From Neglectibacter timonensis (lineage in GTDB: Bacteria > Bacillota > Clostridia > Oscillospirales > Acutalibacteraceae), in assembly GCF_900048895.1 (NCBI RefSeq), contig NZ_LT160640.1, positions 186,001-250,000 on the forward strand: 64,000 nucleotides of DNA, given 5' to 3'. The notes beneath the pieces are model-generated. The model was not told the origin of the DNA, ran no database searches, and saw only the letters and a program-made list of their open reading frames with translations. This document shows positions 1-64,000 of this stretch, one piece after another (the stretch's first letter is position 1; every line of letters starts with the position of its first letter). The translations under genes and the position numbers were made by a program.

Positions 1-1
1 T

Positions 2-553
2 GTGTCCTTTGTAGTGGTGGCGAATATTGCTTTGACATTCCTCTCTCCATCGGGGCAGGTCAACGGGTTGCTCTCTGCGCTGGGGATTATAAAGGAGCCC
101 GTGATGTTTTTCACTCTTCCCAAGGCCTTCTGGTGGCTGGTGGCGGCCATCAACATTTGGAAGGAAATGGGCTGGTCGGCCATTATCTATATCTGCGCCA
201 TTTCTGGGATCGATCCCCAGCTTTATGAAGCAGCCATGGTGGACGGCGCAGGGCGGATCAAGCGGATTTTTGCCATCACGTTGCCCGGAATTGCCCCCAC
301 TATAGTGGTGCTGCTGATTATGGCGGTGCCGGACCTGCTCAACGCAGGCTTTGACGCCTCTTACCTTTTGGGGAACGCCATGGTGTCCGATTACAGCGAA
401 GTGTTGGATACCTATGTGTATCGCCTGGGTATCCAGCAGGGGCAGTATTCCTACGCCACTGCCATTGGACTGATGCGTCAGGCAGTATCGCTGGTGCTGA
501 TTCTCTCAGCCAACGCCTTTTCCAGGAAGGTGAGCGAGTACAGTATTTTCTGA
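2..553 (+). CDS. ABC transporter permease, LplB-like (5' truncated)
   Basis: This is the C-terminal part of an inner-membrane permease of the binding-protein-dependent sugar importer type (LplB/ProtB-like). The reading frame is open at the window edge, so the true start lies upstream. Visible features are several hydrophobic segments and the cytoplasmic EAA loop (LYEAAMVDGAGRIKRI, about residues 76-91), which contacts the ATPase. It ends 30 nt before the next permease, so the two form a heterodimeric channel in one operon. The substrate cannot be read from the sequence; the family handles oligosaccharides or sugar-like solutes. The binding protein is presumably encoded upstream, outside the window. 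Confidence 0.88.
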   Translation: MSFVVVANIALTFLSPSGQVNGLLSALGIIKEPVMFFTLPKAFWWLVAAINIWKEMGWSAIIYICAISGIDPQLYEAAMVDGAGRIKRIFAITLPGIAPTIVVLLIMAVPDLLNAGFDASYLLGNAMVSDYSEVLDTYVYRLGIQQGQYSYATAIGLMRQAVSLVLILSANAFSRKVSEYSIF

Positions 554-583
554 GGTAAAAGAGCAGAAAGGATGGGAGACTTC

Positions 584-1474
584 ATGAAAAAAACAAGGGA
601 GGATTTCGCGCTCAGTGCTGTGATAGCCGTTGTGATGACGGTGGTGGTGGTACTGACCCTGTATCCCTTTTTAAATATCCTGGCAATTTCGCTTAACGAC
701 GCCAGGGACGCGACAGCGGGAGGGATTTCACTGTGGCCGCGGAAGTTCAGCCTGGACAGTTACCGAACGGTATTCGGCTACGAAAATCTGTACCGGGCTT
801 TGGGCGTCAGTGTATTGAGAACGGTGATAGGGTCGTTTCTAACCCTGGCGGTAACCTCTATGTGCGCCTATGCGCTGACCAAGAAAAATTTGGTGGGATA
901 CCGGTTTTTTTATCTTTTTTTCGTCACCTCCATGTTCATTTCCGGCGGCCTGATCCCAACCTTTCTGCTCTACCAGCAGTTGGGCATCTACAACACCTTC
1001 TGGGTCTATATTCTGCCGGGAGCCTTCAGCGCGTACTATATGATTCTGTTCAGAACCTATATCATCCAACTGCCCAAAGGATTGGAGGAGGCGGCTTTTT
1101 TGGATGGGGCCGGGGAATGGGCGGTCTATTTCCGGATTGTGCTGCCCATGTCTACCCCTATGCTGGCTACAGTGGGCCTCTTTGTCGCGGTGGCGCAGTG
1201 GAGCGCCTGGCAGGATACCCTGTACTACGTCACGAACCCCAATCTGGAAAGCCTGCAGTTCGTGCTGATGAAGGTACTGCGCCAGGCAGAGGCTACCGCC
1301 ATTGCAAAGCAGGCGAAATCCACAATGATGCGCCAGATGCGTACGGTGAATATCACCCCCGATTCCATTAAAATGGCCATCACCATTGTGGCTACCCTGC
1401 CCATCCTGCTGGTCTATCCGTTCCTGCAAAAATATTTCGTCAAGGGAATGGTGCTAGGAGCGGTGAAGGAGTGA
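584..1474 (+). CDS. carbohydrate ABC transporter permease, LplC/YtcP-like
   Basis: Second permease of the importer, about 296 aa and of normal family length. A first hydrophobic segment follows a short basic N-terminus (MKKTREDF), and further membrane spans surround an EAA loop (GLEEAAFLDGAGEWAVYF, about residues 168-185). The ATG at 584 was preferred over the ATG at 572 because GGGAG lies just before it and AAAGG directly abuts the earlier ATG; the choice is not certain. The coding region overlaps or abuts the frame of the downstream ADP-ribosylglycohydrolase gene, which suggests co-transcription. The substrate is unknown. Confidence 0.88.
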   Translation: MKKTREDFALSAVIAVVMTVVVVLTLYPFLNILAISLNDARDATAGGISLWPRKFSLDSYRTVFGYENLYRALGVSVLRTVIGSFLTLAVTSMCAYALTKKNLVGYRFFYLFFVTSMFISGGLIPTFLLYQQLGIYNTFWVYILPGAFSAYYMILFRTYIIQLPKGLEEAAFLDGAGEWAVYFRIVLPMSTPMLATVGLFVAVAQWSAWQDTLYYVTNPNLESLQFVLMKVLRQAEATAIAKQAKSTMMRQMRTVNITPDSIKMAITIVATLPILLVYPFLQKYFVKGMVLGAVKE

Positions 1475-1506
1475 CGACGGCTCGGAAAAGAAAGGAGATT
1501 TTATCA

Positions 1507-3603
1507 ATGATTCCTGATAACTATATGGAAAAGCTCTATGCCGGCTGGCTTGGAAAGCTGATCGGCGTCCGGTTCGGTGCCCCTATTGAGGGTTGGAGTT
1601 ACGAACAGATTGAAAAAACCTACGGCGAGGTGGAGGACTACCTGGTGGATTACCGGGAGTTTGCTGCCGATGACGACAGCAACGGACCTATGTTTTTCCT
1701 GCGGGCGCTGGAGGACTACGGTTTGAACGCCACGGCGGAGGAGATGGGGCTCACCTGGCTGAATTATGCGCCCTATGAGCATGGTTTTTACTGGTGGGGT
1801 GGTTATGGAAACTCCACGGAACATACGGCCTATCTAAACCTTCGAAGCGGAATACCTGCCCCGCGCTCCGGTTCCGTGGAGCAAAACGGTGCGGCTGTAG
1901 CGGAGCAGATCGGCGGCCAGATTTTTATTGACACCTGGGGTCTAGTAAACCCTGCTGCTCCGGAGCGGGCGGCTGATTATGCCCGGCGGGCGGCCAGCGT
2001 TTCTCATGGCGGAAACGGTGTGTACGGCGGTATGTTTGTGGCAGCCTGTATCAGTGCTGCATTCTGCGAAACGGAGATCGGGACTGTGCTTCGAAAGGGC
2101 CTGTCAGTGATCCCGGAAGACTGCGAGTACCGCAGGGTGGCGGAGGACCTTATCGCTTACCATCAGGCGCATCCGGAGAATTGGCGGGAGGCCTTCGCCT
2201 ACGTGAAGGCAAATTATGGGTATGACAGGTATCCCGGCGCATGCCATATCATCCCCAATTCGGCTGTAATGGTACTCTCCATGCTGTACGGCCAGGGGGA
2301 TTTTTCCAAGACGCTGTGTATCTGCAACATGTGCGGCTGGGATACGGATTGCAATGTCGGGAATGTGGGCTGTATTCTGGGAACGCTCTGCGGCCTGGAG
2401 GGAATTGAGAACCGCTGGAGAAAACCCCTGAACGACGCTTTTGTGTGCTCCAGCGTGATGGGCAGCCTGAACAGCATGGATGTTCCGAGCTGCGTCACCT
2501 ATATTGCCTCTCTGGCTTACCGTATTGCAGGAGAAACGTACCCAGAGAGATGGCGCGCCCATTTAGAGGGAAATGCGGCCAGGTTTCATTTTGATCTGCC
2601 CGGCTCCACTCAAGGGTTCCGTGTGGCAATGGAGCAGGAACAGCCGGAGGAATCCCTGCTCAGCAACTGGGATGGGGCACTGAAAGCAGTGGTAAAACGG
2701 CTGCTCAGGCCGGGGTACGCCTTCCGCGTATTTCGGAAAACCCACTATCATCCGGAGGATTTCCATGACAGCCGCTATGACCCCTGTTTTTCTCCCCAGC
2801 TTTATCCTGGGCAGACCCTGAGTGTGAGGGTGAAAGCGGAGAGCGGCCCTTTGCTGAGTGCGGCTCTTTATGTGAGGAACCGGCAGGAGCTTCTCAAAGC
2901 CGAGCCGGAGGTGCTGAACGCGGGAGATTGGACGTTGCTGCGTTACCGCATTCCCGCCCTGCCCTGTGGATGCATAGAAGAGGCGGGCGTGCTGTTCACC
3001 GCGCTGGATGGCTGGAACGGCACCGCTGTGGTGCTTCTGGACGATATGGATTACAGCGGAGTACCGGACTACTCGGTGGATTTCAACAGAGAGTCTGTGG
3101 AAAATTGGAGTCCGTCCCACCGGGAAATCAGCCAATTTACCTACCTCAAGGGGATTTGGAGGCTGGAGGATGGCGTACTCAGCGGCAGTTGTGCCGACTT
3201 TGGGGAAACCTATACCGGCGGCCGGGAATGGACCGATTACCGCTTTACTGCTTCGCTGTGCCCCATACTCGGAGAGGCACACCGTATGAACTTCCGGGTG
3301 CAGGGTGCGGTTCGCTCCTATGCGTTGGAACTTTCGGAGAAAGGGCTGCTGCGGCTGTGCAAGAATCGAAACGGCTATGAGATTCTTGCGGAATGCAGTT
3401 TCCCCTGGGAAACTGGAAAATGGCATTCCCTCACAGCGGAGCTGCGCGGCGCGGAAATCCGGGTACTCAGCGAGGGAAAAGAACTGCTGCGGTACACGGA
3501 TGGGGATGCCCCCTATCTCAGCGGCTGTATCGGCGCTTCTGTAGCCGGCGGCAGCCACTGCCACTACCGTGACTTTATAGTTGCTCCGGTGACAATAGAA
3601 TGA
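1507..3603 (+). CDS. ADP-ribosylglycohydrolase family protein with C-terminal extension
   Basis: About 698 aa. The N-terminal half resembles the DraG/ADP-ribosylglycohydrolase fold: an opening helix with GWLGKLIGVRFGAPIEG, an acidic metal-binding stretch ADDDSN near residue 55, and the second metal motif GWDTDCNVGNVG near residue 280. Known members cleave ADP-ribose from proteins or small molecules, but many of unknown substrate sit in sugar-uptake loci, as here. The C-terminal half (about residues 340-698) looks beta-rich and ends in a segment resembling a LamG-like/jelly-roll glycan-related domain; that is inference. A GTG at 1471 is in frame, but AAAGGAG at 1491-1497 fits the ATG at 1507. 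No signal peptide is seen, so the protein is probably cytoplasmic. Confidence 0.85.
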   Translation: MIPDNYMEKLYAGWLGKLIGVRFGAPIEGWSYEQIEKTYGEVEDYLVDYREFAADDDSNGPMFFLRALEDYGLNATAEEMGLTWLNYAPYEHGFYWWGGYGNSTEHTAYLNLRSGIPAPRSGSVEQNGAAVAEQIGGQIFIDTWGLVNPAAPERAADYARRAASVSHGGNGVYGGMFVAACISAAFCETEIGTVLRKGLSVIPEDCEYRRVAEDLIAYHQAHPENWREAFAYVKANYGYDRYPGACHIIPNSAVMVLSMLYGQGDFSKTLCICNMCGWDTDCNVGNVGCILGTLCGLEGIENRWRKPLNDAFVCSSVMGSLNSMDVPSCVTYIASLAYRIAGETYPERWRAHLEGNAARFHFDLPGSTQGFRVAMEQEQPEESLLSNWDGALKAVVKRLLRPGYAFRVFRKTHYHPEDFHDSRYDPCFSPQLYPGQTLSVRVKAESGPLLSAALYVRNRQELLKAEPEVLNAGDWTLLRYRIPALPCGCIEEAGVLFTALDGWNGTAVVLLDDMDYSGVPDYSVDFNRESVENWSPSHREISQFTYLKGIWRLEDGVLSGSCADFGETYTGGREWTDYRFTASLCPILGEAHRMNFRVQGAVRSYALELSEKGLLRLCKNRNGYEILAECSFPWETGKWHSLTAELRGAEIRVLSEGKELLRYTDGDAPYLSGCIGASVAGGSHCHYRDFIVAPVTIE

Positions 3604-3684
3604 CGTCACTTCAAAAGTGTCCCCAGAAAAGCATTGCCGGAACATCGGCATGAGAGCGGCGGCTGGATAGAGGCAGGTGAAAAA

Positions 3685-3717
3685 CAGGACCTTTCCCCGT
3701 AAGGGAGAAAGGTCCTG
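3685..3717. terminator. bidirectional intrinsic terminator
   Basis: An 11-bp perfect stem (arms 3685-3695 and 3707-3717) lies between two convergent genes. On the minus strand it is followed by a run of five T, so it is strongest for the gene at 3730-4827; the T-run on the plus strand is weaker. Confidence 0.8.
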
Positions 3718-3729
3718 CCATTTTGCTGC

Positions 3730-4827
3730 CTATTCTTCTTTTTTGGACTTAAGAGCTTTGTCGATTGCCAGCTGTACAGCTTCCAGTTCTGCTGCGTCGT
3801 ACTCTGGATTATTGGAACGCGCTATGCCTACATCCTGTTCCAGGCGCAGGAGTTTTTTCAGGCTGGTAGTCTCCAGTTTATCAACCCGATCCTGAATGTA
3901 GCGCTCCCGGTCATAAAGTTTTCCTCTATAAGTGAAGGCGGAGCCTGCAAAATCGGAATCAACTAAATATTCTTTGAACTTAAAGCGGCGTCGTATGGCA
4001 TTAATAAGGACTCCAAAAGCAGCAAGGAGAGCAAAGCTCAACGCACCGCTCAATGCATTATAGAGCGGATTTTTAACAAAATATTCTGTTGTGGCCTGCT
4101 TTTCCGCTTCTTCCCATGTTATTGTGCGGCCAGACGTCCGCTGTCCTGATGCTTCTACAGGTTTATTAAGAGATGACGGGTCTGGCGAAGGGGAAGAGAG
4201 AGGGCGTTCTTTGTCCTGAAGCGGGTATGTTACAGTGGCGACAGTCTGATAGAGGAATTCTTCCTGCTCCTTTGTGATATTTCCTTCTAAAGAGTAAAGG
4301 GAAATGTATTGAAACATGTTGTCTCGGATTGTGAAAAGGCACAATTTTCCGAAATCACCCAAGGTGCCGTAGTCTATCCTCAGCCATATAAAACGGTGAC
4401 GGTTGATCGCAAATCCGTCGCTGGAAGAATATCCGCTGTTTGCTCCGGTTGCGAAGGAAGATAAATATGCAGCGGTTGCCTGGAATCCCTCATCAGAAAG
4501 CCGGTCCAAGGAGTAGATGAGGCTTTCTTCTTCTTTGGAAGTTATCTCTATGAATAAGTTTTGTTCCAGATCGGCAGCGAAAAGATAACAGTCCGTTTCT
4601 GTCAGCCAATCATCCCCTGGGTCTCCCCCCAACTTTTCATAAGCAGGATCGTCGTGAGGGGTTTCCCTGGTGATCACTGTGTAGCTGGAAGGGATTTCTA
4701 TTGTCAGATCCAATTCGGACAGGTTGACGAAATGGTTTTCAGGCGCAGAGGCGCTGCAAACCAGAGGAACGCCGGTAAAGACAAGGAATGCTATCAATAC
4801 GGTCGCTAAAAGATGCTTCCTAATCAT
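3730..4827 (-). CDS. unknown membrane-anchored extracytoplasmic protein
   Basis: Unrecognised protein of 365 aa. It starts with a cleavable-looking signal sequence (MIRKHLLATVLIAFLVF, possible cleavage after CSASA). An extracytoplasmic region of about 220 residues follows, then a Ser/Pro-rich linker (LSSPSPDPSSLNKP). One transmembrane segment (ALSFALLAAFGVLINAI) near residue 265 is followed by a basic stop-transfer (RRRFKFK). The cytoplasmic tail of about 80 residues is charged and probably helical. Signal peptide plus C-terminal anchor places most of the protein outside the membrane. It is monocistronic between a terminator and a stretch of about 230 nt without a gene. No enzymatic motif was found. 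Confidence 0.7.
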   Translation of the reverse strand: MIRKHLLATVLIAFLVFTGVPLVCSASAPENHFVNLSELDLTIEIPSSYTVITRETPHDDPAYEKLGGDPGDDWLTETDCYLFAADLEQNLFIEITSKEEESLIYSLDRLSDEGFQATAAYLSSFATGANSGYSSSDGFAINRHRFIWLRIDYGTLGDFGKLCLFTIRDNMFQYISLYSLEGNITKEQEEFLYQTVATVTYPLQDKERPLSSPSPDPSSLNKPVEASGQRTSGRTITWEEAEKQATTEYFVKNPLYNALSGALSFALLAAFGVLINAIRRRFKFKEYLVDSDFAGSAFTYRGKLYDRERYIQDRVDKLETTSLKKLLRLEQDVGIARSNNPEYDAAELEAVQLAIDKALKSKKEE

Positions 4828-5058
4828 TTAAATCCCTTTCTCTTGGAATTCCAGTCCCAGCAGCTTATCTTCGGATGACACGCAGAGAAGTGCTGTGAAC
4901 TATCCCAATTTCATCTTATAACATCTTAATTTGCTTTTTGGTTCCAAAGCAGTTTTTTGTTAGGGGAGGGAAGCCTTCTCGCTTTAAGTTTCCTTCAAAA
5001 CAGTCGGATTTTGACTCTGACAGGCGTGAAAAAAAGTATGAATTTCAGCGCGCCGCAG

Positions 5059-5832
5059 TCAGACGGCACCCGGAACCCGTGCGTTGGGCAGCAGCCAAAA
5101 CAGGGCCATCAATACCGGCTGGTGGGCCAGATAGATCACAAGGCTGTGCCTTCCAAGGAAGGCCAGGGGAGCAAACCCGGGATGGAGGCATTTTAACGCT
5201 TTTTCCTGGCGGGAGAGCAGGCTCCAGAGAAAATATCCGGTGACAAAGAGGAAAAACCAGGGAATCAGGGGGAAATAATCGCTGGAAGAAAAAGCTGGAG
5301 AGGGAAAGCCCAGTACGGCAAACAGTTCGGAACCATAGAGCCAATCCGGCAGTGTACACAGGCGCAGCCCCTCAAAGCCTAAGGATCCGTTCGGCACGTT
5401 GCGCAGCAGCAGGAAAAGGCCGAAGGAACAGAACAGCCCTGCCAGAGGAGGAACTCTTTTTAATAACTTGTGGAGGGGGATCATCAGCAGTGCAGAGAAA
5501 CCCAGCAGGGTGAGCACCCCATACTGGATGAGCTCCGAAGGCATAAAAAACCAGGTGACCAGCGTGATGGCTGCGCCGCAGCCCACCAACATCAGGCTCC
5601 GCCGGAGAGGATGCCGGGAAAGCTGCCAGCATAGACCGGAGAGCAGGATAAAGGTCCAGCAGATACTCTGCTGCCACCAATATCCCGGCAGTGCGTTATA
5701 CCAGGGCACAGAGTATCCCTTCACATTCACCAGGTCATACATGCCGTGATACAGTATCATGCTGATAAGACACAGGCCGCGTACGGTATCCAGCATTCCA
5801 TAGGGACGCGTTCCTGGACGTATCCTGTTCAA
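5059..5832 (-). CDS. HGSNAT/DUF1624-like membrane acyltransferase
   Basis: Polytopic membrane protein of 257 aa. The N-terminus (LDTVRGLCLISMILYHGMYDL) carries the RG...YH signature seen in the heparan-alpha-glucosaminide N-acetyltransferase catalytic family (DUF1624), and a second conserved patch near the C-terminus (LGRHSLVIYLAHQPV) is typical of acyltransferase-3-like proteins. About seven hydrophobic segments are visible. Family members are thought to move acyl groups across or at the membrane; the bacterial substrate is unknown. Its start overlaps the stop of the dCMP deaminase gene by 4 nt (ATGA), so it is translationally coupled to that gene, although no functional link is obvious. Confidence 0.78.
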   Translation of the reverse strand: MNRIRPGTRPYGMLDTVRGLCLISMILYHGMYDLVNVKGYSVPWYNALPGYWWQQSICWTFILLSGLCWQLSRHPLRRSLMLVGCGAAITLVTWFFMPSELIQYGVLTLLGFSALLMIPLHKLLKRVPPLAGLFCSFGLFLLLRNVPNGSLGFEGLRLCTLPDWLYGSELFAVLGFPSPAFSSSDYFPLIPWFFLFVTGYFLWSLLSRQEKALKCLHPGFAPLAFLGRHSLVIYLAHQPVLMALFWLLPNARVPGAV

Positions 5833-6335
5833 TAGCCAAGCACCCCCCGAAGGGATTCATCGTCTTCCACCCAATTGTTTACCTGGATGGTGCGGTAATG
5901 CTCCCGATCGTCCCGAACCACCACGAAAGCGATGCCTGCATTGATCACCATTCGCTTGCACATAGAACAGCAGATGGCATCCTTTACATATTCACCGGTT
6001 TCCACCTCTTTCCCCACCAGATAAAGGGTGCTTCCCAGCATATCGTTACGGGAAGCGCTGATGATGGCATTGGCTTCTGCGTGCACGCTGCGGCACAGCT
6101 CATACCGCTCTCCCCGCGGCACGCCCAGCCGGGTTCGCAGGCAGTAGCCCAGATCGGAACAGTTCTGCCGTCCCCGGGGCGCGCCTACATAACCGGTGGA
6201 GATCACCTCGTCGTTTTTCACTATGACAGCCCCGTAATGCTTACGCAGGCAGGTGCACCGCTGGGAAACCGTTTCAGCCAGATCCAAATAGTAATTGATC
6301 TTGTCGCGTCTTTGCAGTTTTTCCATAAACGACAC
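5829..6335 (-). CDS. comEB: deoxycytidylate (dCMP) deaminase
   Basis: Zinc-dependent deaminase of 168 aa that converts dCMP to dUMP and so feeds dTMP synthesis. The zinc site is visible as HAEANAI (His ligand and catalytic Glu, near residue 85) and CSMCKRM (two Cys ligands, near residue 122). The N-terminal segment RCTCLRKHYGAVIV and the GAPRG stretch are typical of the dCMP/ComE deaminase family. The start has CGGAG about 7-8 nt upstream, and a consensus promoter lies at 6359-6387. It is the first gene of a two-gene operon. The symbol follows Bacillus usage; a role in competence is not implied. Confidence 0.93.
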   Translation of the reverse strand: MSFMEKLQRRDKINYYLDLAETVSQRCTCLRKHYGAVIVKNDEVISTGYVGAPRGRQNCSDLGYCLRTRLGVPRGERYELCRSVHAEANAIISASRNDMLGSTLYLVGKEVETGEYVKDAICCSMCKRMVINAGIAFVVVRDDREHYRTIQVNNWVEDDESLRGVLGY

Positions 6336-6358
6336 TCCGTTTTTTTAAAGATGCCTCT

Positions 6359-6387
6359 ATTATACGGCAGGCAGGGGATTTTGACAA
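6359..6387 (-). promoter_or_regulatory. sigma-A promoter of the dCMP deaminase operon
   Basis: On the minus strand TTGTCA (6382-6387) and a perfect TATAAT (6359-6364) are separated by 17 nt. The predicted transcript starts about 20 nt before the start codon at 6335. Confidence 0.8.
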
Positions 6388-6649
6388 GACGGGGCGAAAA
6401 TGGTAAAATACTCACAAATCAGATAAATCCTCAATGACAACAGCAGGCTTTTGGCTTTTGGAAGGATCGGAGAATGGTTCTGAGCTTCTCCTGAAGCCCG
6501 GATGGTTTTTGTGAAGCTGGATGGGATCTATCCGCGCCGTGTAGGCTGACGGCCTCATAGTTACCTGCAGTGTAGTTTTAGTTTGTTTTTAAAATGATCC
6601 GGCGTGAAAAATTATTAAAATCATTGTAGAAAAGAAAAGGAGTTCAGGA
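6388..6649. other. intergenic region between divergent genes, no gene seen
   Basis: Together with the promoter above this makes a 314-nt divergent gap. No RNA gene or conserved ORF was recognised. An AAAAGGAG ribosome binding site sits at the right end, before 6650. A promoter for the rightward gene must lie here, but no convincing -35/-10 pair was found. Confidence 0.5.
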
Positions 6650-8764
6650 ATGAACGGAAGCCTGTGGGGCGCTGTGGCGGCGCTGCTGTATTTTGCACTG
6701 TTCCAGCTGTGCGGAATTTCCTGTGTCCTTGCCCTGGTTCCCCAGGAGGGAAGAGGCGTCCGTCTGCTGTTGGGCAGTGTGTGCGGCAGCGTACTGTTGC
6801 AGTGGTGTCCTGTGCTCTTCGCTTTTTTTCTGGAGTTTACCCTGCCAGCTCATTTCTGCGGCGCGGCGCTGGCCTGCCTTTTGGGCGTCGCCGGGTTTTG
6901 GCAGTACAAGCGGCATGGAGCAAGGTCTCCAGGCGGTGGTGAGAGTTTGCTTTCCCTGCTGCGCCGCAGAAAATTCCTGTGGGGTGTCCTGGCAGTATTG
7001 GGAGTTTACTGTTTTCTGGTTTGGAAATCCTTCCTTTTTGAGGGAGGGCGCGTTTACAGCAGTCAGGCCACCTACGGGGATATGAGCATGCACCTGAGTT
7101 TTCTCACCAGCCTGAAGGAGCAGGGAACCTTCCCGCCGGACTACTCGCTTCTGCCGGGGGCAAAGCTATCTTATCCTTTCCTTTCCGACAGCATTTCTTC
7201 CAGTCTCTATCTGCTGGGCGCGCCGCTGAAGTTTGCCTATGTATTGCCTATGTGTGCGGCTGGGGCCCAGGTGCTGTTTGGCTGCTGCCTGTTTTTCCTG
7301 CGGATGCTGGGGAACAGCAGCGGCAGGACGGCGCTTGCCCTTGTATTTTTCTTTTTCAACGGTGGCTTGGGTATCCTTTATTTTCTCGGTGGGGAACCGG
7401 AAAACTTCGTCAGGCTGTTTACTGCTTTTTACGAAACGCCCACAAATCTGGTTGGGGAAGAGATCCGCTGGGTCAATGTGATCGTGGACATGATGCTGCC
7501 CCAGCGCGCCACGCTGTTCGGCTGGGCCGTGTTGTTTCCTTTGCTGTTCCTGCTGTATCGGGCTGTGTTCGAGGGTGAGCGGCGGTATTTTCTCTATGCG
7601 GGAGTCCTGGCTGGGACTCTGCCCATGATTCACACCCATTCTTTTCTGGCCTTTGCAGTGGTCTGCGGCGGATGGCTGTTTTTCTCCCTCTTAAATGGCC
7701 TTGACTTGGGTCGAATAGCCGTACGGACTGGAAAGTGGTGTGTCGGCTTGGGACTGCTGGTGATGGGAGCTGTGAAGGCTCTGCTTCAGGCCAACGGTTT
7801 ACGGGATGCTCCGCAGCTTCTCTGGACTGCCGGAGGCCTGTTGCTTCTCTTTTTCGCCTTTGTCTGTCTGCTGTTGTGGAGGGCCTGCCGCAGAGGTGGG
7901 GGCGGGCTGCTGCTGCACACTTGGGGAGCATTATTCCTTTCTGCCTGTGCGCTGGCGCTGCCCCAGCTGATCTTCTGGACGTTTGATCAAGCGAAGACAG
8001 GAGGGTTTGTGCGGGGGCGTTTTGGGTGGTGCATCGGGGAAGACGGCTATCTCCTGTTCTATCTGAAGAATATCGGTTTGGCAGGTATCCTGGCCTTGCT
8101 GGGGCTGCTGCAGGCAAAGCGGCGGGAGTTTATGAAATATGCGCCTGCGCTATTCCTTTGGCTGATGGCTGAGCTGGTGGTGTTTCAGCCCAATGAATAT
8201 GACAATAACAAACTGCTCTATCCGGCTTTTGCTTTTCTCTGCTGTGCAGCTTCCAACTGTACCTTTACCCTGCTGGAAAAGCTGAAGGGAAAAGCTGCAC
8301 GGAAGGGGGCGGCGGTTTCTCTGGCCGCGCTGTGTTCGGTTTCAGCGGTCTTAACCATGGGACGGGAGACGGTATCCCGTTATGAATTGTACGGCTCAGG
8401 GGCCGTGGAGCTGGCGGAATTTGTAGAGGAACAGATTCCGGCGGACGCTGTGGTGCTCACTGATCTGCGTCATAATAATGAGATTACCTGTCTGGCTGGC
8501 CGGAACATTGTGTGCGGTTCGCCTTCGTACCTATACTATCATGGTTTGAACTATCAGGAGAACGCTCTGGCAGTGCAGGCGATGTACGAGTCGCCTGCAG
8601 CTTCCCAGGGGTTGTTTAGCCGGTATCAGGTGGACTATATGCTGGTCAGCGACTATGAAAGGAATTCCTTCCAGGTGGACGAGCAGAGCTTGGAGGAAAA
8701 GTATCCCTGCGTTTACGACGACGGATGTAGAAAGCTTTATCAAGTGACAAAAAGGGAGACATGA
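6650..8764 (+). CDS. large polytopic membrane protein, possibly GT-C-like
   Basis: A 704-aa protein with about 12 or more hydrophobic segments spread over residues 1-560, followed by a soluble C-terminal domain of about 140 residues. Between the second and third hydrophobic blocks is a loop with the acidic stretch ATYGDMSMHLSFL and LPGAKLSYPFLSDS. A first large extracytoplasmic loop with acidic residues plus a soluble C-terminus resembles GT-C type glycosyltransferases, which use polyprenyl-phosphate sugars, but no specific family was recognised, so this is inference. AAAAGGAG precedes the ATG. It ends 1 nt before rsmA, implying co-transcription. Confidence 0.7.
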   Translation: MNGSLWGAVAALLYFALFQLCGISCVLALVPQEGRGVRLLLGSVCGSVLLQWCPVLFAFFLEFTLPAHFCGAALACLLGVAGFWQYKRHGARSPGGGESLLSLLRRRKFLWGVLAVLGVYCFLVWKSFLFEGGRVYSSQATYGDMSMHLSFLTSLKEQGTFPPDYSLLPGAKLSYPFLSDSISSSLYLLGAPLKFAYVLPMCAAGAQVLFGCCLFFLRMLGNSSGRTALALVFFFFNGGLGILYFLGGEPENFVRLFTAFYETPTNLVGEEIRWVNVIVDMMLPQRATLFGWAVLFPLLFLLYRAVFEGERRYFLYAGVLAGTLPMIHTHSFLAFAVVCGGWLFFSLLNGLDLGRIAVRTGKWCVGLGLLVMGAVKALLQANGLRDAPQLLWTAGGLLLLFFAFVCLLLWRACRRGGGGLLLHTWGALFLSACALALPQLIFWTFDQAKTGGFVRGRFGWCIGEDGYLLFYLKNIGLAGILALLGLLQAKRREFMKYAPALFLWLMAELVVFQPNEYDNNKLLYPAFAFLCCAASNCTFTLLEKLKGKAARKGAAVSLAALCSVSAVLTMGRETVSRYELYGSGAVELAEFVEEQIPADAVVLTDLRHNNEITCLAGRNIVCGSPSYLYYHGLNYQENALAVQAMYESPAASQGLFSRYQVDYMLVSDYERNSFQVDEQSLEEKYPCVYDDGCRKLYQVTKRET

Positions 8765-8765
8765 C

Positions 8766-9626
8766 ATGGCTAAACTATCTGACCCATCCAAAATAAAAGA
8801 GGTGCTGACGCGTCACGGCTTTCAATTTTCCAAGGCGCTGGGGCAGAATTTTCTCATCAACGGCAGTGTGTGTCCCCGTATGGCGGAAGCCTGTGGAGCA
8901 GACCCCAATATGGGGGTCATTGAGGTGGGCCCCGGCATGGGCGTGCTTACCTGGGAACTTTCCCAGCGAGCGAAAAAGGTAGTGGCTATTGAGCTGGACA
9001 AAAGGCTTTTCCCTGTGTTGGAGGAAACTCTGGCGGATTGCAGCAATGTAGAACTGGTAGAGGGCGACGTGCTGAAGCTGGATCTGAACCGGCTGATTGA
9101 AGAACGGCTCGGCGGGGAACAGGTCTGCGTTTGCGCGAACTTACCCTACTACATCACTTCCCCTGTAATTATGGGATTGCTGGAAGGCGGCCTTCCCATA
9201 AGCAGCATCACGGTTATGGTGCAGAAGGAGGCGGCCAGGCGAATCTGTGCCAGGCCTGGAACCCGGGAATGCGGGGCGGTGAGCGTTTCGGTACATTACC
9301 ACTGTGAACCCCATATACTCTTTGAAGTGAGCCGGGGCAGCTTCCTGCCGCCTCCTGCTGTGGATTCTGCCGTGATTCGCCTTGATTTGCGCAAGGAACC
9401 TCCGGTGCAGGTTCTGGATGAAGCTTTTTTCTTTTCTCTTGCTAAAGCTGCTTTCGCCCAACGCCGGAAAACAGCAGCAAATTCAATTTCCGCCTCACTG
9501 GGAATACAGAAGCATCGGGTGGAAGAGGCTTTAGAGGCTGTCGGAGTCGAAAAAAATATCCGTGCAGAAAGGCTGGCTTTGGAACAGTTTGCGGAGCTTG
9601 CAAATTTCCTCTGTCCGGGGGTATAA
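8766..9626 (+). CDS. rsmA: 16S rRNA (adenine1518-N6/adenine1519-N6)-dimethyltransferase
   Basis: A 286-aa SAM-dependent enzyme (KsgA) that dimethylates two adjacent adenines in the 3' hairpin of 16S rRNA late in 30S assembly. The N-terminus has the diagnostic KALGQNFLIN, motif I VIEVGPGMGVLT (about residues 48-59), and the catalytic NLPYYITSPVI (about residues 124-134). The C-terminal helical domain contains FAQRRKTAANS. The length is normal. The start lies 1 nt after the stop of the upstream membrane protein gene. The usual Firmicutes neighbour rnmV is not seen here. Confidence 0.96.
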   Translation: MAKLSDPSKIKEVLTRHGFQFSKALGQNFLINGSVCPRMAEACGADPNMGVIEVGPGMGVLTWELSQRAKKVVAIELDKRLFPVLEETLADCSNVELVEGDVLKLDLNRLIEERLGGEQVCVCANLPYYITSPVIMGLLEGGLPISSITVMVQKEAARRICARPGTRECGAVSVSVHYHCEPHILFEVSRGSFLPPPAVDSAVIRLDLRKEPPVQVLDEAFFFSLAKAAFAQRRKTAANSISASLGIQKHRVEEALEAVGVEKNIRAERLALEQFAELANFLCPGV

Positions 9627-9714
9627 TAAAGAAAACTGTTGGTTGGGCCGGCTTGCCGTTTGTCTGTAGGACCAGCTGGCGTCCACCTGTGGATCGAGAA
9701 AAGGGGAGAGTTCT

Positions 9715-9900
9715 ATGACGGATGTGGAACGGAGATTCTGTAAGCTGCTGTTGTTGGCTGATATGGCTGCCATCCTTATCAGTATGGTGGCGGGGCCGCT
9801 GAGCCACACTTCGTTGGCTATCGGCGCCGCTGTCAGCGCCATTATCCTTTCGCTGGCGGTTATCGTTTACGGCATCTATTTTTGGCCCAGGCAGAGATAG
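9715..9900 (+). CDS. small two-span membrane protein
   Basis: A 61-aa ORF with two hydrophobic stretches (LLLLADMAAILISMVAG and AAVSAIILSLAVIVYGIYF) and a short basic C-terminus (WPRQR). AGGGGAGAG lies about 6 nt upstream of the ATG, which supports translation. It follows rsmA by 88 nt and may be in the same transcript. No family was recognised. Confidence 0.5.
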   Translation: MTDVERRFCKLLLLADMAAILISMVAGPLSHTSLAIGAAVSAIILSLAVIVYGIYFWPRQR

Positions 9901-9927
9901 AGAGTATAACGGAAGGAAAAAGCGGCT

Positions 9928-10128
9928 GTGGAGAAAGGCCGTTTTGAGCAGTTTCTGCAGGAAGCTTATCTTCTGCTCGGAGGTATCAGTAGGGTTCTGG
10001 CTTCTTGCTTCCAGTCAGAAAGTTTTTGCCCCGAGTGCGGTTTCCTGCTTCCGGGAATCGCATTGCTGCCCTCTTGTGGAAGAATTTGGTTTGAAGAAGT
10101 CCGGCTTGCTGTACAGGAGCTGGAATAG
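9928..10128 (+). CDS. doubtful small ORF
   Basis: A 66-codon ORF starting with GTG, with AAGGA about 10 nt upstream. It has a single CPEC pair (SFCPECGFLLPG) but no clear family resemblance. Codon use and composition are unconvincing. The rest of 9901-10264 holds nothing else that could be recognised. Confidence 0.2.
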   Translation: MEKGRFEQFLQEAYLLLGGISRVLASCFQSESFCPECGFLLPGIALLPSCGRIWFEEVRLAVQELE

Positions 10129-10264
10129 GGTGTTTTTAATTTGTTTTGTTGAGGGACTTTGTTCACAAAGGGGCTGTATGGAATTCCTAGAGGGGCGCTG
10201 ACGTTTTGACAGCAGAAAGGGATTCCAGGGTAAAAGGGCCTATCAGTATTTTCATAATACAAGA

Positions 10265-10303
10265 GAAAGCCGTCCGCCAAAGTAGATCAGGCGGACGGCT
10301 TTC
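10265..10303. terminator. bidirectional intrinsic terminator
   Basis: A 14-bp perfect stem (arms 10265-10278 and 10290-10303) lies between the rightward rsmA region and the leftward GNAT gene. T-rich ends on both sides (GGCTTTCTTT one way, GGCTTTCTCTT the other) allow use in both directions. Confidence 0.82.
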
Positions 10304-10304
10304 T

Positions 10305-10853
10305 TTATAGACGGGATATTTTGATTGGAAATTGCTTTTTGTTTTTTACCTCATAGAGGAAATGAAGCATTTCTCCGTTATAGAAGGTTTTTTTAAATTC
10401 CTTTACCTTTTTCATGCCCAGACCCTTGGCTACCTTCTGAGAAGCGATATTGTCGGCCTTGATGATGCTGCAGACTTTCGGTGCATGCAAAATCTGAAAG
10501 GCATATTCTTTGCAGGCTTCCGTGGCTTCTGAGGCAAAGCCCTGATGCCAGAAAGCATGCTTGAGCAGGTAACCAATCTCCAGAACTTCCTCGCCTGCAG
10601 CGTCTTGGCGGGTTAACCCGACCTGACCAATAAATTCCCCGGTCTCTCTGAGAATCATGGCCCACAGGCCGTAGCCGTCCTCCCGGTAACGGCGGAGCTG
10701 TCGATCCAGCCATTCCTGTACGTCTTCGGCGGTGAAATCGTGTTCATAGGCATACATCACAGCCCTGTCCTGCAGGAGTGAGGAAAGATCGGAGTAATCC
10801 TCCTGCCCCATTTCCCGAAGGAACAGCCGTTTGGTGGCTAAGATCTGTTTCAT
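10305..10853 (-). CDS. GNAT family N-acetyltransferase (RimJ/RimL-like)
   Basis: About 182 aa. The opening TKRLFLREMGQEDYSDL is characteristic of the RimJ/RimL subgroup of GNAT acetyltransferases, and the acetyl-CoA region is visible as EIGYLLKHAFWHQGFASEA, followed by NIASQKVAKGLGM. Members acetylate ribosomal protein N-termini, small amines or antibiotics; the substrate here is unknown. The ATG at 10853 was chosen over an in-frame GTG at 10865 because the family normally begins close to the TxRLxLR motif; neither has a strong ribosome binding site. It is the last gene of the ddl-murI-argS run. Confidence 0.85.
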   Translation of the reverse strand: MKQILATKRLFLREMGQEDYSDLSSLLQDRAVMYAYEHDFTAEDVQEWLDRQLRRYREDGYGLWAMILRETGEFIGQVGLTRQDAAGEEVLEIGYLLKHAFWHQGFASEATEACKEYAFQILHAPKVCSIIKADNIASQKVAKGLGMKKVKEFKKTFYNGEMLHFLYEVKNKKQFPIKISRL

Positions 10854-10896
10854 GAAATTCACCACATCTTTCTGAATCTCCGGGCTATTAAGAGAA

Positions 10897-12588
10897 TCAC
10901 ATGGAGTCGGGTACGTTTACCTTGAACAGAGAAAGCGCGTTGCATATAACAGTGCGGGCGGCAAGGCAGAGATACAATCGGGCGGCCTGTAAGGGTTCGT
11001 CCACGCCTTTTACCCGGCAAGCATTATAGAATTTGTGGAACAGGGTGGCGAGAGAGACGGCATATTTTGGTATACGGGCAGGGTCAAAGCTTTTGGCCGC
11101 AGAAATAAGCTCGTCTGTATAGGAAGACAGATGACGTATCAGCTCAACCTCTTCCGGTGTGGAGAGAAGTTTCAATTCTTCAGGAGTACATTCTCTGGGT
11201 TCGATGCCGTCTGCCTTCAGATTTTTCAGAATACTGCAAATACGGGCGTGAGCGTACTGCACATAGTACACTGGGTTCTGGGCGTCCTGCTGAATTGCCA
11301 GGTCCAAGTCGAAGTCGATACGGGTGTTGGGTTCATAAGAGTTAAACAGGAAGCGCGCCGCGTCCACCGGCACCTCATCCAGCAGAGTAACCAGAGTGAT
11401 GGCTTTTCCACTGCGTTTACTGGCTTTTACGATTTCGCCATCCCTCACCAGGCGCACCATCTGCATCAGCACCACGTTCAAACGGGAAGCGTCTACGCCC
11501 AAAGCGGTCAGTGCAGCTTTGAGGCGGGGCACATACCCGTGGTGGTCTGCTCCCAAGACGTCGATTGCCATATCGAAGTTCCGGGTGACCAGCTTATTGT
11601 AGTGATAGGCGATATCCGGTACGACATAGGTAGGCACGCCGTTGGAACGGACCACCACAAAGTCCTCGCTGCCGTATTCGCCGCCCTTAAACCACAGGGC
11701 GCCGTCTTTTTCATAGGTGGCGCCTTTTTCCTTCAGCAACGCCACGACCCGGTCCACGGAACCGTTTTCGTGCAGAGTGGATTCCTTGAACCAGTTGTCA
11801 TATTCCACCCGGTAGCGCATCAGGTCATCATGCAGGCCTTGGATGTTCAAAGGCAAGGCATAGGAGACCAGAGCAGCGCGCCGCTCCTCAGAAGAAGCTT
11901 TTACATAACTGTCTCCATATTTTTCTGCAAAACTTCTTGCGTTTTCAATCACGTCCGGGCCGCGATAGCCGTCTTCCGGAAACTCCACAGCATCTTCGCC
12001 CTGGAAAATCTGCAGATAGCGTGCCTCCAGGGAAAGACCGTACTTGTTTACTTGGTTTCCCGCGTCGTTGACATAGAATTCACGCTCTACCTGATAACCG
12101 GCGGCGTCGAGAACTGCGGAGAGGGCGTCGCCCAAGACCCCGCCGCGGGCATTGCCAATGTGCATGGGACCCGTGGGATTGGCAGAAACATATTCCACCA
12201 GCACCCGCTTTCCCTGCCCGAAATTGCTGTGTCCGTACTGTTCGCCAGTACGGTGTATCTCCTGCAGTACCTCGCCATAAAAACGGTTGTCATAAGTGAA
12301 ATTCAAAAAGCCGGGACCTGCAATCTCACAGGTCTTAAAATAGGTGCCGGAGAGGTCCAGCGCCGCCTTCACTGCCTGAGCAATCTTCAGAGGGGCGGTG
12401 CGGAAAACTCTGGCGCCAGCCATGGCGATGTTGCAGGACCAATCTCCGTGGGAACGGTCTGCCGGGATCTCCAGCATACAGGGAGGGAGCTCTGCCCTGG
12501 GCAGGCTGCCTTGCTCCATGGCTGTGTTCAGCGCGGCGCAAATGGCCTCTTTCAGGGCCTGGGTCGCGGTGGCTACCAGTTGAGACAT
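10897..12588 (-). CDS. argS: arginyl-tRNA synthetase
   Basis: A 563-aa class I aminoacyl-tRNA synthetase that charges tRNA-Arg. The HIGH signature is seen in SANPTGPMHIGNARGG (about residues 134-149); the family often has a degenerate KMSKS, here KASKRSGKAITL. The N-terminal Add-1-like domain (GDWSCNIAMAGARVF) and the C-terminal anticodon-binding domain ending in LSLFKVNVPDSM are complete, with the conserved final Met. AAAGGATG lies about 10 nt before the ATG. It follows the DUF1934 gene by 24 nt. Confidence 0.97.
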   Translation of the reverse strand: MSQLVATATQALKEAICAALNTAMEQGSLPRAELPPCMLEIPADRSHGDWSCNIAMAGARVFRTAPLKIAQAVKAALDLSGTYFKTCEIAGPGFLNFTYDNRFYGEVLQEIHRTGEQYGHSNFGQGKRVLVEYVSANPTGPMHIGNARGGVLGDALSAVLDAAGYQVEREFYVNDAGNQVNKYGLSLEARYLQIFQGEDAVEFPEDGYRGPDVIENARSFAEKYGDSYVKASSEERRAALVSYALPLNIQGLHDDLMRYRVEYDNWFKESTLHENGSVDRVVALLKEKGATYEKDGALWFKGGEYGSEDFVVVRSNGVPTYVVPDIAYHYNKLVTRNFDMAIDVLGADHHGYVPRLKAALTALGVDASRLNVVLMQMVRLVRDGEIVKASKRSGKAITLVTLLDEVPVDAARFLFNSYEPNTRIDFDLDLAIQQDAQNPVYYVQYAHARICSILKNLKADGIEPRECTPEELKLLSTPEEVELIRHLSSYTDELISAAKSFDPARIPKYAVSLATLFHKFYNACRVKGVDEPLQAARLYLCLAARTVICNALSLFKVNVPDSM

Positions 12589-12612
12589 AAATTTGTCATC
12601 CTTTCTCTTATC

Positions 12613-13062
12613 CTATTCCAAACAGATAAAATGTTCTGCAGGCCGGGGTTTTACTTCCACTTTAATCTCGTTGCTGCTGGAGAGGTTTGAGTCAATATCC
12701 AGAGTGTACTTTATATTGAGTGCGCCGCCCCGTTTTTTCAAGGTGGACTTCAGCTCGCTGGTGAAAACGCCCACAGTCAGCGCGCCGTATCCTGTATCAT
12801 ACAGGCAGAGGTGGCGCTTGCCCTTCTCCAGGATGAGACGGGTGGAGGAACCTGAGCGCATCATGGTAACCTTGCCATCTTCCACTTTCAGCACAGAGGT
12901 GTGAGATATTTTGGGATCCTCTTCATCATACTCCTTATAAGCAATAAACCGGGTAGAGCCCTTTTCGGTGTAGCTGCCGGTGGTGCTCAAGGTGATTTCT
13001 CCGGCTTCTTCGTCGTAAAACTGTTTGCCGGTGATTGAAATGTTGTAATCTTCCTTTAACAT
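12613..13062 (-). CDS. DUF1934 family protein (YwiB-like)
   Basis: A small beta-barrel-type protein of about 149 aa matching DUF1934, a lipocalin-like family of unknown function that commonly sits beside argS in Firmicutes. Typical features are the alternating strands YNISITGKQFYDEEAG, TRFIAYKEYDEE and the late stretch LNIKYTLDIDSN. The longer ORF begins at 13092, but AAGGA sits inside that extension at proper distance from the ATG at 13062, which was chosen. It follows murI closely in the same run. Confidence 0.85.
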   Translation of the reverse strand: MLKEDYNISITGKQFYDEEAGEITLSTTGSYTEKGSTRFIAYKEYDEEDPKISHTSVLKVEDGKVTMMRSGSSTRLILEKGKRHLCLYDTGYGALTVGVFTSELKSTLKKRGGALNIKYTLDIDSNLSSSNEIKVEVKPRPAEHFICLE

Positions 13063-13091
13063 ATGCGGGTTCCTTCTTTTTGAAAAGTCCA

Positions 13092-13901
13092 CTAGAATTT
13101 TTCAATGTCGATGCGTTCCGTGTGCCCCTGTACGCTGTGGCCAAGGAAAAGCTCTGCCACTCCGGAAAAATTTTCCAGCGTATCCGTGATGAAATACCTG
13201 TTCTCCCGGCAGGCATCCACACTGAGCAAATCCATGCTGCGCAAGGTATCCGCCAGAGCCCGGGCGGCTTCCCGGCCGCTGTCGATGAGGACAACGCCGC
13301 GGCCCATGACGGAAGCGATGGTAGGGGAGATGATGGGGTAATGGGTACAGCCAAGAATCAGAGTATCCACGCCTGATTCCCGCATAGGAGCCAGGTACCG
13401 TTCCGCCACCAGACGGGTGATCTCTTCCTGCGGAGAAATGAAAGCGTTCTCCACCAGCGGCACAAAGAGGGGACAGGCCTGAGGGAAAACTTCGAATTTT
13501 TGATTGATCCGGAGCAGCATCTCACGATAGGAGCCGCTGGCAATGGTAGCGGCCGTGCCGATTACGCCGATTCTCCCATTTTTGGTTGCCTGCGCCGCAG
13601 CCTTTACGGTGGGACCGATCACATCGAAATAAGGAACGTCCAGCCCTTCTCCCACAGAGCGGGCTACAGAGCTGACCGTGCCGCAGGCTGCCAGGATGGC
13701 TTTGACGCCATGATCCAACAAAAAGGCCATATCCTGCCGGGCGTAGCGGAGAATAGTCTCCCGGCTTCGGTTGCCGTAAGGCACCCGCCCAGTGTCGCCG
13801 AAGTAGACAATGCTCTCTTCAGGCAGCACTTTTTCCAGTTCCTTGACAGCGGTAAGACCGCCTAAACCGGAATCAAAAACCCCAATGGGACGATTATCCA
13901 T
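13092..13901 (-). CDS. murI: glutamate racemase
   Basis: A 269-aa enzyme making D-glutamate for peptidoglycan. The N-terminal GVFDSGLGGLTAVKEL (catalytic Asp/Ser region) and the second catalytic Cys motif LGCTHYPII (about residue 185) are intact. The first catalytic Cys motif reads ACGTVSSVA instead of the usual ACNTAS: the Cys is kept, but the following Asn is Gly. Position between ddl and argS and the overall length support a genuine MurI; an aspartate racemase-like specificity cannot be excluded from sequence alone. Confidence 0.9.
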   Translation of the reverse strand: MDNRPIGVFDSGLGGLTAVKELEKVLPEESIVYFGDTGRVPYGNRSRETILRYARQDMAFLLDHGVKAILAACGTVSSVARSVGEGLDVPYFDVIGPTVKAAAQATKNGRIGVIGTAATIASGSYREMLLRINQKFEVFPQACPLFVPLVENAFISPQEEITRLVAERYLAPMRESGVDTLILGCTHYPIISPTIASVMGRGVVLIDSGREAARALADTLRSMDLLSVDACRENRYFITDTLENFSGVAELFLGHSVQGHTERIDIEKF

Positions 13902-13976
13902 AACTGTCGCTTTATCCTTTCTTTAGGGCTGGAACAGCCATGCGCTAACCATGCATTCTGTCCCTGCTTCAGCCGT

Positions 13977-15065
13977 TCAGTCCAAACATTGCAGCTTTCC
14001 TGCTGCCTGCAGAGCAAACTCCACCAGGCGGTCCAGCAGTTCCCCATAGGTCAGACCCATGGACATCCAAAGTTTAGGATACATACTGATAGAGGTAAAA
14101 CCGGGCAGGGTATTGATCTCGTTTAGAACGACCCGGTGATCTTCCGCTGTGACGAAAAAGTCAACCCGGGCAAGACCGGAACATCCAAGAAGCCGATAGA
14201 CGCGCACAGCGGTCTCCCGGACCTTTTCCGCCGCTTCGTCAGGAATACGGGCGGGAATATACAACTGGCTGGTGCCATTGATATATTTATCGTCATAGTC
14301 GTAGAATTCTGCCGAAGCGCCGATCTCCCCCACGATGGATGCCGTCGCATCGCGATTGCCCAGTACGGCGCACTCCACTTCCTGGCCTTTGATGCCTTCC
14401 TCAACGATAATTTTTTTATCTTCCCTTGAAGCTTTCCGGATGGCCTCGTCCAGATCCTCGAACCGGTCTACCCGGCTGACGCCCACAGAGGAGCCTGCGT
14501 TGCAGGGCTTGACAAAGACGGGAAAATCCAGTCTGGCTTTGATTTTGTTCCTGATGGTATCGGGGGCGGCATCAAACCGGTCTGCATAGAACCACAGGTA
14601 ATGGGCCTGCTCAACATTTGCCGCGGAGAGCAGGGTATGGGTAACCGCTTTATCCATACATATGGCGGAAGAGAATGTGTCGCAGCCTACATAGGGAATA
14701 CCAGAAAGCTGGAACAGCCCTTGTATGGTGCCGTCTTCGCCATTTTTGCCGTGCAGAGCTGGGAAGACTGCGTCAAGCCGGAGCACTTGGGCGCCGTCTT
14801 GGTGCAGAACCAGAAGCCCGTGGACGGAACTGTCGGGGGATAGGAAAGCGGGTACATTTTGTTCGTCTTTCTCCCAACTTCCGTCAGCCAGGGCAGAGGG
14901 ATCGCCTCTGTAAAGCAGCCAGCGGCCGTCTTTTGTGATACCCACCATATGGATATTGTATTTTTCCTTAGAGAGATTTTCAATAATTGAGGTAGCTGAC
15001 ATGAGGGAGACCTCATGTTCAGAGGAAACGCCGCCGAAAATTACAGCGAGCTCAAGTTTTGCCAT
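13977..15065 (-). CDS. ddl: D-alanine--D-alanine ligase
   Basis: A 362-aa ATP-grasp enzyme that joins two D-Ala for the peptidoglycan stem. The N-terminus LAVIFGGVSSEHEVSLMSA holds the conserved Ser-Glu-His for the first D-Ala. The ATP-grasp region contains VKPCNAGSSVGVSRV and VEEGIKGQEVECAVLG, and the C-terminal metal site is RVDFFV...VLNEINTLPGFTSISMYPKLW. The presence of the omega-loop YDDKYINGTSQLYIPA supports a ligase acting in the D-Ala pathway; D-Lac or D-Ser preference was not assessed. It is first in a leftward run with its own promoter at 15131-15159. Confidence 0.95.
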   Translation of the reverse strand: MAKLELAVIFGGVSSEHEVSLMSATSIIENLSKEKYNIHMVGITKDGRWLLYRGDPSALADGSWEKDEQNVPAFLSPDSSVHGLLVLHQDGAQVLRLDAVFPALHGKNGEDGTIQGLFQLSGIPYVGCDTFSSAICMDKAVTHTLLSAANVEQAHYLWFYADRFDAAPDTIRNKIKARLDFPVFVKPCNAGSSVGVSRVDRFEDLDEAIRKASREDKKIIVEEGIKGQEVECAVLGNRDATASIVGEIGASAEFYDYDDKYINGTSQLYIPARIPDEAAEKVRETAVRVYRLLGCSGLARVDFFVTAEDHRVVLNEINTLPGFTSISMYPKLWMSMGLTYGELLDRLVEFALQAAGKLQCLD

Positions 15066-15130
15066 TTAGGATCACATCCCTTTTTTGTTTTGGATCGGGC
15101 CAAAACCCTTTCGGGCAAATCTGAAATTGC

Positions 15131-15159
15131 ATTATACTATAAAAGATGGAAATTATCAA
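15131..15159 (-). promoter_or_regulatory. promoter of the ddl-murI-argS run
   Basis: On the minus strand TTGATA (15154-15159) and a perfect TATAAT (15131-15136) are separated by 17 nt. It lies about 65 nt upstream of the ddl start codon. Confidence 0.78.
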
Positions 15160-15221
15160 CCGTTTTCTTTTATTCAGAGGTTGTCAGAATCCTTGATAAG
15201 ACTTGGAAAACAGAAAAAAAG

Positions 15222-15251
15222 TTGGACTTTTGCCCCCTTCCATGCTATACT
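15222..15251 (+). promoter_or_regulatory. promoter of the 15285 gene
   Basis: TTGGAC (15222-15227) and TATACT (15246-15251) have an 18-nt spacer and an extended -10 context (ATGCTATACT). The predicted start is about 25 nt before the coding region. Confidence 0.65.
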
Positions 15252-15284
15252 GCCTAAAGTAACTTATTAGTGGAGTGATTGCAG

Positions 15285-16067
15285 TTGGATTTCAAGGCTT
15301 TTGATTTGATCCGTGACGGGCTGAACGAGGAGCTGACGCTCCAGGGGTTTCAGGCTCCCATCCCTTTGGAAGAGGAGGAGGGGCGTGCGGAGATGTTTGC
15401 CACCGACGAGGTGGCCTACAGCCTTTTTTATGACCGGAAAAGGCAGCGTTTTGAGCTGCGTTCTACCACACTGACCGCAGAGGGGAATCCGGGCGACTGG
15501 CGCAGTCTTTCTCTCTGGCTTTTCGACGAGAAGGATGGCACAAGGGCGGATGCAGAGAGCATTCTGAACGATTTTCTGGACGTGGTGCGCGGACCCAAAC
15601 GTGTAGCGGTGGTCCAGCAGAAAAAAAAGCGGGGTAAGGATGACGAACGGACCATAGATCCGCTATTCTTCTGCAACCGCCTGGTGAATATTTTCCCTGA
15701 ATTGCGGGAGGAAATGAACGAGGAGAGAATTGTCTACGGACAGATCCGTTTTGTCACCTTTTCCAAGGCGAAAATTGTGCCGAAGATCGAAGACCTGGTG
15801 GTAAAATACCCCAACAGCGAGCCGGCAGAAAAGCTGAGCTCCCTGTTTGATGATATGTACAAAAATGGAGATATGGATCTGCGCTCTATCTTGACTGCCG
15901 TCATTCTCAATCATATGAGCGACGAAGCCTTTTCTGCACTGCAGAGCAAATTTGGAGACGATCTGCAGAAAGCCTCGAAATATACAAGGAAACTCAAGGA
16001 CAAAAAGATTAAGCCGGAGAAGAAAAAGAAGAAGGAAAAGAAGGTTGTGGCAAAGCTTCAAAACTAG
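15285..16067 (+). CDS. unknown protein with lysine-rich tail
   Basis: Unrecognised soluble protein of about 260 aa. The N-terminal 80 residues look alpha/beta (DFKAFDLIRDGLNEELTL, then AYSLFYDRKRQRFELRSTTL). A charged linker follows (QQKKKRGKDDERT), then a mostly helical second half, and the last 25 residues are almost all Lys and Glu (KKIKPEKKKKKEKKVV). TTG codons at 15279 and 15285 are possible starts; GGAG at 15272-15275 is 9 nt from the second, which was chosen. The basic tail suggests nucleic-acid or ribosome association, which is inference. It precedes the rpmG-nusG transcription unit but has its own promoter. Confidence 0.65.
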   Translation: MDFKAFDLIRDGLNEELTLQGFQAPIPLEEEEGRAEMFATDEVAYSLFYDRKRQRFELRSTTLTAEGNPGDWRSLSLWLFDEKDGTRADAESILNDFLDVVRGPKRVAVVQQKKKRGKDDERTIDPLFFCNRLVNIFPELREEMNEERIVYGQIRFVTFSKAKIVPKIEDLVVKYPNSEPAEKLSSLFDDMYKNGDMDLRSILTAVILNHMSDEAFSALQSKFGDDLQKASKYTRKLKDKKIKPEKKKKKEKKVVAKLQN

Positions 16068-16179
16068 CTTTTGGCGTCTCAGATACCGGTTGGAATGGAA
16101 AAGTTTTCGGAGGCCGGGGGTCAGGAACAGCTGGACTCAGACCTCCGATGGCATTCTACGGCTGCGGTTGAAGTTTTTC

Positions 16180-16209
16180 TTGACAATTCTGTGCCACATA
16201 TGCTATAGT
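16180..16209 (+). promoter_or_regulatory. promoter of the rpmG-secE-nusG-rplKA operon
   Basis: Perfect TTGACA (16180-16185), an 18-nt spacer, and TATAGT (16204-16209) within the extended context TATGCTATAGT. The predicted start is near 16216. Confidence 0.82.
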
Positions 16210-16215
16210 AAAAGT

Positions 16216-16287
16216 ACCTCGGAGAAGAGGTTCTTTTTTTGTGCCCTTTTTTGAGGGAGGCTGAGGTGAAAAAACCTCAAATTTTTT
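16216..16287 (+). promoter_or_regulatory. rpmG leader with two hairpin/U-run elements
   Basis: Hairpin 1 (ACCTC at 16216-16220, GAGGT at 16227-16231) is followed by a T-run to 16240 and lies at the predicted 5' end of the transcript. Hairpin 2 (TGAGGT at 16262-16267, ACCTCA at 16274-16279) is followed by TTTTTT (16282-16287), a small terminator-like structure 25 nt before the rpmG start. Arm sequences of the two are related (ACCTC/GAGGT), so alternative pairing is possible. Attenuation of the translation operon is inferred, not shown. Confidence 0.45.
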
Positions 16288-16311
16288 CCGTGAAACGGGA
16301 GGTGCCGACAA

Positions 16312-16461
16312 ATGAGAGTCAAGGTTGTTCTGGCCTGCACTGAGTGCAAGCAGCGAAACTACAACACAAAGAAAAACAAGAAGAACGATCCCGACAGGCT
16401 TGAGATGAATAAATACTGCAGGTTCTGCCGGAAACACACCCTGCACAGGGAAACTAAGTAA
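16312..16461 (+). CDS. rpmG: 50S ribosomal protein L33
   Basis: A 49-aa ribosomal protein ([17 protein letters not shown]...) with two zinc-type Cys pairs, CTEC (residues 9-12) and CRFC (residues 36-39), so it is the zinc-binding C+ form. The rest is basic, ending HTLHRETK. A ribosome binding site GGGAGG lies about 8-10 nt upstream of the ATG. As in most Firmicutes it is first in the secE-nusG cluster. Confidence 0.97.
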
Positions 16462-16473
16462 GGAGCGGAGAAC

Positions 16474-16737
16474 ATGGCTGAGAACGAAAAGAAGACGGAG
16501 AAGAAGTCCGGCGAAAAAAAGCCTAACGGTTTTCTGCGTTTCTTCAAGAAGATCGGGAAATTCTTCCGCGACTGCAAGGGCGAAGTAAAGAAGATCGTCT
16601 GGCCGACTCCGAAGGCTGTGTTCAGAAGCACCGGTGTTGTGCTTGTGACGATTGTCATCCTCGGCCTGTTTATCTATGCGCTCGACAGCGGCTTTATGGG
16701 TCTGTTGAGCTTGGTGATGGACGTTGCCAAGGCTTAA
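16474..16737 (+). CDS. secE: preprotein translocase subunit SecE
   Basis: An 87-aa single-span subunit of the SecYEG channel. A highly charged N-terminus (many Lys/Glu) leads into the conserved amphipathic helix FFRDCKGEVKKIVWPTPK, then one transmembrane helix (VVLVTIVILGLFIYAL). The length fits the short Gram-positive type. A GGAG site lies about 9-12 nt upstream, 12 nt after rpmG. Confidence 0.96.
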   Translation: MAENEKKTEKKSGEKKPNGFLRFFKKIGKFFRDCKGEVKKIVWPTPKAVFRSTGVVLVTIVILGLFIYALDSGFMGLLSLVMDVAKA

Positions 16738-16780
16738 CCGGCATCTGTCCGTGTGTTCGTAAAAAAGCGGAGGGTAACAG

Positions 16781-17305
16781 ATGGCTGACGAAGCAAGATG
16801 GTATGTGGTTCATACCTATTCCGGGTATGAAAACAAGGTGGCCTCCAATCTGGAAAAAACAGTGGAGAACCGCCAGCTGCAGGATCTCATACAGGAAATC
16901 CGCGTGCCTACGGAGAAAGTGTTGGAAGTTGGCACCGATGGAAAGCGCAAGGAAGTGGAGCGCAAAACATTTCCCGGTTATGTCATCGTAAAGATGATTA
17001 TGACGGACGAATCCTGGTATGCGGTTCGGAATATCCGGGGCTGCACGGGATTTGTAGGCCCTTCCTCCAAGCCCGTTCCTTTGACGGACGACGAGGTGGC
17101 AAGGCTGGGAATCGAAAAGCATGAGATTGAAGTGAGCTACAAGGTTGGCGATTCTGTCAACATTGTGGACGGGCCCCTGGAGGGTTTCATCGGAACAGTG
17201 GAAGAACTGGATGTGGAGAAAAACCGCATTCGCGTCGTTGTTTCGATGTTTGGGCGGGATACGCCGGTCGAACTGGAATTGGACCAGGCGGAGCCTGTGG
17301 GTTAA
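16781..17305 (+). CDS. nusG: transcription termination/antitermination factor NusG
   Basis: A 174-aa elongation factor. The NGN domain starts ARWYVVHTYSGYENKVASNL and includes the FPGYVIVKM strand; the C-terminal KOW domain begins KVGDSVNIVDGPLEGFIG (about residues 122-139). It binds RNA polymerase and couples it to Rho or the ribosome. The reading frame is complete and the spacing to secE is 43 nt. Confidence 0.97.
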   Translation: MADEARWYVVHTYSGYENKVASNLEKTVENRQLQDLIQEIRVPTEKVLEVGTDGKRKEVERKTFPGYVIVKMIMTDESWYAVRNIRGCTGFVGPSSKPVPLTDDEVARLGIEKHEIEVSYKVGDSVNIVDGPLEGFIGTVEELDVEKNRIRVVVSMFGRDTPVELELDQAEPVG

Positions 17306-17494
17306 GGACGGACGCGCAGCGGCTGTCCGCGGAGGAAAGCTACCCCTGCACGGCGGCTTCTTCCGGAACTTGACAATATGGGTACAAGCGGACTTTCCGC
17401 TTTACACGAGGGGCATTGCCCCTGTGGGAGATACAGCTGAAATTTACTGCACGGCTGCATCGCGATCGACCACGAATTTTGGAGGTGCAAAAAA

Positions 17495-17920
17495 ATGGCT
17501 CAGAAGGTTACGGGCTTTATTAAGCTCCAGATTCCTGCCGGAAAAGCGACTCCGGCACCGCCTGTCGGCCCCGCGCTCGGCCAGCATGGCGTAAACATTA
17601 TGGCGTTTACCAAAGAATTCAACGAGCGTACCAAGAACGACGTGGGTCTTATCATCCCTGTCGTCATCACGGTCTATGCGGACCGCTCTTTCACGTTCAT
17701 CACGAAGACCCCTCCTGCCGCTGTCCTCATCAAGAAGGCCTGCGGAATCGAGTCGGCTTCCGGAGAACCCAATAAGAAAAAGGTTGCGAAGATCACCCGC
17801 GAGCAAGTGCAGAAGATCGCCGAGCAGAAGATGCCCGACCTGAACGCTGCCACCATCGAGACTGCTATGAGCATGATCGCCGGTACAGCCCGCAGCATGG
17901 GTATCGAAGTAGTAGATTAA
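17495..17920 (+). CDS. rplK: 50S ribosomal protein L11
   Basis: A 141-aa protein of the GTPase-associated centre. The N-terminal domain has the conserved proline-rich stretch [20 protein letters not shown]; the C-terminal rRNA-binding domain carries the RSMGIEV end. AGGTG lies about 10 nt upstream of the ATG. The 189-nt gap after nusG holds short GC-rich hairpins (for example arms 17409-17414 and 17418-17423) but no terminator-like T-run, so read-through from rpmG is likely; an L1-binding control site could be in this leader, which was not resolved. Confidence 0.97.
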
Positions 17921-17976
17921 TTCCCGGGTGGGAGGAAATCCTTTGATCCGATATTTACCACTGGAGGAAAGTGACA

Positions 17977-18669
<693 letters not shown>

Positions 18670-18688
18670 TTGAATTCTCCAAAGAGTG

Positions 18689-18717
18689 TTGACAAGCTCA
18701 GCACTCTATGCTATAGT
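18689..18717 (+). promoter_or_regulatory. promoter of rplJL
   Basis: Perfect TTGACA (18689-18694), a 17-nt spacer, and TATAGT (18712-18717) in the context TATGCTATAGT, nearly identical to the rpmG promoter -10 region. Confidence 0.85.
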
Positions 18718-18731
18718 ATATTGGCTGTCAA

Positions 18732-18871
18732 ACCAGAGACAGCAGGTGCGGCTTACAGGCCGCTCAAACGGTATTGACCGGCCTGCCGAGGAAAGACAAG
18801 CAGAGGAAAAAGTTTTTTTCAGCTTGCTTGATTGCGCCTTTCCGCGGCTTCTGCCGGGAAAGGCGTTTTTT
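18732..18871 (+). promoter_or_regulatory. L10 ribosomal protein leader with terminator
   Basis: The segment has the hallmark strands of the L10 leader: AGACAGCAGG near 18737 and CCTGCCGAGG at 18782-18791, which pair to form the closing helix of the L10(L12)4-binding fold. About 45 nt later a strong intrinsic terminator follows: arms 18835-18843 and 18857-18865 with an inner CGGC-TTCT-GCCG stem and TTTTTT (18866-18871). By analogy with the known family, bound L10 complex promotes termination and lowers rplJL expression when in excess. Confidence 0.85.
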
Positions 18872-18905
18872 GTACGTTCTATCACTCATCCGGAGGTGAA
18901 ATGAA

Positions 18906-19436
18906 TTGCCCAGCGAGAAAATTCTCGAACAGAAAAAGCAGCAGGTTGCAGAGCTCACCGAAGCCTTCAAGAAGGCCAATGTCGGCGTGCTCGTCAATTA
19001 CAGCGGCATCACTGTGGAAAAGGATACCAAGCTCAGAAAGCAGCTTCGTGAGGCGGGCTGCGAGTACAAGGTTGTGAAGAACACCTTGCTCTCTCTCGCG
19101 TTCAAGGAGGCCGGCATCGACGGTCTGGAGGAATTCCTGAACGGTACCACGGCTATCGCTTACAGCGAGAGTAGCTATGTGGACGCTCCGAAAATTCTTT
19201 CCGATTATGCAAAGGAGAACAACCAGTTCCAGGTGAAGGCGGGCTTTATCGACGGCGGCGCTGTCGACGCGGCCAGTATCGGCGAGTTGGCTCAGCTTCC
19301 CCCGAAGGAAGTCCTTTTGGCCCAGGTGCTCGGCGGCTTCAACGCCCCGATTCAGGGCTTTGCCAATGTGCTTAACGGCACCATTCGCGGCCTAGTGATT
19401 GCCCTCAATGCCATTGCTGAGAAACAGTCCGCTTAA
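18906..19436 (+). CDS. rplJ: 50S ribosomal protein L10
   Basis: A 176-aa stalk base protein that binds L7/L12 dimers. Recognisable stretches are KILEQKKQQVAELTEAF at the start, YKVVKNTLLSLAF and the C-terminal helix NVLNGTIRGLVIALNAIAEKQ, which docks L7/L12. The start is TTG, with GGAGGTGA at 18892-18899; an ATG at 18901 is in a different frame. The rare TTG start may add to low basal translation under leader control. Confidence 0.96.
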   Translation: MPSEKILEQKKQQVAELTEAFKKANVGVLVNYSGITVEKDTKLRKQLREAGCEYKVVKNTLLSLAFKEAGIDGLEEFLNGTTAIAYSESSYVDAPKILSDYAKENNQFQVKAGFIDGGAVDAASIGELAQLPPKEVLLAQVLGGFNAPIQGFANVLNGTIRGLVIALNAIAEKQSA

Positions 19437-19509
19437 AGTACAGGCGTCCCGCCGGATATGTTCCGGCAGAAAAATTGAATGATACTACTATTTTTGGAGG
19501 TACATTACC

Positions 19510-19887
19510 ATGTCTGAAAAGGTTACCAATCTGATTGAAGAAGTCAAGGCCCTCACTGTTCTGGAGCTCTCCGAGCTCGTTAAGGCTCTCGAGGAAGAGT
19601 TCGGTGTATCCGCCGCTGCTCCCGCTGCCGTTGCTGTGGCTGCTCCCGCTGCTGCTGCTCCTGTTGAGGAAGAGAAGACCGAGTTTGACGTTGTCCTGAA
19701 GGCTCCTGGTGCCAACAAGATCAACGTGATCAAGATTGTTAAGGAAGCCACCGGCCTGGGCCTGAAGGAAGCTAAGGCTATCGTTGACGCCGCTCCTAAG
19801 GCTGTCAAGGAAGCTGCATCCAAGGATGAGGCTGAGGCTCTCAAGGCTAAGCTGGTCGAGGCTGGCGCAGAAGTGGAACTGAAGTAA
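19510..19887 (+). CDS. rplL: 50S ribosomal protein L7/L12
   Basis: A 125-aa stalk protein. The N-terminal dimerisation helices ([20 protein letters not shown]), the Ala/Pro/Val-rich hinge, and the C-terminal factor-binding domain ([35 protein letters not shown]) are all present. Translation starts at ATG with TGGAGG about 8-9 nt upstream. A terminator closes the operon 51 nt downstream. Confidence 0.98.
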
Positions 19888-19937
19888 GTTTTCTTACCAG
19901 TCAAATAAGCAGATGCTTTATAGTAATCTGTTGGAGT

Positions 19938-19980
19938 AAAAAACCGCGGAAAGGTGATTTTTCACCTGCTGCGGTTTTTT
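19938..19980 (+). terminator. terminator of rplJL
   Basis: Outer stem arms 19938-19947 and 19971-19980 (AAAAAACCGC/GCGGTTTTTT) with an inner hairpin at 19953-19966; the 3' arm ends in a T-run. Confidence 0.88.
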
Positions 19981-20011
19981 CTTCATGGAAAATAGACTGG
20001 AATCGTAAATA

Positions 20012-20208
20012 AGATACGTCCCTATGGCAGATCAAAGCTGCCAGATATAAGGGGAGCCCTTTGATACAAGATTACAAATCTCAAAAGAACAGTCTCAATG
20101 TAAGCGGCCTACACCATTTTTATATGAGAATGTAGTCCCAGCGGCTCAGTATCTGAAATGCATGAAAAGAAAGTCAAGACGCCTGATACTGTCGGCGTCT
20201 TGTTTTTT
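20012..20208 (+). ncRNA. candidate structured small RNA
   Basis: No protein gene is seen between rplL and 20604 (716 nt). Within it a potential RNA is bounded by a closing helix (AGATAC at 20012-20017, GTATCT at 20149-20154), contains smaller hairpins (GGCAG...CTGCC near 20025-20042; CTACA...TGTAG near 20110-20135) and ends in a strong terminator (20175-20208). No clear promoter was found and no known family (6S, SRP, tmRNA, RNase P) was recognised, so this is tentative. Confidence 0.28.
20175..20208 (+). terminator. intrinsic terminator without an upstream ORF
   Basis: A 9-bp perfect stem (CAAGACGCC at 20175-20183, GGCGTCTTG at 20194-20202) is followed by TTTTTT (20203-20208). No coding region precedes it except rplL, which has its own terminator. 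Confidence 0.8.
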
Positions 20209-20508
20209 ATGCGGATCAACTGCGTTTCTGTGTCGTTACAGAAATCTTTCTTTTCCTATACGTAGTGACAATGTTTTCAGGTGGATCATATTTCCTGGAC
20301 TCCTATTGCTTGAATTTTTCTTTTTCTTTATTCTAAGTGGTCTGTCATGAACGACTCGGAATAAAAAGCGAGAGCAGGTGACAAATTTGTTATGTGGATT
20401 ATAATCACGTAAGGTCTTCCGCGTTGTGCTATTCTACCGGAAAGTACTGCGAATTCTACTACATTTTGAAGAAGTTTATGAACAGTCTGTTAATAATGGA
20501 AATATACC

Positions 20509-20537
20509 TTGCAATACTGATAATAGCATGCTAAAAT
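20509..20537 (+). promoter_or_regulatory. promoter of the 20604 gene
   Basis: TTGCAA (20509-20514), a 17-nt spacer, and TAAAAT (20532-20537). It lies directly before the phased repeats at 20537-20573. Confidence 0.6.
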
Positions 20538-20573
20538 GTAACCAAATTGTAATAGTTGTAATCAAAGTGTAAT
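20537..20573 (+). repeat. four phased TGTAAY direct repeats (candidate operator)
   Basis: TGTAAC at 20537 and TGTAAT at 20548, 20557 and 20568 recur at 11, 9 and 11 nt, that is on one face of the helix. They start at the end of the -10 box and cover the predicted transcription start, an arrangement typical of a repressor or a response-regulator array. The cognate regulator is unknown. Confidence 0.5.
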
Positions 20574-20603
20574 TGATGACGAAGAAATAAGGGAAGTGCA
20601 AAT

Positions 20604-20972
20604 ATGAGCCGTACATTAAAAAACTTTCTGACATTCTTTTTGGTTTTGGTTCTCACAGTGGTAACGGTGACAGCGCTGAGTCTGGCGACCCAGGCAAAAA
20701 CAGAGACTGCGGCGGCGGAGTATACGGAGAGGCTGGAAACTGTACAGAAAGAAGAGACTGCTAAATTGACTGCGGTAGTGCCGGAAAAGGAATCACTGAA
20801 CTTTTGGGCCTGTGCAGGTTGTTTTCTCCTTTTGCTGTCTATTCCTGCGGGGGGCGGGATCCTTTATATCAGGGCCAGGAGAAAGGGCCGCTCACCGGAA
20901 AAGGATGCAGCCAGACGCTATAGCCCCCGTTCCGATATGACTTTTCGCACAACAGCAAGATCCAGAGTATAA
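20604..20972 (+). CDS. small two-span membrane protein, unknown
   Basis: A 122-aa protein with an N-terminal hydrophobic segment (FLTFFLVLVLTVVTVTALSLA), a charged extracytoplasmic stretch of about 40 residues (QAKTETAAAEYTERLETVQK...), a second span (WACAGCFLLLLSIPAGGGILYI) and a basic C-terminal tail (RARRKGRSPEK...). The ATG is preceded by AAGGGAAG. It has its own promoter, operator-like repeats and terminator, so it is a regulated single-gene unit. No family was recognised. Confidence 0.6.
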   Translation: MSRTLKNFLTFFLVLVLTVVTVTALSLATQAKTETAAAEYTERLETVQKEETAKLTAVVPEKESLNFWACAGCFLLLLSIPAGGGILYIRARRKGRSPEKDAARRYSPRSDMTFRTTARSRV

Positions 20973-21002
20973 GGGTTTTCGTCCTTTCATATTTTACCTG
21001 AG

Positions 21003-21034
21003 GGAACGTTGCAGATTTATTTCTGTAACGTTCC
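21003..21034 (+). terminator. terminator after the 20604 gene
   Basis: Arms 21003-21010 (GGAACGTT) and 21027-21034 (AACGTTCC) with an inner CAG/CTG extension, followed by TTTGTTTT. Confidence 0.8.
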
Positions 21035-21194
21035 TTTGTTTTATGAATGCAGACGCTGTTTTTTCAGAATCTGCAATCTCTTTTCGGGTTTTGGAAGACT
21101 GTATGTGTCAAAGGAAAATTCTGCATTTTTCAGAGAAGTCCTGGCTGCCGGGAGAACAGCTTTCAGGAATACAAGAGAAAATTTTGGAAAACGA

Positions 21195-21223
21195 TTGACA
21201 AAATACTATTTTTTTCTTATATT
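21195..21223 (+). promoter_or_regulatory. promoter of potABCD
   Basis: Perfect TTGACA (21195-21200), a 17-nt spacer, and TATATT (21218-21223). The predicted start near 21230 gives a leader of about 180 nt before potA. The rest of the 21035-21194 gap holds no recognised feature. Confidence 0.8.
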
Positions 21224-21229
21224 TATCTC

Positions 21230-21361
21230 ATTGCGTTTGCATCTGAAAAAGAAGGTCCGCTCCGGGAGGTAACAGTGGACCCGTATAAAAGCGGCCCTGC
21301 TTCTTTGCCGCGGTTTTCATCCTATACGCCGGGCGCGCCCGTATCTGCGGGTGCCCTTTTT
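21230..21361 (+). promoter_or_regulatory. potABCD leader with terminator-like hairpin
   Basis: Three potential hairpins lie in the leader: GGTCC...GGACC (about 21256-21283), GCGGC...GCCGC followed by GGTTTT (about 21298-21315), and a strong GC-rich hairpin (about 21331-21356) directly followed by TTTTT (21357-21361), which looks like an intrinsic terminator 50 nt before the potA start. This is the layout of an attenuator or riboswitch-type leader; no known riboswitch class was recognised. Confidence 0.5.
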
Positions 21362-21411
21362 CTGTGTAGGGGAAAAAATTCGTTCTCATCCTTTGCGGGA
21401 GGCAATCATTC

Positions 21412-22653
21412 ATGAGCAGGGCCGGGTTATGTGTGAATAACATAAGACACGCAACTAAATTTTGGCGCGGTCCGCCGCGCCGCCGCAAAGGGGATGCATC
21501 AGAATTGGAAAACACCATTATTTCTCTCAAGGACATCGCTGTCTCGTTTGATGGAGAGCAGGTGCTCAAAAGCTTCAATCTCGACATCCGGGATGGAGAA
21601 TTTGTCACGCTGCTGGGCCCTTCCGGGTGCGGGAAGACCACCGTGCTGCGGACAATTGGAGGCTTCATCACACCGGATTCCGGCGAGGTCTTTTTTAATG
21701 GGAAGAAAATCAACGATCTGCCGCCGCATAAGCGGGCGGTGAACACCATCTTCCAGAAGTATGCGCTGTTCCCGCATCTGAACGTGTACGACAACATTGC
21801 GTTCGGCATGCGTTTGAAGGGAAAGAGCGAAAAGGAAGTAAAGCAGACCGTACACGAGATGTTGGCTATGGTAAACCTTACTGGGTATTCCCACCGGGGA
21901 ATCGGCCAGCTTTCCGGCGGACAGCAGCAGCGTGTGGCCATTGCCAGGGCCCTGGCCAATGAGCCCAAAGTTCTTCTGCTGGACGAGCCTCTGGGTGCGT
22001 TGGATTTAAAGCTGCGCAAAGATATGCAGGTTGAGCTGAAAAAAATTCAGCAGCAGACAGGTATTACCTTCCTGTTTGTTACCCATGACCAGGAAGAAGC
22101 TCTCTCCATGTCGGATACCGTAGTTGTAATGGACGGCGGCGTGATCCAGCAGATCGGCACGCCTACTGATATCTATAACGAACCGAAAAATGCTTTTGTA
22201 GCGGACTTTATCGGGGAATCGAACATTCTGGATGGCCTGATGCTGGAAGATTACACGGTAAAGTTTGCAGGGCATAAATTCAAATGCCTGGACAGCGATT
22301 TTGGTAAAAATAAGCCGGTGGACGTGGTAATACGCCCGGAGGATATTGACGTGGTAGAGCCGGATTCCACCCATATCACGGGCGATGTGACAAATGTCAC
22401 CTTCAAGGGAGTGCACTATGAAATCATTGTGGATGTGGCCGGCTTCAAATGGATGATCCAGTCCACGGACTGCCGGGAGGTGGGGGAGCGTATCGGCCTT
22501 TCCCTGGGACCGGATGACATTCACGTGATGGAAAAATCGGAATACTCCGGTACCTTTGGCGACTACAGCACCTTCAGCGATGAGATGGAGGAGGACATCA
22601 ACGCTTCGGAAGAGGCCTCTGAGGAAGAGGAGGGGGCGGCAGATGAAATCTAA
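21412..22653 (+). CDS. potA: spermidine/putrescine ABC transporter ATPase
   Basis: A 413-aa ATPase of the polyamine importer. Walker [11 protein letters not shown]-loop, signature [15 protein letters not shown], Walker [13 protein letters not shown] and switch His (VTHDQEEAL) are present, followed by a C-terminal TOBE-like regulatory region and an acidic end ([14 protein letters not shown]). The ATG at 21412 has GGGAGG 9 nt upstream, but homologues begin near [10 protein letters not shown], for which a TTG at 21505 is available; the 31-residue basic N-terminal extension may therefore be spurious. Operon potABCD, all overlapping. Confidence 0.94.
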
Positions 22654-23467
22654 CTCCAAAGCGCTCTCCGCGCCCTACACGATCTGGATGACAGTGTTTA
22701 TTGTGCTGCCCATGCTGCTGGTGGGCTATTTTGCCCTCACTGACAGGGCTGGGAATTTTACTTTGGAGAACCTGCTGAGCGTGGGGCAGTATTCCAATGT
22801 GTTTCTGCGTTCTATTTGGCTGGGGGCCCTGGCTACGCTGATCTCCCTGCTGCTGGGTTATCCGCTGGCCTATATCATTTCCAAAATGAGCGTGAAGCGT
22901 CAGAGTATGATGGTGATGCTGGTCATGCTGCCCATGTGGATGAATTTTTTGCTTCGTACTTACGCATGGATGTCCCTGCTGGAGGACAACGGCCTAATCA
23001 ATGCTGCCTTAGCCGCAGTGGGCCTGCCCCGGGTGCATATGATCAACACTGCGGGCGCCGTGGTGCTGGGCATGGTATACAACTACATCCCTTATATGAT
23101 CCTTCCCCTCTACTCCGTACTGACCAAAATCGACCAGAATGTCATTGAGGCTGCACAGGATTTGGGAGCTAATGACCGCAAGGTATTTCTAAAAGTAGTG
23201 CTGCCAATGAGTATGCCCGGTGTGATCTCCGGCGTGACCATGGTGTTTGTGCCCGCCGTGAGTACTTTCATCATCTCTAAGATGCTGGGCGGGGGAGGAA
23301 ATCTTTTGATCGGCGACCTGATCGACATGCAGTTCCTGGGCAGCGCTTACAATCCCAACCTGGGTTCTGCCATTTCTCTGGTGCTAATGGTGATCATTTT
23401 GATCTGTATGGGGATCATGAACCAGTTCGATGATGGAGAAAATGTAGGGGGAGGCGTGATGATATGA
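22643..23467 (+). CDS. potB: spermidine/putrescine ABC transporter permease PotB
   Basis: A 274-aa inner-membrane permease with about six spans. The EAA loop reads [18 protein letters not shown] (about residues 168-185). The ATG at 22643, with GGAGG upstream, overlaps the end of potA by 11 nt; the open frame extends further upstream, but that extension lies within potA. It pairs with PotC to form the channel. Confidence 0.94.
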
Positions 23468-24282
23468 AAAAAGCAGGCTCCCGTATTTACACCTTTCTGA
23501 TTTTTCTCTTTTTATACGCGCCGATTCTGGTGCTCATCGTATTTTCTTTCAATGATACGGAGACGGCCAGCCGCACTGTGTGGAGCGGCTTCTCCCTTAA
23601 ATGGTATCAGAAGCTGTTCCAGGACAGACTGATTTTGGAGGCGCTGCGCAACACCCTGATTATAGCTATAGCGGCGGCGGTAGCCTCTACCGTACTGGGC
23701 ACCATGGCGGCCATAGGCATCAATTCCATGAAAAAGCTGCCCAGGCGCATTATGATGAATGTTACAAATTTTCCTATGGTAAACCCTGAAATTGTAACCG
23801 GCGTTTCTTTGATGCTGCTGTTTGTGTTCGCAGTGGGATTATTCGGCGGCAGATCCCTGGGAATGGGTTCGTTAATTGCCGCACACATCACTTTCTGTCT
23901 GCCCTATGTGATTCTTTCGGTACTACCGAAGCTCAGGCAGATGGATCCGAATCTTTATGAGGCGGCGCAGGATTTGGGATGTCCGCCGGTAAAGTCTTTT
24001 TTCCGTGTGGTGCTTCCGGAGATCATGCCCGGCATTGTCACTGGGATGATCATGGCGTTCACCCTGTCGATAGATGATTTTGTTATCAGCTATTTTACCA
24101 GCGGCACCACCCAGACGCTGCCCATCTATATCTATTCTATGACGCGTAAACGCATCAGCCCGGAGATCAATGCCCTTTCCACAGTGCTGTTTGCTGTGGT
24201 AATGGTGCTGCTTATTGTAGTGAACACCCGACAGGCCAGGGAAAAGCGCACCGTCGACCAGGGAGAGGAGGAGGCAGCATGA
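23464..24282 (+). CDS. potC: spermidine/putrescine ABC transporter permease PotC
   Basis: A 272-aa permease with an N-terminal span (TFLIFLFLYAPILVLIVFSF) and the FNDTETA motif just after it, common in PotC proteins. The EAA loop is YEAAQDLGCPPVKSFFRVV (about residues 163-181), followed by SIDDFVISYFTSG, a characteristic PotC sequence. It overlaps potB and potD by 4 nt on either side, so translation of the set is coupled. Confidence 0.95.
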   Translation: MKKAGSRIYTFLIFLFLYAPILVLIVFSFNDTETASRTVWSGFSLKWYQKLFQDRLILEALRNTLIIAIAAAVASTVLGTMAAIGINSMKKLPRRIMMNVTNFPMVNPEIVTGVSLMLLFVFAVGLFGGRSLGMGSLIAAHITFCLPYVILSVLPKLRQMDPNLYEAAQDLGCPPVKSFFRVVLPEIMPGIVTGMIMAFTLSIDDFVISYFTSGTTQTLPIYIYSMTRKRISPEINALSTVLFAVVMVLLIVVNTRQAREKRTVDQGEEEAA

Positions 24283-25463
24283 AGAGACTGTTTTCCTGCC
24301 TGACGGTTTTCCTTCTTGCCGCGTTTTGCGGCATAGCGGCTTTGGGCGCGGAGGAGGAGAAAGCTCCCAGCCGGGGTGTGACAATCAATGTATATAACTG
24401 GGGGGAATACATTGCCAATGGTACGGATGAATCCATGGATGTAAATGCGGAGTTTACCCGCCGTACAGGCATTCAAGTGAATTATACCACCTTTGACAGC
24501 AACGAGTCCCTTTATTCCAAGCTGGCCGGGGGCGGTGCGGATTATGATATTATTATTCCCTCTGACTACATGATTTCCAAGCTCATTGATCAGGGCATGC
24601 TGGCAGAGCTGGACTTTTCCAATATCCCCAATTTTCAGTATATCGATGAGGAATTCCGAAACCCGGATTACGACCCGGAAAACAAATTTTCCGTTCCCTA
24701 TACCTGGGGGGTGGTAGGACTTTTTTACAATACGGATTATATTGAAGAGGAAATCACCAGTTGGTCTGCTCTGTGGGATGACCGGTACGCAGGGAAAATG
24801 CTGATGTTTGATAATCCCAGGGATTCCTTTGCTATCGCCCAATTCCGTCTGGGACAGTCCCTGAACACAACTGATCCTGAGGATTGGAAAGCGGCTGCAG
24901 AACTGCTCAAACAGCAGAAACCATTGGTACAGGCCTACGTCATGGATCAAATCTTCGACAAGATGGAGAGCGGCGAGGCATGGCTGGGACCCTACTATTC
25001 CGGTGATGCGGCCATCCTGGTGGAAAATAATGACAATATCAAGTTTGTGGTTCCCGAGGAGGGTACCAACTATTTTGTAGACGGCATCTGTATTCCTGCA
25101 ACCTCCAACCGCAAAGAGGAAGCGGAGGAATACATTGATTTTCTCTGTGATCCGGAAATCGCAGGAGCGAATATGGACTATATCGGGTATTCCACACCGG
25201 AGACTGCAGCTAAGGAGTATATGGATGAGGAGATGGTGAACAGCCCTATTCATTACCCTGATGTGGAAACCCTTGCACGGACCCAAGTGTTTATCAACCT
25301 GCCGGACGATACCAGCAAGCTGGTGGATAAATTATGGGCGGAAGTGAAAATGGGCGGACCCGGCGAGTCAGCGGTCCTGGTGGCTATCATATTGGGCTTT
25401 CTAGCCGTCTATGTGGCGATTGTTATCTATAAGCGCCGGAAGTTCAAACGAGAAATGTCGTAA
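24279..25463 (+). CDS. potD: spermidine/putrescine-binding protein, C-terminally membrane-anchored
   Basis: A 394-aa periplasmic-type binding protein that delivers polyamines to PotBC. The start (VTINVYNWGEYIANG) and the acidic/aromatic ligand residues along DYDIIIPSDYM, PYTWGVVGLFYNTD and WLGPYYSGDAA are typical of PotD/PotF. The signal sequence (MKRLFSCLTVFLLAAFCGIAALGA) has no convincing lipobox Cys at a cleavage site, although a Cys occurs within the hydrophobic core. Instead a C-terminal transmembrane helix (VLVAIILGFLAVYVAIVIY) is followed by basic residues (KRRKFKREMS). This suggests tethering by a helix rather than by lipid. Confidence 0.92.
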   Translation: MKRLFSCLTVFLLAAFCGIAALGAEEEKAPSRGVTINVYNWGEYIANGTDESMDVNAEFTRRTGIQVNYTTFDSNESLYSKLAGGGADYDIIIPSDYMISKLIDQGMLAELDFSNIPNFQYIDEEFRNPDYDPENKFSVPYTWGVVGLFYNTDYIEEEITSWSALWDDRYAGKMLMFDNPRDSFAIAQFRLGQSLNTTDPEDWKAAAELLKQQKPLVQAYVMDQIFDKMESGEAWLGPYYSGDAAILVENNDNIKFVVPEEGTNYFVDGICIPATSNRKEEAEEYIDFLCDPEIAGANMDYIGYSTPETAAKEYMDEEMVNSPIHYPDVETLARTQVFINLPDDTSKLVDKLWAEVKMGGPGESAVLVAIILGFLAVYVAIVIYKRRKFKREMS

Positions 25464-25495
25464 CGTAAGCAAGGAGAGAAGCGAAATCCTTCTAA

Positions 25496-25535
25496 AAAAG
25501 ATCCGGGCCGCAAGAAATTGCGGCCCGGATCTTTT
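25496..25535. terminator. terminator of potABCD
   Basis: An 18-bp perfect stem (25496-25513 and 25518-25535) with a GAAA tetraloop; A-rich 5' side and T-rich 3' side make it usable in both directions between convergent genes. Confidence 0.92.
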
Positions 25536-25583
25536 CACTGGGCAGAAGCAGCATCCTTCATCCGGTAACGCTCTAAGAGGTCT

Positions 25584-25613
25584 CCTATCTGCGGGAGTCT
25601 TCCCGCAGATAGG
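25584..25613 (-). repeat. 13-bp hairpin across the 3' end of the amidohydrolase gene
   Basis: Perfect inverted repeat (25584-25596 and 25601-25613) that overlaps the stop codon at 25585-25587 of the leftward gene. There is no T-run after it on the minus strand, so it is more likely a 3' mRNA-stabilising structure than a terminator. Confidence 0.5.
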
Positions 25614-26472
25614 GTTCCTCAACGGCTTCTGAAATCAGAAGCCGATACTTTTGGGGATGCCGGTAAGCGTTTCCATGGATTTCATGACTGCGATAGGCGC
25701 GCAGCTTTTTCATAGGGAAAATGGCCAGATAAACTCCCTCTTCCTCACCGGCTTCTACAACCAGTGTGTCCCGAGGACCAATGCAGCCGGATGAGGTTTT
25801 GCCGTAAGCGATACCGTCGAAAGCGGAGGAATGGCCGTTGCAGTCCGGTTGTCCTATGGCGTAATTTGCGGTGGCGATCCCTACCATGTTTTCAAAGGCC
25901 CGGCTTCTCAGTTGGGAAAGCCGGTTTGGCTCCATGGGACAGGCATTGGGCACTAAGATGACCTCAGCACCCTTGAGCATCAGAATTCTGGCGCTTTCTG
26001 GGAATTCCCGGTCATAACAGATCATGGCGCCCAATTTTACATTGCCAGTGGCTGTGTTCAGATCTGCCACATAAAAATCATTGCCAGGGGTCAGGTTCCG
26101 CTCAGCTTCAAAATCACAGGTGTGGACTTTAGAGTAGGTCAGTACCACTTTTCCGTGCCGGTCAAAGACAGTGAGCGTGTTTCTGGGCAAAGGGTCGTAT
26201 TCCTCCAGATAGGTGATTCCCACGGCCATGTCCAGCTCAGCTGCCAGAGCTCGGAAAGCCTGTACAAAAGGGCTGCCATAGGATACGGCGCCCTGTTTCA
26301 GTTTCTCCACATCGGGATTGACGGAATAACCGTTGTTCCACATTTCTGGAAAGAGAGCGAGGTCCGCACCCATTTGTTTCGCCTGTCTGCAGAAGGCGAG
26401 CCCCTTTTTCAGGTTTTCCTCCTGGTTCTTTTCCGCAGTCATCTGCAGCAGTGCAACTCGAAAAAAGTTCAT
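25585..26472 (-). CDS. carbon-nitrogen hydrolase (nitrilase superfamily)
   Basis: A 295-aa amidase. The Glu-Lys-Cys triad is visible: Glu in LALFPEMW (about residue 47), Lys in YSKVHTCDF and Cys in GAMICYDREFPESARILM. The family hydrolyses amides or N-carbamyl compounds; N-carbamoylputrescine amidase is one member, and the pot operon next door makes that suggestive, but the substrate cannot be read. The ATG at 26472 is preceded by GGAAAGGA; the longer open frame upstream belongs to a different, possibly broken, reading frame. Confidence 0.88.
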   Translation of the reverse strand: MNFFRVALLQMTAEKNQEENLKKGLAFCRQAKQMGADLALFPEMWNNGYSVNPDVEKLKQGAVSYGSPFVQAFRALAAELDMAVGITYLEEYDPLPRNTLTVFDRHGKVVLTYSKVHTCDFEAERNLTPGNDFYVADLNTATGNVKLGAMICYDREFPESARILMLKGAEVILVPNACPMEPNRLSQLRSRAFENMVGIATANYAIGQPDCNGHSSAFDGIAYGKTSSGCIGPRDTLVVEAGEEEGVYLAIFPMKKLRAYRSHEIHGNAYRHPQKYRLLISEAVEEPYLREDSRR

Positions 26473-26495
26473 TTGTTCTTTCCTTTCCAGACAGT

Positions 26496-26676
26496 TCATT
26501 TGTTTTGAAAACGCTTTTTGAAATTGACATAGATCATGCCGAAAACCGGGCAGAGGCAAAACAGGGCAAGGCCCAGTCGGAAGTGATAAGCCTTTTTCCC
26601 GCAGCAGGCATACGCCTAACACAATGAATAGCGGGAGCGGGACAGAAAAGACGGCATCAGGTTTCCAGGTAGGCAA
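26496..26676 (-). pseudogene. possible frameshifted small membrane protein
   Basis: Between the patatin and amidohydrolase genes one frame encodes a hydrophobic stretch (AVFSVPLPLFIVLGVCLLRE) and, one nucleotide out of frame after an AAAAA run, another continues AYHFRLGLALFCLCPVFG and ends with a basic KKRFQNK and a stop. Together they would form a small two-span membrane protein overlapping the patatin 3' end. One A fewer in the run restores a single frame. It could be a real indel, a sequencing error, or chance. Confidence 0.25.
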
Positions 26677-27511
26677 TCAATTCTTCTAACTGCCGGCGGC
26701 AGGTTGCCTGCCCTTCCTCATATAGGGCCTGGAGTTTCTTGGTATCCTTTTCTGTGTGGGAAACTGTTACGGGTTTGGGTGGACGGATTACAAACAATTT
26801 TCCCTGGGCCTCCAGACGGTCAATTTCGTCCAGTTCTTTGGCATACATGCGTGGAACGTCCACCAGACAGCGTACTAAGTTGGGGTATTTCCCATAATAG
26901 CGGGCATACATGCGGGCCATGGGGCGGGATACCTGGGGTTTACGGAAACCATGTTCCCGGGTAGTGACCACCACAATTTTATCGTAGCCCTCCTCAATCG
27001 CTTTTTGATAAGGGATCGCTACAGAAATACCGCCGTCCAGGCAGGGGACCCCTTCCACCAGCACCATAGGAGAAAGCAGGGGCATGCTGGCGCTGGCCCG
27101 TATGGCTGCATAGATATCGGAACTTGTTTCCTTTTCACTGTACACTGGTTTTCCGGTGAGACAGCTGGTGGAGACTGCCGTATATCTGCAGGGAGATTGG
27201 TGAAAGGCTTTCCGATCCAGCGGCAGCAGAGTGTCGCTGACCTCATTAAATAGAAAATCAAAATTAAAGATACTTTTATGGAATATCAGGTTACGCACAC
27301 CCAAATAACGCTTGTCGTTGACGAAATCCAAATTGATCTTGGCGGTCCGGCCAATCTGTCGGGAAACAAAGTTTACACCTGTGAGGGCGCCCGCTGATAC
27401 GCCGAACAATCCATCGTACTCAATGCCCTGCTCCATCATCACATCCGTAACACCTGCAGAAAACATGCATCGAAGGGAGCCTCCCTCCAAAACAATTGCG
27501 CTTTTTCCCAT
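26657..27511 (-). CDS. patatin-like phospholipase (RssA/YjjU-like)
   Basis: About 284 aa. It has the oxyanion hole VLEGGSLR, nucleophile elbow GVSAG (Ser near residue 39), and the Asp of the catalytic dyad in CLDGGIS, all as in bacterial patatins of the YjjU/RssA type, which act as cytoplasmic lipid acyl hydrolases. The frame is open from 27553, but the ATG at 27511 sits just before the conserved core with AAAGGCGG upstream, so it was chosen. The transcript runs leftward to the amidohydrolase. Confidence 0.88.
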   Translation of the reverse strand: MGKSAIVLEGGSLRCMFSAGVTDVMMEQGIEYDGLFGVSAGALTGVNFVSRQIGRTAKINLDFVNDKRYLGVRNLIFHKSIFNFDFLFNEVSDTLLPLDRKAFHQSPCRYTAVSTSCLTGKPVYSEKETSSDIYAAIRASASMPLLSPMVLVEGVPCLDGGISVAIPYQKAIEEGYDKIVVVTTREHGFRKPQVSRPMARMYARYYGKYPNLVRCLVDVPRMYAKELDEIDRLEAQGKLFVIRPPKPVTVSHTEKDTKKLQALYEEGQATCRRQLEELIAYLET

Positions 27512-27678
27512 CCCAAGAACCGCCTTTCTCAACTGAAATATGCGTGCTTTCATGAAACTATTTTACTACGGATTGCTTCCGGGTTCAAGCTATGCCCGAG
27601 AAAGAAAAGCTGGACTGAGCGGATGAAAAGGAGATTGTGTGAAAACTGGGGTGATGATTGAGCAGTTTCGAAAAAGAC

Positions 27679-27707
27679 TTCAACTATCCGCGATTTTGTG
27701 ATACACT
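27679..27707 (+). promoter_or_regulatory. possible trmB promoter
   Basis: TTCAAC (27679-27684), a 17-nt spacer ending in TGTGA, and TACACT (27702-27707). A short hairpin (GATACC...GGTATC, about 27716-27747) follows in the leader. Weak boxes, so tentative. Confidence 0.35.
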
Positions 27708-27834
27708 GAAAAAACCGATACCAGTCTTGCCGTGAAAGCGGTATCAAAAAAGGAAATAAGAATGAAAGGAAATCGCAGGTTTTGAAAAAGGTCACGGAAT
27801 CCTTGACGGGCCTGCGTTTCAATAGAGTTTTAAT

Positions 27835-28488
27835 ATGAGAATTCGGAAAAAAACGTGGGCCAGACCAGAATTGAGTGCTTGTTCCTATTTCATAGCTGAA
27901 CCACAGGCGCACAGGGGAAATTGGATGACGTGTTTCGGAAATAAACGGCCTATCTATTTGGATCTGGGCTGCGGAAAATGTGTTTTCCTGGCTGAAGCGG
28001 CCCGTCAAAACCGGGAAGTAAACTGGATCGGCATAGATATCAGCTGTGACATTCTGGGAGTGGGGCGCAGGAATATTGCCGCTGCCTATGGTGATGAAGA
28101 ACCGGACAACATAGCGCTTTGTTCCTATAACATTGAACGTTTGCAGGATGTTTTTTCGGCCGGGGAAGGAATCAGGAGAATTTACGTAAATTTCTGCAAT
28201 CCTTGGCCCTGTGCACGGGCACATAAACGAAGGCTCACTCACACCCGCCAGCTGGAAACATACAAGACGCTGTTAGATCCGGATGGGGAAATATGGTTCA
28301 AGACGGATAACAATGATCTTTACCTTGCTACCAAGCGGTATTTCGCTGAAGCAGGTCTGGAAATCTTTTTTGATTCCCAGGATCTTCTGGCAGAGCGGGA
28401 TCCGGAAAATCTGACTACAGAACACGAGCAGATGTTTTCTGCGCAAGGGATCAAGATAAAGGCGCTGCGCGCCAGGCTAAAACCGTAG
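27835..28488 (+). CDS. trmB: tRNA (guanine-N7)-methyltransferase
   Basis: A 217-aa SAM enzyme that makes m7G46 in tRNA. The N-terminus RIRKKTWARPEL and SAM motif YLDLGCGKCVFL (about residues 41-52) match. The catalytic region reads YVNFCNPWPCARAHKRRLTH, against the common FSDPWPKxRHxKRR, with the NPWP core kept. The C-terminus has TTEHEQMF, close to the usual TxYExxF motif. There is no clear ribosome binding site before the ATG. Confidence 0.92.
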   Translation: MRIRKKTWARPELSACSYFIAEPQAHRGNWMTCFGNKRPIYLDLGCGKCVFLAEAARQNREVNWIGIDISCDILGVGRRNIAAAYGDEEPDNIALCSYNIERLQDVFSAGEGIRRIYVNFCNPWPCARAHKRRLTHTRQLETYKTLLDPDGEIWFKTDNNDLYLATKRYFAEAGLEIFFDSQDLLAERDPENLTTEHEQMFSAQGIKIKALRARLKP

Positions 28489-28573
28489 TATCCGCTGGTT
28501 AGGCTTTCCTGAGTTTCAGGCAGCCAAGCGATGATCAGGCAGTACAGCCCAAATGATAGGAGCTGCAAATTCC

Positions 28574-30517
28574 ATGAAAAAAAACATTTTGCTTCGCACG
28601 AATATTCTTGTCTGCCTTATTATCGTTGCAGGTTTTCTGGTGACAGCTGTTCTCAGCTATCAGGCGAATTACAGTGCCTCCATTGAAAACATCGAACAGG
28701 TATCCAGACTGACGTCAGAAGGGGTCTATTACCAGATGAGCAGTACGTTCACAAAGCCTGTGAACGTCTCGCTTACCATGGCGAATGACAGTCTTCTGAA
28801 GGATTATCTCTCTCGGGAAGAAGGGCATTTGGAGGAGGCCGGCTATATTGATATTCTGCGAGAATACCTCAAGGGGTATCAGGCAAAATATGGTTATGAC
28901 TCTGTTTTTCTGGTTTCTGCTGCCACCGGACGGTACTATAATTTCAATGGGTTAGACCGTGTTTTGGTTAAGGGAGATCCGGAGAATGCCTGGTATTATG
29001 ACGGCCTGCTGAATTCTAAAGAAGAATATAGTATGAACGTGGATAATGACGAGGTAGCAGGGGCGGAAAACGAGATCACGGTATTTGTCAACTGTAAGAT
29101 CAAGGACAGTTCCGGAAATCTGTTGGGCGCTGTGGGAGTTGGCGTACGCATTGATTCCCTTCAGGGAATGTTGCAGCAGTATCAGGATGATTTTGGCGTC
29201 AATGCGTACTTGATTAACAATGCCGGGACCATTGAAATCTCTACGGAATATACAGGATTTGAGGAAAGAAACCTTTTCGAAATAGATAACTATGGGGAAG
29301 AGGCGTGCCGGACGATCCTTTCCTGGAAGGAGGCCGGAATAGCCAACAGTTTCTGGAATACAGACGAAACAGGCGCCAAGCGAGACTACGTGGTTGCCAG
29401 ATACTTGCCGGAACTGCAATGGCATCTGGTGGTAGAGCGGGATACCAGTTTCCTGATGAGAGATCTCAACCGGCAGCTGATTTATACAGTTTTGGTAATT
29501 CTTCTTATCATCGGCGTGATTCTTTATGTGATCACTCATGTAATGCGGTCGTTTAACAGGCAGATTGTTTCGCTGACGCAGTCGGTAGAGCAAGAGAGAA
29601 GAACCATGTTTGAACGCGCCACGGAAGAACTCTATGAAAACATCTATGAACTGGATATCACACATAACAGGCCTGCAAACCGGAGCACAGAGCAGTATTT
29701 TGAAAGTTTAGGCGCACCTCCCGGTACTCCTTTTGACAAGGCGCTGCATATCATTGCAGACAAACAGATTAAAAAGGAGTTCCGAGCAGGCTATGTTGCC
29801 ATGTTTTCTCCAGAAAACGTGCAAAAAGCCTATCAGGAAGGCAGAGACACTCTGAAATATGAGTTTATGATCAGCCAAAATGGGCAAGACTATTATTGGA
29901 TGCGGATTACAGCCCGGCTGATCATCTGGGAAAATGATCAATCGTTGCACATGTTGACATACCGGCAGAATATCGATACGGAAAAGAAAAAGGAATACCG
30001 GATGCAGGAACTGGCACAGACCGACGAAATGACAGGCCTGCTTACTAAAACGGCCACACAGCATCAAATAGAGTCATGTCTACAGCAGAATTCAAACAGG
30101 CAATACGCTTTCTTTATCTTTGATATCGATCATTTTAAACAGGCAAATGATTGTTTCGGCCATGCGTTTGGCGACGGGGTTATCCGGGAATTTACCAAAA
30201 CGCTGAGGCTTCATTTCCGGGAGGCAGACCTGTTGGGTCGATTGGGCGGAGATGAATTTGCGGTTTTTCTGCCAGTGAAGGAAGAAGTTTGGGCGGAGAA
30301 TAAGGCCAGAGAACTGGTCGATGCGTTGAACCGTCTCTACATAGAGGGGGAGAAGAGCTGGCAGATGAGTACAAGTATCGGCGTTGCGTTTGCGCCGAAA
30401 GATGGAACAGATTTCAAAACACTGTACCAGCACGCAGATGCTGCGCTCTATCAAACGAAGGAGCGGGGACGTTTCGGATATACCCTCTATGAGAAGGAGA
30501 AAGGAGGCAGTATATAG
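28574..30517 (+). CDS. membrane diguanylate cyclase with Cache-type sensor
   Basis: About 647 aa: an N-terminal span (ILVCLIIVAGFLVTAVLSY), an extracytoplasmic region of about 250 residues resembling dCache sensor domains, a second span near residue 305 (YTVLVILLIIGVILYVITHV), an intermediate PAS-like segment, and a C-terminal GGDEF domain. The active site is intact (RLGGDEF), and an inhibitory I-site RxxD (READ) lies five residues before it, so the protein should make c-di-GMP with product inhibition. The ATG at 28574 has GGAG about 11 nt upstream. Ligand unknown. Confidence 0.92.
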   Translation: MKKNILLRTNILVCLIIVAGFLVTAVLSYQANYSASIENIEQVSRLTSEGVYYQMSSTFTKPVNVSLTMANDSLLKDYLSREEGHLEEAGYIDILREYLKGYQAKYGYDSVFLVSAATGRYYNFNGLDRVLVKGDPENAWYYDGLLNSKEEYSMNVDNDEVAGAENEITVFVNCKIKDSSGNLLGAVGVGVRIDSLQGMLQQYQDDFGVNAYLINNAGTIEISTEYTGFEERNLFEIDNYGEEACRTILSWKEAGIANSFWNTDETGAKRDYVVARYLPELQWHLVVERDTSFLMRDLNRQLIYTVLVILLIIGVILYVITHVMRSFNRQIVSLTQSVEQERRTMFERATEELYENIYELDITHNRPANRSTEQYFESLGAPPGTPFDKALHIIADKQIKKEFRAGYVAMFSPENVQKAYQEGRDTLKYEFMISQNGQDYYWMRITARLIIWENDQSLHMLTYRQNIDTEKKKEYRMQELAQTDEMTGLLTKTATQHQIESCLQQNSNRQYAFFIFDIDHFKQANDCFGHAFGDGVIREFTKTLRLHFREADLLGRLGGDEFAVFLPVKEEVWAENKARELVDALNRLYIEGEKSWQMSTSIGVAFAPKDGTDFKTLYQHADAALYQTKERGRFGYTLYEKEKGGSI

Positions 30518-30520
30518 CGC

Positions 30521-30769
30521 ATGAAGCTGGAGAAAGAGAAATCTCTGCTGGATGAGCTGGCCGAAAAAACCGGCTGTGATTATCTGTCTGATTTGCCTGG
30601 ATACGTGGGGTCTTCCAGTTTTCACAATGGCATAGGAGTTCTGCGGGATTGGCCTCTTTCGGAATGGGAAGAAGCGGCAGAATACCTTACCGGCAGAAGG
30701 CCGGAATTTCGAAATGAGCAAGAGGCCAGAGAATACCTGCTTCGAGCAAACAGAATAGGAAATAGCTGA
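30521..30769 (+). CDS. small conserved-looking protein, unknown
   Basis: An 82-aa soluble ORF (MKLEKEKSLLDELAEKTG...) that starts 4 nt after the diguanylate cyclase stop, with AAAGGAGG in the end of that gene. Charged and probably helical, with a C-terminal EAREYLLRANRIG. Tight coupling suggests a shared transcript and perhaps a partner role; no family was recognised. Confidence 0.6.
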   Translation: MKLEKEKSLLDELAEKTGCDYLSDLPGYVGSSSFHNGIGVLRDWPLSEWEEAAEYLTGRRPEFRNEQEAREYLLRANRIGNS

Positions 30770-30807
30770 AAGAAGGAACCTGCTATCAAGCAGGTTCCTT
30801 CTTTCAG
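30766..30807. terminator. bidirectional terminator
   Basis: A 19-bp perfect stem (30766-30784 and 30789-30807) with loop ATCA between convergent genes. The T-rich part is inside the 3' arm. Confidence 0.75.
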
Positions 30808-30838
30808 TCAAGGTGGCGGTTTCAAGCACTCTGTTTCT

Positions 30839-31063
30839 TCAGAGCTTGAAATCATCTGCCGTATATTGTCCGGCGCGCAGAGGCGGGGAGGCTTTTGGCT
30901 CGCGCATAAGAGGATCATAACTGTATTTTTTACAGATCCCGTCGCTCATTTTGCAGCGCAGAGCGCAAACAGGAACTGTTTCTGTTCCGATGTTATTTTC
31001 GCAATAGCTGCAGTCCGGCTGAATATTTGCCCCGAACAGCGGCTTTTTCTTTTTCCTGAACAT
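30839..31063 (-). CDS. small Cys-containing protein, unknown
   Basis: A 74-aa basic protein with four Cys (CSYC, CALRC, ICKKY region) that could bind a metal. It has a good ribosome binding site (GGAGAGACAG). The pattern resembles small conserved Clostridia proteins of unknown function. It lies downstream of the YlbJ-like gene in the same direction. Confidence 0.6.
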   Translation of the reverse strand: MFRKKKKPLFGANIQPDCSYCENNIGTETVPVCALRCKMSDGICKKYSYDPLMREPKASPPLRAGQYTADDFKL

Positions 31064-31094
31064 CTCTGTCTCTCCGATCTGTCTTTGTTGTCCT

Positions 31095-32231
31095 TTATTT
31101 TATCACAGTCTGTCTAGTTTCGCAATCACGTCCCAAAAGCAGCAGGAAGGCGGAACACAGGAGCAGCAAAGAAAGGGCGCCTGCTACAGTGGCGCTCAGG
31201 CCGCCGGAAATGGCAACAGGGCTGCCGGAAAGTACTGCTGTGTTTACAGCTGACGGAAAAACCCGGGATAAGAGAGAATAAATACCTGCCGCCAAAAAGC
31301 CGTGAAGAAAGCGAAAAAGGAAAAACTTGCATTTGGAAACCGGGAATTCTTCAAAGAAGGAGAAGACTTGAAGATGGACGCAGAGACCGGCAAAGGCAAG
31401 CCCAAATGCATAGAACAGAGGAGAAACCTGGAATTTTGCAGCGTCTCCTACGCCGCCGGTCACTTCAATGAAAAAAGAGAGCGCTGCAGCTGCTTCCGGT
31501 TGGGAAAAAGGACCTGGTCCCGAAAGTAGCTTGACGAAAAACTGGTATAGGCCGCTGCCGTGGAGGATAGCGGTGAAACCTGAAAACAGCACCACACAGG
31601 CGCTCATTTTTAAAATGCCCGAACAGGCGTCTACCGCAGAACGGATGACGGCGCCTCCGGGAACAGCAGGTACCGGCACGAACTTTTCTTCTGGAAACTT
31701 TGCGAACAATCCGGTGAAAACTCCTAGAAGAATCCCCGCGGCAGTCACTGATAGGAATAGAAGCCAGCCGGCTGAAAAGCTTCCAAGCACTGTGCCGCCC
31801 AGAAAGGTAACAACAAAAGCGATTCCGGGATTTACGCAGAACAGCATCATACGCCCTGCCTGTTCCCGGGTTATACTTCCCTGCTTCCAGAGCAGGGATA
31901 CGCCGCGGGCTCCTGCCGGATAGCCGCCTAGAAAACTCATGAGAAGGGAAGCGGTGCAGACTTTGGGAAGTCGGAATACATACCGGGAAAGAAATCCAAG
32001 CACTCTGCTGAGCGCGATTCCGGCGCCAGAGGTTACGGCAAAGCTGGTTAAAGCCATAAAGGGGAAGAGGGAGGGAACCAGTACGGTCAGGCAATAGATT
32101 ACGCTGGATAGGGTGGCTTCCTGTACCTCTTTCGGAAATGCCAGTAATGCCGCTCCCAAAGCGAGAAATGCGGCTCCGCAAAATTTGGCCGACAACCCCT
32201 CAAATGAAAAAAATCGTTTTATGGCCTCCAT
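31095..32231 (-). CDS. nucleoside-recognition (Gate) membrane protein, YlbJ-like
   Basis: A 378-aa protein with about eight to ten hydrophobic segments and the Gate-domain-like patches VLVPSLFPFMALTSFAV, MSFLGGYPAGARGVSLL and MMLFCVNPGIAFVVTFLGG. These match the sporulation integral membrane protein YlbJ, which is needed for a step of spore cortex formation. The assignment is to the family; the sporulation role is inferred from the neighbouring yqfC/yqfD genes and known homologues. AGAGAGGA lies 6 nt upstream of the ATG. Confidence 0.8.
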   Translation of the reverse strand: MEAIKRFFSFEGLSAKFCGAAFLALGAALLAFPKEVQEATLSSVIYCLTVLVPSLFPFMALTSFAVTSGAGIALSRVLGFLSRYVFRLPKVCTASLLMSFLGGYPAGARGVSLLWKQGSITREQAGRMMLFCVNPGIAFVVTFLGGTVLGSFSAGWLLFLSVTAAGILLGVFTGLFAKFPEEKFVPVPAVPGGAVIRSAVDACSGILKMSACVVLFSGFTAILHGSGLYQFFVKLLSGPGPFSQPEAAAALSFFIEVTGGVGDAAKFQVSPLFYAFGLAFAGLCVHLQVFSFFEEFPVSKCKFFLFRFLHGFLAAGIYSLLSRVFPSAVNTAVLSGSPVAISGGLSATVAGALSLLLLCSAFLLLLGRDCETRQTVIK

Positions 32232-32366
32232 ACGGCGTCCTCTCTTTTCTGCTAATCAGTGTGGCACGGTTGCCCATATGGATAAATATGAGGGTATGCT
32301 GTTATTAATTCTGCAAAAAAAACATAATATTCTTCAGCCGACAGGGTGGCGGAAGGGGGAAATATC

Positions 32367-32591
32367 GTGGAAAACAGGGGGACAGGTGGAGCGCTCATCG
32401 CGCTGACGGGAAACCGCAGGGCGGTAGTGGACGGTTGTGACGGCATTGTGGACTATGATGAAGAGAAGGTAATAGTCAGGACAGGTAGGCTGACAGTACG
32501 TTTTGAAGGGCGTTCCCTACGCCTCAAGCGCCTGACAGAGAATTCTGCTGTAATTGAAGGTTTCATTATTCGGGTAGAATATCAGTATTAG
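32367..32591 (+). CDS. yqfC: sporulation protein YqfC
   Basis: A 74-aa protein of the YabP/YqfC family: short beta strands with the conserved pattern VVDGCDGIVDYDEEKVIVRT and the later IEGFIIRVEY. In Bacillus yqfC-yqfD are sigma-E-controlled sporulation genes. The start is GTG at 32367 with GGAAGGGGG upstream; an earlier GTG at 32346 is in frame but overlaps that site. Confidence 0.88.
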   Translation: MENRGTGGALIALTGNRRAVVDGCDGIVDYDEEKVIVRTGRLTVRFEGRSLRLKRLTENSAVIEGFIIRVEYQY

Positions 32592-32602
32592 GAGGAGTTG
32601 CC

Positions 32603-33805
32603 ATGTTGGAAAAGATTTTTCATTGGCTGACAGGCTGCGTTCGGTTTCAGGTTACCGGCGACGCAGCCCGTTTTTTCAATATAGCGGCTAAAAGTGGGTT
32701 GGGCCTCTGGGGGTTTCAGAAAGAAGGAACAGATTCGGCCGCCTGGATCAGGGCTGGAGAGTATAAAAAACTGCGTGGGGTAAAAAGGCGATGCGGTGCA
32801 GGACTTCATATCCTTCACAGGCAGGGCCTTCCTTTTCAGATAAATCGGGTCTGGAAAAGAAAGGGATTGATTCTGGGTGGAGCCGGCGGAATTCTCCTGT
32901 ATATGTTTCTTTCTACTTTCGTCTGGAACGTTTCTGTAACTGGGGAAGAATTGCTGACGGAAGCGGAGCTCCTCAGAGCTGGTCAGACTAATGGGATATA
33001 TGTGGGAGCCGGGCGAGATTCCTTTCGTCCCAAAGAGGCGGCCTACGGTATTATGGGCGAGGTGAAGGGAATCAGCTGGGCCACTGTGAACACAGATGGA
33101 TGCTTTGTGGAAATTTCAGTAAAGGAAGGTGAGAAAAAACCGGAAATAACGGACGATACGAAGCTTTCCAACATTGTGGCGGCACGGGAAGGAAAGGTGG
33201 TGGCTTTGGAAGCGCATCATGGCAGGCCGGAGGTTTCTTTGGGAGATACCGTAGAGGCGGGACAGCTGCTGATTTCCGGCGTATACACCCAGGAGGTAGA
33301 TCCTTACGGGCCGCAGCCGGAACATCCTCTGGTCACCTACGGGGCGGCCCGGGGCAGTGTGAAGGCGGAAACCTATAGGGAGTTCACGGTACAGGTTTCC
33401 GGAGTGAAACGGATCAAACAGCCGAGCGGGGAAAAGAAAGTGAATCTGTCCCTGGAACTCTTCGGACTGCAACTCCCGCTGGGATTCAATACGATTCCAG
33501 AGGAAGAATACCACACATATACGGAGGAAAATGCACTTACTGCGCTGGACGTGCGCTTACCTGTAGCGGTGAAACGGCAGGTCTATGAATCTCTCATCGA
33601 AAAAGAGCGCAGACTCACTGAAGAAGAAATGAAGGATGCTGCTTTGCTGAAATTGAGAGAAGCGCAGAAAGCAGCCGTAGCGCAGGGGGGAAGAGTGATA
33701 AAGGAGGATTTGCAATATACGTTTGCCGATGGAATGTGCATTTTGACTGCAAAATGTCGTTGTGAAGAGGAAATAGGAGAGCAAAAGACGATTTTGGTTA
33801 ATTGA
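32603..33805 (+). CDS. yqfD: sporulation protein YqfD
   Basis: A 400-aa protein with an N-terminal cytoplasmic segment (residues 1-90), one membrane span (LILGGAGGILLYMFLSTFVW, about residues 87-106), and a large extracytoplasmic part with the characteristic VTGEELLTEAELLRAG near its beginning. It follows yqfC by 11 nt (stop to ATG) with AGGAGG upstream. Membrane topology and gene order are as in other Firmicutes. Confidence 0.92.
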   Translation: MLEKIFHWLTGCVRFQVTGDAARFFNIAAKSGLGLWGFQKEGTDSAAWIRAGEYKKLRGVKRRCGAGLHILHRQGLPFQINRVWKRKGLILGGAGGILLYMFLSTFVWNVSVTGEELLTEAELLRAGQTNGIYVGAGRDSFRPKEAAYGIMGEVKGISWATVNTDGCFVEISVKEGEKKPEITDDTKLSNIVAAREGKVVALEAHHGRPEVSLGDTVEAGQLLISGVYTQEVDPYGPQPEHPLVTYGAARGSVKAETYREFTVQVSGVKRIKQPSGEKKVNLSLELFGLQLPLGFNTIPEEEYHTYTEENALTALDVRLPVAVKRQVYESLIEKERRLTEEEMKDAALLKLREAQKAAVAQGGRVIKEDLQYTFADGMCILTAKCRCEEEIGEQKTILVN

Positions 33806-33851
33806 TTTAATTTTAATAAATATTATTATGCATTTTTCATAGGATTTTTGC

Positions 33852-33881
33852 TTGAAGTATAGATTTGTCCTATGCTATAAT
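33852..33881 (+). promoter_or_regulatory. promoter of the phoH-ybeY-era operon
   Basis: TTGAAG (33852-33857), an 18-nt spacer, and a perfect TATAAT (33876-33881) in the extended context TATGCTATAAT. Confidence 0.78.
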
Positions 33882-33922
33882 AAGAACAAATTAGAGGAGA
33901 ATCGAGGATTTAAGGAAAAATT

Positions 33923-34876
33923 TTGGAACAGAACATTAATTTTGACAGAATGGAGCAGGCTGCCGAACTGTTTGGCAGCTTTGATGAAAATATCCGGCTG
34001 ATTGAAAAGGAATATCATGTGACGCTTCTGTTCCGGGATTCGGAACTGAAGATCACAGGGGACGAGGAGAATGTGGCCCGTGCCGTACGTACGATACGCA
34101 GTCTGCTCACACTTCTCGGCAGTGGAGAAACGTTGACGGAACAGAACGTGCGATACTGCATGCGTATGGTGGAAGAGGACAGCGAAGAAAGGGTGCAGAA
34201 GCTGGCAGGGGACTGTATCTGTATCACCAGCAAGGGAAAGCCCATCAAGCCGAAAACAGTGGGACAGCGCACTTACTGCGACGATATCCGGAACAATACC
34301 ATCACCATAGGGGTAGGGCCCGCAGGTACCGGCAAAACATATCTGGCGGTAGCCATGGCGGTAACCGCTTTTCGGGCTCAGGAAGTCAACCGTATTATCC
34401 TGACGCGTCCTGCTGTGGAAGCGGGAGAAAAACTGGGTTTCTTGCCCGGCGATCTTCAGCAGAAGGTGGATCCGTATTTACGCCCGCTGTATGACGCGCT
34501 GTTTGATATGCTCGGGGCGGAAACCTATCAGCGCTTTGTAGAACGGGGAAACATCGAGGTGGCGCCGCTTGCTTATATGCGCGGCAGGACTCTGGATGAC
34601 AGCTTCATTATATTGGATGAAGCCCAGAATACTACTACAGAGCAGATGAAGATGTTTTTGACCCGGCTTGGCTTTAATTCCAAAATGGTTATAACCGGAG
34701 ATGTCACTCAGATCGATTTGCCGGACGGCAAGCGCTCCGGTCTGAAGGAGGCTGTGCGGATCCTTCGAAACGTGGATGATATTGCCATCTTCCGGTTTAC
34801 GGAAAAGGATGTGGTTCGTCACAGACTGGTTCAGGATATTATCCGGGCTTATGAGCGGGCAGAGCGCACGAAATAG
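33923..34876 (+). CDS. phoH: PhoH family ATPase
   Basis: A 317-aa P-loop protein. After an N-terminal KH-like region (residues 1-100) the ATPase core shows Walker A GPAGTGKTYLAVAMAV and Walker B FIILDEAQN. PhoH is linked to RNA handling and ribosome maturation because of its conserved position beside ybeY and era. The start is TTG with AAGGA about 7-10 nt upstream. First gene of the operon. Confidence 0.94.
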   Translation: MEQNINFDRMEQAAELFGSFDENIRLIEKEYHVTLLFRDSELKITGDEENVARAVRTIRSLLTLLGSGETLTEQNVRYCMRMVEEDSEERVQKLAGDCICITSKGKPIKPKTVGQRTYCDDIRNNTITIGVGPAGTGKTYLAVAMAVTAFRAQEVNRIILTRPAVEAGEKLGFLPGDLQQKVDPYLRPLYDALFDMLGAETYQRFVERGNIEVAPLAYMRGRTLDDSFIILDEAQNTTTEQMKMFLTRLGFNSKMVITGDVTQIDLPDGKRSGLKEAVRILRNVDDIAIFRFTEKDVVRHRLVQDIIRAYERAERTK

Positions 34877-34963
34877 AAGGAACGGGGCTGAGGAAGACTG
34901 TTTAAGCTGTAGGGAAAAGAGTTTTTGCAGTCTGATGAACAATATAGAAAGGAATGAAAAAGA

Positions 34964-35464
34964 ATGGAGAAGATCAGAGTCATTATTTCAAACCGGCAGA
35001 AGGCAGTGAAAATACCGACGGGTGTCCGTATGCTGATCAGGCGGTGCTGCCATGCGGTACTTCAGTTAGAGGACTTTCAGGATTCTGCTGAAATCAGCGT
35101 TTCCTTTGTGGATAACGATCAGATTCGAGAGATGAACCAGCAATACAGAGATAAGGATTCAGAGACTGACGTGCTCTCCTTTCCAATGGGAGAAAACGGG
35201 AACTACGACATCAACCATGAAACCGGAGCCAAGATTTTAGGAGATATTGTGATATCTGTACCTAAGGCAATGGAACAGGCCAGAACCTATGGGCATAGTC
35301 TAGAACGGGAAATCGGTTATCTGACGGCGCATTCCATGCTGCATCTGTTGGGTTATGACCATGAAAACGGCGGACTTGCCCGGGTAAGGATGCGGGAAAA
35401 AGAGGAGACAGTGATGCGGCAGCTGGGACTTCCCTCCAGCAGCAGTTATTATGATGCCGACTGA
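34964..35464 (+). CDS. ybeY: endoribonuclease YbeY (rRNA maturation factor)
   Basis: A 166-aa metallo-endoribonuclease for 16S rRNA 3'-end processing and quality control. The zinc motif is HSMLHLLGYDHE (three His), and the upstream strand TDVLSFPMGE is conserved. It follows phoH by 87 nt with AAAGGAAT upstream. Confidence 0.94.
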   Translation: MEKIRVIISNRQKAVKIPTGVRMLIRRCCHAVLQLEDFQDSAEISVSFVDNDQIREMNQQYRDKDSETDVLSFPMGENGNYDINHETGAKILGDIVISVPKAMEQARTYGHSLEREIGYLTAHSMLHLLGYDHENGGLARVRMREKEETVMRQLGLPSSSSYYDAD

Positions 35465-35963
35465 TCCTAAAAAGCGGACGATTGCCCGTAGCTTTGCCGA
35501 CGCGTTTCGCGGCGTAGGGGACTGTATCAGGACAGAACGGAATATGCGCATCCATTTGACCATGTGTGTTTATGTTCTGTTTTTCGCCTCAAGAATAGAA
35601 TTGACCAGGGGAGAGATGGCTTGCCTGCTTTTGGCGATTGGTTCTGTGGTGACGGCGGAGACGTTGAATACTTCCGTAGAAAAACTTTGTGATTTTACCC
35701 AGAAGCATACCAATCATCTGATCCGTGTGATTAAAGATATGGCGGCGGGAGCTGTGCTGATCTGTGCTGTATTTGCAGCGTTGGTTGGGATTGTGGTGTT
35801 GTTTCGTCCAGAGCTGTGGGAAGCTTTTTGGGCCATCTGTACCGACCCGGTATCCCTGGTGCTTTTTCTGCTTTCGCTGGCTGTTGCGGCGGTGTTTGTT
35901 TTCTTGGGTCCCGTGAAGTTGATGGAACAGGCAGAGCGTTGGTTTGGCGGCAGAAGACAATGA
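35451..35963 (+). CDS. dgkA: diacylglycerol/undecaprenol kinase family protein
   Basis: A 170-aa membrane kinase. The core shows AFRGVGDCIRTERNMRIHL and the conserved AETLNTSVEKLCD helix with the catalytic Glu/Asn, followed by two spans. The C-terminus is longer than the minimal 120-130-aa enzyme by an extra membrane segment and a basic tail (VSLVLFLLSLAVAAVFVFLG). It overlaps ybeY by 14 nt; in Gram-positives the enzyme is mainly an undecaprenol kinase. Confidence 0.9.
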   Translation: MMPTDPKKRTIARSFADAFRGVGDCIRTERNMRIHLTMCVYVLFFASRIELTRGEMACLLLAIGSVVTAETLNTSVEKLCDFTQKHTNHLIRVIKDMAAGAVLICAVFAALVGIVVLFRPELWEAFWAICTDPVSLVLFLLSLAVAAVFVFLGPVKLMEQAERWFGGRRQ

Positions 35964-36006
35964 GTTTTTTCTCGACAGATCAAAGCAGTTGATGAGAAAG
36001 AGAGAT

Positions 36007-36027
36007 AGGCGGGGAGTATCCCCGCCT
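36007..36027 (+). promoter_or_regulatory. GC-rich hairpin between dgkA and era
   Basis: A 9-bp perfect stem (AGGCGGGGA at 36007-36015, TCCCCGCCT at 36019-36027) with a GTA loop, followed by TTCCGTTTCC rather than a true T-run. Possible weak terminator or mRNA-processing barrier. Confidence 0.4.
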
Positions 36028-36149
36028 TCCGTTTCCCTGGAAAAAACCGTGCAGGGACTTCCGCAAAATGCGCAATTGGTTTTGCAGGAAGGGATTGTGA
36101 AGAATACCTGCTTAGAAGCCGGAGTAAAATCCGGCTGGAAAAAGAAAGG

Positions 36150-37085
36150 ATGGAATCCTGCTCTATGGAATATCAGAATCTCCCGCAGGAACGTTCGGCG
36201 TTTCTGGCGATTGTGGGCAAGCCTAATGTAGGCAAGTCTTCCGTGCTCAACCGGCTGATTGGCCAGAAAATCGCTATTGTATCGAAAAAACCGCAGACCA
36301 CCCGTACCCGTATTATGGGAGTGCTTACGGAAGAGGAATACCAACTGGTATTTTTGGATACTCCCGGTCTGATCAAACCGAAGAACCCGTTGGGGGATTA
36401 TATGGTGAAGTCAGTTACTCAGTCGATAAATGGCGTGGACGCTTGCCTGTTGGTTACGGAGGCTGGCGGAAAAGTATCAAAGGCAGATGAAGATTTGATA
36501 CGGCGCTTTCATTCTTCTCACATCCCTGCTGTGCTGGCAATCAATAAGATCGATCTGCTTGCTGATAAAAGTGAACTTATGGCACAGATTGCGGAATTTT
36601 CCGCCCTTTACGATTTTGCGGCGGTTGTGCCGGTATCGGCGAAAGATGGCAGCGGCATGGGCGAACTGTTGGAGGAATTGAAAAAGATGGCGGAACCCGG
36701 CGGCCATTTTTTTCCAGAGGACACCCTTACCGATCAGCCGGAAAGGGTGATCGCCTCTGAGATTGTCAGGGAAAAACTGCTGCGGCTGCTGGATAAAGAG
36801 ATTCCTCATGGGACCGCTGCCGTTACGGAGCGAATGAAGGAAAGGGATGGAATTTTGGATTTGGATGTGACCATCTTCTGTGAACGCAGCAACCATAAAG
36901 GGATTATTATTGGCAAGGGCGGCGCCATGCTGAAAAAAATTGGCATAGCGGCCAGGGAAGATTTGGAACGGTTCTTCGGCTGCAAAGTGAACCTTCAGCT
37001 TTGGGTGAAAGTGAAGGAGGATTGGCGTCAGCGTCGGGAAACCTTGCAAAGTCTGGGTTTTTCGGAGAAGGATTTCGAGTTATAG
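36150..37085 (+). CDS. era: GTPase Era
   Basis: A 311-aa ribosome-assembly GTPase. G1 GKPNVGKSS, G3 DTPG, G4 NKID and G5 VSAKDG are clear; the C-terminal KH domain contains IIIGKGGAMLKKIG, the RNA-binding GxxG. AAAGG abuts the first ATG closely and a second in-frame ATG lies at 36165, so the start is uncertain by five codons. It binds the 3' end of 16S rRNA. Confidence 0.95.
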   Translation: MESCSMEYQNLPQERSAFLAIVGKPNVGKSSVLNRLIGQKIAIVSKKPQTTRTRIMGVLTEEEYQLVFLDTPGLIKPKNPLGDYMVKSVTQSINGVDACLLVTEAGGKVSKADEDLIRRFHSSHIPAVLAINKIDLLADKSELMAQIAEFSALYDFAAVVPVSAKDGSGMGELLEELKKMAEPGGHFFPEDTLTDQPERVIASEIVREKLLRLLDKEIPHGTAAVTERMKERDGILDLDVTIFCERSNHKGIIIGKGGAMLKKIGIAAREDLERFFGCKVNLQLWVKVKEDWRQRRETLQSLGFSEKDFEL

Positions 37086-37408
37086 AGAGCTCTGCCAAAA
37101 TAGGCCGGCAGGTTCCGTTGTGTAAAGACAGTTGGATTTTTCTATGCAAAAACACAGGGATCCGGAAATGTCTGTCGCTTCATGTCGAACAGACAATTAT
37201 TTTCCTGTCATAGACGTAAGCAGTCTGCAAATACTTTTCTTTAAGAGCAGTTTACAGAAGAAGCGGCGGATTGAGGAAGAAAAGACTGCCTCTTTTCCGC
37301 AGCAGGGATGACGCCGTTTGTAATAAGCTGCTCCGAGGGCTTTTTGAGCACTAAACTCTCAAAATCTTGGCCGCACGGGCAAAACTGTGTGGGAAAGGAG
37401 CCGCGCAC
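37086..37408 (+). other. gap between era and yqzL, no gene seen
   Basis: A 323-nt stretch with no recognised coding region. It contains a short hairpin (TTTGAG...CTCAAA, about 37342-37370). No T-run or promoter could be assigned with confidence; the yqzL ribosome binding site AAAGGAG is at its right end. Confidence 0.45.
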
Positions 37409-37621
37409 GTGTTTGTGGACGAAAAAACAGCCTGGCAGCATTTCTGCTCCACAGGCAAGATAGAGGACTACATCCGGTATTCGCAGATCAGGAGCCGGAC
37501 GGAAATGAGAAATTCCGTTCCGGTCCAGGAGGACCAAGGTGCAGGTAAAAACGCAGGGCCTGATTATCAGGGAACAGACAATCGGCGAGAGCGACCGGTT
37601 GGTAACGGTTTTAACGCGTGA
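37409..37621 (+). CDS. yqzL: YqzL-like small protein overlapping recO
   Basis: A 70-aa ORF starting with GTG; AAAGGAG lies at 37394-37400, 8 nt upstream. The first 30 residues (FVDEKTAWQHFCSTGKIEDY) match the YqzL pattern W..F..TG.I..Y, and YqzL sits between era and recO in Firmicutes. The family is normally about 45-50 aa; here the frame runs 83 nt into recO, so either the tail is an out-of-frame extension or translation of the two genes is coupled. The function of YqzL is unknown. Confidence 0.72.
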   Translation: MFVDEKTAWQHFCSTGKIEDYIRYSQIRSRTEMRNSVPVQEDQGAGKNAGPDYQGTDNRRERPVGNGFNA

Positions 37622-38282
37622 TGAGGGCGTGGTGCGCGCATTTGCGAGGCGTGCGAAGAATCTGAAAGACAGCAAGAATTCCGCTACCGGTCTGCTCTGC
37701 TATTCCCGCCTTAACCTATACAAGGGGCGGGAAAAATACATAATTAACGATGCCTTTCCCATCGAGGTGTTTTTCGGTTTGCGGAAGGATATCGTCAGGC
37801 TTTCGCTGGCACAGTATTTCTGTGAGCTGGCTTTTGAGCTGGTGCCGGAAGGGGTAGAGTCTGCAGAGTATCTGCGGCTGGTTCTGAACGGCCTTCATTT
37901 CCTCTGTGAGGGGACAAAGCCTGAGGCGCTGCTCAAGCCTATCGTAGAGCTGCGCATGCTGTCTATTGCAGGTTATATGCCCGATCTGGTATGTTGTGCT
38001 GAGTGCGGGGTCTATGAGGCGGACCGCATGTTTTTTAAGGTGAACCGGGGAACCATTTACTGTGAGAAATGTTATCTTCCCAAGGGCGATCCCTTTGCCG
38101 TGTTGTCCCGGGCCGCCCTCACGGCGATGCGGCATATCATTTATTCGGATTTTGAAAAGGTTTTTTCCTTTTCCATCACACCGGGTGCACAGAAGGAATT
38201 GGTCACGGCTGCAGAAGCCTACGCGGTGCATATCCTGCAAAAACGTCCCAAAACATTGGATTTTTATAACAGCCTGCTCTGA
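37539..38282 (+). CDS. recO: DNA repair protein RecO
   Basis: A 247-aa recombination mediator that loads RecA in the RecFOR pathway. The N-terminal OB fold (VKTQGLIIREQTIGESDRLV) and a zinc motif with CCAEC and CEKC pairs (about residues 149-177) are present. The start is GTG with AGGAGG about 6 nt upstream. It overlaps yqzL in another frame. Confidence 0.93.
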   Translation: MQVKTQGLIIREQTIGESDRLVTVLTRDEGVVRAFARRAKNLKDSKNSATGLLCYSRLNLYKGREKYIINDAFPIEVFFGLRKDIVRLSLAQYFCELAFELVPEGVESAEYLRLVLNGLHFLCEGTKPEALLKPIVELRMLSIAGYMPDLVCCAECGVYEADRMFFKVNRGTIYCEKCYLPKGDPFAVLSRAALTAMRHIIYSDFEKVFSFSITPGAQKELVTAAEAYAVHILQKRPKTLDFYNSLL

Positions 38283-38609
38283 GATTCCAGATACAAACAA
38301 TTCTATGATTGGTTGCAGGAGAAAACAGTTTTGGAGACGGTCAGGGAACATGAACCGCATCTTAAACGCACTGTCTCCGGCGCGGGGAATTTGTGCTTTA
38401 TTTACGGAGAAAAAGGAAAGGGAGCATTCTGTCCAATCCCTGCCTTTGACTTTTCAAGGAGGAGTGCGTCCGGGCTTTGGGGCGGCGTGTAGGGCTCTGC
38501 TTCTTTTTGTGTTGGGGTCAAGCGGGCCCTTCTGGCAGCGCTGGTGCTATGTGTGACACAGGGACTCTGCGGTATTTGCAGTCCTGAGAAAGGAAGATAC
38601 AGAAAGACA
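38283..38609 (+). other. gap between recO and mutS2, no gene assigned
   Basis: A 327-nt stretch. An AAGGAGGA lies near 38457 ahead of a short GTG-initiated ORF (VRPGFGAACRALLLFVLG) that is too short and unconserved-looking to call. The mutS2 frame is open upstream of 38610, but without a good start. Confidence 0.4.
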
Positions 38610-40961
38610 ATGGATAAGAATTACCGAGCTTTGGAACTCGACAAAATATTGGAGATGCTGGCTCAGGAGACAACCTGTGCCGATGCGGCAGAGAAGGCCG
38701 CGCTGATTGCGCCTGTGCATACGGCTACTCAGGCGCAGCAGCTGCTGGAGGAGACGGATGCCGCCTATGTTCTTACAGCTAAATTTGGGGCTCCATCTTT
38801 CTATGGAATGAAAAATGTAACCAATGCCCTGCGCCGTGCCCAGGCAGGCGGCGGACTGGGGCTGAGAGAACTTTTGGATGTGGCGGAAACACTGCGGGCA
38901 ATCCGTTCGCTTACCCAATGGCACAGCAAGAACGAGGGTATGAAAAACGCTCTTTCCGGCCGTTTTGAGATTTTGGCGCCGAACAAATATCTGGAGGACA
39001 AGATCTTCACTTGCATTGTGAATGAAGAAGAGGTCGCCGATGCAGCGTCCCCAGCCTTGGCTTCTATCCGCAGAAAAATTCGAAATGCTTCTAACAGGGT
39101 GCGGGAACAGCTGGACAAGCTGATTCATTCCGCTTCCCATCAAAAGCATCTGCAGGAAAGCATTGTCACACAGCGCGGCGGGCGGTATGTGGTACCGGTA
39201 AAGGCGGAGTTTCGGGGAGAGATTCCCGGACTGGTGCATGATTCCTCCGCCAGCGGCGCCACCGTTTTCATCGAACCGATGAGCGTTGTGGAGGCCAATA
39301 ACGAAATCCGGGTACTCAGGTCGGACGAGCAGGAGGAAATTCAGCGTATCCTGTTGGAACTCTCCGCAGAGGCAGGCTCTTTCGCTGATTCCACCATTGA
39401 GAGCTACCAATATGCCGTGGAGTTGAACCTGATTTTTGCAAAGGCGCATCTGGCATACCGGATGAAAGCGACAATACCACAGATCAATGAACAGGGAAGG
39501 GTTACCCTCATCGGCGCCCGGCATCCGCTGATCGATAAAAACAAGGTGGTGCCCACCGATATTACCTTGGGCAAGGATTTTGACAGCCTGATCATCACGG
39601 GACCTAACACTGGCGGCAAGACCGTGGCACTGAAAACGATCGGCCTTTTGAACTTGATGGCTATGTGCGGTCTGATGATTCCAGCCAAGGAGGGAAGCGA
39701 GGTCTCTGTGTTTCGTCATATCCTGGCAGATATCGGCGACGAGCAGAGCATTGAGCAGTCTCTCTCCACCTTTTCTTCCCATATGACTAACATCATCCGT
39801 ATTTTGGCTGCAGCGGACGGCAGCAGTTTGGTTTTACTGGATGAGCTGGGGGCAGGGACAGATCCCATTGAAGGCGCGGCATTGGCAGAGGCGGTGATCG
39901 AAGAGCTGCGAAGGAAGGGAGCGCGTCTGGCATGCACTACCCATTATGCGGAACTCAAGGCATATGCTCTGCAGACAAAAGGTGTGGAAAACGGCAGCTG
40001 CGAATTCGATGTGGCAACGCTTCGCCCCACATACCGCCTGTTAATCGGCGTTCCGGGAAAATCCAACGCTTTTGCCATTTCTAAGCGGCTTGGCCTGGAA
40101 GAACGGATTGTGGACCGGGCCGGGGAATTGGTTTCCCAGGAGGGCAGTGTGTTTGAGCAGGTAGTCGGCACCTTGGAAGAGAGCCGCCGGAAAATGGAGG
40201 ATGAACTTACTCTGCTGCGTGAGAAAAGCGGAGAAGCATACCGGAAGGCCGAGGAAGCGGATCATCTCAGGGAGGAAGCGGAACGCCAGGCCCGGCAGGA
40301 GATAGAGCGTGCCCGGCAGGAGGCTGCACAGATAGTTCAAAAAACCCGTCAACAGGCAGACGCCCTATTAAATGAGCTGGAGGAATTGCGCCGGCAGAAA
40401 AATAAGGAACTGTCAGCTGAGCAGAAAGCCAGACTGCGTTCTGGTATGAGAAATTTGGAAAAGGCTTCCGACCCTGTGAGGGAGCGCAGAAATGATTCCT
40501 ATCAGCTTCCGCGGGAATTAGTGCCTGGAGACAATGTGCTGATCTTTGATATCGATAAGAGCGCCACAGTGCTGGAACCGCCGAAAGACGGTGTGGCGTT
40601 GGTGCAGGCCGGTATCATTAAGACTAGGGTACCTCTTGCAAACCTGAGGCTGCTGGGAGAAAAACAAAAGCAGAAGCAGAAGGGACGGACCGTGACAAAA
40701 ACCAATGTTTCCGCCGAGGTTTCTACTGATTTGGATCTTAGGGGCCAGAACGTGGAGGAAGGGCTGATGGAGGTGGACGCTTTTCTGGACCGGGCCGCCC
40801 GAATGAATTTGTCCCGGGTGACCATCATCCATGGCAAGGGTACCGGTGTACTGCGGGCCGCAGTTCAGCAACATCTGCGCAAATGCGGCCAGGTGAAGAG
40901 CTTTCGGCTGGGCACTTATGGCGAGGGAGAGAGCGGCGTGACCATCGTGGAACTGAAATAA
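38610..40961 (+). CDS. mutS2: endonuclease MutS2
   Basis: A 783-aa protein with a MutS-type core and ABC ATPase (Walker A ITGPNTGGKTVAL near residue 330, Walker B LVLLDELGAGTDP), a long coiled-coil (ESRRKMEDELTLLREKSG onward, with repeated Glu/Arg) and a C-terminal Smr nuclease domain (DLRGQNVEEGLMEV, then IIHGKGTGVLR). Known roles are suppression of recombination and rescue of collided ribosomes. The ATG at 38610 gives the family's usual MDKNYRALELDKILEML start. Confidence 0.96.
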   Translation: MDKNYRALELDKILEMLAQETTCADAAEKAALIAPVHTATQAQQLLEETDAAYVLTAKFGAPSFYGMKNVTNALRRAQAGGGLGLRELLDVAETLRAIRSLTQWHSKNEGMKNALSGRFEILAPNKYLEDKIFTCIVNEEEVADAASPALASIRRKIRNASNRVREQLDKLIHSASHQKHLQESIVTQRGGRYVVPVKAEFRGEIPGLVHDSSASGATVFIEPMSVVEANNEIRVLRSDEQEEIQRILLELSAEAGSFADSTIESYQYAVELNLIFAKAHLAYRMKATIPQINEQGRVTLIGARHPLIDKNKVVPTDITLGKDFDSLIITGPNTGGKTVALKTIGLLNLMAMCGLMIPAKEGSEVSVFRHILADIGDEQSIEQSLSTFSSHMTNIIRILAAADGSSLVLLDELGAGTDPIEGAALAEAVIEELRRKGARLACTTHYAELKAYALQTKGVENGSCEFDVATLRPTYRLLIGVPGKSNAFAISKRLGLEERIVDRAGELVSQEGSVFEQVVGTLEESRRKMEDELTLLREKSGEAYRKAEEADHLREEAERQARQEIERARQEAAQIVQKTRQQADALLNELEELRRQKNKELSAEQKARLRSGMRNLEKASDPVRERRNDSYQLPRELVPGDNVLIFDIDKSATVLEPPKDGVALVQAGIIKTRVPLANLRLLGEKQKQKQKGRTVTKTNVSAEVSTDLDLRGQNVEEGLMEVDAFLDRAARMNLSRVTIIHGKGTGVLRAAVQQHLRKCGQVKSFRLGTYGEGESGVTIVELK

Positions 40962-41026
40962 CGGGTTTTCCCCTGTGCGGCTGAATGAAAGTTGACCTCT
41001 TTATTTCGAAATTGTAAAGAAAAATG

Positions 41027-41051
41027 GACCGCCCTTGAAATGAGGGCGGTC
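41027..41051. terminator. intrinsic terminator after mutS2
   Basis: A 9-bp perfect stem (GACCGCCCT at 41027-41035, AGGGCGGTC at 41043-41051) between convergent genes, followed by TTGTATT; T-content is weak in either direction. Confidence 0.65.
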
Positions 41052-41083
41052 TTGTATTACAATAATAATATTCGGGATTTTGC

Positions 41084-41926
41084 TCAGGGAAAAGTAGGAG
41101 ACTGGACCCAATTTTCCAGCTCTGGCAAGAGACAAGGCAGCGGGAGAAGGGCTGCTTCCCGCAGGGAGCGGTCCCGCATGAGAAAACGGATAAACCGGCT
41201 TCCCAGAAAATAGCCCACATCAGAGTGTCCCTGATAGTTATTCCAGTCTCCAAAAAAATCTTGGGCGCTTTCGTTTTTCAGTATCCGGCGGTAAAATTCC
41301 CGTTTCAGGCAGGATTCTTGCTGCAGGCACCAATTCAGCCAGCCATTTTGATCTTGGTGGAATGTGAGGGGGTTGCCGCAGACCTCCTGCTCAAAAGCCA
41401 TTGCGACGCCCTCCGAATAGAGCTGCCATAGCCAGCGTTCCTGCGGCAGGTTCTGACTTGGGACAGAACGCAGGCTTAATTGCCAGAGATGGCCCAGCTC
41501 ATGATAGAGCAAGCCCTTCATGGCATTCTCATCGCACCAGCCAAGCTCTATGATTTTTTCAACACCCAGCAGGACGGCCGGTTTTTCGGCCAGTGTGGTG
41601 GCATAGCCGGCTGAATCGCACAATCCCAGATAGAAAAGGACGATGGCATCTGGCATGTCAGGGAAAAGTCGTGCGAGGTTGACTTCAAGCCCGCGGACAG
41701 CAAGAAGAAAAGATTCATGAGCTTGTGTAAGCTTTTCTTGCTGTTGAAGGGCTGCCTGTACAACGGGAAGCCCTATCTGAAGAAAATCAAAACTGGAGAC
41801 ATCCTGTTCTATTTTATCAGGAAGTTCCTCTGCTATGTTGGCGGCATACTCCCGCCAGAGGGAGAGGGAAAACCGGCCTTCGGGAAACCTGGTGAGAATT
41901 TCTGGATAGGTATCGAGAAACAGCAT
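41084..41926 (-). CDS. putative gluzincin-type metalloprotease
   Basis: A 280-aa soluble protein with a classic zinc motif HELGH (in LLYHELGHLWQ, about residue 142) and, about 30 residues later, a Glu in LYSEGVAMAFE that could be the third ligand. No signal peptide. This arrangement resembles the peptidase MA/DUF2268-like family; the substrate is unknown. It is a single gene between a terminator and the methyltransferase, leftward. Confidence 0.72.
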   Translation of the reverse strand: MLFLDTYPEILTRFPEGRFSLSLWREYAANIAEELPDKIEQDVSSFDFLQIGLPVVQAALQQQEKLTQAHESFLLAVRGLEVNLARLFPDMPDAIVLFYLGLCDSAGYATTLAEKPAVLLGVEKIIELGWCDENAMKGLLYHELGHLWQLSLRSVPSQNLPQERWLWQLYSEGVAMAFEQEVCGNPLTFHQDQNGWLNWCLQQESCLKREFYRRILKNESAQDFFGDWNNYQGHSDVGYFLGSRFIRFLMRDRSLREAALLPLPCLLPELENWVQSPTFP

Positions 41927-42071
41927 GTCAAACGCACACCCTTTCTGTTAAAATACTGCTTGCATTCAGGATAGCACTTTTTCTGCTGCAGTACAACCAG
42001 CTGGAAAAGAGATACTCGGCAGGAAGCAGTAAAAGGATTTCTCTGGGGTTTAAAAGGAAAGAAGATTGGTT

Positions 42072-42803
42072 ATGAAAGAAAACAAATATGATGATCCTGT
42101 GTTTTTTGAAAAATATAGTCAGATGAGCCGTTCCCAGGAGGGACTCGCTGGGGCGGGAGAATGGGAAACGCTGCGCTCCATGCTGCCGGATTTTGCAGGA
42201 AAACATGTTCTGGATTTGGGCTGCGGTTATGGCTGGCACTGTATTTATGCAGCTGAAAGCGGGGCCGCTTCTGTATTGGGAGTAGATATTTCAGAAAGAA
42301 TGCTGCAGGTTGCACGGCGGAAGACACAGCTTCCTCAGGTAACTTACCGGTGCAGCCCCATTGAGGATCTGGATTTCCCACCTGGGAGCTTCGATGTGGT
42401 GTTGAGCTCCCTCGCTTTTCACTACCTTGCCTCTTTTGATAAGGTGGTAAAACAGGTGAAAGCCTGGCTCTCTCCCGGCGGGGATTTTCTGTTTTCCGTG
42501 GAGCATCCGGTATTTACTGCATTTGGCACACAGGACTGGTATCGGGATGAAAACGGAGAAATTCTGCATTTCCCAGTGGATCGCTATTTTTATGAAGGAG
42601 AACGCCATGCCTGCTTTTTAGGCGAAGAAGTAGTTAAATATCACCGGACGCTGACTACCTATCTGGACACGCTGCTGACAAACAACTTTGAACTGCTGCG
42701 TGTAGCAGAGCCTCAGCCTCCGGAGCGGTTGATGGATGTGCCCGGTATGAAGGACGAACTGCGCCGTCCGATGATGCTGTTGGTCTCTGCACGAAAGAGG
42801 TAG
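42072..42803 (+). CDS. class I SAM-dependent methyltransferase
   Basis: A 243-aa enzyme with motif [21 protein letters not shown] (about residues 42-61), acidic loop GVDIS and post-motif [27 protein letters not shown], typical of UbiE/small-molecule methyltransferases. The C-terminal half is variable and no substrate is implied. The ATG at 42072 is preceded by GGAAAGAAG. Confidence 0.88.
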
Positions 42804-42912
42804 TCCAGCCTTATCCCGGCGGGTCAAGTTCTGCCGGTTATCAAATAAATGTCCCTGTTCCGTGAATCCGCCATTGTTTTCGGAGGCAGGAGAAGAAAGG
42901 AAGTATTATTTT

Positions 42913-44805
42913 ATGGCGCTCAAACAATTCAAAGCGGAATCAAAACGACTGCTGGACCTGATGATCAATTCCATTTATACCCATAAGGAGATTTTCCTGA
43001 GGGAGTTGATTTCCAATGCCAGCGATGCCATTGACAAGCTCTATTATCAGACTCTCGAAATGGGCGATACCGGACTGGACCGCAGTGATTTTGCCATTGA
43101 AGTGGCAGTGGACCGCGAAGCCCGCACGCTTACAATTACAGATAACGGTATTGGCATGTCCAAGGAAGAACTGGACAACAACCTGGGTGTCATCGCCAAA
43201 AGCGGATCTCTTCAGTTTAAAAATGAAAAGGAACAGAAGGAAGATATCGACATCATCGGCCAGTTTGGCGTAGGCTTCTATTCGGCATTTATGGTGGCGG
43301 ACGATGTCAAAGTGGAGAGCAGAGCCTATGGCAGTGAAGAGTCCTGGTGCTGGGAATCAAAGGGACTGGACGGCTATCAGATCAGTCCCAGCGGAAAAGA
43401 AAGCCGCGGAACTGTGATTACGCTTCATCTGAAAGAGGATACAGAGGATGAACAGTACGGTGAGTTCCTGGAGCAGTACCGCATTACCTCCCTGGTCAAA
43501 AAATATTCCGATTACATCCGCTATCCCATCCGGATGGAGCTGCAGAAAAGCAGGCTGAAGGAGGGAACCGGTAAAGACGGCAAGGATCCGGAATATGAAA
43601 GTTATTTTGAGGTGGAAACCCTCAATAGCATGACGCCGATCTGGAAAAAATCCAGATCAGAGGTGTCCGACGAGGAATTGAATGCCTTTTATAAGGAAAA
43701 GTTTTATGATTGGCAGGATCCCGTCAAGGTAATCCGGACATCTACAGAAGGCGCCGCCACCTACAGTGCGCTGCTGTTCATTCCTAAGACCGCCCCAATG
43801 GATTACTATACCCGGGAGTATGAAAAGGGCCTGCAGCTCTATGCCAGCGGCGTGATGATCATGGAAAAATGTGCCGACCTGCTGCCGGATTGTTTCAGCT
43901 TCGTCAAGGGTTTGGTGGATTCCCAGGATCTTTCTCTGAATATTTCCCGGGAAATGCTGCAGCACGACCGGCAACTGAAGCTCATTGCGGGCAGGCTGGA
44001 AAAGAAAATAGCCTCTGAATTGTCCGTCCTGCTGCAGAACGACAGGGAAAAGTATGAGGAATTTTTCAAGAGTTTTGGCCTGCAGCTCAAATATGGCATG
44101 TATGACAATTATGGGGCCAAAAAGGAAGAATTGAAGGACCTTGTATTGTTTTATTCTTCCACTGAGAAAAAGCCGGTTACTTTAAAGGAATATGTTTCCA
44201 GAATGAAGGAAGACCAGAAGTTCATCTACTACGGCTGTGGAGAGACCACAGAGCGAATCCTTCAGCTTCCTCAGGCGGACGCTATCGCGGAAAAAGGCTA
44301 TGAGATGCTGTGCCTGACGGACAATGTGGATGAATTTGCCCTGAAAATTTTGGAGAAGTATGAGGATAAGGAATTCCGCAACATTTCTTCCGATGATTTG
44401 CAGCTTCAGAGTGAGGAAGAAAAGAAGGCCTCAGAGCAACTGGAGGAAGACAATAAAGAGCTGCTTACCTGCATGAAGGAATCGCTGGAGGGCAAGGTAA
44501 AGGACGTGAAGATCTCCGGCAGGCTGAAAAAGCATCCGGTCTGCATTTCCACGGACGGCATGATCTCCACAGAGATGGAAAAAGTGCTCAATGCTATGCC
44601 TGCCCAGGAAAAGGTGAAGGCCCAAAGAGTGCTGGAGCTTAACGCTGAACATCCTGTCTTTGAAAAACTCCGTTCCCTTTATCCTCATGATAAAGACAGG
44701 CTGAAAACTTATGCAGAGCTCCTTTATGACCAGGCACTGCTTATTGAGGGAATTGCCATTGAGGATCCGGTGGCCTTCTCCCAGAAGCTCTGCGAAATCA
44801 TGTGA
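42913..44805 (+). CDS. htpG: molecular chaperone HtpG (Hsp90)
   Basis: A 630-aa ATP-dependent chaperone. The N-terminal GHKL domain shows [21 protein letters not shown] and [15 protein letters not shown]; the middle domain has [12 protein letters not shown]; the C-terminal dimerisation domain follows. The ATG at 42913 has AAAGGAAG upstream; the open frame from 42862 is longer only by an unconserved leader. It is followed by the CPBP gene. Confidence 0.97.
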
Positions 44806-44832
44806 CGGAAAACTCAGGAAAGAAGGAAACCG

Positions 44833-46125
44833 ATGAATTACGGTACCCAGCCTCCCTATAGCGTGCCGGGACAGGTCCCACCTCCGCCTCAGGCCGCACC
44901 GCAGGCCTATCCGCCCATTGCCGGATATTCTGCGTCTGAAACGCCGCCGGCAGGATATTCATATCCGGTACCTCCGGCCGCTCCGCAAGCGGTTCCATAC
45001 CCTGCTCAGCCTATGCAGCAGGCGCAGGGCAGCGTCCCGGTACAGCCTTATCTGGGATACTCTCAGGCTGCGCCGGTCATGCCCTTCTATCAGGCGGCGT
45101 CCGCACCCATGCCGGCTTCTTATGCTGTACCGCCTGCTTATCCGGCTCCTCTCTATGCTCCGGCTCCCAGCTATGCCATAAAGGCAGGAAGGGATCCGCG
45201 GTTGAAGGGGGCTACCAGAAGTCTGAACCGCCTAGGACTCGTTGTGCTGGGACAGACAGGCTTAGCCATGCTTTGGGGGGCTCTGTTTGGAGTACTGATG
45301 GTACTCTGCGGCGTCAACGCTTTGTTGGACAGTTCCGCTCAACTCTGGCTGTCAGCAGTAGCGGTACCGCTTTCCACTGCGCTGCCTTTTGTAATCTATC
45401 TGTTTGCCATTCATGCTGATCTCAGCGACTATCTGAAGTTTGAGAAGGTAGGTTTTGTCAGCAGCCTGCTATGTGTTTTGGCGGGGCTCTCCATCTGTTT
45501 CTTGGGAAATTATCCTGCGATGGCTGTACAGAGATTTTTTGGCATGTTTGGTTATGAAGCCGCCGGGTCCCTGACCAATGTGACCACTTGGCAGGAGTTT
45601 GCTTTGGAATTCTTTTCAACAGCAATTGTTGTGCCTGTTATGGAAGAGTTTGCTTTCCGGGGAGTTTTATTTTCCGGGCTGAAAAAACATGGAACGGCTT
45701 TTGCTGTGGTGGCCTCTGCACTCGTTTTCAGTTTTCTCCATTTGGATTTTTCCAATGTACTGTTTGCACTGATTGCAGGTCTGGTCTTTGGTTTTCTGTA
45801 TGCCAAGACCAAGAATCTTTGGCTCACTATTCTCATCCATGCGCTGAATAACGGTTACGCAGTTTTTTCCAGTCACGCTGACTTCTTTGGAGACAGGGGA
45901 GGCATGGTGTTGGAAATCGTTTTCTGGGCATTGATTGTTCTGGGGCTGGTAGCTCTGGTTCTATTGCTGACTGTCAAGCGGAAGGAGCTTTTTTCCGGCA
46001 GTCAGGAAAGTTATTCCGTACAGCCCCTGCGGGTCGGAGAGTGTGTTTCCTGCATCGTGCGTTCCGCTATGTTCTGGGTGCTTTTCAGTATCATGGCAGT
46101 CTATACGGCGACATTGTTCTTTTAG
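44833..46125 (+). CDS. CPBP family intramembrane protease with Pro/Tyr/Ala-rich tail
   Basis: A 430-aa protein. The first 110 residues are a low-complexity Pro/Ala/Tyr/Gln-rich tail (for example PPPPQAAPQAYPPIAGYSA); the rest is a polytopic CPBP/Abi protease with the active-site motifs EEFAFRGVLFSGL (EExxxR, about residue 270), FSFLHLDFSN and ILIHALNN. Substrates are unknown; related enzymes process bacteriocin or prenylated proteins. Starts 27 nt after htpG and is probably in the same transcript. The tail could be cytoplasmic and disordered. Confidence 0.88.
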   Translation: MNYGTQPPYSVPGQVPPPPQAAPQAYPPIAGYSASETPPAGYSYPVPPAAPQAVPYPAQPMQQAQGSVPVQPYLGYSQAAPVMPFYQAASAPMPASYAVPPAYPAPLYAPAPSYAIKAGRDPRLKGATRSLNRLGLVVLGQTGLAMLWGALFGVLMVLCGVNALLDSSAQLWLSAVAVPLSTALPFVIYLFAIHADLSDYLKFEKVGFVSSLLCVLAGLSICFLGNYPAMAVQRFFGMFGYEAAGSLTNVTTWQEFALEFFSTAIVVPVMEEFAFRGVLFSGLKKHGTAFAVVASALVFSFLHLDFSNVLFALIAGLVFGFLYAKTKNLWLTILIHALNNGYAVFSSHADFFGDRGGMVLEIVFWALIVLGLVALVLLLTVKRKELFSGSQESYSVQPLRVGECVSCIVRSAMFWVLFSIMAVYTATLFF

Positions 46126-46129
46126 CTCT

Positions 46130-46594
46130 ATGGAAAAACTTGCTTTTTTACCAAAAAAGAAGTGGATGCTTCGTGCATTGGAGCTGGCGAGAGAAGCAGC
46201 TGCGGCGGGAGAGGTTCCTGTAGGCGCTGTTGTGGTGCGGGGGGAAGATTTGCTGGGTGAAGGCCGGAACTGCCGCGAGGCGGAGGCTGACGCCCTCTGT
46301 CATGCAGAGCTGCTGGCAATTTCCCAGGCTTGCCGGAAGCTTCATTCCTGGAGGCTTACTGGTTGCGAGCTGTATGTGACGCTGGAGCCGTGTCCTATGT
46401 GTACAGGCGCGTTGATCAATGCTCATATTGATACAGTGGTATATGGCGCGGAAGATGAACGTGCAGGCTGCTGTGGGACTGCAGCAGATCTATTTACTTT
46501 GCCATACAGTCATCGTCCCGAGGTTTACCGGGGATTTCTGGAGGAGGAAGCCAAGGCGTTGCTGCGGGAGTTTTTTAACGGTTTAAGGCATTGA
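46130..46594 (+). CDS. tadA: tRNA-specific adenosine deaminase
   Basis: A 154-aa deaminase that converts A34 to inosine in tRNA-Arg. The zinc motif is HAELLAIS (His and catalytic Glu) and PCPMCTGAL (Cys pair). The ATG is 4 nt after the stop of the CPBP gene and has no obvious ribosome binding site, so translation is probably coupled. The open frame extends upstream in frame but would lie inside the previous gene. Confidence 0.92.
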   Translation: MEKLAFLPKKKWMLRALELAREAAAAGEVPVGAVVVRGEDLLGEGRNCREAEADALCHAELLAISQACRKLHSWRLTGCELYVTLEPCPMCTGALINAHIDTVVYGAEDERAGCCGTAADLFTLPYSHRPEVYRGFLEEEAKALLREFFNGLRH

Positions 46595-46598
46595 ATAA

Positions 46599-46657
46599 GC
46601 CTAACAAACAGAAAGACAGGCTTGCTTTTAGCAAGCCTGTCTTTCTGTTTGTTAGGC
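46599..46657. terminator. 28-bp perfect hairpin, bidirectional terminator
   Basis: Arms 46599-46626 and 46630-46657 pair perfectly with a TTT loop. It separates the convergent tadA and gdhA units. It is unusually long for an intrinsic terminator and has no T-run directly after it. Confidence 0.8.
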
Positions 46658-46771
46658 CCAACGGGTGGTTATAAAATGATGGAGAAGAACAGAGACGCTA
46701 TTCAGTCCTTTTTGCAGTTGACGTGGGCCTCCGTTTTCTGTTGTTTCATATCTCCGCCTGGGAGATTAATA

Positions 46772-48154
<1,383 letters not shown>

Positions 48155-48160
48155 CTATAT

Positions 48161-48189
48161 ATTTTACCATGGGCGGCTGAAAATGACAA
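48161..48189 (-). promoter_or_regulatory. promoter of gdhA
   Basis: On the minus strand TTGTCA (48184-48189), a 17-nt spacer, and TAAAAT (48161-48166), about 60 nt before the start codon. Confidence 0.7.
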
Positions 48190-48376
48190 GAAAAATTTTC
48201 GAAAATTCGTTTTAACTGAAATACTAGCACTGTGCTTTTCTCTTTCTGGAACTATTGACAAAAAATCTGGTTCTATCGCCGGGGAAAATTCTTTCAAAGA
48301 CAAAGATCGGGCAAAGAAAACGGGAACACTGGATTCTATGCACATAAACCCGCAGGCATCTTTTTTTTTGAAGTAA

Positions 48377-48406
48377 TTGACAGCGGGCAGGGCAGTGTAA
48401 TAGAAT
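48377..48406 (+). promoter_or_regulatory. promoter of purC
   Basis: Perfect TTGACA (48377-48382), an 18-nt spacer, and TAGAAT (48401-48406). The transcript would have a leader of about 90 nt. The rest of the 398-nt gap to gdhA (48190-48376) holds no gene or riboswitch that was recognised. Confidence 0.7.
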
Positions 48407-48501
48407 AAACGCGTGTTGGGCCTGGAGGTATGGATGGGCTCGCTGGAAAATGGAAGATATGGCACAAAGAGTTGCTTCGGTGAATGGAGGGTTCTCAAAT
48501 C

Positions 48502-49212
48502 ATGCAGAAGAAAGAGTTGCTTTATGAGGGAAAGGCCAAAAAGGTATACAGAACCGATGACCCAGGACTGTACATTGTGTCCTACAAAGATGATGCCACT
48601 GCCTTTAATGGTCTAAAGAAGGGCACTATTGTGGGAAAGGGCGTTGTAAACAATCAGATGTCCAACTATATGTTCCGTCTGCTGGAAAAACAGGGGATTC
48701 CCACCCATTATGTGGAAGAACTCAACGAACGGGAGACCGCCGTCAAAAGGGTATCCATTATTCCGCTGGAGGTTATCGTGCGCAATAAGGCAGCAGGCAG
48801 CCTGTCGAAGCGTCTGGGGCTGCCTGAAGGCACCGGGCTGAAGTCTCCGGTGCTGGAGTTCAGCTACAAAAATGATGAGCTGGGTGATCCTATGGTAAAC
48901 GACTACCATATTTTGGCAGTTGAACTAGCTACCCGGGAGGAATTGGATCAAATTGCGGAAATGAGCCTCAACATTAACCGACTGATGGTGGATTTTTTTA
49001 AAACAGTCGATGTGGATCTGATTGATTTTAAGCTGGAATTCGGCAAGACCTCTGACGGCGAAATTATTTTGGCAGATGAAATTTCTCCGGATACCTGCCG
49101 CTTTTGGGATGGAACCACGGGAGAAAAGCTGGATAAGGACCGTTTCCGTCGAGATATGGGCGGTGTAGAAGAGGCTTATGCAGAGATGATGAGAAGGCTT
49201 GGTCTGAAATGA
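48502..49212 (+). CDS. purC: phosphoribosylaminoimidazole-succinocarboxamide synthase
   Basis: A 236-aa SAICAR synthetase, purine pathway step 8. The start [13 protein letters not shown], the core [21 protein letters not shown] and the C-terminal [28 protein letters not shown] motifs are complete. The ATG at 48502 has GGAGGG about 10 nt upstream; the open frame begins six codons earlier. It is first of purC-purB-purA-glmS. Confidence 0.96.
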
Positions 49213-49249
49213 GCGGGGGAGGAAGGCGCCCGCTTCCTTCAGCAGCACC

Positions 49250-49286
49250 AATTGGGCGTACTGTGTGCGCCCAATTTCTGCTTTTT
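49250..49286 (+). terminator. hairpin between purC and purB
   Basis: Arms 49250-49261 and 49265-49276 (12 bp including one G-T pair) with a TGT loop, then CTGCTTTTT. It may partly terminate after purC. Confidence 0.6.
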
Positions 49287-49318
49287 CCAAAATTTACAGG
49301 GAAAGGATCGTTAGCAAC

Positions 49319-50752
49319 ATGACAAGAAACATATACGACTCTCCGTTATCTGCCCGTTATGCAGGCAGCAAAATGAAATACTTGTTTTCTCCGGACATGA
49401 AATTCAAAACTTGGAGGAAATTATGGATCGCCCTGGCGGAAACGGAACTGGAGCTGGGGCTGCCCGTCACCCGGGAACAGGTAGAGGAACTGAAAGCTCA
49501 TGCGGAGGACATCAACTACGAAGTGGCGGAGGAGCGGGAAAAGCAGGTCCGCCACGATGTGATGAGTCATGTGTATGCTTATGGACAACAGTGCCCGAAA
49601 GCTGCGGGAATCATCCATCTGGGCGCAACTTCCTGCTATGTAGGGGATAATACCGACATTATCGTGATGACGGAAGCCCTGCGGCTGGTGAGGGATAAGC
49701 TGGTTGCCGTTATCCGGGTATTGGCTAAATTTGCAGAGGACTATAAAGAATTGCCCACTTTGGCTTTCACTCATTTCCAGGCCGCTCAGCCCACTACGGT
49801 AGGAAAGCGTGCGACCTTGTGGATTCAGGATCTGCTCATGGATCTGGAAGATGTGGAATATCAGCTCTCGAAGGCAAAGCTGTTGGGGTGTAAAGGCACT
49901 ACAGGCACGCAGGCAAGTTTTCTGGAGCTGTTTGAGGGTGATCAGGAAAAGTGCCGTGAGTTGGACCGAAAGATTGCGGAAAAGCTGGGCTACACGCAAT
50001 GTTTTGCTGTTTCAGGGCAGACTTATTCCAGAAAGCTTGACAGTCAGATATTGTCTCTGCTTTCCGGTATTGCGCAGAGTGCGGCCAAGTTTTCCAACGA
50101 TATCCGCCTGCTGCAGCACCTGAAAGAGGTGGAGGAGCCCTTTGAGAAAAACCAGATCGGATCCAGTGCCATGGCCTATAAGCGTAATCCGATGCGCAGC
50201 GAACGCATCGCTTCGCTGGCCCGTTATGTCATCGCCGATGCGGTTAATCCGGCTATGACGATGTCCTCCCAGTGGTTTGAGCGAACCCTTGACGATTCTG
50301 CCAACAAGCGCATCAGCATACCGGAGGCATTCCTTGCAGTGGACGGTATCCTAAACCTATATGCCAATGTGGCGGATGGGCTGGTGGTTTACCCGAAGGT
50401 GATTGGGCAACATCTACTTCGGGAATTACCCTTTATGGCAACAGAAAATATTATGATGGATGCAGCAAAACGCGGAGCCAACCGTCAGGAACTGCACGAA
50501 CATATCCGCTTACACTCCATGGAAGCAGCCAGGGTGGTGAAGGAACAGGGCGGAGAAAATGACCTGCTGGCCAGGATCGCAGATGACCCCATTTTTGGCG
50601 TGACGTTGGAAGAATTAAACGAGATTGTAAAACCTGAAAAATATGTGGGACGGGCCCCTGTACAGACAGAGGATTTTCTGCGGGATTCAGTCGCACCGAT
50701 ACTGGAAAAATACAGCTTTGTCGGGGAGGAAAGCGCGGAGATCAATGTCTGA
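49319..50752 (+). CDS. purB: adenylosuccinate lyase
   Basis: A 477-aa enzyme of the fumarase/aspartase superfamily that acts twice in purine synthesis (steps to AICAR and AMP). Signature regions: YVGDNTDIIVMTEAL, THFQAAQPTTVGKRA and the flexible catalytic loop IGSSAMAYKRNPMRSERIAS. It resembles the longer clostridial/eukaryotic-like class by length. The ATG at 49319 follows GGAAAGGAT; the open frame from 49265 is longer only by an unconserved leader. Confidence 0.96.
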   Translation: MTRNIYDSPLSARYAGSKMKYLFSPDMKFKTWRKLWIALAETELELGLPVTREQVEELKAHAEDINYEVAEEREKQVRHDVMSHVYAYGQQCPKAAGIIHLGATSCYVGDNTDIIVMTEALRLVRDKLVAVIRVLAKFAEDYKELPTLAFTHFQAAQPTTVGKRATLWIQDLLMDLEDVEYQLSKAKLLGCKGTTGTQASFLELFEGDQEKCRELDRKIAEKLGYTQCFAVSGQTYSRKLDSQILSLLSGIAQSAAKFSNDIRLLQHLKEVEEPFEKNQIGSSAMAYKRNPMRSERIASLARYVIADAVNPAMTMSSQWFERTLDDSANKRISIPEAFLAVDGILNLYANVADGLVVYPKVIGQHLLRELPFMATENIMMDAAKRGANRQELHEHIRLHSMEAARVVKEQGGENDLLARIADDPIFGVTLEELNEIVKPEKYVGRAPVQTEDFLRDSVAPILEKYSFVGEESAEINV

Positions 50753-50953
50753 ACAAGCAGCAGCCGGATCGAAAAATTCAGTGGCAGCTTCTTTACCCGC
50801 ATTCCCATTCATATTTATTGACACAGGCCGGCGTGTACCGGCTGGAACTGGGCGGGAAATGAAAACGGAAAAATCAGGTTACATTCCTGAAAGGATAGAA
50901 ATATCCGGCCATTTTTACGGTTATTGGGCGGACAAAAGAAAGGATAAATCATC

Positions 50954-52237
50954 ATGGTGAAAGCAATTGTAGGCGCCTGCTGGGGCGACGAAGGAAAGGG
51001 AAAGATCACGGACGTGCTGGCGGAGAATTCTGACCTGGTGGTACGTTTTCAGGGAGGAAGCAATGCCGGGCATACTATTATCAATGAGTACGGAAAATTT
51101 GCCCTGCACCAGCTGCCCAGCGGTGTATTCCGTCAGAATATAATAAATGTGATTGGCAACGGCGTAGCCCTTTCGGTAGAGAATTTTACAAACGAACTCA
51201 GCACGCTCTTGGAGCGCGGCGTCCCCCGGCCGAGGCTTCTGGTTTCTGACCGCTGCCAGGTGGTCATGCCCTATCATAAGGAGCAGGACGGTTTGGAAGA
51301 AGCCCGGCTTGCGGCAAAATCCTTTGGTTCCACAAAGTCGGGGATAGCGCCCTTCTATTCGGACAAATATGCGAAAATCGGGTTTCAGGTCAGCGATCTG
51401 TTTGATGCCAAAGATGCTCTCATGGAGCGTATCGACCATGTAACCGGCCTGAAGAATGTGCTGTATACCGAGCTTTATCACAGAGAGCCGCTGGACCGGA
51501 ATGAAATTTATGCCAAACTTATGGAGTATCGGGAGCAGCTTGCGCCCTATGTAACGGATACCGCCACACTTCTGTATGACGCGGTCAGGAAGGGAAAGAC
51601 CATTCTGTTGGAGGGACAGCTGGGGTCTTTGAAGGATCCGGACCTGGGAATTTATCCGATGGTCACCTCTTCCTCTCCTCTTGCTGGCTACGGAGCAGTG
51701 GGAGCCGGCGGAATTCCGCCCTATGCCATCCAGCAGATCATCACGGTGGTGAAAGCCTATTCCAGCGCCGTGGGCGCGGGAGAATTTGTCTCTGAAATTT
51801 TTGGAGAGGAAGCGGAGGAGCTGCGCAAACGGGGCGGTGACGGCGGCGAGTACGGCGCTACTACAGGCCGGCCCAGAAGGATGGGCTGGTTGGACCTGGT
51901 GGCGGCGAGGTATGGCTGTATGGTACAGGGGGCTACAGATGTAGCTTTTACTGTGTTGGACGCTTTGGGATATCTGGATGAGATCCCGGTTTGCGTAGCC
52001 TATGAGTTGGATGGTAAACGGATCGATACCTTCCCGCCCACCGCCCAGCTTAAGCGCTGCAAGCCCATTTTGGAGGTCCTGCCCGGCTGGAAGTGCGATA
52101 TCGGCGGTATCAAGAACTATGAGGAACTGCCGGCGGACGCGAAAAACTACGTGGAATTCGCGGAAAAGCATCTGGGAGTGCCGATTACCATAGTGTCGAA
52201 CGGCCCCGCCCGGGAGGATATCATCTACCGGAAGTGA
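50954..52237 (+). CDS. purA: adenylosuccinate synthetase
   Basis: A 427-aa GTP-dependent ligase converting IMP to adenylosuccinate, the substrate of PurB. The N-terminus VKAIVGACWGDEGKGKITD has the P-loop-like GDEGKGK, and FQGGSNAGHTI, and TTGRPRRMGWLDLV are diagnostic. AAAGGAT lies about 10 nt upstream. The TTGACA at 50818 has no matching -10, so it is probably read with purB. Confidence 0.96.
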   Translation: MVKAIVGACWGDEGKGKITDVLAENSDLVVRFQGGSNAGHTIINEYGKFALHQLPSGVFRQNIINVIGNGVALSVENFTNELSTLLERGVPRPRLLVSDRCQVVMPYHKEQDGLEEARLAAKSFGSTKSGIAPFYSDKYAKIGFQVSDLFDAKDALMERIDHVTGLKNVLYTELYHREPLDRNEIYAKLMEYREQLAPYVTDTATLLYDAVRKGKTILLEGQLGSLKDPDLGIYPMVTSSSPLAGYGAVGAGGIPPYAIQQIITVVKAYSSAVGAGEFVSEIFGEEAEELRKRGGDGGEYGATTGRPRRMGWLDLVAARYGCMVQGATDVAFTVLDALGYLDEIPVCVAYELDGKRIDTFPPTAQLKRCKPILEVLPGWKCDIGGIKNYEELPADAKNYVEFAEKHLGVPITIVSNGPAREDIIYRK

Positions 52238-52336
52238 TCGGCGGGAAGAGTTGTTGATTTGGGAAGGAAAGCGGAATATTGGCTGCCGGGACGGCGAGAG
52301 GTAGTGTTCCCGGAAAGAAAGGAGAGCGAAGTTGCT

Positions 52337-54166
52337 ATGTGTGGAATTGTAGGATATATCGGAATGGAGGAGGCCGCCCCGTTTCTTCTTCACGGCTTGC
52401 AGAGGCTGGAGTACAGAGGGTATGATTCAGCCGGTGTGGCTGTGTATAACGAGACCGGCCTGCATGTGGTGAAGTCCAAGGGACGTCTCAGCGTTTTAGA
52501 AGGGATTTTGGAAGGCGGCGCTAAGCTGCCCGGCAGTGTGGGGATCGGTCATACCAGATGGGCCACTCACGGCGCTCCGTCAGACGTGAATTCCCATCCG
52601 CAGGTGAGCGACGGCGGAAAATTTGCTGTGGTTCATAACGGTATTATCGAAAATTACCTGGAGCTGAAGAATCATCTTCTGCGCCGGGGTGTGGAATTCG
52701 TTTCGGATACGGATACTGAAGTGGTAGCGCAGATGCTGGAATATTATTATCATGACGATGTGCTTGCCGCCATTCAAAAGGTGATAGACAGAGTGGAAGG
52801 CAGCTATGCTTTGGGCATCATCTGTGCAGATTGTCCGGAAAAGATTTTCGCTGTGCGCAAGGACAGCCCTTTAATTGTGGGCGTGGGCAGGGGAGAAAAT
52901 TTTATAGCCTCCGATATTCCGGCTATTCTCTCTAAAACCAGAGATATTTACCGCCTGAAGGACCAGGAAATTGCCGTGCTGACCAGGAATTCTATCGAGT
53001 TTTGGAACTCGGACCGGGAAAGGATTGAGAAGCAGTCAGAGCACATTGAATGGGATATTTCTGCAGCGGAAAAGGGCGGCTACGAGCACTTTATGATGAA
53101 GGAAATCTGCGAACAGCCGGAGGCGCTGCGAAAGACGATCTCCCCCAGAATCCGGGACGGACATATCGTGCTGGACGATATTGAGCTGACGGCGGAGCAA
53201 ATCCGGAATATTGATAAGGTGTTCATTGTAGCCTGCGGTACAGCCTATCATGTAGGAGTAGTGGCAAAATATGCCTTTGAGAAGCTGCTGAAAATCCCGA
53301 TGGAGGTGGATGTGGCCTCTGAATTCCGCTATCGCAGCCCCATTATCAATGACAGAACGCTGGTGATTATCATCAGCCAGTCTGGCGAAACGGCGGATAC
53401 CCTAGCGGCGCTGCGGGAGTCAAAAAAGCGGGGCGCCCGCGTGCTCTCCATCGTCAATGTGGTGGGCAGTACCATCGCCAATGAATCGGACGATGTGCTC
53501 TATACCTGGGCGGGGCCGGAAATTGCAGTGGCCTCCACAAAGGCATACAGCACGCAGCTTGCGGTGATCTATATGATAGTTCTTTACATGGCTGAGCAGC
53601 TGCACAACATTTCAGAACAGGAGCTTCAGGCGTATATTGAAGAGCTTCAGCGCCTGCCGGAGTTTGTGGCGGCATGTCTTACGGATAAGGAGACCATTCA
53701 GTATTTTGCATCCAAATATTTCAATGCCAAAGATATGTATTTTATCGGCAGGAATGTGGATTACGCGGCATCCCTGGAGGCCTCCCTGAAGCTCAAGGAA
53801 ATTTCCTATATCCACTCTGAGGCCTATACGGCGGGAGAGCTCAAGCATGGTCCCATTTCATTAATTGAAGACGGGACATTGGTCATTGCCATCTGTACCT
53901 ATGATAAACTCTTTGATAAGATGATGTCGAATGTAAAAGAGGTGAAGGCCAGAGGGGCGGTCGTGCTGGGAATCACCACTCAGCAGAAAAAGGAGGCAGT
54001 CTCTCAGGAGGCGGATTATTCCTTCTGCGTCCCGAAAATATCTGATTTTATGCTGCCGTCCCTGTCCATCATCCCCCTGCAGCTGTTCGCCTATTATGTG
54101 GCCTCTATGAAGGGCTGTGATATCGATAAGCCCAGGAATCTGGCAAAGTCGGTCACTGTAGAATAA
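52337..54166 (+). CDS. glmS: glutamine--fructose-6-phosphate aminotransferase
   Basis: A 609-aa amidotransferase making glucosamine-6-phosphate for cell-wall sugars. The N-terminus MCGIVGYIG gives the Cys2 nucleophile after Met removal, followed by LEYRGYDSAG and RWATHG. The two SIS isomerase domains contain ACGTAYHVG, ISQSGETADTLAAL and KHGPISLI, and the end PRNLAKSVTVE is conserved. The ATG at 52337 was chosen because Cys must follow Met. The 99-nt gap after purA is too short and unlike a glmS ribozyme, so control by that ribozyme is not supported. Confidence 0.96.
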   Translation: MCGIVGYIGMEEAAPFLLHGLQRLEYRGYDSAGVAVYNETGLHVVKSKGRLSVLEGILEGGAKLPGSVGIGHTRWATHGAPSDVNSHPQVSDGGKFAVVHNGIIENYLELKNHLLRRGVEFVSDTDTEVVAQMLEYYYHDDVLAAIQKVIDRVEGSYALGIICADCPEKIFAVRKDSPLIVGVGRGENFIASDIPAILSKTRDIYRLKDQEIAVLTRNSIEFWNSDRERIEKQSEHIEWDISAAEKGGYEHFMMKEICEQPEALRKTISPRIRDGHIVLDDIELTAEQIRNIDKVFIVACGTAYHVGVVAKYAFEKLLKIPMEVDVASEFRYRSPIINDRTLVIIISQSGETADTLAALRESKKRGARVLSIVNVVGSTIANESDDVLYTWAGPEIAVASTKAYSTQLAVIYMIVLYMAEQLHNISEQELQAYIEELQRLPEFVAACLTDKETIQYFASKYFNAKDMYFIGRNVDYAASLEASLKLKEISYIHSEAYTAGELKHGPISLIEDGTLVIAICTYDKLFDKMMSNVKEVKARGAVVLGITTQQKKEAVSQEADYSFCVPKISDFMLPSLSIIPLQLFAYYVASMKGCDIDKPRNLAKSVTVE

Positions 54167-54199
54167 CGACCCGGGATTCGAAACCGTGAATCAAAACGG

Positions 54200-54240
54200 A
54201 AGCCCCCGCCCTGTTTGATTGGAAAACAGGGCGGGGGCTT
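54200..54240. terminator. terminator of the pur-glmS cluster
   Basis: A 17-bp perfect stem (arms 54200-54216 and 54224-54240) with a 7-nt loop; GC-rich with AA/TT ends. Confidence 0.88.
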
Positions 54241-54344
54241 TGCCGAATACAGACCTGGCCATCATGGTGCACTGGTTTACTCCCCGCTTAGCCGGAAACG
54301 CGATGATCCATGTGACAGTTTTGGTGACAGGAACAGGGACAGAA

Positions 54345-54908
54345 CTAAGGATTCCTCATCTCGTCTTTTTCTCCGCCGTCCTCGACAGCTGTGACGCCGC
54401 CGAGATATCCCACTTCCTTTTGAACGATTTTTCCGCCTTTCAGGGTGAAGGTCGTGGGGTAGCTATCCGTTCGGAAGCTCCATTTCACAGAGTTTTTATG
54501 ATCCAGCATGATATGAAGATTTTCATAGTTCCGGGTAAACTCCTCAAATTTTTCTTGGTCCTCTTTGCTGCCCACTCCAATATAAACGGCGTAAACATTT
54601 TCGACACCTTCTTTTGCGTTGAGGTCGGATAATGCCGCCTGGGCATAAGGGCAGCCAACGATTGCAAGAACCAGCGTGCTGGTTTCAGGCAGCTGGGAGC
54701 TTTCCAAAATTGCGCCGTCGGAATCCTCCATTGAGAATTCCGGCACTTCCGCTCCCACCGGCAGGGGCGGGCCCGCGGAGTTGCGCACGTCCGTCAGGTG
54801 AGCCTCGTAGGCGGCGGTGTTTTTCCCCAGGAAAACAAGCAGGACCAGCGCTGCGAAACCATACAGCAGATACGGACGGATTTTTAAGTGCCTATTCTGC
54901 AGCTTCAT
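54345..54908 (-). CDS. membrane-anchored thioredoxin-like protein, single Cys
   Basis: A 187-aa protein with an N-terminal span (LLYGFAALVLLVFLGKN) and a TlpA/peroxiredoxin-type fold outside: VPEFSMEDSDGAIL, then VGCPYAQAAL, ILDHKN-like and YPTTFTLKGGKIVQKEVGYLGG with the cis-Pro. The usual CxxC is CPYA here, so the second Cys is missing; it could be a one-Cys peroxidase or a thiol carrier or chaperone. Last gene of the PadR/ABC operon, with AAAGGAG upstream and 1 nt between genes. Confidence 0.75.
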   Translation of the reverse strand: MKLQNRHLKIRPYLLYGFAALVLLVFLGKNTAAYEAHLTDVRNSAGPPLPVGAEVPEFSMEDSDGAILESSQLPETSTLVLAIVGCPYAQAALSDLNAKEGVENVYAVYIGVGSKEDQEKFEEFTRNYENLHIMLDHKNSVKWSFRTDSYPTTFTLKGGKIVQKEVGYLGGVTAVEDGGEKDEMRNP

Positions 54909-54909
54909 A

Positions 54910-55410
54910 CTAGTCTCCTTTCAGCACTTCCACCGGTTGAATTCTTGCCGCCGCCGCTGCCGGATACAGTGCGCAGAGGACCAAAAAGATTAGGGCAGCC
55001 AGCGTACAGAGAATGGCATAGGAGGGACCGCACGGCAAGGGAAAGGGCAGACCAAGGAGCCGAAAGGCCCCGGAGAATATCAGCAGCTGGGAGCCGATGC
55101 TGCCCAGCAGTACGGGAAGGACGGCGTGCTTCAGAACGGCGTCGAAAAGCACCAGCCGGTAAATGTCCCCGGTGTCCGCGCCGACCGCCATATGCACGCC
55201 GATACTGCAGCGGTTGCGCTGCACGGCGGTCAGCAGATTTCCCAGCAGGCCCAGCGCGCAGACGATGATAACGCCTCCGCCGAACAGGTCTAACAGGAGC
55301 AGGACGGCTCCACCTGCCCAGCCCTGGGCCCCGCCGTTGATGGAGAGAGCCAGCCCCAACACCAGGGCGGTCAAAAAATAGTGCAGATAAGCTGTTTTAC
55401 CGACTTTCAT
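54910..55410 (-). CDS. short FtsX/MacB-type ABC permease subunit
   Basis: A 166-aa membrane protein made mainly of the C-terminal FtsX-like domain: four hydrophobic segments, the cytoplasmic SIGVHMAVGADTGDIYRL motif and the C-terminal YPAAAAARIQPVEVLKGD. It lacks the large extracytoplasmic domain. With the longer permease next to it, it may form the second half of the transporter. AGGAGTG lies upstream of the ATG. Confidence 0.8.
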   Translation of the reverse strand: MKVGKTAYLHYFLTALVLGLALSINGGAQGWAGGAVLLLLDLFGGGVIIVCALGLLGNLLTAVQRNRCSIGVHMAVGADTGDIYRLVLFDAVLKHAVLPVLLGSIGSQLLIFSGAFRLLGLPFPLPCGPSYAILCTLAALIFLVLCALYPAAAAARIQPVEVLKGD

Positions 55411-55414
55411 AAAA

Positions 55415-56602
55415 TCACTCCTGTCGCAGCAGATAAGCAGGCTGCTGTTTCAAAATATAGCGGAAGGGGAAATAGGCGGCCGCAAAACAGGCGCAAAAGA
55501 TCACTGCGGCCGCCAGGAAAATGGTGGTGCTGTTGAACAAGAAAAGAAAGCTGCCCATATAATTGTTGATGGAATAGACAAGCACGGCCGAGACCGCTGC
55601 GCCTAACAGCAGGCCTTTGGCGCAGATCAGAGTAAGCTCGCCCAGGAATTCCCGAAACACGGCGCTGTAGGAAGCGCCTACCGCAAGCTTCAGGCCAATT
55701 TTTTGTTTGCTCTCCAGAATTCCTGCGCTGGCAAGGCTCATCATGTTGACTCCGGCTAAAAACTCTCCCAGAAAGGCCAAAAGAAAAATTCCCGAAAAGA
55801 TCATCGCGTCGCCGGAGGGAACGCGGCTACTCTCGTAGATATCTGCATCGGTCTCCGCGTGAAACACGGTGTCTGCGGTGGAAAATTGAGCGTTGAGCCG
55901 TTCCTGCAGCCGGGAAAGCCGGCTTTCAAAATCCTCTATAGAAAGCCCGTCGGGCTTTCTGATGTCGATATACGCGACATGGAGTTCCTGACGCTGCAAG
56001 GCCGGTTCATAGGGAAGGAGTAATAGCAGGGCTGTACTCTGCGGAGTCAGCAGGGAATCAAGAGGGCTTTCCAACGCCGCCGCTTCAAAAGCGGAGGTGA
56101 TCCGCAGTCTGCGGCCGTCAACCTCCACCACGGGGGAAGCCTCCAGATGCAGCCCATAGGTTTCCAAAAAAGCGGTGCTGGCAGCGCAGGTATCGGGACC
56201 TGTTTCCCAGTCTCCCTCCGGCGGCTCCATCCCCTTCACCGCAAAGAAATCCGGGGTGGAGTAGAGTACGGAAACATCGGGGATCGTGGTGTGATTGGCG
56301 GTGACGGCAGGGGGCGTACCGGTGGATTCGGCTACCGGCGCAGACTGCCAGCCTTCAGGAATCAGTCCGTCCGCTGCCTCAAATTCCTTCGGCAGCATGG
56401 TGTGCAGAGCGAACAATGTGTTTTTTTTCACCTCTTTGGGGGAAAGATAAATTTTGGCGTTTTGCTCGTTTTTGCGCCGGATTTCCGCCGTTTCGGCGTT
56501 GTCCGCTATTTGGCGCTGCACGCTGCAGAGGAAGAAGATTCCGGCAACCACGCCCACCGCCATTCCGAGAACCAAAAAGGCACGATATGTTTTTTTCAGC
56601 AT
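55415..56602 (-). CDS. FtsX/MacB-type ABC permease with extracytoplasmic domain
   Basis: A 395-aa permease with an N-terminal span (AFLVLGMAVGVVAGIFFL), an extracytoplasmic MacB-PCD-like region of about 220 residues and three C-terminal spans, ending YFPFRYILKQQPAYLLRQE. The inner motif KIGLKLAVGASYSAVFREF resembles FtsX domains. These mechanotransmitting ABC systems do not transport through the channel but use ATP to act on extracytoplasmic partners or peptides. Confidence 0.85.
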   Translation of the reverse strand: MLKKTYRAFLVLGMAVGVVAGIFFLCSVQRQIADNAETAEIRRKNEQNAKIYLSPKEVKKNTLFALHTMLPKEFEAADGLIPEGWQSAPVAESTGTPPAVTANHTTIPDVSVLYSTPDFFAVKGMEPPEGDWETGPDTCAASTAFLETYGLHLEASPVVEVDGRRLRITSAFEAAALESPLDSLLTPQSTALLLLLPYEPALQRQELHVAYIDIRKPDGLSIEDFESRLSRLQERLNAQFSTADTVFHAETDADIYESSRVPSGDAMIFSGIFLLAFLGEFLAGVNMMSLASAGILESKQKIGLKLAVGASYSAVFREFLGELTLICAKGLLLGAAVSAVLVYSINNYMGSFLFLFNSTTIFLAAAVIFCACFAAAYFPFRYILKQQPAYLLRQE

Positions 56603-56611
56603 AGCTCCACC

Positions 56612-57274
56612 TCAAAGAATTTGTCCGTCGCGCATTTCTACGATGCGGTCGGCGTAGGAGGCGATCTTGACATCGTGTGTGACGAGAATCAAAGTTTTAT
56701 GGAGCGTTTCACGTACCCTGGCCAGCAACTCGATCACAGCCTCGCTGTTTTCGTTATCCAGGTTTCCGGTAGGCTCGTCTGCCAAAAGGATTTTTGGATC
56801 ATTTACGAGGCTGCGGGCTATAGCTACCCGCTGCTGTTCGCCGCCGGATAGCTCATGGGGCATACGTTTCTCCAGTTCAGCAATTCCCAGCCCTTCCAGC
56901 AATGGCATAACGATATCCCGATGCTGCTTTCTGGAAACCTTCCGATATTTCAGCGGCAGAGCTACATTTCGAAACACACTGCATTCCGGCAGCAGATAAA
57001 AGGCCTGAAAGATGAAACCGAATTTTTCCCGACGCAGAAGAGCCCGGCTTTTCCGGTTTAAAGCTTCAGCACTTTTACCTTCAATCCGGTATTCTCCACC
57101 GTCATAGGTATCCATGCAGCCGATCACGTTCAGGAGGGTGCTTTTTCCACAGCCTGATTTTCCCATGACCGCTATAAATTCTCCATCTTGAATCTTCAAA
57201 GAAATATCCCGGAGAGCCTCTACCTTGCCAAGATTACTTTGATAGGTCTTTTTTACTTGCTTTAATTCCAGCAT
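56612..57274 (-). CDS. ABC transporter ATP-binding protein (MacB/LolD type)
   Basis: A 220-aa ATPase: Walker A GKSGCGKSTLLN, Q-loop region, signature [16 protein letters not shown], Walker B ILLADEPTGNLD and switch His VTHD. It powers the two FtsX-type permeases downstream. The ATG at 57274 starts 1 nt after the padR stop; an in-frame ATG at 57286 would overlap padR and abut the GAGGGG. Confidence 0.92.
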   Translation of the reverse strand: MLELKQVKKTYQSNLGKVEALRDISLKIQDGEFIAVMGKSGCGKSTLLNVIGCMDTYDGGEYRIEGKSAEALNRKSRALLRREKFGFIFQAFYLLPECSVFRNVALPLKYRKVSRKQHRDIVMPLLEGLGIAELEKRMPHELSGGEQQRVAIARSLVNDPKILLADEPTGNLDNENSEAVIELLARVRETLHKTLILVTHDVKIASYADRIVEMRDGQIL

Positions 57275-57275
57275 A

Positions 57276-57794
57276 TCAAGTCTCATCCCCTCTCTGCAGC
57301 AGCTCCAGGCATCGATCTGCCCAACGGATATCAGCCTCCAGCTTCAAAATACTGCGTTCCAACAGCAGGTACGGTCCCAACTGTTCCTTGGGCGTTTCCA
57401 GCTTTTTTTTGGTCAGCCTTTGCATTTGTGAGATCAGCAGCTTTTTGTATTCAGCAATCATCTGGAGAAAACCTTCCGAACTCAGTACCTGCATGGCCGC
57501 TAACTTAAAGGAGAGCTCGTCATAAAGAACCATACTTTCCTTTCCCGGTTCCATCAGCCAGTGGTACAGTTCCCGCCGTCCCAATTCCGTAATAGCATAG
57601 ATCTTTTTGTCTGCACCCCCATTTTCCCTCAGGGAGATGAGGCGGTCTCTCTCCAATCTTAACAGGGTCGAATAAACTTGTCCAAAATTGAGCTGGGTTT
57701 CATGGAGCAGCAGCTGGTCATAATGCTGCTTAAGCTCGTATCCGTGGAGATCTCCCTCTGTGAGCAGAGCTAAAAAAATATGTTTGACACTCAT
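57276..57794 (-). CDS. PadR family transcriptional regulator
   Basis: A 172-aa repressor with the winged helix (HIFLALLTEGDLHGYELKQHYDQ, then FGQVYSTLLRLERDRLISLREN) and the C-terminal dimerisation helices typical of PadR subfamily s2. It controls the ABC operon it heads. The ATG at 57794 gives the normal MSVKHIFLALL start; a GTG at 57806 is in frame but sits in the operator/ribosome-binding region. Confidence 0.93.
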   Translation of the reverse strand: MSVKHIFLALLTEGDLHGYELKQHYDQLLLHETQLNFGQVYSTLLRLERDRLISLRENGGADKKIYAITELGRRELYHWLMEPGKESMVLYDELSFKLAAMQVLSSEGFLQMIAEYKKLLISQMQRLTKKKLETPKEQLGPYLLLERSILKLEADIRWADRCLELLQRGDET

Positions 57795-57801
57795 TTTAAG
57801 A

Positions 57802-57870
57802 AACACCCTATCCCTTAATATATACTCAGTACATATATCGAGTATATATTAAGGGATAGGGTGTTGTCAA
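57802..57870 (-). promoter_or_regulatory. padR operon promoter inside a 26-bp perfect inverted repeat
   Basis: Perfect inverted repeat arms at 57802-57827 and 57840-57865, spacer 12 nt. On the minus strand TTGACA (57865-57870) and TATACT (57841-57846, spacer 18) form the promoter; the -10 lies in one arm, and the central TATACT...AGTATA is a PadR-type operator. The other arm covers the padR ribosome-binding region (AAGGGATAGGG), so the transcript could fold and hide it. Confidence 0.8.
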
Positions 57871-57930
57871 GCATATTTTCGTGCAGATTGGGGAAGCTTT
57901 TGCCAAGTATTGAAGAATCAGGCCATGTGT

Positions 57931-57953
57931 GGTAAGATAATTCTCATCTTACC
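57931..57953. repeat. short inverted repeat upstream of guaA
   Basis: GGTAAGAT (57931-57938) and ATCTTACC (57946-57953) with a 7-nt loop and no T-run. A leader hairpin or operator; no guanine or xanthine riboswitch elements were recognised in 57871-58123. Confidence 0.4.
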
Positions 57954-58123
57954 AAGAGATAAAGACGAATTATGTATGTTTTCTTAAAGTAAGTGCCGAG
58001 CCGTTAGGCGTAATTAATTCAGCGGTTACTCCAAAGCAGAAATAGCAGGAGATAGAGGGCCCGCAGTCTCTGTGCGGGATACCGTATAACAGCGTGGACC
58101 GGAGAAAGGAAGATGGTAAAACA

Positions 58124-59662
58124 ATGGAAAATGCCTCTCGCCATGAATCTGTAGTGGTTCTGGATTTCGGCGGGCAGTATGCCCAATTAATCGCTCGACG
58201 GATGCGGGATTTGAATGTTTACTGCGAGATTAAATCCTTCAGAACAGACCCGGAGCAGCTTCGGGAGTATAAGGGAATCCTTTTCACAGGCGGACCAAAC
58301 AGCGCCTATGCGCCGGACGCTCCGCTGTGTTCAAAGTCTGTATTTGAATTGGGAATTCCCGTGTTGGGTATTTGCTACGGCGCGCAGGCTATGGCTCATC
58401 TGTTGGGCGGCAGGGTGGAAGCAAGCCCGGTTCATGAATTCGGCAAAACCCTCACCTCTTTTTCTGAGGATTCCCTGTTGTTCCGAGATGTGCCGGAAAG
58501 TGTCTGCTGGATGAGTCATAACGATTATATTTCCGGATTGCCGGAGGGCTTTTCTATTTGCGCACAGAGTGCTCATTGTCCTGTGGCGGCCATGGAATAT
58601 CCTGGGAAAAAATTGTATGCAGTACAGTTTCATCCTGAGGTGGAGCACACGGAATATGGAAATCAGATATTCCGGAACTTTCTGTATGAGATATGCGGCT
58701 GTAGGGGCGATTGGAAAATGGCCTCCTTTGTGGAGGAAACCATCAGCGCTTTAAAGGAACGGATCGGGGGTAAAAAGGTGCTTTGCGGCTTATCCGGCGG
58801 CGTGGATTCCTCTGTGGCCGCCATGTTGGTGCACCGTGCGATCGGAAAAAATCTCACCTGTATTTTTGTGGATCACGGATTGCTGCGTAAAGGTGAGGGG
58901 AACCTGGTAGAGCAGGTATTCCGAAGGGAATTTGATATGAATATTATCCGGGTCGATGCCAGAGAACGCTTTCTTCAGAAATTGAAGGGGGCGGAGGAGC
59001 CGGAGGAGAAACGGAAGATTATCGGCGAAGAATTCATCCGGGTTTTTGAGGAGGAGTCCCAAAAGCTGGGGAAGGTGGAGCTCCTGTGTCAGGGAACCAT
59101 CTATCCTGATGTGGTGGAAAGCGGCACAGGAGAGGCGGCTGTCATTAAAAGTCATCACAATGTGGGCGGCTTGCCGGAAGATATCGGCTTTGAAGGCCTG
59201 GTGGAGCCCTTGCGGGATCTGTTTAAGGATGAGGTACGGCGTGCGGGCATTGAGCTGGGGATTCCGGAAAATCTGGTATGGCGTCAGCCTTTCCCTGGGC
59301 CCGGTCTCGCTGTGCGCATCATGGGGGAGATCACAGAGGAAAAGCTGGACACATTGAAAGAGGCCGATGCCATCTTTCGGGAGGAGATTGTAAATGCAGG
59401 GCTGGAACGCAGCGTCGATCAGTATTTTGCGGTGCTTACAGCCAACCGCAGCGTAGGCGTGATGGGAGACGGACGCACCTATGGCGTGACTGTGGCGCTG
59501 CGCGCTGTGACCACTACGGATTTTATGACAGCGGATTGGGCCCGCCTGCCCTATGAGCTGCTGGGAAAAGCGTCGAACCGCATTATCAATGAAGTCCCCG
59601 GCGTCAACCGCATTGTCTACGATATCACGTCTAAGCCTCCCGCGACGATTGAGTGGGAATAA
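58124..59662 (+). CDS. guaA: GMP synthase (glutamine-hydrolysing)
   Basis: A 512-aa enzyme making GMP from XMP. The glutaminase half has [17 protein letters not shown] (Cys nucleophile) and the His-Glu pair FHPEVEHTE; the synthetase half has the PP-loop [11 protein letters not shown] and ends KPPATIEWE. The reading frame is complete to its normal C-terminus, as expected if an integrated element has restored the 3' end. The ATG at 58124 has AAAGGAAG upstream; a GTG at 58094 lacks a site. Confidence 0.97.
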
Positions 59663-59671
59663 ATGGAAGAA

Positions 59672-59711
59672 AGCCCGAAAGTCTTTGTTTGCAAGGCTTT
59701 CGGGCTCTTTT
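59672..59711 (+). terminator. terminator after guaA
   Basis: A 10-bp stem (AGCCCGAAAG at 59672-59681, CTTTCGGGCT at 59697-59706) followed by CTTTT. It isolates guaA from the convergent integrase gene. Confidence 0.82.
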
Positions 59712-59744
59712 AATGATAGCCGCGATGCTGTTATGACGCTGAAA

Positions 59745-60794
59745 TCAGGTTTTTAGCAGGGAGTCCAGCGTTTGAGCAAGTTCTCCTTGCTTGTGCGGGT
59801 ATAGATGGGAGTAGGTATTGAGGGTCGTTTCTATGTTCTCATGGCCGAGTCGTTCGGCTATCAAGAGTGGCGAAAAGCCGAGTTCGATAAGTAATGAGGC
59901 GTGGCTATGTCTGAGGTCATGCACTCTAATCTTTTTAACTCCGCTCTGGCTGCTACCTCGAATCATTTCCCTGTATAGGGCATGCTTGGTTAATGGGAAA
60001 ATGCGCCCATTATCATAGATGTGTGAGATATACTCTTTAAGTTCTTCGCAAAGAAAATTCGGCAAAGCGATAATCCGATTGCTTTTCGGAGTTTTGGGCT
60101 CCGTAATAATATCTTTCTTGCCAATTCGCTGATAGGATTTATTGATAGTTATGGTGTTTCCCTCAAAGTCAATATCATCTTTGGTCAAGGCTAAGAGTTC
60201 GCCTTCCCGTATGCCGCACCAGTAAAGGACTTGAAACGCTGAGTGCATTTGTGGTTTGTCCTCGATTGCTGCGGCAAATCTAATGTATTCGTCTTTTGTC
60301 CAAAACTGCATTTCCTTTGCGTTCTTGCGTCCTATGCTTCCCGCCTTATGACAAGGATTTTCTTTTAGACCATAATACTTAACGGCGTAGTTAAAAATCG
60401 CGCAAAGCTGATTATTGATTGCTTTTAGGTATGTTTCGGCGTACTCGTCACCCATGAGCTGATTTTGCCATTGTCGAACCGTTGTTGCTTTAATGTCGCT
60501 GATTTTCATTTTGCCGAAATAAGGCAAAATCTTTGTCCTTATTAGGTGCTCCTTGTTGTTCATGGTTGACACCCTGAGTCGGCTTGCCATATCTGTATTA
60601 TACAGAGAAATTAGGCTTGCCATTGTCATTTGCGGATTTTCCTGCAATTTGTCAAGAAAAGCGCGTTCCCATTCTTTGGCGTCTTTCTGTTTAGTAAAAC
60701 CTCTCTTTGTTTTACGCTGCTGTTCCCCTTGCCAATCGGTATAGTAGAAACAGCAATACCACGTTCCGCGGTCCTTGTCCTTATATACTGGCAT
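59745..60794 (-). CDS. int: tyrosine recombinase (integrase)
   Basis: A 349-aa phage-type integrase. An N-terminal arm-binding (AP2-like) region (YKDKDRGTWYCCFYYTDWQG), a SAM-like core-binding domain and the catalytic domain with Arg in GIREGELLAL, HDLRHSHAS, LGHENIETT and the Tyr nucleophile in LNTYSHLY. It directs insertion and, with an excisionase, excision of the element. The gene ends 82 nt after guaA; AGGAGG precedes the ATG. Confidence 0.95.
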   Translation of the reverse strand: MPVYKDKDRGTWYCCFYYTDWQGEQQRKTKRGFTKQKDAKEWERAFLDKLQENPQMTMASLISLYNTDMASRLRVSTMNNKEHLIRTKILPYFGKMKISDIKATTVRQWQNQLMGDEYAETYLKAINNQLCAIFNYAVKYYGLKENPCHKAGSIGRKNAKEMQFWTKDEYIRFAAAIEDKPQMHSAFQVLYWCGIREGELLALTKDDIDFEGNTITINKSYQRIGKKDIITEPKTPKSNRIIALPNFLCEELKEYISHIYDNGRIFPLTKHALYREMIRGSSQSGVKKIRVHDLRHSHASLLIELGFSPLLIAERLGHENIETTLNTYSHLYPHKQGELAQTLDSLLKT

Positions 60795-60862
60795 AACATT
60801 TGCCTCCTGTTTTGCCTTTTTATCTATATTATCGCAAATAGTAAGATTCGCGAGCCCCTGAA

Positions 60863-60924
60863 TTTGGAGTACCTACGGCGTCCTATATCAGCTCCGTTTT
60901 TACAGAGTAGGTTTATACTCCAAA
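60863..60924. repeat. imperfect inverted repeat upstream of int
   Basis: TTTGGAGTACCTAC (60863-60876) pairs with GTAGG (60907-60911) and TACTCCAAA (60916-60924) with a 4-nt bulge. It lies between the terS and int genes and could be a regulatory or recombinase arm site, or an RNA hairpin. Confidence 0.4.
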
Positions 60925-60960
60925 AGAAAGAAAACTTGATGTGGGAGACCGTAGGCTTGT

Positions 60961-61476
60961 TTATGGTTGCCAATCTCCATTGAGTTCTGGAATATCATCA
61001 AAATTTGCGCTTTTACCACAAGCGTCAATCATTTCAAAAAGATTATTTTGCGTCTCTGTATTTGCTTTATGGTCTGTTAGCCCTGTATATTTGGCGAGGA
61101 ATTCCAACGCTTTCAATTTATCGTGTAGCTTGACTTCCGTGCCGTTCTTTGTAATCTTGATACTGGAAACGGCACCTTGCTTTTCGGGTGGAAGTTCTTT
61201 TAGGCGAAGTTCCCCGTCTATGACTTCAACATAATCAAAAATGTTGGAAAATCCAAGTGCCGCCATTTCCCACAGTACTCGTTCGGCGGAAATTCGTAGT
61301 CCCGCAGAGATTTCCGCCTTGCGCCGCCTTACTTCTGCCTGAATCTCAGGAATAGAGAGCAGGTGAACCCCCTGCGAATTCGCACGTTTTGAGGAATACC
61401 CCGCAGCAATAGCCGCCCGTGTAGCGTTGAAGTCTATGATGTATTCGTCAATAAATCGTTCCTGTTTCTCGGTCAT
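60961..61476 (-). CDS. terS: phage terminase small subunit
   Basis: A 171-aa protein. Its N-terminus MTEKQERFIDEYIIDFNATR followed by AAIAAGYSSKRANSQG is the signature of the Terminase_2 family, which recognises packaging sites and recruits the large subunit. No terL, portal or capsid gene follows; the integrase comes next instead. The ATG at 61476 has AAAGGCGGT upstream and overlaps the preceding gene's stop by 4 nt. Confidence 0.9.
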   Translation of the reverse strand: MTEKQERFIDEYIIDFNATRAAIAAGYSSKRANSQGVHLLSIPEIQAEVRRRKAEISAGLRISAERVLWEMAALGFSNIFDYVEVIDGELRLKELPPEKQGAVSSIKITKNGTEVKLHDKLKALEFLAKYTGLTDHKANTETQNNLFEMIDACGKSANFDDIPELNGDWQP

Positions 61477-61817
61477 TTGTTCACCGCCTTTCTGAACTCT
61501 TGAATTGCCGTAGCTTGCAATCTCATTAACCAACGATAGGAGTAAAACATTATTTCTGCCGTTTTCTCAACGGTATGCCCCTCAATGAAACGCAAGTACA
61601 GGACAGTCCTATATGGCTCGGCAAGAGAATCAACCACCGCGTTGATGTTATCTCGCGCAGCAAGTAATTCTTTTGCTTGGCGGGCGAGTACCTCGCAATA
61701 CTCGCCCGCCGCATTGTACTTTTTATAAAAACTGATTTTCTCATACCGCAGGTCTGCCCTCAAGGAGAGTAATTTGTAGCTATTGAGCATATTGCGGGCT
61801 TCTTTTTCTGTTATCAT
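61473..61817 (-). CDS. ArpU/DUF1492-like sigma-related regulator
   Basis: A 114-aa protein with a C-terminal sigma-70 region-4-like helix-turn-helix (PYRTVLYLRFIEGHTVEKTA) and an N-terminal helical part. It resembles small phage regulators (ArpU/DUF1492) that switch on late or packaging genes and often sit directly before terS, as here. It overlaps terS by 4 nt, so the two are translated together. Confidence 0.75.
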   Translation of the reverse strand: MITEKEARNMLNSYKLLSLRADLRYEKISFYKKYNAAGEYCEVLARQAKELLAARDNINAVVDSLAEPYRTVLYLRFIEGHTVEKTAEIMFYSYRWLMRLQATAIQEFRKAVNK

Positions 61818-61822
61818 GGTAT

Positions 61823-62431
61823 TTAATCAAATAGATTGACCGCATGGGAATCATAGTGAGGGTCACGCCAGCCCTCACCGAAAAACAAACGGTCAAAGGC
61901 ATGCAGATTTCGCGGCGCGGTAAAATTACGCAAACCGCAAAGCCGCTCCGACAGGTAATTCTCTGTCCAGTTGAGTGCTGCCTGCAATGCTTCGTAATCG
62001 CATTTTTCAGGTAAGGCAAAATGCACACCATTTTTCTTGCTGATAGTCTGCAAGGCTTTTACCGCTTGGTAATTTGGCATGAATTGGTCGGCGAGGTTGC
62101 GTAATTCTCCCTCGCTAATATCCTCGCCCCTCACCTGAAGCGCAGTCAGCAAACTAAGCTGTTCACTCGTCGGTGGAGTAGAAAGCATTTTGTCAAGCCC
62201 ATTTCGCTTTTCGGTAATCACTGAGGAAACGAGTTCTCTAAGTTCCTCTACGCGGGAAATTACATATTCCCTAAAAGCAGCGTCACGCTCACGTCGCTTT
62301 TCGTTGACATAGGATTCAACATAAAGTTCGGACAAACGAGCAATCGTTTTATCGTTTTTCCGCTCCTCGTCAGCCGCCAGAACTTCCTTATAAGCCTTCT
62401 GTGCCTCAGCCCTCAGTTCTTCAAATGTCAT
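61823..62431 (-). CDS. unknown element protein
   Basis: About 202 aa, charged and mostly helical in the first 130 residues, then a mixed C-terminal part (ALPEKCDYEALQAALNW, PRNLHAFDRLFFGEGW). No family was recognised; position between regulator genes suggests an accessory phage or satellite gene. The start at 62431 overlaps the upstream gene by 11 nt. Confidence 0.6.
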   Translation of the reverse strand: MTFEELRAEAQKAYKEVLAADEERKNDKTIARLSELYVESYVNEKRRERDAAFREYVISRVEELRELVSSVITEKRNGLDKMLSTPPTSEQLSLLTALQVRGEDISEGELRNLADQFMPNYQAVKALQTISKKNGVHFALPEKCDYEALQAALNWTENYLSERLCGLRNFTAPRNLHAFDRLFFGEGWRDPHYDSHAVNLFD

Positions 62432-62807
62432 TTTCAATACCTGCCTTTCTTAAAACATTCTGTTGTGCTTTGACCTCTTGCGGAGAATCAAGACTTTTTG
62501 ATACAAACCACCCGATACCCTCACAACAATCATAAATGCGCGCCTTCGGGTGGAGAAATACTCCTTCGGCAAACTGCGTGTCAATTCCCATATCAGCCAA
62601 AGACGCACGCAGTAATGTGTTCATTTCAGCGTTCATCTGTGCTTCATCTGCTGTAATGCGAGCCAGTTCGTCACGGAGTGCCGCAAAGATTGCGGTATCA
62701 GTACATTCGCCGCGCTGTGCTACAAGCTGCTCAATTACACGGCTACGTGCTCTATTGAATCCGACCGCCTTTTGATGGCGGAGTCTATATATTTCTCGAA
62801 CGGTCAT
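62421..62807 (-). CDS. unknown element protein
   Basis: A 128-aa protein (MTVREIYRLRHQKAVGFNRA...) predicted helical in its first part, with a C-terminal YDCCEGIGWFVSK. AAGGAG precedes the ATG; it overlaps the double-HTH regulator's stop by 4 nt and the next gene by 11 nt. No known domain was recognised. Confidence 0.6.
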   Translation of the reverse strand: MTVREIYRLRHQKAVGFNRARSRVIEQLVAQRGECTDTAIFAALRDELARITADEAQMNAEMNTLLRASLADMGIDTQFAEGVFLHPKARIYDCCEGIGWFVSKSLDSPQEVKAQQNVLRKAGIENDI

Positions 62808-63436
62808 ATCATCATTCTCCTTCTTTCTGCACGATTTTTCAGCTTTTGGCATACTTCCAGTAAACGCTCAGAATCCACGCACATACCGAATTGCCGCAAT
62901 ACCGGCCATGCAATATCAACCTCGCCGGATTCATATTTAGCAATCATGGGAGTGGAGATTCCGCTCATATCAGATAGCTGCTTGCGGGATTTTGATATAA
63001 ACCGGCGTTCACATTGCAGCAGTGCGCCAATATTGCGGTACATAGTCGGTTCAATAAGCTGGCTGTCCTGCCGGTCTATCATGTAGTCGATTGCCTCGTC
63101 TTTGAGGTGGAAGGCATAACGCCGAAAAGCAAACCGCAAAGTATCAAGGGGAATATTATACACATCTGTAATCGCAAGCAGGGTTTCATAAGACGGAGTA
63201 TTTTTGTCTGCTTCAATCGCTTTAACAGTATCACGGCTGATATGGAGAGCTGCCGCAAATGACGTTTGAGATACACCGCGCCGCTGCCGAAATCTTGTCA
63301 TAAACTCCCCAAAGGTTTTGGGTTCCAGTTTTTCAAGGGAATCCTCTAACTTGCCGAGCGCAGTTAGCGTATCGTGTTCATTTCCAACCAAAACATATTG
63401 CTTTAGTGTACTGTCATAGTAGGTTACTCGCTGCAT
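62804..63436 (-). CDS. regulator with two XRE-type helix-turn-helix segments
   Basis: A 210-aa protein. The first HTH is MTRFRQRRGVSQTSFAAALH followed by ISRDTVKAIEADKNTPS (about residues 45-83), and a second is RKQLSDMSGISTPMIAKYES near the C-terminus (about residues 155-175). Tandem XRE domains in one chain suggest a repressor that binds two half-sites or two operators. The ATG at 63436 has GGAAAGGAAG upstream. Probable master regulator of the element. Confidence 0.8.
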   Translation of the reverse strand: MQRVTYYDSTLKQYVLVGNEHDTLTALGKLEDSLEKLEPKTFGEFMTRFRQRRGVSQTSFAAALHISRDTVKAIEADKNTPSYETLLAITDVYNIPLDTLRFAFRRYAFHLKDEAIDYMIDRQDSQLIEPTMYRNIGALLQCERRFISKSRKQLSDMSGISTPMIAKYESGEVDIAWPVLRQFGMCVDSERLLEVCQKLKNRAERRRMMI

Positions 63437-63440
63437 TTTC

Positions 63441-63617
63441 TCACTTCCTTTCCAACAGACACTTTTGCTCAAAGTAGGAGCGGGGAACACGACCGGCTAC
63501 CGTGATATAGCCTTTTCGTTTTAACTCGTCATTGAGTGTCTTGATGATTTTATAGGCTTTCCCCATTGAACAGTCGAGGCGGGTCATTACCTCGTCCACA
63601 CGAACAACATCGGACAT
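63441..63617 (-). CDS. excisionase-like small DNA-binding protein
   Basis: A 58-aa protein, VRVDEVMTRLDCSMGKAYKI then KTLNDELKRKGYITVAGRVP. This pattern is typical of small winged-helix/excisionase-type proteins of Firmicutes prophages and ICEs. GAGGTGAGG lies upstream of the ATG. It may act as directionality factor with the integrase; this is inference. Confidence 0.72.
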   Translation of the reverse strand: MSDVVRVDEVMTRLDCSMGKAYKIIKTLNDELKRKGYITVAGRVPRSYFEQKCLLERK

Positions 63618-63621
63618 TCCC

Positions 63622-63816
63622 TCACCTCGATTCAATTTCGCCTGCTGGAACGCCCAAGGCTGCGGCGATTGCCGCACCTGTTTTCGGTGTGCAGGACTTT
63701 CCTGCCTTAACTTGGCAGATTGTGGAGACCGAAAGTCGGCTCAACTCCGCCAAGCGGCCAATCGTCATATCACGCTCGGCCATTAGGACAATCAGTTTAA
63801 TTCTGTCGATTCTCAT
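63622..63816 (-). CDS. small XRE family regulator
   Basis: A 64-aa protein that is almost entirely a helix-turn-helix (DMTIGRLAELSRLSVSTICQ, then PKTGAAIAAALGVPAGEI), Cro/CI type. It has AGAGAGGT upstream and follows the VapE-like gene. Regulates the element. Confidence 0.78.
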   Translation of the reverse strand: MRIDRIKLIVLMAERDMTIGRLAELSRLSVSTICQVKAGKSCTPKTGAAIAAALGVPAGEIESR

Positions 63817-63820
63817 GGTG

Positions 63821-64000
63821 TTACCTCTCTTTCCTTATAAATCCGCGCTGTCTGCCGTAAAGAGCGCCGCAATTTGTAGCTGTTGTCATACTCCATTCGG
63901 GGAGACTTTTCAGCAGTCCGGTAATCTCTCTTGCGTGCTGTGTGGTGTAGTTTTTCGGGTCGCCTTTGAAAAGCTCCTGCCAGATTTCAAGCGCACATAC
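63821..64000 (-). CDS. VapE/virulence-associated E-like protein (C-terminus only)
   Basis: A 59-codon open frame enters from the right edge and ends at TAA (63821-63823). The text reads LEIWQELFKGDPKNYTTQHA, REITGLLKSLPEWS and GALYGRQRGFIR, which matches the extreme C-terminus of phage/island VapE or primase-helicase proteins (the GxYGxQRGF end). Incomplete; the rest lies outside the window. It is close upstream of the small XRE gene, so it is probably in the same transcript. Confidence 0.72.
   Translation of the reverse strand, partial: VCALEIWQELFKGDPKNYTTQHAREITGLLKSLPEWSMTTATNCGALYGRQRGFIRKER

Follow-up and report, generated by a model that had tools for sequence, protein, structure and literature searches.

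The window, i.e., the whole stretch of 64,000 nucleotides of the Neglectibacter timonensis genome that was analyzed, carries on its minus strand a cluster of five genes that starts with a PadR-type regulator and continues with genes of an ABC-transporter type, in the following order of reading:

57276–57794, minus strand: padR, subfamily-1 PadR regulator of 172 residues (176 residues from the GTG at 57806), assigned with Pfam
56612–57286, minus strand: ABC ATPase, with the NCBIfam families DarD, MacB and LolD among its best matches, all below their cut-offs
55415–56602, minus strand: FtsX-like permease of 395 residues, present in five orthologous operons
54910–55410, minus strand: short FtsX-like permease of 166 residues, with equivalents of about 171–172 residues in G028 and G007
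54345–54908, minus strand: membrane-anchored thioredoxin/AhpC-TSA-like protein (Pfam 4.5e-05, 23.8 bits, cut-off 26)

The 176-residue form of the padR product matches the Pfam families PF03551 (PadR; 4.6e-14, 52.6 bits against a cut-off of 27) and PF10400 (Vir_act_alpha_C; 5.8e-11, 43.4 bits against a cut-off of 22.4), and since both domains score above the Pfam cut-offs the protein is assigned to subfamily 1. Its length of 172 or 176 residues agrees with the size of PadR-s1 members, which have a large multi-helix C-terminal domain and about 180 residues, and the best matches of solved structure to a profile of five orthologues are, over nearly the full length, AphA (1yg2) and PadR (6jyi).

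The gene order padR-ABC-FtsX-FtsX-thioredoxin-like is common to five Bacillota orthologues, i.e., G028, which is assigned to the same genus as the window's genome, G007, G741, G813 and G686. Among these five operons the thioredoxin-like gene has a tblastn match in G028 and G007 only, and G741, G813 and G686 have in its place an open reading frame of 184–208 residues that looks similar by eye. The second FtsX-like permease is half-size in G028 and G007 as it is here, and has 378–385 residues in G741, G813 and G686; we read the half-size form as a lineage-specific shortening.

Promoter and inverted repeat

The promoter region of the operon is occupied by a long palindrome, which is best described as a core with an outer arm on either side:

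57841–57870, minus strand: predicted sigma-70-type promoter of the padR operon, 11/12 consensus matches
57819–57848, no strand: candidate core operator TATATACTCGATATATGTACTGAGTATATA, a 30-bp palindrome over the -10 box and the predicted start
57849–57865, no strand: outer arm on the promoter-spacer side, 17/17 pairs with 57802–57818, lineage-specific
57802–57818, no strand: outer arm on the ribosome-binding-site side, containing AAGGGATAGGG, lineage-specific

In the promoter scan, the -35 box TTGACA (57870–57865) and the -10 box TATACT (57846–57841) are separated by an 18-bp spacer; the same two hexamers are present in 5/5 orthologues, with a spacer of 17 in all five. The inverted repeat consists of two 26-nt arms (57802–57827 and 57840–57865) that are 100% complementary and enclose a 12-nt loop, precisely as the original prediction had it. 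The -10 box lies inside the arm 57840–57865, with which the -35 box shares one base, and the other arm harbors a Shine-Dalgarno-like stretch, AAGGGATAGGG (57816–57806, minus strand), 11 nt before the ATG at 57794–57792, so that the claimed placement of promoter and ribosome-binding site in opposite arms holds as well. Compared with the GGAGAGG present in two orthologues, this stretch is the weaker match; an in-frame GTG at 57806, 5 nt past the end of its AAGGG, may be an alternative start. The suggestion that operator and promoter are fused ahead of a padR operon stands insofar as the palindrome joins the promoter to what is likely a PadR operator. A mirrored promoter on the plus strand was considered and rejected: TATACT is present at 57822–57827, but the hexamer at 18-nt spacing is AAGAAA, and none was called.

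From base composition, about 6e-10 perfect repeats with 26-nt arms and a loop below 60 nt are expected per 64 kb, and simple arithmetic puts the chance of 17 outer perfect pairs beyond the 9-nt core arm at about 0.25^17. In 464 kb of the same genome (the window and 20 sampled stretches of 20 kb), the padR repeat ranks second by length among 17 perfect repeats with arms of at least 17 nt, and its loop is the longest of all 17. The repeat is real and unusual, and long perfect arms per se are not unique in this genome. The longest of the 17, with 28-nt arms and a 3-nt loop (46599–46657), is likewise in the window and resembles a terminator hairpin.

The other 16 long repeats are short-looped (2–9 nt), and several of them have terminator-like A/T-rich flanks or A-run arm ends, which is what might lead one to take the padR repeat for a terminator, the end of a mobile element or a MITE. 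Such an origin is extremely improbable: the repeat is present in a single copy in the genome, no terminator-like site was called in 57600–58200, the loop has 12 nt, and the repeat sits on the padR promoter. Beyond the arms, 57775–57789 and 57865–57879 pair at 14/15 positions across a 12-nt asymmetry; this possible extension was left out of the palindrome, because it consists largely of the conserved TTGACA and an A-run that is found also in G028 and G007.

Leader RNA

Based on the consensus elements, transcription is predicted to start at about 57834, 6–8 nt past the -10 box and inside the loop of the repeat. Only one of the two arms should hence be part of the message, and a 26-bp RNA hairpin would not be expected. 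This speaks against the original prediction that the 5' end of the transcript folds back to sequester the padR ribosome-binding site, since the first arm would be untranscribed. Were the whole repeat transcribed, the two-arm hairpin would be very stable (in a plus-strand fold, -48.2 kcal/mol, with shuffles averaging -19.75), yet this requires transcription from outside the repeat, and the promoter scan listed no further minus-strand promoter-like site in 57871–58200. On the plus strand, a weak promoter-like site within padR (57659–57688, 9/12 consensus) could conceivably drive antisense transcription across the whole repeat; with 3 sites in the scan against 1.2 in shuffles, it is treated as chance level.

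Leaders with a single arm were modeled from 57836, 57834 and 57832. Extended to 57760, they fold with -14.6, -12.8 and -11.7 kcal/mol, and extended to 57770, with -10.3, -8.5 and -7.1 kcal/mol. The shorter set does not surpass shuffled sequences (z -0.90, -0.30 and 0.13, with 36, 74 and 101 of 200 shuffles equal or better), and of two orthologous leaders, that of G028 is likewise no better than shuffles (z 0.24) and that of G007 modestly better (z -1.86). A local hairpin with G-U pairs, UUAAGGGAUA/UGUUUCUUAA (-4.6 kcal/mol alone), covers the ribosome-binding-site-like stretch in the one-arm leader, in which the mean unpaired probability of that stretch is 0.28–0.29 in the models. This pairing raises slightly the standing of an RNA hairpin that masks the ribosome-binding site, which with the predicted start in the loop, unremarkable one-arm folding and arms that are not conserved we still regard as very unlikely. 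What the models do allow is a modest, possible masking by local one-arm structure that uses neither the two-arm pairing nor folding beyond chance; as a means of RNA control, the local hairpin was rejected for its shuffle-like folding.

Between padR and guaA lies a small hairpin (57930–57954) with 9-nt arms TGGTAAGAT/ATCTTACCA and a 7-nt loop, which falls partly in a gap of the aligned G007 intergenic region and has no Rfam match at the gathering score; for 54000–61000 as a whole, Rfam likewise returned no known RNA family at the gathering score.

Conservation of the core palindrome

Relatives of the regulator were collected at several levels. A search with the single protein gave matches in 21 of 60 relatives at E <= 0.001 (own genome included), with G028 and G007 as the only close ones; the order-wide search at 1e-12 gave 4 of 394 genomes, i.e., the own genome and three distant ones, and the genus search 3 of 29 (own included). 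Profile A1 retrieved 5 of 398 Bacillota genomes at 1e-25 (own included), 2 of 9 and 1 of 5 genomes in two other groups, all of them already known, and 1 of 236 in the class, which was the window's own. No orthologues were found in viral contigs, and a contig scan for the padR locus gave one match, on a G028 contig. A further 25 records stem from Actinomycetota and one other group, ten of which, actinobacterial plasmid relatives, were checked for palindromes only.

The five Bacillota orthologues carry, at the same position in the promoter, a core palindrome like TATATACT...AGTATATA. Its outer eight pairs are complete (8/8) in five genomes, the window's included, and number 6/8 in G686. A protein search led to G028, G007 and G686, so that these three support the core independently; G741 and G813 were retrieved with the core DNA pattern and do not. 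Counting by protein alone, three of the four orthologues retrieved at E <= 1e-25 have it. The fourth, G1020, lacks the TATACT...AGTATA core, which lowers our confidence in reading the core as an operator; G1020 is a more diverged relative, its protein is truncated at the contig end, and it has a different palindrome 110–151 nt before the ATG. The core is also absent upstream of the distant padR genes of G248, G174, G069 and G044 (27–32% identity).

The DNA pattern TATATACTNAGTATATA matches in 5 of 398 Bacillota genomes and its reversed control in one of 398. Two of the five matches, in G741 and G813, lie before this PadR-ABC operon and adjoin a PadR gene whose product is 40% identical; the other three (L044, L045 and L048) are not before padR and adjoin small, putatively MazEF-like genes. 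None of the window's own sub-palindromes is an exact match to the pattern. Scanning for core-like sites with at most two mismatches, which covered the window's genome and three other sampled genomes of the genus, gave a single site in the window's genome, and this points to autoregulation.

Within TATATACTCGATATATGTACTGAGTATATA, TACT and AGTA occur as TACT(N14)AGTA and as TACT(N1)AGTA, and the inverted repeat overlaps the -10 box of the gene's own promoter, as does one set of the cdPadR1 repeats, with a spacing of N14 instead of N11-12. The canonical operator of LmrR, LadR and PadR, ATGT-N8-10-ACAT, has no counterpart, as no ATGT-N6-12-ACAT is found within the 64-bp palindrome. We read the core as a candidate PadR autoregulatory operator that covers the -10 box and the predicted start.

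Outer arms

Outside the core, the full symmetry is found in the window's genome alone among those compared. All 17 outer pairs are formed in the window (17/17), and 7, 3, 4, 4 and 6 of 17 in the five orthologues, which is within the range of slid controls (1 to 8); G028 retains the first three outer pairs. The count covered the orthologues with a core to anchor on, which G1020, G248, G174, G069 and G044 do not have. The original prediction had proposed to look for conservation of the arms as pairs, and had named conservation of the center alone as the sign of an accidental repeat; it is this last pattern that the five orthologues display, as covariation of the outer arms is not seen and only the TATACT...AGTATA center is kept.

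The conserved core is extended perfectly by 17 bp in either direction; the five orthologues lack this extension, and in the genome it is single-copy. This suggests that the outer arms are a lineage-specific inverted copy that probably arose by template switching. Comparison with orthologous segments did not show which side had been copied: the shuffle counts were 1066 and 676 of 2000 for the spacer side and 218 and 942 of 2000 for the ribosome-binding-site side, and on neither side did the similarity to the orthologous segment clearly exceed that of shuffles. Template switching is reported to convert imperfect palindromes into perfect ones in E. coli reporters (PMC7202029) and has been proposed as a source of hairpin stems (PMC8794818). 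The resemblance to such quasipalindrome mutations is the one-step change of a short or imperfect palindrome into a long, perfect one; the difference is that here the event is deduced from one genome against diverged orthologues and not observed.

An alternative is that the outer arms were selected as part of an extended operator, at which additional PadR dimers bind, giving tighter repression or an oligomer spreading like that considered for cdPadR1. Perfect palindromes longer than the core do precede other PadR genes, namely 36 bp in G028 (arms of 18), 37 bp in L061 (arms of 15), 45 bp in G069 (arms of 17) and 42 bp in G1020 (arms of 12), and the several shifted complexes reported for cdPadR1, with possible higher-order oligomers (PMC5050560), would fit binding of this kind. 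The outer-arm sequence AACACCCTATCCCTTAA, however, contains neither TACT nor AGTA, so that within the palindrome TACT...AGTA pairs are confined to the core, and the outer arms are unpaired in the five compared operons. An extended operator is on these grounds unlikely; it is not rated lower because of the 36–45-bp palindromes in the PadR family. The same palindromes qualify the initial statement that PadR operators are usually shorter: four relatives have palindromes of 36–45 bp before padR, and part of the symmetry outside the 30-bp core may have a function or be under selection. In other upstream regions the arms are short, with at most 9 nt in G174 and G044 and in nine of the ten actinobacterial plasmid relatives, L061 being the tenth. 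The palindrome upstream of padR at L036 (G069) is of the form TATATATCAGTGTGATA...TATCACACTGATATATA.

A mutational by-product remains the most likely reading of the outer arms. That they represent a recent and selected extension, with one template switch lengthening the operator from 30 bp to a palindrome of 64 bp that recruits further PadR dimers or forms a cruciform, we consider distinctly improbable; if true, it would mean that operators can lengthen in a single mutation.

Model and comparison with known PadR systems

Taken on the sequence evidence, the locus is likely a PadR autoregulatory operator of a five-gene ABC-transporter operon whose outer arms are a template-switch copy. PadR dimers would bind the central 30-bp palindrome and thereby cover the -10 box and the start, and bound PadR would block RNA polymerase until a ligand, perhaps the transporter substrate, releases it. 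The two 17-bp outer arms would most likely stem from a single event of polymerase template switching at the core (snap-back), and the extended copy would have survived because the -35 box, the -10 box and a usable ribosome-binding site stayed intact.

The nearest studied case to the padR core is that of the TACT/AGTA sites of cdPadR1 from Clostridioides difficile, which requires TACT(N11-12)AGTA repeats, one set of which lies over its own predicted -35 and -10 boxes (PMC5050560). Shared features are TACT/AGTA inverted repeats with an AT-rich middle in the regulator's own promoter, and the presence of two sites in the promoter. In contrast to cdPadR1, which is a short subfamily-2 PadR with N11-12 spacing, the regulator here belongs to subfamily 1, and its half-sites are N14 (and N1) apart within one palindrome that the outer arms extend by 17 bp. 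With LmrR, LadR and PadR (PMC3506622, PMC4517056, PMC5428041), the operon shares a padR-type gene with an inverted repeat in its promoter and, for LmrR, the link to an ABC transporter, but the half-site is TACT/AGTA instead of the ATGT/ACAT of those operators.

The core thus provides an operator candidate for a PadR-ABC-FtsX-thioredoxin-like operon found in distant Bacillota, and the outer arms are likely a natural example of a promoter palindrome lengthened via template switching. They emphasize that a striking perfect repeat need not mean an RNA switch.

Genomic neighborhood

G007 retains the neighbors of the operon, guaA upstream in divergent orientation and glmS at some distance downstream. 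The GuaA encoded in the window (58124–59659, plus strand) has 60% identity with its syntenic counterpart in G007, and the nearby GlmS is 91% identical to that of G007 over the 359 residues present on that contig. A second genomic match to the C-terminal part of GuaA (residues 179–512) is found at C10:185355–186353, with 53% identity. About 80 bp past the 3' end of guaA lies a gene for a phage-type integrase (59745–60794, minus strand), followed by open reading frames that by eye look phage-like; an element is possibly integrated at the end of guaA, a gene that can serve as an attachment site.
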